From contig JAFGVN010000116.1 in assembly GCA_016937975.1 (NCBI GenBank), positions 1 to 38,414 of the forward strand: a stretch of DNA of 38,414 bases, read 5' to 3'. Numbering within the stretch: the stretch's first letter is position 1; every line of letters starts with the position of its first letter. Of this stretch, positions 1 through 38,414 are shown one piece after another. The notes beneath the pieces were generated by a model, which saw only the letters and a list, made by a program, of their open reading frames with translations, ran no database searches and had not been told where the DNA came from. The DNA comes from Clostridia bacterium. Its GTDB lineage: Bacteria; Bacillota; Clostridia; Peptostreptococcales; Acidaminobacteraceae. A program made the translations under genes and the position numbers.

Positions 1-83
1 CTTAGGTTTTTTTGTGATGCAAAAAATAAGCAAAATATAATAATAATGTTTCTGAATAAGCTCTTGATTATTTATAAGATTGC

Positions 84-2123
84 TTATAGTGTAAATTGAT
101 CAAAGAGATGCTTAACCTTGACCAGCATCGCTGAGCCATGTACCAAAGCTTCTTTAAAGGCATCAGATTGATAATAAGCCTTCACTTCCTCTTGAGCATC
201 TTCTAATATTTTTTTATGTTTTATTAAATCTCCTAGCTTAAATTCAGGTAGACCATGTTGTTTTAAACCAAATACTTCACCTGGACCTCTGATTTCCAAA
301 TCCTTATCTGCAATTTCAAATCCATCGGTACTTTTTGTCATCATATTTAGTCTCTCTTTGGTTATGTCAGAATTGGCATCACTAATTAAAAAGCAATAAC
401 TTTGATATTCCCCTCTGCCAACACGACCTCTCAATTGGTGCAATTGAGCAAGACCAAATCTTTCTGCATGTTCAATGACCATAATAGATGCATTGGGCAC
501 GTTGATTCCCACTTCTATCACTGTTGTTGCAAATAAAATTTGAATTTCATTCTTTTCAAAGGCTTTCATAATTTTATCTTTTTCAGATGATTTCATTTTC
601 CCATGGATCATGCCAGTTTTATATTGGGAAAAAACTGATTTTGACAACTTTTCGAACATCGTTGTCACGGATTTTAAATCTAAAACATCTGATTCTTCCA
701 CTAAGGGATATACAATATAGCATTGTCTTCCCTTTTCAATTTCATCCTTGATGTAATCATACATCCGATCAAGTTTATAACTTGGTACCCAGCTGGTTTT
801 TATCGGTTTACGATCGGCTGGCATTTCATCTACTTTTGAGATATCAATGTCACCATATAAAATGAGAGATAAAGTTCTCGGTATTGGCGTTGCTGTTAGT
901 ACCAAAACGTCTGGTGATTTTCCTTTGGTACTTAAAAGTTGTCGTTGATTGACACCAAATCGATGCTGCTCATCTGTTATGGCCAAGCCTAAATTCTTAA
1001 AAGAGACATCCTTTTGTATGAGTGCATGGGTTCCAATGACCAAATCGACAAAACCACTTTTTATTTGCTCTTTTATCGTGTCATTTTTAGTACTTCCTGT
1101 TAAAAGAGCTATTTTAATATCTACATCCTGAAAAGTTTTTAGGAACGACTCATAGTGTTGTTCAGCAAGAATTTCTGTTGGTACCATAAGTGCACATTGA
1201 TAACCATTTAAGTGAGCAAAATAAATGGCTAGCATAGCTAATAAGGTTTTACCAGATCCTACATCTCCTTGTACCAATCGATTCATCAACTTATCATTAA
1301 TTAAATCTTCAAGAATCTCTATATAAACTCTCTTTTGAGCACCTGTCATTTCATATGGTAATTTTAAAATAAAATCATCTAATGTTCTTTTGATCCTTGG
1401 CGTCATTTGGTAATCATTGCCTTCTTTTTCCTTAATATCTGATTTCAACATAATTAAGCCTAGTTGCAGCAGAAAAAATTCTTCGAAAATCAAACGATAT
1501 TTCGACACTTTAAAGCCTTCTCTACTTGTAGGAAAATGAACTTCTTCAATAGCTTGTTGTCTTGAACACAACTGATGTTTTTTGATGATATAATCATCTA
1601 AGGTTTCACTTAATATCAGTCCTTTAAAGATCTCTTTGGATATTTTAAACATATCCTTTTGTGTTAACCCATCAGTTAAGGAATATACCGGTTGAATACT
1701 CGAAAAAAGTTCTGAAGGTTTTTCTGAAGATGTAAAATCAGGATGGGTCATAGAAAAACAGCCTTGAGTATAAGATATTTTCCCATAAAATAAATATTCT
1801 CTATTGATTTTAAATAATCCTGATACATAACGGGCATTGAAAAATATCACATCTAGAAAATATTCTCCATCTGTGGTCTTAATTTTTAAGTATTCCTTTT
1901 TACCAAATCGACTGGATATTTGAATGTCTACAACCGTTGCACGAACAGTACAGGTCATTTCATTTACGATTTCAGATAGTCCAATAATATGACGTCGATC
2001 AATATAGCGTCTAGGATAATGTTCTAAAAAGTCTTCAACAGTGTTTAAGCCCATTTTTGACAACAACTCGTATTTTTTGGGACCCACACCTTTTATACTG
2101 GATAACTTAGTTTGTAATAGCAT
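84..2123 (-). CDS. recG: ATP-dependent DNA helicase RecG
   Basis: RecG is a monomeric superfamily 2 helicase that remodels stalled forks and branched DNA (fork reversal, Holliday junctions). The 679-residue protein has the usual family length. The N-terminus carries a helix-hairpin-helix-like stretch (SIKGVGPKKYELL) and the wedge/OB region, roughly residues 1-220. The helicase core follows, with Walker A GDVGSGKT near residue 287, the DEQH Walker B box near 383, and the late motifs TTVIEVGINVPNAS and QLRGRVGRG. The ATG start is preceded by GAGGTG with six bases between. It is the last gene of the block, downstream of fakA and separated from it by a hairpin (2155-2176), so part of its expression may come from a separate start; a TATAAT sits at 2142-2147 but no good -35 is seen. 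Identity is secure. Confidence 0.97.
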   Translation of the reverse strand: MLLQTKLSSIKGVGPKKYELLSKMGLNTVEDFLEHYPRRYIDRRHIIGLSEIVNEMTCTVRATVVDIQISSRFGKKEYLKIKTTDGEYFLDVIFFNARYVSGLFKINREYLFYGKISYTQGCFSMTHPDFTSSEKPSELFSSIQPVYSLTDGLTQKDMFKISKEIFKGLILSETLDDYIIKKHQLCSRQQAIEEVHFPTSREGFKVSKYRLIFEEFFLLQLGLIMLKSDIKEKEGNDYQMTPRIKRTLDDFILKLPYEMTGAQKRVYIEILEDLINDKLMNRLVQGDVGSGKTLLAMLAIYFAHLNGYQCALMVPTEILAEQHYESFLKTFQDVDIKIALLTGSTKNDTIKEQIKSGFVDLVIGTHALIQKDVSFKNLGLAITDEQHRFGVNQRQLLSTKGKSPDVLVLTATPIPRTLSLILYGDIDISKVDEMPADRKPIKTSWVPSYKLDRMYDYIKDEIEKGRQCYIVYPLVEESDVLDLKSVTTMFEKLSKSVFSQYKTGMIHGKMKSSEKDKIMKAFEKNEIQILFATTVIEVGINVPNASIMVIEHAERFGLAQLHQLRGRVGRGEYQSYCFLISDANSDITKERLNMMTKSTDGFEIADKDLEIRGPGEVFGLKQHGLPEFKLGDLIKHKKILEDAQEEVKAYYQSDAFKEALVHGSAMLVKVKHLFDQFTL

Positions 2124-2154
2124 GATTTACACCTCAACACTATTATACACAAAA

Positions 2155-2176
2155 GATGCATTCAAATGAATGCATC
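2155..2176 (-). terminator. Perfect hairpin between fakA and recG, probable weak terminator
   Basis: Two perfect 10-base arms (2155-2164 and 2167-2176, GATGCATTCA and its complement) enclose two bases, so the real loop is about four bases. On the minus strand it lies just after the fakA stop and is followed by CTTTTGTGT, a short U tract. The poor U tract suggests attenuation between fakA and recG or 3' end protection, not full termination. Confidence 0.55.
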
Positions 2177-2194
2177 TCTCTTAATTCCATTAAT

Positions 2195-3793
2195 CTATTC
2201 AGCTGAAATAATATAGTAATATAAAGGCTGCTTGCCTGGATACATTTCAACTTCCATTTCTGGATATTTTTCTTCTAATCTTGCAATCAAATCATTTACA
2301 GCAGGTTCTTCAATTTCTTCACCATAATAAACTGTAAGGATTTCAGCATCTTCAACAATGTGCTCGATAGTTTCTAGAGCAATTTCATTAATGTCACTAC
2401 CTACAGCTGAAATATCACCATTGGCAACACCTAAAATATCACCTTCTTTGATTTCACGATCATTAAATACAGTATCTCTAACAGAATAGGTAATTTGGGC
2501 AGTTTGCACTTCGCTTAAAATTTCTGTCATCGCATCTAAGTTTTCTTCTGGATCAAGACCATCGTTGAATTCAATCATTGCTGCAATGCCTTGTGGCACT
2601 GTCTTCGATGGAATTACATAAACAGATTTATCACTCAATTCCTTTGCTTGGTTTGCAGCAAGAATTATATTTGAGTTATTAGGTAAAACAAATATATGTT
2701 TAGCATGAACACTGTTAATGGCATTCGTGATATCTTCTGTACTCGGGTTCATTGTTTGACCACCTTTTATGACATAGTCTACATTTAAATCCTTGAACAG
2801 CGCTTCAAAACCATCACCCATTGTTACTGTAATAAAACCAAATTCTTTTTCTTCTACTGGCTCTTCTTTTGCTATAATATTTTCATGTTGTAACTTCATA
2901 TTTTCAATTTTAATCGTTTGAAGTTCACCTATAGTTAAAGCAAATCCCAAAGCTTTATTCGGTTCATTGGTATGAATGTGTACTTTAATTAAATCCTCAT
3001 CACGTACAAACACCATTGAATCCCCTAAAGTTTGAATTTCTGCTTGGAATGCACTATGATTTGAAATCTGGGTTTTAACGATGAATTCTGTACAGTATTG
3101 GAATTTAATATCTACAGGATTTATAGTTCTATCCAGCTCATTGAACTCTTCATGATGAACAAATGAATCGGTTGCTTCTTTTCCTAAAAGAGCATCATAG
3201 AAACCTTGTAAAATACACATTAAACCTTTACCACCTGCATCGACAACTCCTGCCTGTTTTAACACATCCAAATATTCTGGTGTTTTAGCTAAAACATCGT
3301 TACCACGATTGATGATAATGTCAAATAAATCATGTAAATCAGGTGCTTCAGCAAGCTCTTCTAAGTGTGTACTGATTTTTCTAATAACCGTTAAAATAGT
3401 GCCTTCCACAGGTTTCAAAACGGCTTTGTAAGCAACGACTCTTGCTTCTGTAAAAGCAGCCACTAAATCTTCGCTTGTTAATACTTCCTTATCTTTACAA
3501 CCGTTTGCAAAACCTCTAAAAATTTGTGATAAGATCACACCAGAGTTTCCTCTAGCACCCATCAACAAACCTTTGGCAAATGATTTTGCAACATCATCCA
3601 CGGTTTCAAAAGATTTGTCATTTATATTTTTAACTGCAGACTGCATTGTCAATGACATATTCGTTCCTGTATCGCCATCTGGTACAGGGAAAACATTTAG
3701 TGCATCAACTAAACCTCTATTTTGATTTAATGCATAAGTCCCTTGATTGAACATCTTCACCAGAAGTGAACTGTCTATTGTTGTTACCTTCAC
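2195..3793 (-). CDS. fakA: Fatty acid kinase catalytic subunit FakA (DAK2/YloV family)
   Basis: FakA phosphorylates fatty acids bound to a FakB partner, feeding exogenous fatty acids into phospholipid synthesis. The N-terminal DhaL-type nucleotide domain spans about residues 1-200, with the metal-binding PDGDTGTNM near residue 40 and GARGNSGVILSQ near 90. Middle and C-terminal DegV-like/FakA-C regions follow. About 532 residues matches the family. No fakB is in the window. The longest frame begins with ATG at 3799, but AGGAGG at 3801-3806 is only one base from it. The GTG two codons further in (3793-3791) is seven bases away, so I chose GTG. It follows the Asp23-family gene by 11-17 bases, a pairing common in Firmicutes. 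The function is well supported; the exact start is inferred. Confidence 0.93.
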   Translation of the reverse strand: MKVTTIDSSLLVKMFNQGTYALNQNRGLVDALNVFPVPDGDTGTNMSLTMQSAVKNINDKSFETVDDVAKSFAKGLLMGARGNSGVILSQIFRGFANGCKDKEVLTSEDLVAAFTEARVVAYKAVLKPVEGTILTVIRKISTHLEELAEAPDLHDLFDIIINRGNDVLAKTPEYLDVLKQAGVVDAGGKGLMCILQGFYDALLGKEATDSFVHHEEFNELDRTINPVDIKFQYCTEFIVKTQISNHSAFQAEIQTLGDSMVFVRDEDLIKVHIHTNEPNKALGFALTIGELQTIKIENMKLQHENIIAKEEPVEEKEFGFITVTMGDGFEALFKDLNVDYVIKGGQTMNPSTEDITNAINSVHAKHIFVLPNNSNIILAANQAKELSDKSVYVIPSKTVPQGIAAMIEFNDGLDPEENLDAMTEILSEVQTAQITYSVRDTVFNDREIKEGDILGVANGDISAVGSDINEIALETIEHIVEDAEILTVYYGEEIEEPAVNDLIARLEEKYPEMEVEMYPGKQPLYYYIISAE

Positions 3794-3800
3794 TTTCATG

Positions 3801-3806
3801 CCTCCT
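3801..3806 (-). promoter_or_regulatory. Ribosome binding site that decides the fakA start
   Basis: AGGAGG on the minus strand. It leaves one base before the ATG at 3799 but seven before the GTG at 3793, which favours the GTG start. Confidence 0.6.
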
Positions 3807-3810
3807 ATAC

Positions 3811-4167
3811 CTATGATTGCACTTTGATGCCTTCAATGTTTAGATTAACCTTAGCCACCTTTAAACCTGTTTGGGTTTCCACATTGTATTTCACTTTATC
3901 AATTGTATTTTTGGCAACCACCGATATTTTTGTTCCAAATTGAATGATGACATATAAATCAATGAAGATTTCTTCATTTTCAAAACGAACGTCCACACCT
4001 TTTGACATATTTTCTTTTCTTAGAATGGATCCTAATCCATTTTTTCCTGATTTGGTTGTCATACCGACAATGCCATATGCTTCATTTGCTGCAGCGCCAG
4101 CGATCATTGCAATGACTTCTTCACTAATATGAACAGAACCAATTTCATTGTTGATTGTTGTCTCCAT
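3811..4167 (-). CDS. Asp23/Gls24 family envelope stress response protein (YloU-like)
   Basis: This 118-residue protein belongs to the Asp23/DUF322 family. The family signature is visible: an N-terminal ISEEVIAMIAGAAANEAYGIVGM helix block, a basic loop (residues about 40-55), and beta-rich VDVRFENEEIFIDLYVIIQFG followed by an amphipathic helix and VNLNIEGI at the C-terminus. Family members associate with the membrane or envelope in Firmicutes; the small YloU-type paralogue sits next to fakA, as here, and its molecular role is not settled. The ATG is preceded by AGAGGAGG with five bases between. It is the first gene of an asp23-fakA(-recG) unit with its own promoters upstream (4223-4328). Confidence 0.9.
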   Translation of the reverse strand: METTINNEIGSVHISEEVIAMIAGAAANEAYGIVGMTTKSGKNGLGSILRKENMSKGVDVRFENEEIFIDLYVIIQFGTKISVVAKNTIDKVKYNVETQTGLKVAKVNLNIEGIKVQS

Positions 4168-4222
4168 CGACGCCTCCTCTATAATAAGAAAGTTTCTTTA
4201 CTTAAACATTTTGTACCTATCT

Positions 4223-4251
4223 ATTTTACAGTATTTTAACAAGATTTTCAA
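4223..4251 (-). promoter_or_regulatory. Sigma-A type promoter for asp23-fakA (proximal)
   Basis: On the minus strand, TTGAAA (4246-4251), a 17-base spacer and TAAAAT (4223-4228). Each box matches five of six consensus bases. Predicted start is near 4216, about 50 bases before the asp23 ATG. Confidence 0.6.
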
Positions 4252-4299
4252 ATTTTCTTATAAATACTATAAGATATCCAATGAAACGACACAATCTAT

Positions 4300-4328
4300 A
4301 TTATAAAATATTAATGAATTTTGTGCAA
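4300..4328 (-). promoter_or_regulatory. Second, distal promoter candidate for asp23-fakA
   Basis: On the minus strand, TTGCAC (4323-4328), a 17-base spacer and a perfect TATAAT (4300-4305). The -35 matches only in its first three bases. It lies between the rpmB terminator and the proximal promoter, so the two could act in tandem. Confidence 0.45.
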
Positions 4329-4370
4329 CTAGACGTTACTTTCAATGAATATTATATATATCCACAAAGT

Positions 4371-4393
4371 AAAAAATAGGCCTAGGCCTATTT
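4371..4393 (-). terminator. Rho-independent terminator of rpmB
   Basis: A perfect 20-base palindrome (4374-4393; arms AAATAGGCC and GGCCTATTT around TA) lies 10 bases past the rpmB stop. It runs directly into TTTTTT on the minus strand (4371-4376). It separates rpmB from asp23-fakA. Confidence 0.85.
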
Positions 4394-4403
4394 AAATTCG
4401 TGG

Positions 4404-4595
4404 TTATATAGCTCTTTCTACTTTGCCAGCTCTTAAACATCTAGCACACACTCTGATTCTCTTTGGAGAACCGTTAACGATAGCCTTAACTCTTCTTAAG
4501 TTTGGAGACCAAGTTCTTCTTGTATGATTCATCGCGTGAGAAACGTTGTTACCAGATACTTTACCTTTACCACATACAAAACATTCTTTTGCCAT
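4404..4595 (-). CDS. rpmB: 50S ribosomal protein L28
   Basis: L28 is a small basic protein of the large ribosomal subunit. The 63 residues match the short bacterial form, with the conserved SHAMNHTRRTW and NLRRVKA stretches. Four cysteines (C5, C8, C50, C53) form two CxxC pairs, so this is the zinc-binding (C+) type of L28. A very strong AAGGAGGTG precedes the ATG. It has its own predicted promoter (4639-4667) just after thiN and a strong terminator after it, so it is probably made also as a short single-gene transcript. Confidence 0.98.
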   Translation of the reverse strand: MAKECFVCGKGKVSGNNVSHAMNHTRRTWSPNLRRVKAIVNGSPKRIRVCARCLRAGKVERAI

Positions 4596-4638
4596 ATATT
4601 ACACCTCCTTCGAGTGAATAAACATTATCAACAGATTT

Positions 4639-4667
4639 ATTTTAACAGAATCTCTGATGGGATTCAA
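4639..4667 (-). promoter_or_regulatory. Promoter for rpmB
   Basis: On the minus strand, TTGAAT (4662-4667), a 17-base spacer and TAAAAT (4639-4644), placed in the 80-base gap between thiN and rpmB. Predicted start is near 4632, about 37 bases before the rpmB ATG. Confidence 0.5.
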
Positions 4668-4675
4668 GACTTTTT

Positions 4676-5305
4676 TTAATCTTTTGAAAGAATTACAAAA
4701 TATGATCCCGATTGAGTTTCAATCTTCACATATGAAGCTTTCAAAACATTACTCACTCCTCTCGATCCGTCTAAATACAACGTTTCATTACAAAGTGGGT
4801 AGTCCAAACCTTCAGTCGTAATACCTGTTACTTTCTCAGTGACAGGAATAATTGACAAATTTTCTCCTATTTGACCCTGGTATTCAAAATCTGATTCACA
4901 GTAATAAACCTTATTATGAGCATCTACTAGAGATGCTCTGATGTTTGTTGGAACACGTTTTAACATATGCATATTGGTTAAACAATGATCTAAACGACCT
5001 CCTGTAAAACCTAACATAACCAATTCTTTAGGATTTAAAGCAATTGCGTAGTCTAAAGCTAACTCAGAATCTGTTGCATCTTTTCTTTTGGGAAAAGTTT
5101 TTTGCTCAACAAAATCATATTGCTGTAAAACCTCTTCTTTAACAGAATCTAAATCCCCTAGAATTAACTGAGGTATTATTTGCACTGAATTCAAATGATT
5201 CAGGCCACCATCTGCACAGATGATATAATCCGCATGATTTAAAAGTTCTTTAAAAATGCTTATATCTTCTATTGGACCATTGCCAATAATAACACACTTA
5301 TTCAT
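4676..5305 (-). CDS. thiN: Thiamine pyrophosphokinase
   Basis: ThiN transfers pyrophosphate from ATP to thiamine, giving thiamine diphosphate. The 209-residue protein shows the family motifs: [11 protein letters not shown] at the N-terminus, [15 protein letters not shown] (acidic metal-binding loop), [27 protein letters not shown], and the C-terminal thiamine-binding region with [10 protein letters not shown] start it at the ATG at 5305. A longer frame from 5332 exists, but it extends into rpe without a ribosome binding site, while [10 protein letters not shown] fits the usual N-terminus. The ATG at 5305 overlaps the rpe stop by eight bases (ATGAATAA), which points to translational coupling. 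The gene order rpe-thiN-rpmB is the usual Firmicutes arrangement. Confidence 0.93.
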
Positions 5306-5960
5306 AAGCTTTGAAAATCTCTTTAAAATCATTTACACGCTTGTTTAAATCATCAGCTCCAAATACAGCAGAACCTGCAACAATTATGTTTGCACCTGCA
5401 TCCAAAACATCTTTCACATTTGATAATTTTACACCACCATCAACTTGTATGTCAACGTTTAATTGACGGCTATCGATCATATTTTTTAAGCGTCTTATTT
5501 TTTCAAGAGAAGATTCAATGAAACTTTGTCCTCCAAAGCCTGGATTTACAGACATAATCAGTACCATATCCAATTCAGGCAACACTTCTTCAAGGGTTGA
5601 TAATGAAGTTGCGGGATTAAGGGATACACCAGCTTTTACGCCATAGGATTTAATCAATTGTATAGTACGATGTAAATGTTTGCAAGCCTCTTCATGTACT
5701 GTAATCATATAAGCGCCGGCATCAACAAAATCCTTTATATACAAGTCTGGATTTTCGATCATCAGATGTACATCAAAAGGCATTTCAGTTTTGTTTTGTA
5801 TTGCTTTCATCACCATAGGACCAAAAGAAATATTGGGTACAAAGTGACCATCCATAATATCTATATGCAACCAATCTGCACCAGCTGCTTCCACATTTTT
5901 TACATCCTTCAGCAAATCACCAAAATCAGCTGACAATATTGATGGGGCTAGTTTTACCAC
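5298..5960 (-). CDS. rpe: Ribulose-phosphate 3-epimerase
   Basis: Rpe interconverts ribulose 5-phosphate and xylulose 5-phosphate in the pentose phosphate pathway. The 220-residue TIM-barrel protein has [27 protein letters not shown] (metal and catalytic residues), [24 protein letters not shown] and VDGGVK, all conserved in the family. The start is GTG (5960-5958), overlapping the end of rsgA as GTGGTAA. An AGGAGG eight bases upstream lies within the last rsgA codons and supports this start. Translational coupling with rsgA upstream and thiN downstream is likely. Confidence 0.97.
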
Positions 5961-6838
5961 GATTTAAACCTCCTGTGCTCTTCTAAAGCGTTGATAAAAT
6001 AAACATATGAATCGTATCGACTTTGATGAATCGCTCCATTTTTAACGGCATCTTTAACACCACAATGGGGTTCATTGATGTGTAGGCAATTGTTAAATCG
6101 ACAAGATTCTGATGGTTGTTTAAACTCTAAAAAACAATCTGATAAAGATTCTATTTCAATTTCAGTGATATCCATTGAAGTAAAGCCCGGTGTATCAACA
6201 ACCATACCACCTGATGTTAATTCTATTAATTCACTATGTCTTGTTGTATGTTTACCACGATTTATCTTTTTACTCAAACTTCCCACTTGCAATTGCATAC
6301 CTGCTTGAATCTCATTGAGTAACGATGACTTTCCGACACCTGAAGGACCTGCAAAAACAGAAATTTCATCTTTTAATACAGCCTTCAAAGCATCAATTTC
6401 AATGTGATTGGTTGCACTGGTGGGGATTACCTTATAACCTGCATGCTCATAAATAGTTTCTAAAGACTGAATAAAAGAAGCATTTTCCAAATCTACTTTA
6501 TTGAAACAAAGTACCACTTTTAATCCTCTATAAGCACAAATTGCAAGTAGTTTATCCAACAAATTAAGATTGGGATCGGGTTGGGCTACAGAAAAAACAA
6601 TTATTGCTTGAGTAACATTGGCAACAGGAGGACGCACCAGTTCAATACTTCGATCTTCAATAGTTTCAATACGACCTTTTGTAGGATCTGATTCATCAAC
6701 AGAGATAGTCACTTTATCACCTACTAATGGCGTTATCTTTCTATTCTTGAAAATCCCTCTGGCACGACATTCGTATAAATTGTCTGCAGTTTTCACATAA
6801 TAAAAGCCAGCAATGGCTTTCATAATAATTCCTTGCAT
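5954..6838 (-). CDS. rsgA: Ribosome small subunit-dependent GTPase RsgA
   Basis: RsgA is a circularly permuted GTPase that checks late maturation of the 30S subunit. The 294-residue protein has an N-terminal OB fold (about 1-75, starting IAGFYYVK). The GTPase motifs come in permuted order: G4 CFNKVD near 114, G1 GPSGVGKSS near 164, and G3 DTPGF near 215. The C-terminal zinc finger has [14 protein letters not shown], the usual Cys/His ligand set. The start at 6838 has AGGAGG four bases upstream; an in-frame ATG five codons later is also possible. In relatives this GTPase lies next to prkC, as here, 36 bases downstream of it. Family members are known PrkC substrates in Bacillus. Confidence 0.97.
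5969..5974 (-). promoter_or_regulatory. Ribosome binding site for the rpe GTG start
   Basis: AGGAGG, eight bases before the GTG, is built from two arginine codons of the rsgA C-terminus (HRRFKSW). Confidence 0.7.
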
Positions 6839-6874
6839 TCATCCTCCTAGCACAACGCATTCATTGTAATAAAC

Positions 6875-8827
6875 TTAATTAGAAAAGTCAACCTCTCTTG
6901 AACTGATTAAACCATTGTTCACAAAGAAATTTAAAACCCCTGAACCTGACGAGGTCACTTCAACTAATACTGCTTCCATGTCTTCAGCAATCGTATGAGA
7001 CTGCTCATATAAAGTTACTGTACCTGATCCTGATTCAAATGTAATTTTAAGGGTAATCGTTTGACCTTTATAATCTCCAGTTGGAATATTATAGGCCTTT
7101 GATGAAATTGTATCAGCATTTTCATCTGGATTTTCTTCTTCTTCTTCAGTTCCCTGACCTAGTGAAATACTTAAATCAACTAGAGAAGCTAAATCCAATT
7201 CTGTACCTTCTTGAACACTTTGTGAAATAACATGATCTTTTTCAATTGATACATGTTCTACATATTCAAGATTTCCAACTTCCAAACCTAACTCAATTAA
7301 GGTTCTTTGAGCGTCTTCTAAAGTCATATCTGTAAGTCTAGGCATAATTACTTTATTATATTCAGGTCCCAGGCTCACAATAAGATTTATAGCAGCATTG
7401 TCTTTAGCTTCAGCATTAGCTATAGGATCTTGTTCTAATATATATCCTTTATCTAAATCATCATTCACATAAGTTATATTGCCAATAGTAAAATCGCTGT
7501 TTTCTATGATAATTTCTGCTTCATTCACTGTTTTGAATAGTAAATTAGGGACTTTTGCTAATGTTGCTCCTTCTGAAATATTCAAGGTAATTTTATAGCC
7601 AGGTCTAAGTTTTGTACCTGCTACAGGTCTTTGACTGGAAATACTCCCTGCAGGCACTTCATTATTCTTTTCCAAATCCCCTTCAATTACGGTATAACCT
7701 TGTTCTTCCAAATAAATTTTTCCTTCTTCATAAGTCATCCCTACAACAGAATCCAAAGTAATGGATTCAGGAACATTTACTTTTTCTTGATCTGCTAATC
7801 TTGAAACTACAAAAATTACAAGTACCATAACAAACGCTAAAAGGACAACACCTATACTGGCAATTAAATTTATCTTTTGTTGTGTTGGTTTTTTAATCTT
7901 CATTTTTCTATTCTCACCTTCATCTAATATATCAAATTCTTTCAAGCTTGGTATTTTCTGAGTTGGTGCTTCAGAATCAAAGTCATAAAAAGGTACATTA
8001 ACAGATGGATTATTGATAATTTTTTCCAAATCATCAATCAGTTCTCTAGCAGACTGATAACGCTCAGAGATGTCTTTCAACAGACTTCTCATCACTACAC
8101 TCTCGAGTCCCTTATGAAATGTACTATTGATTGTAGAAGGAGGAACAATATCTTCTTTCATATGTTTCAAAGCGATTTCCACAGCTGTATCACCTCTGAA
8201 AGGCACTGTTCTTGTTGCCATTTCATACATAAGAACACCTAAGGCATATAAATCTGTTCTTTGATCAACATTTTTACCTCGAGCCTGTTCTGGTGAGGTA
8301 TATTTCACTGAGCCTATGGCCTCACTGGAATAAGAAGTTGTGGTTTCAGAAATAGCACTGGCAATACCAAAATCTCCAACTTTTAATGTGCCATCTTTAG
8401 CGACTAATATATTGTGAGGTTTAATATCCCTATGAATAATTTGATTGCTATGGGCGTGTTCTAAAGCCAATGCAATTTGTCTTGCGAAATTGGCGATTTC
8501 ATCATTGGTTAGAAAACCATTGTATTCATCTATATATGCTTTTAAGGTTTTGCCTTCCACATACTCCATTACGATATATGGCATACCGTCTTCATTACCT
8601 ACATCGTAAACATTTACAATATTTTGATGTGACAAACTCGCAGCAGCTTGGGCTTCTTTTGAAAATTTCTTTAAAAATTCCTGATCTGTTACATATTCTT
8701 CTCTCAAGACTTTTACGGCAACAAATCGATGCAACAAGTGACAGCGCGCTTTAAAAACGACAGCCATTCCTCCAGCACCTACTTTTTCCAACAATTCATA
8801 TCGATTGCCTAATATTTTACCTATCAT
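6875..8827 (-). CDS. prkC: PASTA-domain Ser/Thr protein kinase PrkC
   Basis: This is a membrane Ser/Thr kinase that senses muropeptides or cell-wall precursors through extracellular PASTA repeats and phosphorylates cytoplasmic targets. Of 650 residues, about 10-270 form the Hanks-type kinase: glycine loop VGAGGMAVVFKA, catalytic lysine K39, HRDIKPHN near 132, DFG, and activation-loop GSVKYTSPEQARG. One transmembrane helix lies at about 319-344. Three PASTA repeats cover roughly 350-556. After them comes an acidic linker (EEEEENPDEN) and a beta-rich tail of about 80 residues that belongs to neither kinase nor PASTA. The ATG is preceded by AGAGGTG. It follows its phosphatase stp by 58 bases. 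Confidence 0.97.
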   Translation of the reverse strand: MIGKILGNRYELLEKVGAGGMAVVFKARCHLLHRFVAVKVLREEYVTDQEFLKKFSKEAQAAASLSHQNIVNVYDVGNEDGMPYIVMEYVEGKTLKAYIDEYNGFLTNDEIANFARQIALALEHAHSNQIIHRDIKPHNILVAKDGTLKVGDFGIASAISETTTSYSSEAIGSVKYTSPEQARGKNVDQRTDLYALGVLMYEMATRTVPFRGDTAVEIALKHMKEDIVPPSTINSTFHKGLESVVMRSLLKDISERYQSARELIDDLEKIINNPSVNVPFYDFDSEAPTQKIPSLKEFDILDEGENRKMKIKKPTQQKINLIASIGVVLLAFVMVLVIFVVSRLADQEKVNVPESITLDSVVGMTYEEGKIYLEEQGYTVIEGDLEKNNEVPAGSISSQRPVAGTKLRPGYKITLNISEGATLAKVPNLLFKTVNEAEIIIENSDFTIGNITYVNDDLDKGYILEQDPIANAEAKDNAAINLIVSLGPEYNKVIMPRLTDMTLEDAQRTLIELGLEVGNLEYVEHVSIEKDHVISQSVQEGTELDLASLVDLSISLGQGTEEEEENPDENADTISSKAYNIPTGDYKGQTITLKITFESGSGTVTLYEQSHTIAEDMEAVLVEVTSSGSGVLNFFVNNGLISSREVDFSN

Positions 8828-8885
8828 GCTTACACCTCTTGTATCTAATGATCAAAAATGATCAAATTTATTATTTAAACATTCA

Positions 8886-9587
8886 CTATAAAGATAATAA
8901 AATTACAGAAATATTATCTGAACCGCCACGTTCATTGGCTAATTGAATCATTTGATCAACCGCTTCTTGTAAGTCGTTCTTAAGTATAATTTCAAGTAGT
9001 TCATTATCGGTAATTTTGCCTGTCAAACCATCTGAACAAATTAAAACTTTCTCTGTTTCACTTAGGGAATAAGCAGCATAATCTACTAAAACTTCAGGAT
9101 CAGAACCAACCGCTCTTGTGATAACATTGCGTTTCGGATGATTCCTCGCTTCAGAACGATTAATTTCACCTCTTTTAATCAAATCTTCAACTAGGGTGTG
9201 ATCTAAAGTTACTTGCTTAATCTCATCGGTTATAAAGTAAACACGGGAATCACCAACATGAGCAATATGAATCTGATCATCTATTAAAACCATGGAGCAA
9301 GTTGTACCCATGCCTTTCAAATCTGGTTCATCACAAGCTCTCAGATAAATATTCTTATTGGCATTGTTTATTGCAGAGATCAAAAGCGTTTGAGGATTAC
9401 GATCCTCTGAAGATCTAACTGTATCTTCAATTGCCTGAACCGCCAATAAACTGGCAATTTCTCCACCTTTATAACCACCCATACCATCAGCAACGATGCA
9501 AAGTTGTATGTCTTTACATACAAGGATTGTATCCTGGTTATTTGTTCGTTTAAGACCTACATCTGTCTTAAATGCTACCTGAAACAT
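8886..9587 (-). CDS. stp: PP2C-type Ser/Thr protein phosphatase (Stp/PrpC)
   Basis: Stp reverses PrkC-dependent phosphorylation in the cytoplasm. The 233-residue protein has the metal-dependent PPM fold motifs: TDVGLKRTNNQD, IVADGMGGYKGGE with Asp34, GTTCSMVLI, HVGDSRVYFI, CSDGLTGKITDNE and GGSDNISVILL. The open frame extends to 9620, inside rsmB. I chose the ATG at 9587 because MFQVAFKTDVG is the normal N-terminus and AGAGGTG sits just upstream, made partly from the rsmB stop region. It begins eight bases after rsmB and is paired with prkC. In many relatives rlmN lies between rsmB and this gene; here it does not. Confidence 0.95.
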   Translation of the reverse strand: MFQVAFKTDVGLKRTNNQDTILVCKDIQLCIVADGMGGYKGGEIASLLAVQAIEDTVRSSEDRNPQTLLISAINNANKNIYLRACDEPDLKGMGTTCSMVLIDDQIHIAHVGDSRVYFITDEIKQVTLDHTLVEDLIKRGEINRSEARNHPKRNVITRAVGSDPEVLVDYAAYSLSETEKVLICSDGLTGKITDNELLEIILKNDLQEAVDQMIQLANERGGSDNISVILLSL

Positions 9588-9595
9588 AAACACCT

Positions 9596-10897
9596 CTATT
9601 TTTTCTTCATCTTGCAACAATAAAATCCATCTGTTTCATCCACATTAGGATATAATTGCATTGCATTATTATCTTCAATTGGTACTATCTCAAATTCTTG
9701 ATGGGTTCTTAAGAATTGTTTAATGACTTCGCCATTTTCTATTGGGTCTACAGTACAAGTGCTGTATATTAAAAAGCCTTCATTCATTACATAGTTTGAA
9801 GCTTGATTTAAAATTGTTAATTGAATTTCACTTAATGCAAGAATATCTTCATAAGTTTTATGATACTTAATATCAGGTTTTCTTCTGATGATCCCTAGCC
9901 CTGAACAAGGTGCATCCACTAAAACCTTATGAAATCTCATTTTAAAGGATTCATTTTCAACAGTTGCATCATTAAGCATCAGTTGAACATTTTCTAAGTT
10001 CAATCGCTTCACATTTTCTTCAATTAAATGAAGCTTTTGCTCAGAAACATCGCATGAGATAATCTGTGCCCTAGGACAAAGTTGTGCCATATGAGTTGTT
10101 TTCCCACCAGGAGCAGCACAAAGATCTAAAATCTGATCTCCATCTTCCGGTGCAACAATATGGGCAATTTTCATTGAGCTTTCATCTTGTATAATAAACA
10201 AACCCTTTTTAAAGTCTTCATTGTGTTCAAGGTCTAATTTTTTACTTTGTTCTATTACAATTCCATCTTCTACTATATCACTTATTCTACATGGAATACC
10301 ATCCATTTGAAGTTTTGTCATATAATCTTCACGTTTGGTCAACTGAGTGTTGATCCGAATAGAAAGATCTGGAATTGTATTATTGGCTGCCATTAAATCT
10401 TCTGCGAAGGATTCACCAAACAATTCAATAAATCTTTTTACCATCCACTCAGGATGAGAGTATTTAATGGATAAGAATTCAATTAAATCAGTCTTAGGGA
10501 TTTGAACCTTGTGACCGTCTCTGATGAAATTTCTCAAGACGCCATTAACAAAACCACTATGTCTGAAGCTTTCTTTTTTTGCCAATTTAACGGCTTCATC
10601 TACAGCTGAAGGGTTTGGTGTCTTATCCATAAATAAAATTTGATAGACACTCATTCTTAAAATATTTAAGATGCATGGATCTATCTTCTTTAACCTTACG
10701 CTTGAAAACTTTCGAATTAGAAAATCCAAGTATATTTTTTGCTCTACAACGCCATAAACAATTTTACTGATGAAATGCTTATCTCTTTCATCAATATCTT
10801 CTCTCTTATATAAATTTTGAACCAATTTATTTATATACTGATTTTTTTCATTGTCATTCAACAACTCTAAAGCTACTTTTCTAGCATTTTTTATCAT
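9596..10897 (-). CDS. rsmB: 16S rRNA (cytosine-967-C5)-methyltransferase RsmB
   Basis: RsmB uses SAM to make m5C967 in 16S rRNA. The 433-residue protein has an N-terminal NusB-like RNA-binding domain (about 1-140, with NKLVQNLYKR and KTPNPSAVDEAVKLAKK). A Rossmann methyltransferase domain follows, with the SAM loop LDLCAAPGGKTTHMAQ. Two catalytic cysteines are seen: DAPCSGLG near 334 and STCTVDPIEN near 380, the second being the expected nucleophile. AAGGTG precedes the ATG with five bases between. It follows the zinc peptidase gene, but a strong terminator (10959-10990) lies between, so it probably also has its own promoter. Confidence 0.96.
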   Translation of the reverse strand: MIKNARKVALELLNDNEKNQYINKLVQNLYKREDIDERDKHFISKIVYGVVEQKIYLDFLIRKFSSVRLKKIDPCILNILRMSVYQILFMDKTPNPSAVDEAVKLAKKESFRHSGFVNGVLRNFIRDGHKVQIPKTDLIEFLSIKYSHPEWMVKRFIELFGESFAEDLMAANNTIPDLSIRINTQLTKREDYMTKLQMDGIPCRISDIVEDGIVIEQSKKLDLEHNEDFKKGLFIIQDESSMKIAHIVAPEDGDQILDLCAAPGGKTTHMAQLCPRAQIISCDVSEQKLHLIEENVKRLNLENVQLMLNDATVENESFKMRFHKVLVDAPCSGLGIIRRKPDIKYHKTYEDILALSEIQLTILNQASNYVMNEGFLIYSTCTVDPIENGEVIKQFLRTHQEFEIVPIEDNNAMQLYPNVDETDGFYCCKMKKK

Positions 10898-10934
10898 ACA
10901 ATCACCTTAATCTATTTAATTTGTCTCATGTACA

Positions 10935-10955
10935 TTATACACATGTTGAAACAAA
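10935..10955 (-). promoter_or_regulatory. -10 box with surrounding dyad upstream of rsmB
   Basis: A perfect minus-strand TATAAT lies between the upstream terminator and the rsmB ATG. It is centred in an imperfect dyad with arms CATGT and ACATG. No convincing -35 is present at the right distance. A promoter restarting transcription here is plausible; an operator role for the dyad is a guess. Confidence 0.3.
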
Positions 10956-10958
10956 AAC

Positions 10959-10990
10959 AAAAGGTAGTGTATAGCATACAACTACCTTTT
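10959..10990 (-). terminator. Rho-independent terminator after the zinc peptidase gene
   Basis: Perfect 10-base arms AAAAGGTAGT and ACTACCTTTT (10981-10990 and 10959-10968) lie 27 bases past the stop codon. The 12-base loop can pair further through GTAT and ATAC. On the minus strand the hairpin is followed by TTGTTTTTGT. It cuts the housekeeping block between the peptidase gene and rsmB. Confidence 0.85.
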
Positions 10991-11017
10991 TTGAATTCAT
11001 CCATATAAGATTTTAAA

Positions 11018-11704
11018 TTATGATCTACGGTCTCTAATTGCCAATAATCGAATTAAAGACAACAAAGCAGTTAACATGGCTGCGACATACGTTAATGCAG
11101 CGGCATTTAAAACTTTCTTCGTACCATCAATATCTTCATCATAAAGTAAACCATAATCGCCTAACATTCTTATTGCTCTTGAACTTGCATTGAACTCCAC
11201 GGGCAATGTAACTAAATGGAATACTGTTATAATTAAATAGGCCAATATACCAATATCTAATAACCACAGCATATTGGATCTAGCCAACAAAATACCCGCA
11301 AAGACAAATATACCTGCAGCCTTTGTTGCAATTTGAGTAGGACCCACTAAAGCAGAGCGAACAGCCATAGGTGCATAATGCTCTGCATGTTGTACAGCAT
11401 GACCACACTCGTGAGCAGCAATACTTGCAGCAGAAATACTATCAGCATCATAAACATGAGGTGATAAAGTTACTACACGAGTTCGAGGATTGTAATGATC
11501 TGAAAGCACACCTTTTCCTCTTTCAATTTTAACATCATACAAACCATTTGATCTTAAGATTTCACTGGCAACTTCAGCACCGGTTAAACCTCTTGTACTT
11601 CTTATTTTTGCATATTTATTATAGTTATTTTTCACTTTACTTTGAGCATAAAATGCTAAGATTATTGCAGGAATAACTAACCAATACAACTCATAATAGA
11701 ACAT
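11018..11704 (-). CDS. Membrane neutral zinc metallopeptidase (YugP-like)
   Basis: This 228-residue protein belongs to the putative neutral zinc metallopeptidase family typified by Bacillus YugP. The active-site helix reads AAHECGHAVQHAEHY, giving HExxH with Glu as catalytic base. An N-terminal hydrophobic segment (residues about 3-22) and two or three further hydrophobic stretches in the second half (about 125-175 and 195-222) indicate an integral membrane protein. Physiological substrates of the family are not established. It starts four bases after fmt, with AGGAG nine bases before the ATG, and ends at a strong terminator. Its place between fmt and rsmB is seen in several Clostridia but not in Bacillus. 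Confidence 0.92.
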   Translation of the reverse strand: MFYYELYWLVIPAIILAFYAQSKVKNNYNKYAKIRSTRGLTGAEVASEILRSNGLYDVKIERGKGVLSDHYNPRTRVVTLSPHVYDADSISAASIAAHECGHAVQHAEHYAPMAVRSALVGPTQIATKAAGIFVFAGILLARSNMLWLLDIGILAYLIITVFHLVTLPVEFNASSRAIRMLGDYGLLYDEDIDGTKKVLNAAALTYVAAMLTALLSLIRLLAIRDRRS

Positions 11705-11708
11705 ATCA

Positions 11709-12638
11709 TCACTCTCCTAAAACAATTCCTTTTTTTAAATCGTGACCTAAAATAAACGCTTCGACTGTCATACGTTTTTTATTCGGCATTTGAATTTCAA
11801 TAATTTTCAATTGAAAGTCAGCACAATTTACAAAAATACCTTCTTTGGACACAGAAACCACTTGGCCGGGTCTACCTTTGGCTTTGATTTCAGTCGGTTC
11901 AGTTCTGTAAATCTTCATTTTTTCATTTTCGAAAGTCGTCGTTGCAATAGGCCAAGGGTTGAAGCCCCTTACCAGATTATGAACTTCCAAACAAGATTTT
12001 TCCCAATTGATAATACTCACTTCTTTATCTAAAAGTGGCGCATAAGAAGATAATGCATCATCTTGAGGTTCACGTTCCACTTCATTTCTCTCAATGGCTT
12101 TTAATGTTCTTAGAATTAAAAATTTTCCTTTTTCTGACAAGGCATCATGAAGCTCACCACCGGTCATCTGTAGAGGAATATCTACTTTTGACTTCATGAT
12201 CATATCCCCTGTATCCAGACCTTTTGCCATGTACATAGTCGTAACACCTGATTCTGTTTCACCATTAACAATAGCCCAATTGATAGGTGCTGCACCTCTG
12301 TACTTTGGAAGAAGTGAAGCATGAACATTGATACAACCAGATGGAGGAATATCTAAAATCTCTTGAGAAAGCAGCTGTCCATAAGCCACAACAACAATAA
12401 CATCAGGATTCAAATCTCTTAAAATTTTAACCATTTCAGGTGTTTTGATTTTCTCAGGTTGATAAACCGGAATGTTGTCTTTCAAAGCTCTTTCTTTTAC
12501 AGCACTCATCGCCAATTGTTTGCCTCGACCTTTAGGACGATCTGGCTGTGTAAAAACTGCAGAGACATTGTAATGCTCAATTAAAATGTCTAAGCATGGT
12601 ACTGCAAATTCTGGAGTGCCCATAAAAACTACATTCAT
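11709..12638 (-). CDS. fmt: Methionyl-tRNA formyltransferase
   Basis: Fmt formylates initiator Met-tRNA using 10-formyltetrahydrofolate. The 309-residue protein has the N-terminal formyltransferase domain (VVFMGTPEFAVPCL, INVHASLLPKYRGAAPINWAI with the catalytic Asn/His, and GLDTGDMI) and the C-terminal OB-like tRNA-binding domain (about 205-305). GAGGA precedes the ATG. It begins two bases after def, so the enzyme that adds the formyl group and the one that removes it are co-expressed. Length and motifs are typical. Confidence 0.98.
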   Translation of the reverse strand: MNVVFMGTPEFAVPCLDILIEHYNVSAVFTQPDRPKGRGKQLAMSAVKERALKDNIPVYQPEKIKTPEMVKILRDLNPDVIVVVAYGQLLSQEILDIPPSGCINVHASLLPKYRGAAPINWAIVNGETESGVTTMYMAKGLDTGDMIMKSKVDIPLQMTGGELHDALSEKGKFLILRTLKAIERNEVEREPQDDALSSYAPLLDKEVSIINWEKSCLEVHNLVRGFNPWPIATTTFENEKMKIYRTEPTEIKAKGRPGQVVSVSKEGIFVNCADFQLKIIEIQMPNKKRMTVEAFILGHDLKKGIVLGE

Positions 12639-12640
12639 AA

Positions 12641-13105
12641 CTAAGCTTCCTCGACTAATTCTTCAATCATTTTATCCGTAAACAAAATACCGTTTAAATG
12701 ATCAATTTCATGACAAAGTGCTCTTGATAATAAGCCTTCACCTTCTATGATAATTTCTTCGCCTTCAAGATTCAAACCTTTAACAACAGTGATTTCAGGT
12801 CTTTCTACCATACCTGAAACACCAGGAATGCTCAAGCAACCTTCTGCATCAAGATATTGTCCTTCCTGTCTGATAATTTCAGGATTAATTAGAACCTTAA
12901 CACCAGTATCATCATACAAGTCAATAACAATCACACGTTTTAAAATGCCAATTTGAGGTGCTGCCAAACCAACCCCATCAGCCTCGTACATGGTTTCAAT
13001 CATATCTTCAACTAATACTTTTATACGATCATCAATTTTTTCTACCACACGAGAATTTTTTCTCAAAACCGGGTCAGAATCTTTTCTAATTTCTCTTAAT
13101 GCCAT
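12641..13105 (-). CDS. def: Peptide deformylase
   Basis: Def removes the N-formyl group from nascent proteins. All three metal-site motifs are present in the 154-residue protein: [10 protein letters not shown] near residue 45, EGCLSIPG near 90 (Cys ligand) and HEIDHLNG near 133 (two His ligands and the catalytic Glu). The length fits the short type 1 deformylase. AGGAGG lies four bases before the ATG. It sits between priA (8 bases upstream) and fmt. Confidence 0.98.
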
Positions 13106-13113
13106 TATTCCTC

Positions 13114-15534
13114 CTATAGTAAACTCAATGGTCTTATGTTAATATTCATATACACATCAGGCATCACAACTTGATCTCGATGTTTAATACAAATATAGTT
13201 TATAATATTTCTTATGAGAACCAAATCCATTTTATCAAACTTTAAGATAATTTGCCATCTATAACGACTATTAATCCGTTGAAACAAGGCTGGATTCGGT
13301 CCAAGAATCTGAACTTGCTCTTTATTTAAGCGTTTATAAATAAATCTTTCCAATTCTCTATATAGATTATGGGCTGAAGGGATGACTTGTTCCTCCTTTT
13401 CACCTGTAATGATGATACTCACCATTTCCATAAAAGGTGGGTAACCATAGGCTTCACGTATAGCCAATTCCATTTCAGCAAACTGTTTATAATCATGATG
13501 AATAGCACTTTCTATGGCATAGTGATCCGGTGTATAGGTTTGAATAACAACTTCACCTTTTTTATCACCTCTACCAGCACGCCCTGCAACTTGTGTTAAC
13601 AGTTGGAAAGTTTTTTCAGGCGCTAAATAATCGGGCATATTTAAACTTAAGTCCGCCGACAAAGCCCCTACCAAAGTTACATTTTTAAAATCGAGTCCTT
13701 TAGTAACCATTTGTGTCCCTAGAAGAATATCTATTTTCTGTTGTTCCATATCTTCAATGATGCTTTCAAGGCTACCTTTCCTAGAAGTACTTTCACTGTC
13801 CAAACGCCCAATTCTCGCTTCTGGAAAAACCTCTTGAATTAAATCTTCTACCTTCTCAGTGCCGGTTCCAAAGAATTTAAAGTATCCACTGTCACATTCT
13901 GGACAAGTCTTTGAAACTTGAATCTTGTAATCACAATAGGAACATTTAGCTTCGTTGTTCTGCTGATGGTAAGTCAGTGCAATATCACAATTCGGACACT
14001 TTAATGCATAACCACAATTTCGACAAGAAACAAAGGTTGCATAGCCCTTTCGATTATAAAAGAGAATCGTCTGTTCTTTTTTTTCCAATCGTTCTTGAAT
14101 TTTATCTAGAAGCAATACTGAGAACATAGATCTATTACCATTATTTAATTCTTCTCTCATATCTACCAAATGAATTTCAGGTAGTGGATGTTGATTAAAT
14201 CTCGTATTCAAGCTGAGTAGTTCAAAGTCCTCATCTTTTTTATAATAAGTTGATATACTTGGGGTTGCAGAGGCTACTACCAAAGGTACGCCTGCTTTCT
14301 CTGTTAAATAAGTTGCCACTTCCTCTGTGACATATTTAGGATTTGACTCTGACTTATAACTATTTTCATGTTCTTCATCGATAATAATCAGTCCTAAATT
14401 TTCACATGGGGAAAACACTGCAGATCTTGCCCCTATAATAATATTAATCTCTCCAGATAAAATCGCACGATACTGATCGTATCTTTCACCTTGAGAAACT
14501 TTACTGTGCATAATGGCAATATCTGACCCAAACCTTTTAATGAATTTTTTTACAATCTGAGGTGTTAATGCAATTTCAGGGACTAAAATAATAACCTGTT
14601 TGCCTTGTTTAACCACCTCTTCAGCCAGAGTCATATAAATTTCAGTCTTACCACTACCTGTGACCCCATGAATTAAAAACTTCTTATGCTGATTCAAATG
14701 AAATTTAATCTTTTCATAAACTTCATTTTGTGCATGGGACAAAGAAAATTTCTCTGTTTTGAAAAGCTGTTTTACTTGATCAGGTTGTCTAAATTTCTCT
14801 TGTTCCTTCACTTCTATGAATCCCAAGGCTTCAAGTTTTGAAAGTTGACTTGCAGTGGCTTTTAATTCTCGGTTTAAAATATTGACATCGCATTGTTTCA
14901 CTTCAATGATGAAGGATAGTATTTGTCTGAGTTTTGAAGCTCTTGAACTGATCTTTGAAAGAGCATCTTCCAATTGTCCTTCTTCGATTAAACCATATGC
15001 AACCTTTTTATATTGGGTATCTATTTCTTGTTTAAAGACAACTTCCTTTTTTATATAACCTTTATGAACCAACGCTCTAGCTGTATTCATCAATTGTAAA
15101 TCATTTAAAATGACATCCGTAACAGGTTCATTCAAATAATCTTTTAAAAGCACTTGTTGTTTTGAATTTGCTTCAAAGGGTTTGATAAGAGTATAATACT
15201 CTGTTTTATTTAACTTAATCCCTGAAGGAATAATCGTAGACAAGGCTTCATCATATGTTGCAAGATATGTTTCTTTTAACCATTTCACACATTGTATTTG
15301 CAATTCTGTTAAAGAGAAACCCTCTATTATTTGATAGATATCTTTTGGTTCTTCAAACTCAGTCAACTCTGATAGCTCAAGTACAAATCCTTCAATGAGT
15401 CGATTACCAACACCAAAGGGAACAATTACCCTACTACCAATTCTTAAGTTTTCAAGCATTGATTCTGGAACCTTATAAGTAAAGGCCATATCAATGGCCT
15501 TATTATTTTGTGTTAGTATCACTTTTGTATACAT
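13114..15534 (-). CDS. priA: Primosomal protein N' (replication restart helicase PriA)
   Basis: PriA recognises abandoned forks and reloads the replicative helicase. The 806-residue protein has an N-terminal 3'-end binding domain (about 1-105), a winged-helix region, and an SF2 helicase with [12 protein letters not shown] near 291 and DEEH near 386. Zinc-binding cysteines follow within [18 protein letters not shown] and CPECDSG (about 500-545). The C-terminal part holds [14 protein letters not shown]. The ATG is preceded by a modest AGTAGG partly formed by the coaBC stop region, seven bases away from coaBC. All key residues look intact. Confidence 0.97.
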
Positions 15535-15541
15535 GAATAAC

Positions 15542-16732
15542 CTACTTAAAATATTGTGTGACTTTATCTAAAATAATTGTGGCAAGTTCACCTTTTAGCA
15601 TTTTGTCATAAGAAACTTGTTCACCTTTTGAATCTATAATTGTAACGATGTTAGTATCACTTTTGAATCCAGCACCTTCTCTTGAAATATCATTTAAAAC
15701 GATGAAATCAAATCCCTTTCTTTGGATTTTTCCTAAGGCATTCTTTTCATGATCATGAGATTCTGCTGCAAAACCCACAACAATTTGATCTTTTTTTCTC
15801 TCATTAATTGCCAAGGCGATATCATGAGTTCTCTTCAAAGGTATGCTGAGATCATCATTAGATTTTTTGACTTTTCTATCTGAATAATGTTCAGGTGTAT
15901 AATCTGCAACAGCAGCTGCTTTAATGATAATATCCATATCATCCATTTGAGTCATAACAGCTTCATACATCTCTAAAGCAGTTGTTACAGAAATTCTCTT
16001 AACGCCCGTAGGTATTTCAAGTTGTGTTGGACCTGAAACCAAAATGACTTCAGCCCCTCTTCGAGCCGCTTCCTCAGCCAATTTATAACCCATTTTTCCT
16101 GAGGAATGATTGGTAATATAACGAACCGGATCAATAGGTTCTTGTGTTGGTCCAGCTGTTATTAAGATTTTCTTGTCCTTGAAATCCTGTTTTGACATAA
16201 AAGCCACTAAGGTCTCCACAATACGTTCCGGTGAAGCCAATTTGCCCATGCCTTCATCACCACAAGCCAATCTACCTGCATCAGGATCAATAAAATGATA
16301 TCCCAAGGTTTTAAGATCCAACATGTTTCTCTGAACAACAGGGTTGGTATACATGCCTGTATTCATGGCTGGAGCAATAAATACAGGTGCTTTTGTTGCC
16401 ATTAAAACCGTGGTGACCATGTCATCTGCGATCCCACCTACTAATTTACCAATAACATTGGCAGTAGCTGGAGCTAGGAGAAATACATCTCCTCTTTTTG
16501 CAATTTCAATATGTTCAACATTCCAAGTCTTGGGTTCCTCAAACATGTCCACTACCACATAATTCAATGACAAAGATCTAAACGTCAATGGTGTGACAAA
16601 TTCTGTTGCATGTTTGGTCATCATGACTGTAATTTCTGCACCAAGTTTTTTTAAACGGCTAACAACATCTACAACTTTATAAACAGCGATACCTCCAGTA
16701 ACGCCAATAACAACGTGTTTACCTTTTAACAT
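15542..16732 (-). CDS. coaBC: Bifunctional phosphopantothenoylcysteine decarboxylase/synthetase CoaBC
   Basis: CoaBC joins cysteine to 4'-phosphopantothenate (CoaB) and decarboxylates the product (CoaC) in CoA synthesis. The 396-residue fusion has the flavoprotein CoaC half (about 1-185) with the catalytic His in NVEHIEIAKRGD, PAMNTGMY, and the Cys in LACGDEGMGKL. The CoaB half follows (about 186-396), with ITAGPTQEPIDPVRYITN, SSGKMG, KAAAVADY and KKSNDDLSIPL. AAAGGAG lies six bases before the ATG. A terminator (16805-16828) lies between rpoZ and this gene, so part of its transcription may start in the 100-base gap, though I see no clear promoter there. Confidence 0.97.
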   Translation of the reverse strand: MLKGKHVVIGVTGGIAVYKVVDVVSRLKKLGAEITVMMTKHATEFVTPLTFRSLSLNYVVVDMFEEPKTWNVEHIEIAKRGDVFLLAPATANVIGKLVGGIADDMVTTVLMATKAPVFIAPAMNTGMYTNPVVQRNMLDLKTLGYHFIDPDAGRLACGDEGMGKLASPERIVETLVAFMSKQDFKDKKILITAGPTQEPIDPVRYITNHSSGKMGYKLAEEAARRGAEVILVSGPTQLEIPTGVKRISVTTALEMYEAVMTQMDDMDIIIKAAAVADYTPEHYSDRKVKKSNDDLSIPLKRTHDIALAINERKKDQIVVGFAAESHDHEKNALGKIQRKGFDFIVLNDISREGAGFKSDTNIVTIIDSKGEQVSYDKMLKGELATIILDKVTQYFK

Positions 16733-16804
16733 ATCTCGCTCCTTTTTATTGATCTTTTTAAAGTGCTGACCTATGTTTCTGTATTTTTACAGCATAAAGT
16801 AAAA

Positions 16805-16828
16805 AGTATACTTGAAGCCAAGTATACT
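16805..16828 (-). terminator. Rho-independent terminator after rpoZ
   Basis: Perfect 10-base arms AGTATACTTG and CAAGTATACT flank a four-base loop. The hairpin begins eight bases past the rpoZ stop and is followed by a minus-strand TTTTT run. Readthrough into coaBC is possible. Confidence 0.8.
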
Positions 16829-16835
16829 CGATTAA

Positions 16836-17081
16836 TTACTCATGGTCTAATACGATGACCTCTTGATTCTCTTCTTCATATTCATCTTCAGATAATTCAC
16901 GAATCACAATAGTACCATCATAGATTTCGTTTATTGCTTGTGTTACTGCAACACTTGAATCTACACTGATGACTTCATCATCAGTATCAATGATTTCTCT
17001 TGCACGTTTTGCTGCTGCAATAATCAAACCATATCTTGTGCCTGCTTTTCTAATAAGCTCATTTACTGGTGGGTATAACAT
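16836..17081 (-). CDS. rpoZ: DNA-directed RNA polymerase subunit omega
   Basis: Omega helps fold and stabilise the beta' subunit. The 81-residue protein has the family core MLYPPVNELIRKAGTRYGLIIAAAKRARE, followed by the VAVTQAINEI helix and an acidic tail (EDEYEEENQE). The ATG shares one base with the gmk stop (TAATG), and AAGGAGG in the last gmk codons serves as ribosome binding site. The gmk-rpoZ pair is conserved in Firmicutes. Confidence 0.96.
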   Translation of the reverse strand: MLYPPVNELIRKAGTRYGLIIAAAKRAREIIDTDDEVISVDSSVAVTQAINEIYDGTIVIRELSEDEYEEENQEVIVLDHE

Positions 17082-17695
17082 TAAATTTCCTCCTTAAACA
17101 TCGCCACAATCTCTTCTATATCTTCGATAACCTTACATCTCTCAGCATCGATAATGGATTCCATTGTATCTGTTGCTGTTGATACTTCATCATTAATAAT
17201 ATAATAATCATATTGATTGACAAATTCAATTTCTTCGAAAGCACTTGAAAATCTTCTTTCAAGACTTTCTGGGGTCTCACTGCCTCTGCCAATAATACGG
17301 CTTTTTAACTCTTTCATTGAAGGTGGTAAAATAAAAATATACACGCCTTCAGGATATCTTTTCTTAACTTGCAAAGCACCTTGAATATCTATCTCAAGTA
17401 AACAGTTTTCACCCTGATTCAATTTATCTAGTACATACTCTTTTGGTGTACCATATAAATTATTATACACTTCAGCATATTCTATGAAGGCTTCTTCATC
17501 AATCATTCTTTCAAACTCTTCACGTGTTTTAAAAAAATAATTAATGCCATCCACTTCACCTTTTCTAGGTTGACGTGTTGTAGCAGATATTGAAACAAAA
17601 ATATCTTTTCTTCTCGATAGTATCTCTTTACAAATTGTGCCTTTGCCTGCACCAGATGGTCCTGATACCACAATCAATAAACCCTTTTTATTCAC
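17081..17695 (-). CDS. gmk: Guanylate kinase
   Basis: Gmk phosphorylates GMP to GDP with ATP. The 204-residue protein shows the P-loop GPSGAGKGT, the GMP-binding stretch SISATTRQPRKGEVDGINYFF, the EYAEVYNNLYGTPK block, DIQGALQVKK, and the lid IIGRGSETPESLERR. The start codon is GTG (17695-17693), with AGGAG seven bases upstream that overlaps the yicC stop codon. It begins 10 bases after yicC. In many relatives remA lies between yicC and gmk; it does not here. Confidence 0.98.
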   Translation of the reverse strand: MNKKGLLIVVSGPSGAGKGTICKEILSRRKDIFVSISATTRQPRKGEVDGINYFFKTREEFERMIDEEAFIEYAEVYNNLYGTPKEYVLDKLNQGENCLLEIDIQGALQVKKRYPEGVYIFILPPSMKELKSRIIGRGSETPESLERRFSSAFEEIEFVNQYDYYIINDEVSTATDTMESIIDAERCKVIEDIEEIVAMFKEEI

Positions 17696-17705
17696 TTGAC
17701 TGCTC

Positions 17706-18587
17706 CTATTCTATATTTTGTATTTGCTCTCTTATTTTTTCAAATTCACTTTTCAAATCAATTACAAAATTGGAAATGTCAACATCTGGTGATTTGGATC
17801 CGATTGTATTAATTTCACGATTAATTTCTTGCAGCAAGAAGTCCAGTTTTCTACCGATTGATTTATCTTCATCAAAAATATGATAAAGTTGTTCTAAGTG
17901 GCTACTCAATCTAACTAATTCCTCTGTTATATTCGTTTTATCAGAGAAATAAGCAACCTCTTGTGCCAATCTAATTTCATCAATCTCAATGGCATCATCG
18001 AGTAGTTCTTGTATTCTTTGTTTCATTTTTTCTTTATGTGTTTGAACAATTTCAGGTGCTTTATCAGCTAAAGATTTAAGAATTGTTTTAATGTGATCGA
18101 TTCTAGCATGAATATCATCTAGTAATTTTTGACCTTCGACACGTCTCATTTCCATCAAAGAATTTAAGGCTTCTAATAAAGCTTTTTCAATTAAATTCCA
18201 AATTTCTTCTTCTTCAACTTCTTTGTATTCAATCGTAAAAACATCTTGAAATTTTGTTAAAAGACCTAAATCAAATTGCTTGTCAATATTATATCTTTCC
18301 TGAATAGCCTTTAAGGCATCAGCATATTGATCCAATACTGCAAAGTTTGGTGATACTGTAAAGTCATCACCTTTTTGTTCTTCAAAACTTAAATAAATTT
18401 CAACACGTCCACGATTCACATATTGCTTTACAACTTGCTTGATGCGTTCTTCGAACATTGTCATCTTTTTTGGGATCTTTAAAGCGATATCGCAGTATCT
18501 ATGGTTAACAGCTTTCATTTCGATTAAAACTTTCTGTAAGCCGCTTTCTACCTCACTACGACCGAACCCGGTCATACTATATACCAT
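17706..18587 (-). CDS. yicC: YicC-family endoribonuclease
   Basis: YicC/YloC proteins are endoribonucleases linked to small RNA and mRNA turnover. The 293-residue protein has the N-terminal YicC_N signature SMTGFGRSE and MKAVNHRYCDIALKIP, and the C-terminal DUF1732 block with EIRLAQEVAYFSDKTNITEELVRLSSH and GRKLDFLLQEINREINTIGSKS. Long helical segments fill the middle (about 120-230). The ATG has AGAGGAGG five bases upstream. It heads the minus-strand block, with a promoter close by at 18621, and is divergent from rqcH. Confidence 0.95.
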   Translation of the reverse strand: MVYSMTGFGRSEVESGLQKVLIEMKAVNHRYCDIALKIPKKMTMFEERIKQVVKQYVNRGRVEIYLSFEEQKGDDFTVSPNFAVLDQYADALKAIQERYNIDKQFDLGLLTKFQDVFTIEYKEVEEEEIWNLIEKALLEALNSLMEMRRVEGQKLLDDIHARIDHIKTILKSLADKAPEIVQTHKEKMKQRIQELLDDAIEIDEIRLAQEVAYFSDKTNITEELVRLSSHLEQLYHIFDEDKSIGRKLDFLLQEINREINTIGSKSPDVDISNFVIDLKSEFEKIREQIQNIE

Positions 18588-18620
18588 TAAAACCTCCTCT
18601 AGTGGTTTTTACTAATGTTT

Positions 18621-18629
18621 ATTATATCA
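18621..18629 (-). promoter_or_regulatory. Extended -10 promoter for the yicC block
   Basis: On the minus strand, TGATATAAT gives an extended -10 (TGn plus a perfect TATAAT at 18621-18626). The -35 region is A-rich without a good hexamer. Predicted start is near 18614, about 27 bases before the yicC ATG. Confidence 0.55.
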
Positions 18630-18775
18630 TTTTTCGAGTTTTTTTCATACTATTTAATTGTCTTTTCAAAAAACACCAGTATCAATTATACATGAATCCT
18701 TTAGGACATACTAGCCTTATTTCAATATTAATTTCATGTTACACCTTGAAATCACTTCATTATTTTAAATTAGTC

Positions 18776-18784
18776 TGTTATACT
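18776..18784 (+). promoter_or_regulatory. Extended -10 promoter for rqcH
   Basis: TGTTATACT is an extended -10 (TGn plus TATACT at 18779-18784), 30 bases before the rqcH ATG. No strong -35 is seen. Together with the minus-strand promoter at 18621 it makes the 227-base gap a divergent promoter region. Confidence 0.5.
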
Positions 18785-18814
18785 AAGCATGACTTAACGG
18801 AAAGAAGGTGACAC

Positions 18815-20569
18815 ATGCCCTTTGATGGTATTACCATTCACGCCTTAAATGATGAAATCAGAACCATCATCATCGGAAGTAGAATTGATAAAATTCACCA
18901 ACCCGAAAACGATGAAATAGTTTTACATTTACGCAGTGATAAAAAAAATTATAAATTGCTTCTGTCTGCTGATAGTAATTTACCTTACTACAGTTTAACA
19001 GAACTGAAGAAAGAAAATCCAGATCAAGCGCCTATGTTTTGTATGCTTATGAGAAAGCACTTGTCCGGTGGACGTATAAAAGCACTCGAGCAACTAGAAC
19101 TTGAACGCGTTGTTATTTTTACCATAGAATCAAGAGATGAACTTGGTGATATAACCGAAAAAAAACTCATTTTTGAGATTATGGGAAAACATTCTAACAT
19201 TTCACTTATTGATCAAGACAATAAAATCATTGATTGTATCAAAAGAATTCCCTTAGGAGTCAATCGCTATAGACAATTATTTCCAGGTATCACTTATTTA
19301 TATCCGCCTAACGATAAACTTGATCCAAGAAATGAAACCCCAATGGGATTTATTGAAAAAATAGCCACTGAACAACCATTATATAAACATATTTATACGA
19401 CTTATCAAGGATTAAGCCCAATTGTTGCAAAAGAAATTTGTATACAGGCACATGTTGATTTCAATAGCCAAACTCTTGATGACTTTGAAAAAATAAGAAT
19501 ATCACAAGTTTTTATAGAGTTCTTTAGTACTTTGAATAAACATATACATCCTCAGATTATATACGCTGAAAACAAAGCCCTAAAGGATTTATCCGCATTA
19601 AAACTTTCAGTTTATCAACAACCACCTTATCATGTTGAAAACACTTCAAGTCTTATTGCAATGGTCAATGGTTATTTTGCCAATAAAAATACAGTCAACA
19701 AATTATTACAGAGATCCTTTAATTTAAGAAAATCCATTCAAGGTAAAATTGATCGGCTAAAGAAAAAATTAATTAACTTATCTGACGACTTAAGACAAGC
19801 TGAACAGGCTGAAGAACTGAAAATTTATGGTGACTTAATTCTTGCCAATATTTATCGTCTAGAAAAAGGCATGCACAAAGCGGTATTAGAAAATTTCTAT
19901 AATGATAATCAACCGATTACCGTTCCTTTGGATATGTTATTGTCCCCTTCTGACAACGCTCAGAAGTATTTTAAAAAGTATTCAAAGTTGAAAACCGCTC
20001 AAGTGAAAGTTAACGAGCAAATACAGCATACAAAAGATGAAATCTTTTATTTGGAACATGTTTTATTAAATGCAGAGCAATCTGATGACCATCAAAACAT
20101 AGAAGACATTAAGGATGAGTTAATTGAATCTGGATATATTAAAAAGAAGCAGAAACATCAAAAGAAAAAAGTTTCAAAAAGTGAACCTTACTGTTATAAA
20201 ACTTCTGATGGCTTTGATCTTCTCGTTGGAAAGAACAATTTGCAAAATGATCATTTATCTTTAAAAATAGCAAACAAATCTGATTATTGGTTTCACACAA
20301 AAGACATCGCCGGTTCACATGTGATTCTCCGCTGTTTAGGTCAAGAGCCTTCTGAAACAGCAATTAAAGAAGCTGCTATGATTGCCGCCTATCATTCTAA
20401 GGGGCAAAGTTCATCACAGGTGCCAGTTGACTATACACAAGTTAAACACTTGAAAAAACCCAATGGAGCAAAACCTGGTATGGTAATTTTTTCTACAAAT
20501 CAAACGATTTATGTCACCCCTGTAGAATCAGAAATATATAAGTTAAAATGTAATTATAAATCATTGTAA
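18815..20569 (+). CDS. rqcH: Ribosome quality control protein RqcH (NEMF/NFACT family)
   Basis: RqcH binds stalled 50S-nascent chain complexes and recruits tRNA-Ala to add alanine tails that mark the peptide for degradation. The family was earlier annotated as fibronectin-binding protein. The 584-residue protein has NFACT-N (about 1-200, starting MPFDGITIHALNDE, with ELGDITEKKLIFEIMGKHSN), a central HhH/coiled-coil region (about 300-430), and NFACT-R (about 460-560) with the signature KNNLQNDHLSLKIANKSDYWFHTKDIAGSHVI. AAGAAGGTG precedes the ATG with four bases between. It is divergent from yicC, next to which the gene also lies in Bacillus. It is the only plus-strand gene of the window. Confidence 0.96.
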   Translation: MPFDGITIHALNDEIRTIIIGSRIDKIHQPENDEIVLHLRSDKKNYKLLLSADSNLPYYSLTELKKENPDQAPMFCMLMRKHLSGGRIKALEQLELERVVIFTIESRDELGDITEKKLIFEIMGKHSNISLIDQDNKIIDCIKRIPLGVNRYRQLFPGITYLYPPNDKLDPRNETPMGFIEKIATEQPLYKHIYTTYQGLSPIVAKEICIQAHVDFNSQTLDDFEKIRISQVFIEFFSTLNKHIHPQIIYAENKALKDLSALKLSVYQQPPYHVENTSSLIAMVNGYFANKNTVNKLLQRSFNLRKSIQGKIDRLKKKLINLSDDLRQAEQAEELKIYGDLILANIYRLEKGMHKAVLENFYNDNQPITVPLDMLLSPSDNAQKYFKKYSKLKTAQVKVNEQIQHTKDEIFYLEHVLLNAEQSDDHQNIEDIKDELIESGYIKKKQKHQKKKVSKSEPYCYKTSDGFDLLVGKNNLQNDHLSLKIANKSDYWFHTKDIAGSHVILRCLGQEPSETAIKEAAMIAAYHSKGQSSSQVPVDYTQVKHLKKPNGAKPGMVIFSTNQTIYVTPVESEIYKLKCNYKSL

Positions 20570-20599
20570 AAAATATACTTTAAAATCCTTTATATGAAC

Positions 20600-20640
20600 A
20601 AAGACTAAAAATATGATCACCGTATTTTTAGTCTTTTTAT
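20600..20640 (+). terminator. Long perfect hairpin closing rqcH, possibly bidirectional
   Basis: Fourteen-base perfect arms (20600-20613 and 20623-20636) with a nine-base loop are followed by TTTTTAT on the plus strand, a good terminator for rqcH. The hairpin also abuts the stop codon of the converging MEMO-like gene; on that strand the tail is TCTTTGTTC, weaker but usable. Confidence 0.85.
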
Positions 20641-21425
20641 TTTTCCAAGCCTATGAAAAAGTAGCTCGTGGTTTCATAAATTTTACTGTTAAAATAATCT
20701 TGAGAATTCCCTTGGTCAATAATTCTAATTGTCATATCATTTTGTTTTGCGTAGGATAAAAGAATATAAAGCACCCCCGGGGAATCCAAATAGGCATCGT
20801 CTAGAGAAAAAAAATGTTCAAATTGATTTGTTTCAATCCACTTTTTTGTGCTGCTATCAAAAATATCAGCTTCTTCATTAGTGTAATAGTGAGAAAAATC
20901 CACGGATCCTATTATAAAAACATTCTTAGGTAAATGACTTAAAAATTCATCAATGTGCTTTCTAGTTGTTTGTTTACTCACTGCAAAAACAGACAAATCG
21001 GCATTGGGAAAATATTTCTTGATATAGGGTATATGTACAAACAATCCATGTTCCTTTTGAATTTCAAAATCATCTTTAAAAACATAAGGCAGTGTATATA
21101 AGTCATTTAATTGTCCATGTGGGATCCAACCAAAATCTCCTTTATATCCCTTATCAGTCGTGAGTATTTCTCTATTGGTATTTGTAAAATGATCTGGGCT
21201 AAGTAAAATTACATGATCAACTTCATCTGATGCCGCGGCTTCATACATACCAAGTATTTTATCTAAAGGCACTAGATGGTGTGGAATGACCATACCACCT
21301 AGTGTTTTTGTTTCATAGACTAATGCCTGTGTCGTCTTTACCTCAACGGTTGGGAACTCTATAGACTGCTCATAACTTACGCAAGCACCCAGTATAAGCA
21401 ATAAACTGAGCAAAGCCTTTATCAT
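20637..21425 (-). CDS. MEMO/AmrB-like lipoprotein (AmmeMemoRadiSam system protein B family)
   Basis: The fold family is MEMO1/AmrB, related to extradiol-type dioxygenases; the bacterial function is not established. The alignment is clear by eye: VIPHHLVP, LLSPDHFT, KEHGLFVHIPY and GSVDFSHYY match the human MEMO1 blocks APHAGY, GPSHH, DEHSIEMHLPY and SDFCHWG. The MEMO1 metal-ligand cysteine (in TICGRHP) corresponds here to LDSPGVLYILL, with no Cys. Unlike typical family members, the N-terminus is a short signal ending LILGAC (Cys15), a plausible lipobox, so the protein is probably anchored outside the cell; that is the only cysteine. The ATG overlaps the preceding stop as ATGA, with GAGG upstream. 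No AMMECR1 or radical SAM partner is adjacent. Family assignment is fairly secure; activity is unknown. Confidence 0.82.
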   Translation of the reverse strand: MIKALLSLLLILGACVSYEQSIEFPTVEVKTTQALVYETKTLGGMVIPHHLVPLDKILGMYEAAASDEVDHVILLSPDHFTNTNREILTTDKGYKGDFGWIPHGQLNDLYTLPYVFKDDFEIQKEHGLFVHIPYIKKYFPNADLSVFAVSKQTTRKHIDEFLSHLPKNVFIIGSVDFSHYYTNEEADIFDSSTKKWIETNQFEHFFSLDDAYLDSPGVLYILLSYAKQNDMTIRIIDQGNSQDYFNSKIYETTSYFFIGLEK

Positions 21426-24400
21426 GGAGAAACCTCAAGCCATTGGGGTTTAGTCATCTCCAACTCACCTTCATAATACTGTTGAATATAGGCAGGTTCC
21501 CATTTGTATTTTCCAGCTTGTACTGCTTTTATATAATATTCTATCGTCCCAACAGTGTCTTTACTGTAAACACAAAAATGCAAGTCCTGATTTGTCACTA
21601 AATTCGAGAAATCATTGGTTTTGTTTTTCAAACCAGCATATTCAAACCCAGCTGGTATCCTATCATAAATTAAAATGTAGCTGTCTTTTGGCTTTTCATA
21701 TGATAGTGTGACACTTACAAGATCACCCGTTTGAATAGGATCTTTTTCATAGTTTCGAGTAAGATTTAGAGTTTGCGACTTATGTTGTGCATAATCCAAA
21801 CCTGTAACCAAATAATCTTCTAAGACCTTGATGTTGCCCTCCAGATCCAAAATTCTAAATTCGCTGTCTTTAGGTACTTTCACTTCTATACCTTCAAGTC
21901 CTGGCAATTCAATAGTTCGATTTTCACCATTGATAGTCAAAGAGACTTTTGCTTCTTTAAAAGTTAAAGGTTGATGCATCAAATAATAAATATTTTGCAA
22001 ACCAACAGTATCTTTTGAATCTTGCAATGTTGTATTGATATCAAAAGTTTTGATTTTTAAGTCTTGTGATAAAGTAGCTGCCAAAACTTGATTTTGCAAA
22101 ATTAGATTAGAAATATCGTCAAAATATCCTTCTGCTAAATTCAAGACTCTAGTTTTGTCCTTTAACTCATTTAGCGTTAATAAAATATACAATTTTGATT
22201 CATCACTTAATCCATCCCATGGATTAGCTTCTAAAAATGCATCTGTTAATAATAGTACGGGCTGTTCCTGTGATGCCAAGCCCCATAAGATCATCGTCTT
22301 TAATTCAATCGTTACATCAGGATCCAATAAACGTTCATTGAGATAATTTAAGATTAAGTGTTGATCAAAATATGCCATACCATATTTTGTCCCAGCAATA
22401 AGAGCTGTGGTTCGAATAGAAGAATCCGAGGTTTTTAAAAACTTCAAGCCCCCATCATAGTCTTGGAAATAACTGATATCCGGCATTTCATAGGATGTAT
22501 TTAAAAATTCATTCATAATTTTATAAACACCGTATCTTGCAACAATCTCCTCTAAACGCTCCGTATCATATTTAAAGCCATGATACAATTGGTCTACATA
22601 ATCAATTGCACCCTGATTTAAAAATCTCAAATTTGTTTCATCAGATGAATTTTGCAACACAAAACCTGTCGTTAACGTGGATTGTTTCAAATGATGGAAT
22701 CTTTCATAGGTTTCCCTTACAATCAAATCTGAAAGAATACCATCTTGATAACCATCTGTACGACCAGTCACTTCCAATTGATAATCACCTAAAGGTAAAG
22801 CACCTATACTTACTTGGGTCAATTTTTTATCATTAGCGGTTGTAGATTGCTCAGCTTTTACAAGACCTCCCTGAAGTAATTTTGCAGTATAGGTAATCAA
22901 ACCTTCATCATAATCATACCCATCTGATTTTAAAGACAGATAAACTTCATCGCCTTCCAAATAAGCATTATTGTAAAGACCTCTAATAAAGAAAGGTAAA
23001 TTCACATTAGAGTCAAGTTTTGCAGACGCATACTCTAAATCCTTATTCACAGCATTTAAAGTAATTCTCCAACCTGTGATATTATCTGGTAATTCAAAGT
23101 CCACTTCCGCTTTTCCATTAATCACTTCTACAGTTTTAAAGTAGGCTGTATCCTTAAAATCTTCACGAATAAAACTGTTATCGCCACCTTCGCCAGCTTC
23201 TGCCCCTGCGGTATCCATAGCATCTTCACTAGATACAGATTCTGAGATGATACCATCCGAATACACATATTGGTGGAGGTTTTGACCAAGATCAAAATAA
23301 TTCTCATAAAGTGCAAAGAATGCTTCATCCACAACTGAGATATTAACTTCACCATTAAAAGGCCTTTGATGATGATCCAATACTGTAATGGCTAAAGATA
23401 ACGCTTCTCCTGGACTATATAAAGTTTTATCGGTTTCAGCTATGATGGTACCTTCCAAGGTTTGATAGTCATATGGAATTAAAACACTGCCATATTCAGG
23501 CACAATGTGAAGTATTTTCCCATCAAAGTATATGGTTTTCAACATCATGTTTGGTCGATGATTTTCTTCAAATGTAAAGCTGATTTTTGGTTCTTCAGTT
23601 ACCTGATATGCTATAATGCCATCACGCATCAACAAATGAAGAGACAAATCATTAGCATTTTCAGGAATCTTATCATTGTAAAGCAAGACTTCTTTTTCCA
23701 CCGTATCACCAATATCATATGACACATCCTCATATGGAATAGTATATTGTTCTGAATAATTTAACCACCTAAAAATTTGAACGCCAACATTCGTATTCGC
23801 ACGTACATTTCTTCCAATTTCGTCTGTCGTTAAAATTTCAAGGGTATAATAATGATCCTCTTCAATGCCAAAATTAAAGTTACCAATCCCATTAACAGTT
23901 TCAATGGTTACAGAAGGTAACACATCTGACCGTCTTTCATAATGATAAACATCATAAGTTAGCTTGTGAATAGGGTCAAAATCTGTCTTCTCAAATATCT
24001 TTTCATAATAATGATCTGTAATATATACAGTAACTTCTTGATTTAAGGCTTCACCTTTTATATTTTCATAATTTGTTCCAAATGAACCTTGGTAATTTGA
24101 TAAATCTATTTTATAAGTACCCAAATTCACATTGGCCATCATTTGGTCTTCATCAATCTCATAATCACTTAAAATCATCATATGACGTGGTAAAACTGTT
24201 GTCATGGCTTGTGTATATAAATATGTACCCTCAATAGAATTATTATTTGCATATACTTCATGATAATTTGGATACCAGTACTCATCAGAATCTACGGTTT
24301 TAAAAGCAATATTTATTTCACCTTTTTCATCACTGGTATAGACATTTTGAGATTGTGATAAATCATAGCCTTCCACATTTACTTCCATGCCTTCATAAGG

Positions 24401-26086
24401 CATCTCGTTAAAATATGATGCTTTTACCTGATAATGAATCTCCTCTCCTGCAAATACAACGGGTTCTTCAATGCTACTGGTAAGCATAATTTCAGGTTTT
24501 TCATAATTCAAAATAAAGACTTCTCTAAAATCAATGATTTCATCTCCGGATTTTAAGGTCAATGTATAATAGCCCCAAGGTAAATCTTCAAAGGTCAGGA
24601 ATGATGTATAAGAATTATTTAAACTTAACTGTACATCCTTTTCCATAACCACTTCATCTGACCAGTATCTGGATAAAGACAATTTAAGCTCTTTCGGCTG
24701 CTGGCCATCGTAAGCTTGAACATATCCATAAGCATTGATTTCGTCTGTTGGTAAATAAGCTGTACGATCACTATAAAGGAAACTCCAATAATCAGAAGAT
24801 GTAAAATAACCATAATCATAGTAATACCAACCATATTGATTACCAGCATTGACAATATATGCTTTATCTTGAATTCTCATAACATAATAGGATGCTTCAT
24901 TTCCATCCTGAGGATTTCCAAAATAAACACCATCACCACTTGTTGATCCAATTAGAATTTCATCAGCATATATTTTTGCATTGTTTACTGCCGAGGCATT
25001 GTCAGAATCCAACACCCAGAAAAATAGACCATTCTTTGCTTTCGCAAAATAGATTTGATGAGGATCCAGTTGCAAGAAAGTATACTGCTCTACATCTTCA
25101 CCAATAATCTTCACAATGTATCTTCCAGAAGAAAATGCAGGAAGTTCTACATAACTCTCATAATTATAAGTGAAAGCTTGAAGCGGCTCATCAAAGACTT
25201 GATCCATTTGGGATAAGTCTAAATTCTCAGTATTTTGAATAAAATTATTATAGATTTCTAAGTAGCTCTCAAAGTCCTTTGCCTCATACACTGAGACTTG
25301 AAAATCAACAGGATCTCTCCATGTGTTAACTTTAATATAATTGGTTTGATCTGGCATTTGATTGACTACAGAATAATTGATATTCCAATTGTAATTGTCA
25401 CTATAGCCTGTATTAAATCCAAAGGTATAATCGTCATGCATCACCCGATTATCAATGGATAAACCAGCTTTCATCGTAACTTGATAATAGACGCCTGATC
25501 TTAAATTGACAGGCATAAAAACAACCGTGTCATCTTGATAAGAGAATTCTCCATCTACATGAGGTTCAATTGAAAAGTAATCTGAAATGTCTTCTATTCC
25601 TTTTGTATTAAATACAAGTTCGATGACACTTCTTGTTGGAACATCATAGGCATCTTTCCCAGGAAAAGATTGCACAATTTTTATATCGTCTATGGTTTGA
25701 AAGGCTTTCCCATAATTTAACGGGTCATATGTAAAACTATAAATTTTATTGTTGAGCAAAACGGTCTTAGGTCTAACGGTATATTTTATTTCATCTTCTG
25801 TTGTCAATGTAAATTCAATTTCAGGAATGATTTTCAAATTTTCATTTACGACTTCCAATGGTACTTCTTGATCAAAAGTCACCGTAAATGACGAATCCGG
25901 ATTAATACCATAATCCGTTTGTGAATTGGCAAAAACCTCAACTTTTTTTACCGTATTATCAAGTTCATCAACTACTGGTGTTTCAGAATTTATTGGTGTA
26001 TCATCTTTGTTTTTTTCATCTAAGTATAAATAAATTCCGATACCCACAACGGCAATGATTATTATTCCAATTATTAATTTCTTCAT
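21422..26086 (-). CDS. Alpha-2-macroglobulin-like surface protein lacking the thioester
   Basis: This 1554-residue protein is built like bacterial alpha-2-macroglobulins. An N-terminal signal anchor (LIIGIIIIAVVGIGIYLYL, residues about 4-22) has no lipobox. Two Big_5-type Ig-like domains follow (about 45-220). Macroglobulin domains carry SDRTAYLPTDEINAYGYV, ETDKTLYSPGEALSL and NISVVDEAFFAL. The A2M family block is IREDFKDTAYF through LPDNITGWRITLNAV (about 975-1025). A helical TED-like region (about 1140-1400) comes next, then a C-terminal beta domain with YDRIPAGFEYAG. The expected CxEQ thioester is absent: the matching stretch reads GFKYDTERLEEI near 1165. The only cysteine I see is near the C-terminus. 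AAGGAGG lies seven bases before the ATG. It sits two bases after a GNAT gene and overlaps the MEMO-like gene. Function is unknown; envelope protection or adhesion is possible. Confidence 0.88.
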   Translation of the reverse strand: MKKLIIGIIIIAVVGIGIYLYLDEKNKDDTPINSETPVVDELDNTVKKVEVFANSQTDYGINPDSSFTVTFDQEVPLEVVNENLKIIPEIEFTLTTEDEIKYTVRPKTVLLNNKIYSFTYDPLNYGKAFQTIDDIKIVQSFPGKDAYDVPTRSVIELVFNTKGIEDISDYFSIEPHVDGEFSYQDDTVVFMPVNLRSGVYYQVTMKAGLSIDNRVMHDDYTFGFNTGYSDNYNWNINYSVVNQMPDQTNYIKVNTWRDPVDFQVSVYEAKDFESYLEIYNNFIQNTENLDLSQMDQVFDEPLQAFTYNYESYVELPAFSSGRYIVKIIGEDVEQYTFLQLDPHQIYFAKAKNGLFFWVLDSDNASAVNNAKIYADEILIGSTSGDGVYFGNPQDGNEASYYVMRIQDKAYIVNAGNQYGWYYYDYGYFTSSDYWSFLYSDRTAYLPTDEINAYGYVQAYDGQQPKELKLSLSRYWSDEVVMEKDVQLSLNNSYTSFLTFEDLPWGYYTLTLKSGDEIIDFREVFILNYEKPEIMLTSSIEEPVVFAGEEIHYQVKASYFNEMPYEGMEVNVEGYDLSQSQNVYTSDEKGEINIAFKTVDSDEYWYPNYHEVYANNNSIEGTYLYTQAMTTVLPRHMMILSDYEIDEDQMMANVNLGTYKIDLSNYQGSFGTNYENIKGEALNQEVTVYITDHYYEKIFEKTDFDPIHKLTYDVYHYERRSDVLPSVTIETVNGIGNFNFGIEEDHYYTLEILTTDEIGRNVRANTNVGVQIFRWLNYSEQYTIPYEDVSYDIGDTVEKEVLLYNDKIPENANDLSLHLLMRDGIIAYQVTEEPKISFTFEENHRPNMMLKTIYFDGKILHIVPEYGSVLIPYDYQTLEGTIIAETDKTLYSPGEALSLAITVLDHHQRPFNGEVNISVVDEAFFALYENYFDLGQNLHQYVYSDGIISESVSSEDAMDTAGAEAGEGGDNSFIREDFKDTAYFKTVEVINGKAEVDFELPDNITGWRITLNAVNKDLEYASAKLDSNVNLPFFIRGLYNNAYLEGDEVYLSLKSDGYDYDEGLITYTAKLLQGGLVKAEQSTTANDKKLTQVSIGALPLGDYQLEVTGRTDGYQDGILSDLIVRETYERFHHLKQSTLTTGFVLQNSSDETNLRFLNQGAIDYVDQLYHGFKYDTERLEEIVARYGVYKIMNEFLNTSYEMPDISYFQDYDGGLKFLKTSDSSIRTTALIAGTKYGMAYFDQHLILNYLNERLLDPDVTIELKTMILWGLASQEQPVLLLTDAFLEANPWDGLSDESKLYILLTLNELKDKTRVLNLAEGYFDDISNLILQNQVLAATLSQDLKIKTFDINTTLQDSKDTVGLQNIYYLMHQPLTFKEAKVSLTINGENRTIELPGLEGIEVKVPKDSEFRILDLEGNIKVLEDYLVTGLDYAQHKSQTLNLTRNYEKDPIQTGDLVSVTLSYEKPKDSYILIYDRIPAGFEYAGLKNKTNDFSNLVTNQDLHFCVYSKDTVGTIEYYIKAVQAGKYKWEPAYIQQYYEGELEMTKPQWLEVSP

Positions 26087-26088
26087 AG

Positions 26089-26529
26089 CTACTCCTCCTT
26101 TACTTTACGCAAAGTATACCTAAAGGTATTAAAACCCTGTTTGTGATAAAAACTGATTACTTCTTCATTGCCAGTCGTAACATGTAAATCAATGATTTCG
26201 CATCCTTCTGATTCCAACCATAAAATCATTCGATTAAAGAGGTACCGTCCTAATCCATTACCTCTTAAATCATCATGAACGTATAATTCATGGACATAAC
26301 CATTGTTTTTGCATCGACTTCCAACACAAAATCCCAGTGGTGAATCATCAGAATAGACGACTTCTAATCGATACTTTTCACAAGCTTGAATTTCCTCTGC
26401 GAAATTTTCAAAGGTTTTGCGACTAAAATAATCACTGAAGTGACGTGAATGAATTTGTTTATGGCGATTAAGTATATCCCATAAACTTCTTATGACTTCC
26501 AAATCATCAACTTCCTTAATTTCCAACAT
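26089..26529 (-). CDS. GNAT family N-acetyltransferase
   Basis: The 146-residue protein has the GNAT fold, transferring an acetyl group from acetyl-CoA to an unknown amine. Motif A is clear as VHDDLRGNGLGRYLFNRMI (the RxxGxG pyrophosphate loop, about residues 85-105). The beta-5 region IIDLHVTTGNEEVISFYHKQGF follows (about 112-134), and the preceding strand has SPLGFCVGS. No signal peptide is present, so it is cytoplasmic. GGAGG lies eight bases before the ATG. It is the first gene of a unit with the alpha-2-macroglobulin-like gene (gap two bases) and the MEMO-like lipoprotein gene. Whether it modifies those products or is only a co-transcribed neighbour cannot be told. Confidence 0.88.
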   Translation of the reverse strand: MLEIKEVDDLEVIRSLWDILNRHKQIHSRHFSDYFSRKTFENFAEEIQACEKYRLEVVYSDDSPLGFCVGSRCKNNGYVHELYVHDDLRGNGLGRYLFNRMILWLESEGCEIIDLHVTTGNEEVISFYHKQGFNTFRYTLRKVKEE

Positions 26530-26578
26530 AGCATTGCCCTCCAGTTATTCTTTATACCCTTAAACCATAGGTCAAACG

Positions 26579-26607
26579 AGAATAATCTAAAATTAAGAAA
26601 TTGTTAA
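26579..26607 (-). promoter_or_regulatory. Weak promoter candidate for the GNAT-A2M-MEMO unit
   Basis: On the minus strand, TTAACA (26602-26607), a 17-base spacer and TATTCT (26579-26584), giving five and four consensus matches. It lies in the 165-base gap after the pulA terminator, the only place for this unit's own promoter. Other weak combinations exist. Confidence 0.3.
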
Positions 26608-26687
26608 TATCTATTCCCATTGTATCAAATGGATATCACTTGTAGAAGTATTTGGAAATTTTCTTAATAATTGTCATGCAAATGAAA

Positions 26688-26714
26688 TAAAAAAATACCA
26701 ATATGAATTGGCAT
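26688..26714 (-). terminator. Rho-independent terminator of the glycogen operon
   Basis: Eight-base arms ATGCCAAT and ATTGGTAT (one G-U pair) with a four-base loop (26695-26714) lie 12 bases past the pulA stop. A run of seven or more T follows on the minus strand. Confidence 0.8.
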
Positions 26715-26726
26715 CTTTCTTTATTT

Positions 26727-28592
26727 TTAAATTTTATATTCTTTATCTGGAGTGGATACAAAAACAGCTGTTGAGAGTTTTGGAACAATCCAATTATGGT
26801 CTACAATTTTAACGTTTTCCTCATAATACAAAGCCCCATCAATTCTTAAATCAATACCCTCTTCAGGTATTAAGACTTGAGAGTATCCACCATTAAAGAC
26901 CATCTTAATCTTTTTATAATCTGTTGAAAAAGGACTCTCAATGTCATAGTGAATGACATCCCCTTGAGATACAACAATTGTAATGGCTTTTTTTATAGCT
27001 TCAGGATCTTCTAGTTCGAAAACTCTTTGAGATTTTCTAAATTCAATTAAAGTCTTTACATAATCATAAACATGTCTAAACTTACTTTTATTTTCCCAAT
27101 GAATTCTGTTCACGTGATAACTACTTTTATAACTGTTATGATCACCATATTTGCTTCTTAAAAATTCTGTTCCAGCTTGCAAAAAAGGAATGCCGAAGGA
27201 CAATAAGATTAATGAAAGGGACAAAGCATTCATATTCTGTTTGTCTTCAAAAGTAGCTGTTGGAAATGCCTTAGAGAACTTATCCATTAATATCAAGTTG
27301 TCATGACTCGAAACATAATTAATGGTCTCAGATGCTTTTTTTGTAAATCCTATAATTTCTTTTGAAAATGAAATACTGCCAAAACATCCTGCGTATACAT
27401 CATCTTTCCGATATTTACCATGACCTACAAACCCTGAATCACTGCCATCGTTACTACCTTTTATTGCATTTCTAAAATCATCATTGAACAACGCTATATT
27501 CTTTTGTTTACCTTTTTTAAATTGCTTTTCATCAGGCAAACCACTTGGACCTCCTGTCCATGGTTCTCCATAAAGGATTAAATCAGGCTTAATAGCTCTT
27601 AGTTCCTTTTGCATTTGTTCCACAAAGTTAATATCGTATAATGCCATTAAATCAAATCTAAAGCCGTCAACTTTATATGTGTTCAACCAAAATTTCAAGG
27701 AATCAATAATAAATCTTCCTACATAAGGGTGTTCAGTATCAAGTTCATTTCCGCAACCTGAGCCATTGTAAAAAATATCCTCATGGGTTCTATGGAAAAC
27801 ATAGGGCATTAGTCGATGAAAATTAGAAGTTCCACCAAAATAAGTATGGTTATAAACCACATCTAAGACCACTCTAATGTCTAACTCATGCAGGGTTTGA
27901 ATCAAGGTTTTAAGTTCCAGTATTCGACATTTTGGATCATCTGGATCTGAAGCATAACTGCCTTCAGGTGCATTATACAAGTAAGGATCATATCCCCAGT
28001 TATATCCTTTTTCATCATAATCATTTACGGTGATAAAGTCATAAATTGGCAATAAATGTACATGAGTAATCCCTAGATCAATTAAATGATCAATACCAAT
28101 AACTTGATTCTTATAGGTCAATCCTCTTTCTGTAAAGGCAGCATACTTCCCTTTGTTTTCAAAAGGGACTTCCTCGCCACTTGAAAAATCATTGACATGA
28201 AGTTCATATAAAATGGATTGAGTAAAAGGAATGGTTTTTGGAACTTCATGGTCTAAAAATCCTACAGGATTTATAGTATTGGCATCAAGAATTGCACCTT
28301 TTGTACTGTTGGCATTTGCGCTATGTACATAAGGATCCACAATTTCATAATGATCATCAATTAAATAAGTATAAAATTGACCTTCTAAGTCTTCTTCAAT
28401 TTTGAATCGCCAGATATCGAATTTTTCTTTTACCATTTCATAGGTTTTAAATCTAACTGCTCCTGCAGTCCTGTAAATTCTGAGTTGAATTTTTTTGGAA
28501 GAAGGAGACCAAATGCAAAATTGCGTTTGACCTCCTTGCAAGGTAACCCCATATCTTTCATTCAACACTTGTTCAGGAATTGAATTATTCAT
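26727..28592 (-). CDS. pulA: Type I pullulanase (glycogen debranching)
   Basis: The enzyme hydrolyses alpha-1,6 branch links in glycogen or limit dextrin. The 621-residue protein has an N-terminal CBM48-like domain (about 10-110, VTLQGGQTQFCIWSPSSK) and a GH13_14 catalytic barrel. Signature motifs are YNWGYDPYLYNAPEGSYA, DVVYNHTYFGG, the nucleophile in GFRFDLMALYD (Asp near 313), the acid/base in LYGEPWTGG (Glu near 340), and VSSHDN (Asp near 430). There is no signal peptide, so it is intracellular, which fits glycogen breakdown with GlgP, 12 bases upstream. The ribosome binding site is weak (AGAGAAG). It is the last gene of the glycogen operon. Confidence 0.94.
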   Translation of the reverse strand: MNNSIPEQVLNERYGVTLQGGQTQFCIWSPSSKKIQLRIYRTAGAVRFKTYEMVKEKFDIWRFKIEEDLEGQFYTYLIDDHYEIVDPYVHSANANSTKGAILDANTINPVGFLDHEVPKTIPFTQSILYELHVNDFSSGEEVPFENKGKYAAFTERGLTYKNQVIGIDHLIDLGITHVHLLPIYDFITVNDYDEKGYNWGYDPYLYNAPEGSYASDPDDPKCRILELKTLIQTLHELDIRVVLDVVYNHTYFGGTSNFHRLMPYVFHRTHEDIFYNGSGCGNELDTEHPYVGRFIIDSLKFWLNTYKVDGFRFDLMALYDINFVEQMQKELRAIKPDLILYGEPWTGGPSGLPDEKQFKKGKQKNIALFNDDFRNAIKGSNDGSDSGFVGHGKYRKDDVYAGCFGSISFSKEIIGFTKKASETINYVSSHDNLILMDKFSKAFPTATFEDKQNMNALSLSLILLSFGIPFLQAGTEFLRSKYGDHNSYKSSYHVNRIHWENKSKFRHVYDYVKTLIEFRKSQRVFELEDPEAIKKAITIVVSQGDVIHYDIESPFSTDYKKIKMVFNGGYSQVLIPEEGIDLRIDGALYYEENVKIVDHNWIVPKLSTAVFVSTPDKEYKI

Positions 28593-28604
28593 ATTCTTCT
28601 CTTT

Positions 28605-31013
28605 CTATTTTGGTACACGATCGACTTCCCAAATGCCAGTTGCATATTCTTGTATGGTCTTGTCACTGGAGAAGAAGCCTGAATGAGCAATATTGGTAAT
28701 TACCATCTCAGACCATCGATCTTCATCTAAATAATAGCCATCTATTCTCTTTTGAGCTTTTGCATAAGAATCGAAATCCTTTAATACAAAATATTCATCA
28801 GAGTAAACCAATGAGTCATATATAATTTGAAATTCTTCTGAGTCTTCTCCTAAGAATCCATTTATTAATTGTTCCAATACTTTTTTAAGTCTTGGATCGC
28901 CTTCTATAATCTCATGGGTATTGTACTCATGAGTTTCATACAATCCATAGACTTCTTCTTCTGTCAAACCGAACAACACAATATTATCTGTACCAACTTG
29001 TTCATGAATCTCAACATTTGCACCATCAAGTGTTGCAATGGTAACAGCGCCATTCATCATGAATTTCATGTTGCCCGTTCCAGAAGCTTCTTTGGTAGTC
29101 GTTGAGATCTGCTCACTGACATCTGCTGCAGGAATTAATATTTCTGCCAAAGAAACGCCATAATTCTCCAGGAATACAACTTTTAGTTTATCTTTAATCC
29201 TCGTATCGTTGTTAATCTTTTCAGCTACAGTGTTTATAAGTTTTATAGTTTGTTTTGCAATATAATAACTCGGTGCCGCCTTTGCTGCAAAAATAAAGGT
29301 TCTCGGTACAAAGGACATATCAGGATTCTCAACGAGTTGATTGTACAAATACATAATATGCAGTACATTTAAAGTCTGTCTTTTATATTCATGCAATCTT
29401 TTGGCATGGACATCAAAAATGGAATCAGGGTTAACCACAATATTATTGTGTTTTAAAATATATGCGGCTAATGCTCGTTTCTTCTGTTGTTTGACTTCAA
29501 ATATTTTCTCTCTAAATTCATGATTGTGTACATACTTCATTAAATCTCTTAATCTCTGAGGGTCTCTAATCCAATAATCACCAATATAATCCGTTATAAG
29601 TTTGGATAACTCCGGATTGGAATTTAACAACCATCTTCTATGGGTAATGCCATTGGTCTTGTTGTTGAACTTACCAGGGTAAATATCATAGAAGCACTTT
29701 AACTCTTTATTTTTTAGTATCTCTGTATGAAGTCTAGCAACACCATTAATGGAATGACTCCCTACAATAGCCAAATGGGCCATTCTGATTTCACCATTGC
29801 CTACAATTGCCATTTCATTGATATGGGATTGAGGCTTATTGTATTTCTCAATGAGATCTAAGCAGAAACGACGGTTAATCTCCTCAATAATCATAAAAAT
29901 TCTTGGCAAAAGTTGAGAAAACATTGGAATTGGCCAACGTTCAAGTGCTTCTGACAAAATAGTATGATTCGTATAGGAACATGTTTTTTCCGTGATACTC
30001 CAAGCTTCATCCCAACCTAATTTTTCTTCATCCATTAAGATACGCATCAACTCTGGAACCGCCATACTTGGATGGGTATCGTTTATATGAATGGAAATAT
30101 AATCATACAATTTATTCACTGGTTTTTCAAGCTTTTTGAAGGACCTTAGGATTCCTTGAAGCCCTGCAGATACAAAAAAATATTCCTGCTTCAAACGTAG
30201 AATCTTACCTTCGTCATAACTATCGTTTGGATATAAAACCTGGGAAATAGACTCCACATCATACTTCTTCTTGAAGGCATCAATGTATTCACCACGTGAA
30301 AAACTACTGTAATCAAAGCCTCTGTTAACGGTTTGTGCTGACCATAGTCTCAACGTATTAACCGTTTTATTATGGTAACCAACAATAGGTGTATCGTATG
30401 GTACTGCAAGGACTGGCGATGTATTAATGGTTTTATAAACACCATCCTCTATAATAACTTCACCATAAAAATGGACTTCTACTGCCTTGTCTTCTTTCTT
30501 GACTTCCCAGACATTTCTATTGTGCAGCCAACGATCTGGAAACTCAACCTGATAACCATTGATTATTTTTTGTTCAAACAAACCATAGTTATAACGTATA
30601 CCACAACCGTGACCAGGAATAGCCAAAGCTGCCATAGAATCTAAAAAACATGCTGCCAATCGCCCTAGGCCACCATTACCCAAACCCTGGTCTTTTTCAA
30701 TTTCAGCCACATCTTCCAGATCAAAACCAAGATCTTCAAATACTTCCTTAGCAATATCCAAATAGCCAGTGTTTATCAAATTGTTAATAAGGAATTTACC
30801 CGTTAAAAATTCAATGGAAAAGTAAAAAACTTGTTTTGAAGCTTTATCGTTGTATCGCTCGTTTGTTTCCACCCAATGCTTTGTAGCGTATTCTCTCACT
30901 AAACTCGCTAAGGCATGATATTTATCCCACCTTGAAGCTTCTTCTATTGTTCGGCCACTTTTATTGGTCAGTTTATTGATATAATCTTCTTTAAAAGCCG
31001 CTTTTGATTTCAT
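28605..31013 (-). CDS. glgP: Glycogen/alpha-glucan phosphorylase
   Basis: GlgP releases glucose 1-phosphate from the non-reducing ends of glycogen. The 802-residue protein (GT35) matches the family length of about 800. Visible motifs: FSIEFLTGKFL near 70, LGNGGLGRLAACFLDS, HINDTHPSMAVPELMR, TNHTILSEALERWP, and the PLP site EASGTGNMKFMMNGA with the cofactor lysine near 649. AAGGTG precedes the ATG. It lies 10 bases after glgA and 12 before pulA, so the two breakdown enzymes are adjacent. No sign of truncation. Confidence 0.97.
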   Translation of the reverse strand: MKSKAAFKEDYINKLTNKSGRTIEEASRWDKYHALASLVREYATKHWVETNERYNDKASKQVFYFSIEFLTGKFLINNLINTGYLDIAKEVFEDLGFDLEDVAEIEKDQGLGNGGLGRLAACFLDSMAALAIPGHGCGIRYNYGLFEQKIINGYQVEFPDRWLHNRNVWEVKKEDKAVEVHFYGEVIIEDGVYKTINTSPVLAVPYDTPIVGYHNKTVNTLRLWSAQTVNRGFDYSSFSRGEYIDAFKKKYDVESISQVLYPNDSYDEGKILRLKQEYFFVSAGLQGILRSFKKLEKPVNKLYDYISIHINDTHPSMAVPELMRILMDEEKLGWDEAWSITEKTCSYTNHTILSEALERWPIPMFSQLLPRIFMIIEEINRRFCLDLIEKYNKPQSHINEMAIVGNGEIRMAHLAIVGSHSINGVARLHTEILKNKELKCFYDIYPGKFNNKTNGITHRRWLLNSNPELSKLITDYIGDYWIRDPQRLRDLMKYVHNHEFREKIFEVKQQKKRALAAYILKHNNIVVNPDSIFDVHAKRLHEYKRQTLNVLHIMYLYNQLVENPDMSFVPRTFIFAAKAAPSYYIAKQTIKLINTVAEKINNDTRIKDKLKVVFLENYGVSLAEILIPAADVSEQISTTTKEASGTGNMKFMMNGAVTIATLDGANVEIHEQVGTDNIVLFGLTEEEVYGLYETHEYNTHEIIEGDPRLKKVLEQLINGFLGEDSEEFQIIYDSLVYSDEYFVLKDFDSYAKAQKRIDGYYLDEDRWSEMVITNIAHSGFFSSDKTIQEYATGIWEVDRVPK

Positions 31014-31023
31014 ATGTCACCTT

Positions 31024-32439
31024 CTATAAACTCTCGTATAAAGCTTTATAAGCTAAGGCGGACTTTTCCCAAGAGGTATCTAGTCTCATAATTCTTCTTA
31101 CCATTTCACGCCAGTTGGTTTTATCCTCATAAAGTTCTAATGCTCTTTTCACTGCAAACAACATTTCATGGGCATTGTAACTACCAAAACTAAATCCTGT
31201 GCCTTCATTGGTAAACTTGTTATAAGCTTGTACTGTATCTCGTAATCCACCAGTTTCTCTTACAATTGGTACCGTACCATATCTTTGTGCAATCATTTGA
31301 CTAAGACCACAGGGTTCAAATAAACTTGGCATTAAAAACATATCCGCGCCAGCATAAATTTTATGAGCCAAAGGTTCATCAAAACCAATATATACTGCTA
31401 AATTTTCATAATGAGCAGAGAAATGAGACAACATGTCTTCATATTTCTTTTCACCAGTTCCCAAAACAACCAATTGTACATCAAGTTGAAGCATCTCTTC
31501 AATGATCCGCTCTACTAAATCCAAACCCTTTTGATCTGCCAGTCTGGTAATCATGGCTATAAGGGGAGCTTTCGACTTTTTAAGATGCATTAATTCCTGT
31601 AAATCCTTTTTATTTTCAGCTTTCTTTGAGGAATTCTTATCATTGTAATGGGTTGTGATATTAGGATCTGTTTCAGGATTGTATATGCCAAAATCTATAC
31701 CATTTAAAATACCATGGAGCTTATATTCTTGATTTCTAATTAAATCATGAAGTTGTTCTCCGAAATAGGGTTCCTTGATTTCAGTAGCATAGGTTTCACT
31801 CACTGTCGTTACAGCATCAGAGAAAGTAATGCCACTTTTCATAAAATTGACATTGCCATAAAATTCTACAGCACCTGAATTAAACTCACTTAAATCCATA
31901 TTTAGCAGTTCACCCATCACTTTAGGATCAAAAATGCCTTGATATCTTAAATTGTGAATGGTGAAGACTGTTTTAATCTTTTGAAATTTTTCTACATGAC
32001 TGTAATGCTTTTTCATTAAAAGAGGAATCATGGCTGTATGCCAATCATTGATATGAATAATATCCGGTTCAAAGTCAATGGCATTTAAAACCTCAAGAAC
32101 ACCTCTACAAAAGTATGAATATCTTTCACCATCATCATAATGACCATAAATACCTTCTCTTTTAAAATAGTATTCATTGTCAATGAACAAATACTCCATA
32201 CCCTCATAAATAGTTCTACTTAATCCTAAATACTGCTTACGCCAACCCACTTCGACTTCCAAGTTCATCAAATGTTCTTCATCGACATTTACGGCTTTGT
32301 TGTGAAAATTCCTTGAAGTGATGATTTTAACCTCTACACCTTCTTGAATTAAAGCTTTTGGCAAGGCATAAGCAACGTCCGCAAGTCCACCTGTTTTTGA
32401 AAAAGGTACAACTTCAGCTGATACAAATAATACTTTCAT
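31024..32439 (-). CDS. glgA: Glycogen synthase (ADP-glucose type)
   Basis: GlgA extends alpha-1,4-glucan chains from ADP-glucose. The 471-residue GT5 protein has the N-terminal ADP-glucose motif SKTGGLADVAYALPKAL (KxGG at about 15-18), the HINDWHTAMIPLLMKK block, TIHNLRYQGIF, NGIDFGIYNPETD, and the C-terminal SLFEPCGLSQMIAQRYGTVPIVRETGGLRDTV region with the conserved Glu. GGAGG lies four bases before the ATG. It follows glgD by 11 bases. Confidence 0.97.
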   Translation of the reverse strand: MKVLFVSAEVVPFSKTGGLADVAYALPKALIQEGVEVKIITSRNFHNKAVNVDEEHLMNLEVEVGWRKQYLGLSRTIYEGMEYLFIDNEYYFKREGIYGHYDDGERYSYFCRGVLEVLNAIDFEPDIIHINDWHTAMIPLLMKKHYSHVEKFQKIKTVFTIHNLRYQGIFDPKVMGELLNMDLSEFNSGAVEFYGNVNFMKSGITFSDAVTTVSETYATEIKEPYFGEQLHDLIRNQEYKLHGILNGIDFGIYNPETDPNITTHYNDKNSSKKAENKKDLQELMHLKKSKAPLIAMITRLADQKGLDLVERIIEEMLQLDVQLVVLGTGEKKYEDMLSHFSAHYENLAVYIGFDEPLAHKIYAGADMFLMPSLFEPCGLSQMIAQRYGTVPIVRETGGLRDTVQAYNKFTNEGTGFSFGSYNAHEMLFAVKRALELYEDKTNWREMVRRIMRLDTSWEKSALAYKALYESL

Positions 32440-32450
32440 AGGTCCTCCAT

Positions 32451-33569
32451 TTATACCTTCGAATTTTTAGCAATGACAAAAGGATGCTCAACATCACCAT
32501 TAAAAACTCTTTTTTCACTTACATCTACATTTTTATCTAATATCATGTAATTAATATTGGCAGTTTCACCAATTTCACAGTTCTGCATAATCACTGAATT
32601 TCTGACTATAGCACCTTTTTTTACATGTACACCACGAGATAAAACTGAATTTTCAACGACCCCTTCTATGATACAACCAGAACTTACTAAGGCGTTTGAA
32701 GTATATGAATCATCGGCATAGAAGGTTGAGGGTTCATCTTTTATTTTTGTATAAATCAATGCATCAGAATGGAATAACTCTTCTTGCACTTCAGGTAACA
32801 GCATATCCATATTCGCCTTATAATAATTCTGTATCGAGTTAATACAAGCCAAATATCCTTCAAAGGCAAATCCTTTAATATCTAATTCTCCTATTTGTTT
32901 GAATATTGCTTGTTTTAAAAAATCAACATCCCCTAAGTGAATGGATTCTTCAATGAGTTCAACTAGAAGTTCGCGCTTCATGATATACATTTCCAAGGAT
33001 ACATTGTAAAATTTCTTTTTGCCTAAGTTCTTACCAATGCTAATGATACTGTCATTTTCATCAATGTTTACGGTATCACAATCTATAAATCTTCTGACAT
33101 GATTGTTCATTCTCTTATAAAGTACTGTTATATCAGCACCTGTTTCTTTGTGATACTCCAACATAGGTAAAAAATCCACATTGCAAACCATGTAACTTCT
33201 GGTTAACAAAACATACTCTTGCTTTGAACCTTTAATAAAACCAAGCATACTGTTAAATATTTCAATATCACCTTTTTTTTGAACAATATCAATAGATGAT
33301 GCTTCTGGATGAAAATAATACAAGCCATCTTTCTTACGATCTAAATCCCAATATTTTCCTGAACCTACATGGTCATATAATGATCTTGCCTTTCCCTGTG
33401 TACAAATTGCAATATTACTCATACCACTATTCACCATGTTGGATAAAATAAAGTCTATGACACGATAACGACCACCAATTGGAATGGAACCAATCGTTCT
33501 AATCTCTGTTAAACTTTTTAACTTTTCTGTTGAAGCGCTTAAATTGATAATCCCCATTAATTCATTCAT
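32451..33569 (-). CDS. glgD: GlgD, non-catalytic glucose-1-phosphate adenylyltransferase subunit
   Basis: GlgD partners GlgC in Firmicutes to form the ADP-glucose pyrophosphorylase heteromer; GlgD is mainly regulatory. The 372-residue protein keeps the nucleotidyltransferase fold (IPIGGRYRVIDFILSNMVNSG) and the C-terminal left-handed beta-helix (SNALVSSGCIIEGVVENSVLSRGVHVKKGA). The catalytic loop GGxGSRL of GlgC is replaced by a sequence around LSASTEKLKSL, and the metal-site GDHIYNMDY by SYMVCNVDF, so it should not be catalytic by itself. AGGAG lies six bases before the ATG. It follows glgC by nine bases. Confidence 0.95.
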   Translation of the reverse strand: MNELMGIINLSASTEKLKSLTEIRTIGSIPIGGRYRVIDFILSNMVNSGMSNIAICTQGKARSLYDHVGSGKYWDLDRKKDGLYYFHPEASSIDIVQKKGDIEIFNSMLGFIKGSKQEYVLLTRSYMVCNVDFLPMLEYHKETGADITVLYKRMNNHVRRFIDCDTVNIDENDSIISIGKNLGKKKFYNVSLEMYIMKRELLVELIEESIHLGDVDFLKQAIFKQIGELDIKGFAFEGYLACINSIQNYYKANMDMLLPEVQEELFHSDALIYTKIKDEPSTFYADDSYTSNALVSSGCIIEGVVENSVLSRGVHVKKGAIVRNSVIMQNCEIGETANINYMILDKNVDVSEKRVFNGDVEHPFVIAKNSKV

Positions 33570-33578
33570 AATCTACTC

Positions 33579-34703
33579 CTATTCTCCTGTAACCAATATA
33601 ACTTCCTTATCGTTGCCTTTAACTACAGTATTGTCTTTTACAACAACACCACTCATGACGATGGTTTTATAAAGGTGAACACCATCTTCAATCACAGCAT
33701 CTGGCATAATAACAGAAGATTCAATTACAGAATTGGCACCAATCTTTACTTTGGTTGAGATAATTGAATTCTTAACACTGCCTTTAATGATACAGCCATC
33801 GTTGACAATTGACTTCTCCACATTAGCTTGTGGCGCAATATATTGAGGCGGACTAATGGTGTTGGCTGAGTAAATTTTCCATTTAGGATTGAACAGGTCC
33901 AAATCAGACTCTGGATTAAGTAAATCCATATTCGCTTCCCATAAACTTTCCACTGTACCTACATCTCTCCAATATCCTGAATACTCGTAGGAAAAGACAT
34001 CTGCATTTTCATTGACGAGTTTAGGAATAATATTTTTGCCAAAGTCATTTTTAGAATCAGGATTATTTTCGTCTTCAATTAAAGCCTCTCTTAACAGAGC
34101 CCAATTAAAAATATAAATTCCCATTGAAGCCATGGTACTTTTCGGATTTTTTGGTTTTTCCTCGAAGTCATAAATTCTGTCTGATTCATCAGAGCTTAGA
34201 ATCCCAAAACGCTGTGCTTCTTCAAAAGTAACCTCTTTGACAGCAATGGTTACTTCTGCTTTTTTCTTTTTATGAAAAGCCAGCATTTTCGCATAATCCA
34301 TATTGTAAATATGGTCACCAGATAAAATTAAAATATATTCTGGTTCATATCGATCAATAAATGAAATATTTTCATAAATGGCATTGGCTGTACCTTTATA
34401 CCATCTTCCACCTGAACGGTTATAGTATGGCGGCAATACACGTACACCACCATGTTGTCTGTCTAAATCCCATGGACTACCAATACCAATGTGTGAATTT
34501 AACACATACGGCTCATATTGAGTTAAAATACCTACAGTATCAATTTCAGAGTTAGCACAATTACTTAAAGCAAAATCTATAATACGATATTTTCCCCCAA
34601 AAGGAACTGCTGGTTTAGCAATCTTATGGGTCATTTCTTTTAGTCTGGATCCTTGACCACCTGCAAGAATCATTGCCATGATTTCTTTTTTAAATTTACT
34701 CAT
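33579..34703 (-). CDS. glgC: Glucose-1-phosphate adenylyltransferase (catalytic subunit GlgC)
   Basis: GlgC makes ADP-glucose from glucose 1-phosphate and ATP, the committed step of glycogen synthesis. The 374-residue protein has [49 protein letters not shown] (metal Asp), [29 protein letters not shown] and a C-terminal beta-helix. A longer frame reaches 34754 inside glgB. I chose the ATG at 34703 because [16 protein letters not shown] is a normal N-terminus, AGGAG lies seven bases upstream, and it overlaps the glgB stop by eight bases (ATGAGTAA), which suggests translational coupling. Confidence 0.95.
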
Positions 34704-36576
34704 ATGTCTTCTCCTCATGGAATTTAAAGTATAAAGTTGACAATGGTGGAACATCCACTGAAATGGATTGTGGTCTACCGTGTTTAGGGACTTTTACAGA
34801 TTCAACTAGGCTTGTTTTGCCATAGCCTGAACCACCATATTTTTCATCATCGGTGTTTAATACAAGTTCATAGGCTCCCATATGAGGAACACCTAATTCA
34901 AAATCATCATAAACTTGTGGTGTAAAGTTACAAATTACAAGAATATGATCATTCTGATCTCCATTTCTAACAAAAGAGATGATACTCTGCTCTGCATTGG
35001 CATAATCGATCCATTCAAAACCTTTATACTGATCATCATTCAGCCAGAATGATGGTTCATTTAAATAAAAATGGTTTATTTCTTCTACACAGTTTTCTAG
35101 ACGCTTATGTTTATCATAATCTCTTAAAAACCAATCAATCTCTCTTTCATAATTCCATTCAATATACTGTCCCAGTTCCCCTCCCATGAAAAGAAGTTTC
35201 TTTCCTGGATAGGCATACATATAACCATAGAACATTCTTAGATTAGCAAATTGTTGCCAGTAATCACCTGGCATTTTATTTAAGAGTGATTTCTTGCCAT
35301 GTACCACTTCATCATGGGACATCGGTAAAATAAAGTTCTCCGTAAAAGCATACATGATAGAAAAAGTTATAGCCTTATGAAGATCACGTCTCTCATGATA
35401 ATCTGCTTCTATGTACTCCAACATATCATTCATCCAACCCATGTTCCACTTAAAGTTAAAACCTAATCCACCATCATGTATCGGACGAGTAACCATTGGC
35501 CATGCTGAAGACTCTTCAGCCATCATCAACACATCCGGATATAAGGCAAAAATTTCCTTGTTGAGCTTTTGAAGAAACTTAACAGCATATTCATTGACTT
35601 CGCTATGATCCGTTGTATACCCTTGATACAACATGAAAGCTACTGCGTCTACCCTCAAACCATCAATGTGGAATTTTTCAAGTAGAAACATGGCATTTGA
35701 AATCAAGAAGGACTGCACTTGGGTTTTGGCATAATCAAAATTCGTAGTTCCCCAAAGTGCATTGTCTGAGAACTTCAAGTCAATGTGCTCATATTGCTCT
35801 GTCCCATCAAATCGCCGTAAACCGTGTTCATCATTACAGAAATGACAAGGTACCCAATCCAACAACACCCCTATATCAGCTTGATGACAGGCATCAACAA
35901 AAGCCATGAAATCATGTGGTGTACCATAACGTGATGTAATACTAAAATATCCAGTAGCTTGATATCCCCACGAACCATCAAAAGGATGTTCTGACAAAGG
36001 CATAATTTCTACGTGGGTATAACCGTGTTTTTTCAAATGTGGAATTAAAAGATCGATTAATTCTAAATAGGTTGGAATCCTATCATCAACGTACTTCCAA
36101 GAACCCATATGTAATTCATAAATATTTAAGGGTGATTTAAAATAATTTTTCTTTTTCCTTTTTCTCAACCAATTTTGATCGTTCCAATGAAAACCCTTTA
36201 AATCATATGTCCTTGATGCTGTATTAGGTTTCACTTCAGAATAGAAAGCATAAGGATCTGATTTCAAGGTAATTTGTCCCATTTGACTCTCTACTGCATA
36301 TTTATATAAGCTTAAAGCTTCTAAGTTTGGAACAAACAAATGAAAGAAGCCAGTTTCTTCAACTGGTAACATAAAATCAGCATTGATATCCCAACCGTTG
36401 AAATCACCAACAAGACGCACTGATTTTGCGTGAGGTGCCCATAAGGTAAATTCAACACCAGGGACTTTATCTCTTGTTCTAAAATGAGCACCTATGAAAT
36501 TATAACTTTTGTAGTTCTCGCCTTTATTGAATAAATAAATATCCAAGGCATTTCTTTTTAATAATTTTTTAACCAT
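34696..36576 (-). CDS. glgB: 1,4-alpha-glucan branching enzyme
   Basis: GlgB introduces alpha-1,6 branches into glycogen. The 626-residue protein has an N-terminal CBM48 domain (about 25-115, [21 protein letters not shown]), a GH13_9 barrel with [26 protein letters not shown] and [10 protein letters not shown], the nucleophile in [12 protein letters not shown] (Asp near 307), the acid/base in [10 protein letters not shown] (Glu near 353), and [11 protein letters not shown] (near 420). A C-terminal beta domain completes it. GAGG precedes the ATG by seven bases. It is the first gene of the glycogen operon, just downstream of a predicted promoter. Confidence 0.97.
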
Positions 36577-36597
36577 CGTAAAACCTCACTTTTTTAT

Positions 36598-36625
36598 ATT
36601 ATATACTGAAAACATTGGTTTTAAA
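36598..36625 (-). promoter_or_regulatory. Promoter candidate for the glycogen operon
   Basis: On the minus strand, TTTAAA (36620-36625), a 16-base spacer and a perfect TATAAT (36598-36603). The implied leader before the glgB ATG is only about 15 bases, so another upstream start is possible. Confidence 0.45.
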
Positions 36626-36658
36626 CGGTTATAGGTAAATATTCTGTAAATTTTGACA

Positions 36659-36674
36659 AGGAAAACGTTGCCTA
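36659..36674 (-). promoter_or_regulatory. Possible CcpA binding (cre-like) site upstream of glgB
   Basis: On the minus strand the 16-mer TAGGCAACGTTTTCCT matches the consensus WTGNNARCGNWWWCAW at 14 of 16 positions, missing in the outer TG and CA. It lies about 35 bases upstream of the predicted -35. Carbon catabolite control of glycogen genes is reasonable, but the site is imperfect. Confidence 0.3.
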
Positions 36675-36752
36675 TTTTTCCTAAAATCTAACAATCACAA
36701 AATTACTGTATTTGCAAGTTATATGCACCAAAATATTTCAAAAAAGAATAGC

Positions 36753-36786
36753 AAAAAGCCTTGTAACTAAAAGGCTACAAGGCTTT
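36753..36786 (-). terminator. Rho-independent terminator after pyrR
   Basis: Perfect 11-base arms AAAGCCTTGTA and TACAAGGCTTT (36755-36786) enclose a 10-base loop, followed by TTTTT on the minus strand. It separates rluD-pyrR from the glycogen operon. Confidence 0.88.
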
Positions 36787-36819
36787 ATATTCTGTTATTT
36801 TTAGTAAGATTTTTTGAAG

Positions 36820-37365
36820 CTATTCACTATAAATCACAACTTCATCTGTTCCATCTACCTCTTTAAGATGTAATTTAACAATCTCTTTACTAGAAGTTGG
36901 TACATTTTTACCTACATAATCAGGTCTGATCGGCAATTCACGATGTCCACGATCTACTAATACAGCTAGCTGGATTACTTTCGGTCTACCAATATCCATA
37001 ACAGCATCTAAGGCTGCACGAACGGTTCTTCCCGTATACAGTACATCATCAACTAAAATAATCTGCTTATGCTTAATATCTAATGATTTAAGAGAACTTT
37101 CGAACAACCCTCTTTTCTCAGCTTTTTCCTCATCACTGATATCATCACGATAATCTGTAATATCCAAAGTTGCCACTTCCACAGTTTTACCTTCAATTTC
37201 GTTGATTTTATCAGCAATTCTTGATGCCAAAGGTACTCCCCTTGAATGAATCCCAACGATGACCACATCATCGACACCTTTATTATGTTCGATGATTTCA
37301 TGGGCAATTCTCGTAATCGATCGTGCCATAGATTTTCCATCTAATATTAAAGCTTTAAATTGCAT
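36820..37365 (-). CDS. pyrR: Bifunctional pyrimidine regulator PyrR / uracil phosphoribosyltransferase
   Basis: PyrR binds pyr mRNA with UMP or UTP to cause attenuation and has weak uracil phosphoribosyltransferase activity. The 181-residue protein has the type I PRTase fold: [10 protein letters not shown] near 20, [10 protein letters not shown], the PRPP loop [18 protein letters not shown] (about 95-113), and the C-terminal [28 protein letters not shown] lies five bases before the ATG, in the last codons of rluD, one base away. Unlike the Bacillus arrangement, no pyrP or pyr biosynthesis genes follow: a terminator and then the glycogen operon do. I saw no PyrR-type attenuator in the 243-base gap after it. 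Confidence 0.97.
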
Positions 37366-37366
37366 A

Positions 37367-38284
37367 TCAACCTCCTAATTCAACACCTCTAATTTTTTTA
37401 AGCAATTCATGAAATAATACAGGTACTTCTGAATCAAATTCCATATATTCCTGTGTTCTTGGATGAATAAACCCGATGGTCTTCGCATGAAGCAACTGAC
37501 CTTCGTGCTTGATTTTAGGACTTTTAGGACCATATAAAGGATCCCCAAGCAAAGGATGATTAATATATTGCATGTGCACGCGTATTTGATGTGTACGTCC
37601 TGTTTCAAGCTCACATTCAATGTATGTGTATTGAGAGAACCTTTCAATCACAGTGAAATGAGTCACAGCTTTTCTACCACCCTTTACAACTGCCATTTTC
37701 AAACGATCTTTGGGATTTCTTGCAATAGGAGCATCAACAGTACCAGAATTTTCATTAATTCTTCCATGCACTAAAGCAATATATTGTCTCTTGATAGAAT
37801 GTTCTTTTAATTGTTCTGCTAAGGATTGATGTGCAAAATCTGTTTTAGCAATCATCAAAAGTCCAGATGTGTCTTTGTCAATTCTATGGACAATACCCGG
37901 TCGAATCACACCGTTGATGGATGATAATTTCTGACTGTGATACATTAATGCATTGACCAAAGTCCCTGTATAATTACCAGGAGCTGGATGAACCACCATA
38001 CCTACTGGTTTATTGATAATCATTAGATCTTCATCCTCATAGACAATATCTATAGGCAGATTTTCAGGAATAACATTTAAATTTTCAGGTTCAGGGATTT
38101 GAATTTCAACATTATCCCCAATTTTTACTTTTTCTTTTTTTGAAGTGCAGATAGCACCATTAATGGTTACCTGGCCTTTTTCAATTAATTTTTGAAGATA
38201 AGAACGAGACATATCATCAAAGGCATCTGATAACAATGCATCTAATCTTTTACTCTCATCCGCAATAAACTCGTATACTTCCAT
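37367..38284 (-). CDS. rluD: RluD-family 23S rRNA pseudouridine synthase
   Basis: The enzyme isomerises uridine to pseudouridine, probably in 23S rRNA. The 305-residue protein has an N-terminal S4 RNA-binding domain (about 10-75, [28 protein letters not shown]) and the RluA-type catalytic domain with [15 protein letters not shown], the active-site [15 protein letters not shown] (Asp near 133), and [14 protein letters not shown] longer frame begins at a TTG (38377), but I chose the ATG at 38284: [15 protein letters not shown] is the normal start and GGAGG lies four bases upstream. It resembles Bacillus YlyB, which likewise precedes pyrR. The exact target site (RluD or another RluA-type) is inferred. 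Confidence 0.94.
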
Positions 38285-38302
38285 AACGCCTCCATTTGTA
38301 TC

Positions 38303-38311
38303 ATTATAACA
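38303..38311 (-). promoter_or_regulatory. Extended -10 promoter for rluD-pyrR
   Basis: On the minus strand, TGTTATAAT gives TGn plus a perfect TATAAT (38303-38308). The predicted start near 38296 leaves a short leader of about 12 bases that just includes the GGAGG. No clear -35 is seen. Confidence 0.5.
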
Positions 38312-38330
38312 TATCCTTAAGCGTATGGAA

Positions 38331-38347
38331 GGGGCTGTCGGGAAATA
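38331..38347 (+). other. GC-rich stretch resembling an insertion sequence end
   Basis: GGGGCTGTCGGGAAATA stands out in AT-rich DNA and resembles the GGGGCTGTC-type terminal repeats of some IS families (for example IS1182-like). The outer end would face rluD and the element would run past the right edge. No transposase or second copy is visible. Confidence 0.2.
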
Positions 38348-38414
38348 GATAGTTTCTAAATTAACAAAAATTACCAAAAAGGAATCCTCCTATCTTATGT
38401 CGAATATATAAGTA

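Follow-up and report, generated by a model that had tools for sequence, protein, structure and literature searches.

Three genes lie head to tail on the minus strand of a 38,414-nt stretch of DNA from a Clostridia bacterium of the family Acidaminobacteraceae (contig JAFGVN010000116.1, assembly GCA_016937975.1; this whole stretch is referred to here as the window). They encode a GNAT acetyltransferase, a large alpha-2-macroglobulin (A2M) and a MEMO-family protein, which raises the question of which of these proteins work together at the cell surface, and how. The first-pass annotation had described three tightly packed genes with a 2-nt gap and an ATGA overlap, and all three ORFs and both junctions were recovered exactly so, including the 2 nt between the GNAT stop and the A2M start:

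26089..26529, minus strand: GNAT acetyltransferase, 146 aa, a neighbour in the window's genus only and outside the conserved unit (ORF, Pfam, locus comparison)
21422..26086, minus strand: membrane-anchored, thioester-less A2M, 1554 aa, first core gene of the pair (ORF, Pfam, profile, model)
21422..21425, minus strand: ATGA stop/start overlap at the A2M-MEMO junction (sequence; an overlap of -4 is shared by 36 of the 81 distinct pairs)
20637..21425, minus strand: MEMO-family protein, exported, 262 aa, second core gene of the pair (ORF, PF01875, TIGR04336, model)

A2M and MEMO travel together. In the family sample, the identical 8 of 41 genomes carry both. Across 398 genomes of the phylum sample, exported MEMO was found in 29, full-length A2M in 31 and both in 29 (Fisher p 5e-42, uncorrected for the relatedness of the genomes), and the two genes adjoin in 28 of the 29 genomes that have both. 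The two genes are on different contigs in G939, and G973 and G385 (2 of the 31 A2M genomes) have a full-length A2M without MEMO, so A2M can stand alone or unlinked. Adjacency spans 17 families in the phylum sample (G939 excluded), and the samples of the order and the class add four further families. A2M precedes MEMO in 81/81 distinct pairs; the genes overlap in 54 of these, and the gap is at most 100 nt in 75. Because this order recurs across phyla, the pairing goes beyond chance. At the level of gene arrangement, these comparisons demonstrate that A2M and exported MEMO constitute a two-gene pair in which order and overlap are conserved. The suggestion that the two proteins belong together at the cell surface gains strong support from adjacency across these families and in Patescibacteria, and the conservation check proposed with it showed that the pair extends well past close relatives. 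Many bacteria, most of them anaerobes, carry it. In a literature search limited to open access, no paper on the A2M-MEMO pair was among the matches listed; alpha-2-macroglobulin together with AmmeMemoRadiSam or with an anti-sigma factor gave no paper, and neither did any pairing of macroglobulin, PGA_cap, AmmeMemoRadiSam, Hint domain and MEMO1 family. MEMO occurs apart from A2M as well: of 107 loci with a MEMO match, 22 carry a long MEMO form but lack an A2M (a count of loci, not of whole genomes); PGA_cap was detected in 6 of 8 long-form proteins scanned.

The features of the A2M that bear on its function are:

26015..26086, minus strand: residues 1-24, uncleaved-signal/transmembrane anchor MKKLIIGIIIIAVVGIGIYLYLDE (sequence)
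23168..23233, minus strand: residues 952-973, Gly/Glu-rich bait, followed by the invariant Arg974 (model, conservation, Hint insert site)
22547..22558, minus strand: residues 1177-1180, RLEE in place of the CxEQ thioester motif (alignment with 8 CxEQ A2Ms)

Pfam placed MG2, A2M_BRD and A2M over their cut-offs, with bMG10 and Big_5 slightly under. The single sequence gave only a chance match against the PDB (E 0.58); a profile of 13 homologs matched the structures of E. coli YfhM and Salmonella A2M (E 1e-18 to 4e-18), and a model of residues 760-1554 matched A2M/complement structures. The window protein therefore has the MG2, bait-region and A2M domains and the fold of a bacterial alpha-2-macroglobulin. 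It shares macroglobulin domains and fold with the type I proteins (E. coli YfhM, Salmonella A2M), whose genes often lie beside a PBP1c gene, but the window copy has no PBP1c gene next to it, MEMO adjoins instead, and the CxEQ that marks type I is replaced by RLEE. The thioester Cys position is Arg in 69 of 75 homologs, none of which has CxEQ, whereas six Patescibacteria pairs retain the motif. A hydrophobic N-terminus is present in 74 of 75 full-length A2Ms.

Lacking CxEQ and possessing a bait region, the window A2M has both hallmarks of type II. Passages of PMC5764988 describe MagD of P. aeruginosa as an exported, thioester-less A2M with a bait, encoded in the six-gene mag operon. The window A2M resembles it in being thioester-less, bait-bearing, exported and encoded in an operon with a partner protein, but here the partner is of the MEMO family, the A2M has its own N-terminal anchor, and Arg occupies the thioester Cys position. 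Nor is the locus a magA-F operon, as the neighbours are GNAT, MEMO, glycogen genes and an NFACT gene, and the A2M-MEMO pair is known here from Bacillota and Patescibacteria. The idea that MEMO substitutes for the lost thioester is weakened by the six pairs that keep CxEQ. Thioester loss also fails as a mark of MEMO pairing: CxEQ was found in 8/8 A2Ms fetched from partial-match genomes (8 of 24 such genomes), yet those six pairs have it too.

Residues 952-970 of the bait are disordered in the model (pLDDT <50), and A962, E963, G965 and R974 are kept in 40-41 of 41 sequences. Inserts sit at exactly the bait position in 10 of 75 A2Ms, with Hint inserts in Patescibacteria; Pfam recognised Hint (intein-like) in 6/6 inserts scanned, and Cys1, TxxH and the terminal HN are retained in 10/10. 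The placement of these inserts exactly at the bait, with motifs kept, suggests that bait cleavage is the key event. Separately, we observed that the bait is conserved and not variable, which is unlike a general protease lure and counts against a trap reading.

The MEMO protein carries an export signal and a candidate metal site:

21381..21425, minus strand: residues 1-15, signal peptide with lipobox LGAC (sequence)
21279..21281, minus strand: His49, counterpart of the human MEMO1 Fe ligand H49 (invariance, alignment to MEMO1)
21189..21191, minus strand: His79, counterpart of the human Fe ligand H81 (invariance, alignment to MEMO1)
20784..20786, minus strand: Asp214, invariant, putative third ligand replacing human C244 (invariance)

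Family profiles recognised the protein (Pfam Memo, PF01875, 30.6 bits, cut-off 27; NCBIfam TIGR04336 AmmeMemoSam_B, 58.2 bits, cut-off 26), and its AF2 model (pLDDT 91) has the fold of human MEMO1 (VIA-align Z 23, 226-230 residues aligned). The earlier description of a MEMO-like lipoprotein holds for the window, where LGAC is present, but not as a family trait, as a loose pattern found a lipobox in only 30 of 81 paired MEMOs. A hydrophobic N-terminus is present in 79 of the 81; our export-signal measure, with a threshold of 1.6, separated controls poorly, and three of four ordinary proteins scored 1.44-1.59.

We considered whether the paired MEMO is an ordinary AmrB with an accidental signal and rejected this idea. 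AmrB is cytosolic and lies beside or fused to AMMECR1, whereas the window MEMO is predicted to be exported and AMMECR1 is encoded separately, on contig C96; neither AMMECR1 nor a radical SAM gene adjoins the window MEMO, unlike in the AMMECR1-MEMO-radical SAM set. Of 43 pair genomes, 27 were tested, and 25 of these have a separate AMMECR1 gene. A control search for ordinary MEMO/LigB proteins drew on 388 genomes rather than 398 and failed to pick up the MEMO of the window, which makes its counts lower bounds; it placed at least three genomes on the full-length A2M list (G791, G863 and G956), all with exported MEMO too. Judged by its predicted export signal and the separate AMMECR1 gene, the paired MEMO is not cytosolic AmrB. 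It shares with AmrB and MEMO1 the family profile score, fold, His ligands, and EH and SxDFxH motifs, and differs in its export, PHH motif and invariant Asp214. A plasmid search for MEMO gave a Rhizobium amrB as its sole match.

His49, His79 and Asp214 are invariant in 43/43 and 51/51 MEMOs (overlapping sets). Asp214 is a candidate, and probable, counterpart of human C244; none of three MAFFT modes placed it opposite the AmrB Cys, and it aligned with an AmrB Glu or Gly. The result may be a two-His-one-carboxylate site, as in LigB-type extradiol dioxygenases, which the paired MEMO resembles in fold (Z 14-17.5, a likeness of fold only) and candidate site alone. Those enzymes are oxygenases, and many of the named host organisms are strict anaerobes, which disfavours O2 chemistry. 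Passages of PMC11081632 name H49 of human MEMO1 as an Fe ligand, report that dioxygenase activity was not found, and describe the primary molecular function of MEMO1 as unknown.

The pair seems to be a surface unit, so far undescribed, for defence or sensing. From the observed pairing we infer, as a reading that falls just short of an even chance, a widespread surface pair in which A2M is a bait-triggered trap or sensor and MEMO its dedicated metal-dependent partner. A2M would sense or trap surface-reaching proteases via its bait; a cut in the bait would change its shape and let it grip the protease non-covalently, as described for MagD, whose protease trapping proceeds without a thioester (passages of PMC5764988). 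Exported MEMO would bind A2M, its metal held by two His and probably one Asp, and would act on a surface or wall-associated substrate once A2M fires. In a minority of relatives, A2M also has a long cytoplasmic N-terminus and follows an ECF sigma gene, and there it probably serves as an anti-sigma sensor. A bolder version, which we consider unlikely, is complement-like surface surveillance, in which a protease of an intruder or competitor, or the protein's own Hint, would cut the bait of a tethered A2M, the resulting conformational switch would engage MEMO as an exported metal enzyme, and some lineages would release an ECF sigma factor; in Hint-carrying A2Ms, a new thioester made by the bait cysteine may take over from the lost one.

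MEMO could instead be a non-catalytic assembly or stability factor for A2M, its fold a scaffold, as MagB is for MagD. The Pseudomonas type II A2M is stabilised by its operon partner (passages of PMC5764988), and both the strict pairing and the mostly divergent MEMO sequence (28% mean column identity in the alignment) are consistent with this. We nevertheless doubt it, because the metal-site residues, which a pure scaffold does not need, are among the few invariant ones, and long MEMO forms exist without an A2M in the locus.

About equally doubtful is a mainly signalling device, which would relay bait cutting or ligand binding through the membrane, with trapping secondary or absent. Conservation of the bait and absence of the thioester in 69 of 75 A2Ms agree with such a device, as do ECF sigma genes directly upstream: all nine A2Ms whose first hydrophobic segment begins no earlier than residue 62 adjoin a sigma gene (9/9), and these make up nine of the ten sigma-linked A2Ms. 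However, a sigma gene was recognised beside only 10 of 75 full-length A2Ms (upstream genes of other kinds were assessed visually, and some loci break off at that point), the cytoplasmic part of the window A2M is practically nil, and Pfam found no anti-sigma domain in six cytoplasmic N-termini, with DUF4179 below threshold in two of them (E 0.1 and 0.27).

Returning to the trap-or-sensor pair, a partnership with A2M that is nearly obligate and keeps gene order and overlap from phylum to phylum provides a handle on the function of the exported MEMO branch, and exported MEMO would add to the types of partner known for bacterial macroglobulins. The macroglobulin-as-sensor idea can be tested directly in relatives whose A2M has an ECF sigma neighbour or a self-processing domain in its bait.

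Overlapping genes are common in compact operons, so A2M and MEMO could adjoin merely for shared expression and have no joint function, but near-perfect co-occurrence over many families and the pairing of MEMO with two kinds of A2M, thioester-bearing and thioester-less, make this very improbable. A true three-gene functional unit, as first annotated, is less credible still: the GNAT gene (Acetyltransf_1, 63 bits) is packed tightly against A2M in each of the three genomes from the window's genus (G000, G029 and G030; the spacing is 2 nt in the window and -4 and +1 nt in the two congeners), but no relative was found among the ORFs of the other A2M-MEMO loci, and five other family genomes have distant GNAT homologs on other contigs or none. 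We thus rejected GNAT as a member of the system; on this locus comparison it is a genus-level neighbour of the pair.

The locus is flanked by two hairpins:

26680..26722, minus strand: terminator-like hairpin at the end of the glycogen gene cluster upstream (z -5.5; absent from the consensus-scan list)
20600..20636, no strand assigned: hairpin separating MEMO from the convergent NFACT gene (terminator score on the plus strand; U-run weak on the minus strand)

The consensus terminator scan, which found 4 terminators against a shuffle mean of 4.8 and hence no excess, missed the upstream hairpin and scored 20600-20636 on the plus strand only, i.e., on the NFACT side. The terminators first annotated on both sides are less firm than the ORFs. 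As minus-strand RNA, each of the two hairpins folds into a structure much more stable than its shuffled versions, with a z of -4.8 and a weak U-run at 20592-20640, and a z of -5.5 followed by a run of U at 26680-26722.

The first-pass annotation had described three tightly packed genes, for a GNAT acetyltransferase, an alpha-2-macroglobulin-like protein (A2M) and a MEMO-family protein, bounded by terminators on both sides. We found the three open reading frames in this layout, all on the minus strand, with the predicted 2-nt gap (GNAT/A2M) and ATGA overlap (A2M/MEMO), and domain scans confirmed all three family assignments. The terminators held up in part: the hairpins are stable relative to shuffled sequences, but a consensus scan gave no terminator excess, did not list the upstream terminator in the window, and scored the downstream hairpin for the plus strand only. 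The locus reads as follows.

26727-33569, glycogen gene cluster (amylase-family enzyme, phosphorylase, synthase and nucleotidyl transferase), upstream of GNAT-A2M-MEMO
26089-26529, minus strand, GNAT acetyltransferase, 146 aa
21422-26086, minus strand, membrane-anchored A2M, 1554 aa
20637-21425, minus strand, exported MEMO, 262 aa
Downstream of MEMO, convergent, NFACT gene

In both congeners, too, GNAT-A2M-MEMO is preceded by the last two glycogen-cluster genes, recognized by frame size and by eye.

The idea of a three-gene unit did not survive comparison, as a GNAT relative adjoins A2M only in the window's genus (genomes G000, G029 and G030). Judged by gene order, the conserved unit is two genes, A2M and MEMO, rather than three. 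Searches with MEMO and A2M match the same 8 of 41 family genomes (5 of 21 genera), with the genes side by side; in G004, A2M is split across two contigs and MEMO lies on one of them. MEMO profile matches were found in 11 of 297 genomes of the order (eight being the family genomes and one, G122, an ordinary fusion), 7/391 of the class and 29/398 of the phylum, with the window's own genome counted in each total. The first-pass annotation had proposed checking gene order and co-occurrence in relatives, and A2M lies directly upstream of MEMO, on the same strand, at 43 of 45 loci (the window and 44 relatives). Of the two exceptions, locus L038 (in G122) holds an ordinary fusion of MEMO with AMMECR1, and L102 belongs to a genome (G939) whose full-length A2M lies on a different contig from MEMO. 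The reverse search of the 398 phylum genomes with an A2M profile found a match of any kind at E 1e-20 in 55. A full-length match occurs in 31, which comprise all 29 MEMO genomes and two others, G973 and G385; these two had no match in the MEMO profile search and no MEMO after A2M in the loci read. Second A2M-like matches (open frames of 1143-1376 codons) occur elsewhere in G690, G952, G1032 and G973, all of one family, with a stop inside the G952 frame.

A scan of named genomes extended the pair beyond Bacillota to many Patescibacteria lineages; it covered the best 80 of 272 relatives by similarity to the window's MEMO and is therefore not a random sample. Of 109 loci remaining after duplicate removal, 107 had a MEMO match, 81 with A2M in the same locus and 26 without (L038, L102, L145, L153 and 22 long MEMO proteins). 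With start codons set by the longest ORF, spacing within the 81 pairs is -4 nt in 36, an overlap in 54 and at most 100 nt in 75; the six wider gaps span 138 to 1305 nt, with broken A2M frames among them. Four Collierbacteria combine A2M with a long MEMO form, and Spirochaetes and one Myxococcaceae carry the long form with no A2M within the locus. In a quick tree, the 22 A2M-less long MEMOs all lie to the same side of a branch with weak support (53), with Collierbacteria elsewhere.

A 13-row A2M profile matched YfhM and Salmonella A2M structures (E 1e-18 to 4e-18), and a model of residues 760-1554 (pLDDT 83, pTM 0.64) retrieved A2M and complement structures by Foldseek (E down to 1e-34); TM-scores on query length were low (0.16-0.42 among the rows listed), probably owing to a different domain arrangement. 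Among 75 aligned full-length A2Ms (73 with MEMO), Arg replaces the Cys of the CxEQ thioester motif in 69, and the last Gln is present in 65. The six that keep CxEQ, all from Patescibacteria, score 208-272 bits against the profile, where every other full-length A2M of that search reaches 955 or more; MEMO therefore pairs with two kinds of A2M. A2Ms were fetched from 8 of the 24 genomes with only a partial A2M match and no exported MEMO, and all eight have CxEQ. The A2Ms at loci L240-L247 represent another kind present in the phylum: all eight have CxEQ and the bait motif YYGGADK, and a 263-352 aa frame precedes seven of them; the MEMO profile search of the phylum found no exported MEMO in their genomes.

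The bait region (residues 952-973) is disordered in the model at 952-970 and is followed by invariant R974; A962 is conserved in 40/41, and E963 and G965 in 41/41. Ten of the 75 A2Ms, all Patescibacteria and paired with MEMO, carry an extra stretch of ~129 aa here (L146, L147, L135, L157, L185, L189, L148, L159, L176 and L181). Pfam matched intein-like Hint families in all six inserts scanned (the first six loci; L135 reaches the Vint cut-off but falls slightly short of that for PT-HINT), and found no Hint-family match in the insert-free L138 A2M. All ten inserts keep Cys1, TxxH and a terminal HN, and the following residue is not Cys, Ser or Thr, a combination that would fit self-cleavage without splicing. 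The Hint inserts would thereby mark bait cutting as the key event.

Among solved structures, the MEMO model (pLDDT 91) is closest to human MEMO1, with 226-230 residues aligned at an rmsd of 2.7-3.0 (Z 23); the extradiol dioxygenase group comes next, at Z 14-17.5. Many of the hosts named are strict anaerobes, which makes oxygenase chemistry doubtful for this MEMO. H49, H79, S174, D176, F177, S178, H179 and D214 are invariant in two overlapping sets (43/43 and 51/51), and H126 is kept in 43/43 and at least 90% of the 51. PMC11081632 gives H49, H81 and C244 as the Fe ligands of human MEMO1 and Glu at the third place in LigB enzymes. D214 sits just before a helix near the expected third-ligand place, so the candidate metal site is likely two-His-one-carboxylate, although the sequence alignment gives no proof of D214 as third ligand. 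Paired MEMOs have a hydrophobic N-terminus in 79/81, on a scale where four ordinary controls score 0.58-1.59 (three just below the 1.6 threshold), and a lipobox-like pattern in 30/81. A separate AMMECR1 gene (424-521 codons) lies elsewhere in 25 of 27 pair genomes tested; relatives of this frame that we read are LigB/MEMO-like, with an AMMECR1-like tail in 2/3, each beside a radical-SAM-like frame (labels assigned by eye, not profile). This sequence evidence places the exported MEMO in an extra branch, separate from the ordinary (AmrB) type.

The best-supported reading is a tethered macroglobulin that would be triggered by cutting of its bait, with the exported MEMO as its dedicated putative metal protein. 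PMC5764988 describes MagD as a thioester-less A2M able to hold protease and kept stable by an operon partner. In the open-access literature we found no description of the A2M-MEMO pairing and no paper joining macroglobulin with AmmeMemoRadiSam, a Hint domain, PGA_cap or the MEMO1 family. The window is a new example of a widespread and apparently undescribed pair made from known parts, both families being already known.

Nine A2Ms have their first hydrophobic segment at residue 62 or later, with a correspondingly longer cytoplasmic N-terminus, and all nine have an ECF sigma gene upstream, as does L209 (segment at 34). At these ten loci (L095, L096, L101, L110, L111, L112, L115, L160, L208 and L209), the sigma-to-A2M gap is -26 to +15 nt, and the upstream genes match Sigma70_r4_2 (10/10) and Sigma70_r2 (9/10) above cut-off. 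Pfam recognized no anti-sigma domain in the six A2M N-termini scanned, so it is from gene position that we infer that such A2Ms may act as anti-sigma sensors. The L095 N-terminus is partly masked. MEMO is paired with eight of the ten, L208 and L209 having none; the window's A2M has no long cytoplasmic N-terminal part of this type.

Finally, a PGA_cap (CapA/PgsA-like) domain was found in 8 of 10 long MEMO proteins scanned, two of these eight being paired with A2M. It is fused C-terminally to MEMO in L146, L181, L151, L186, L130, L141, L191 and L196, and a DUF3160 protein adjoins the fusion in L130, L151 and L186.
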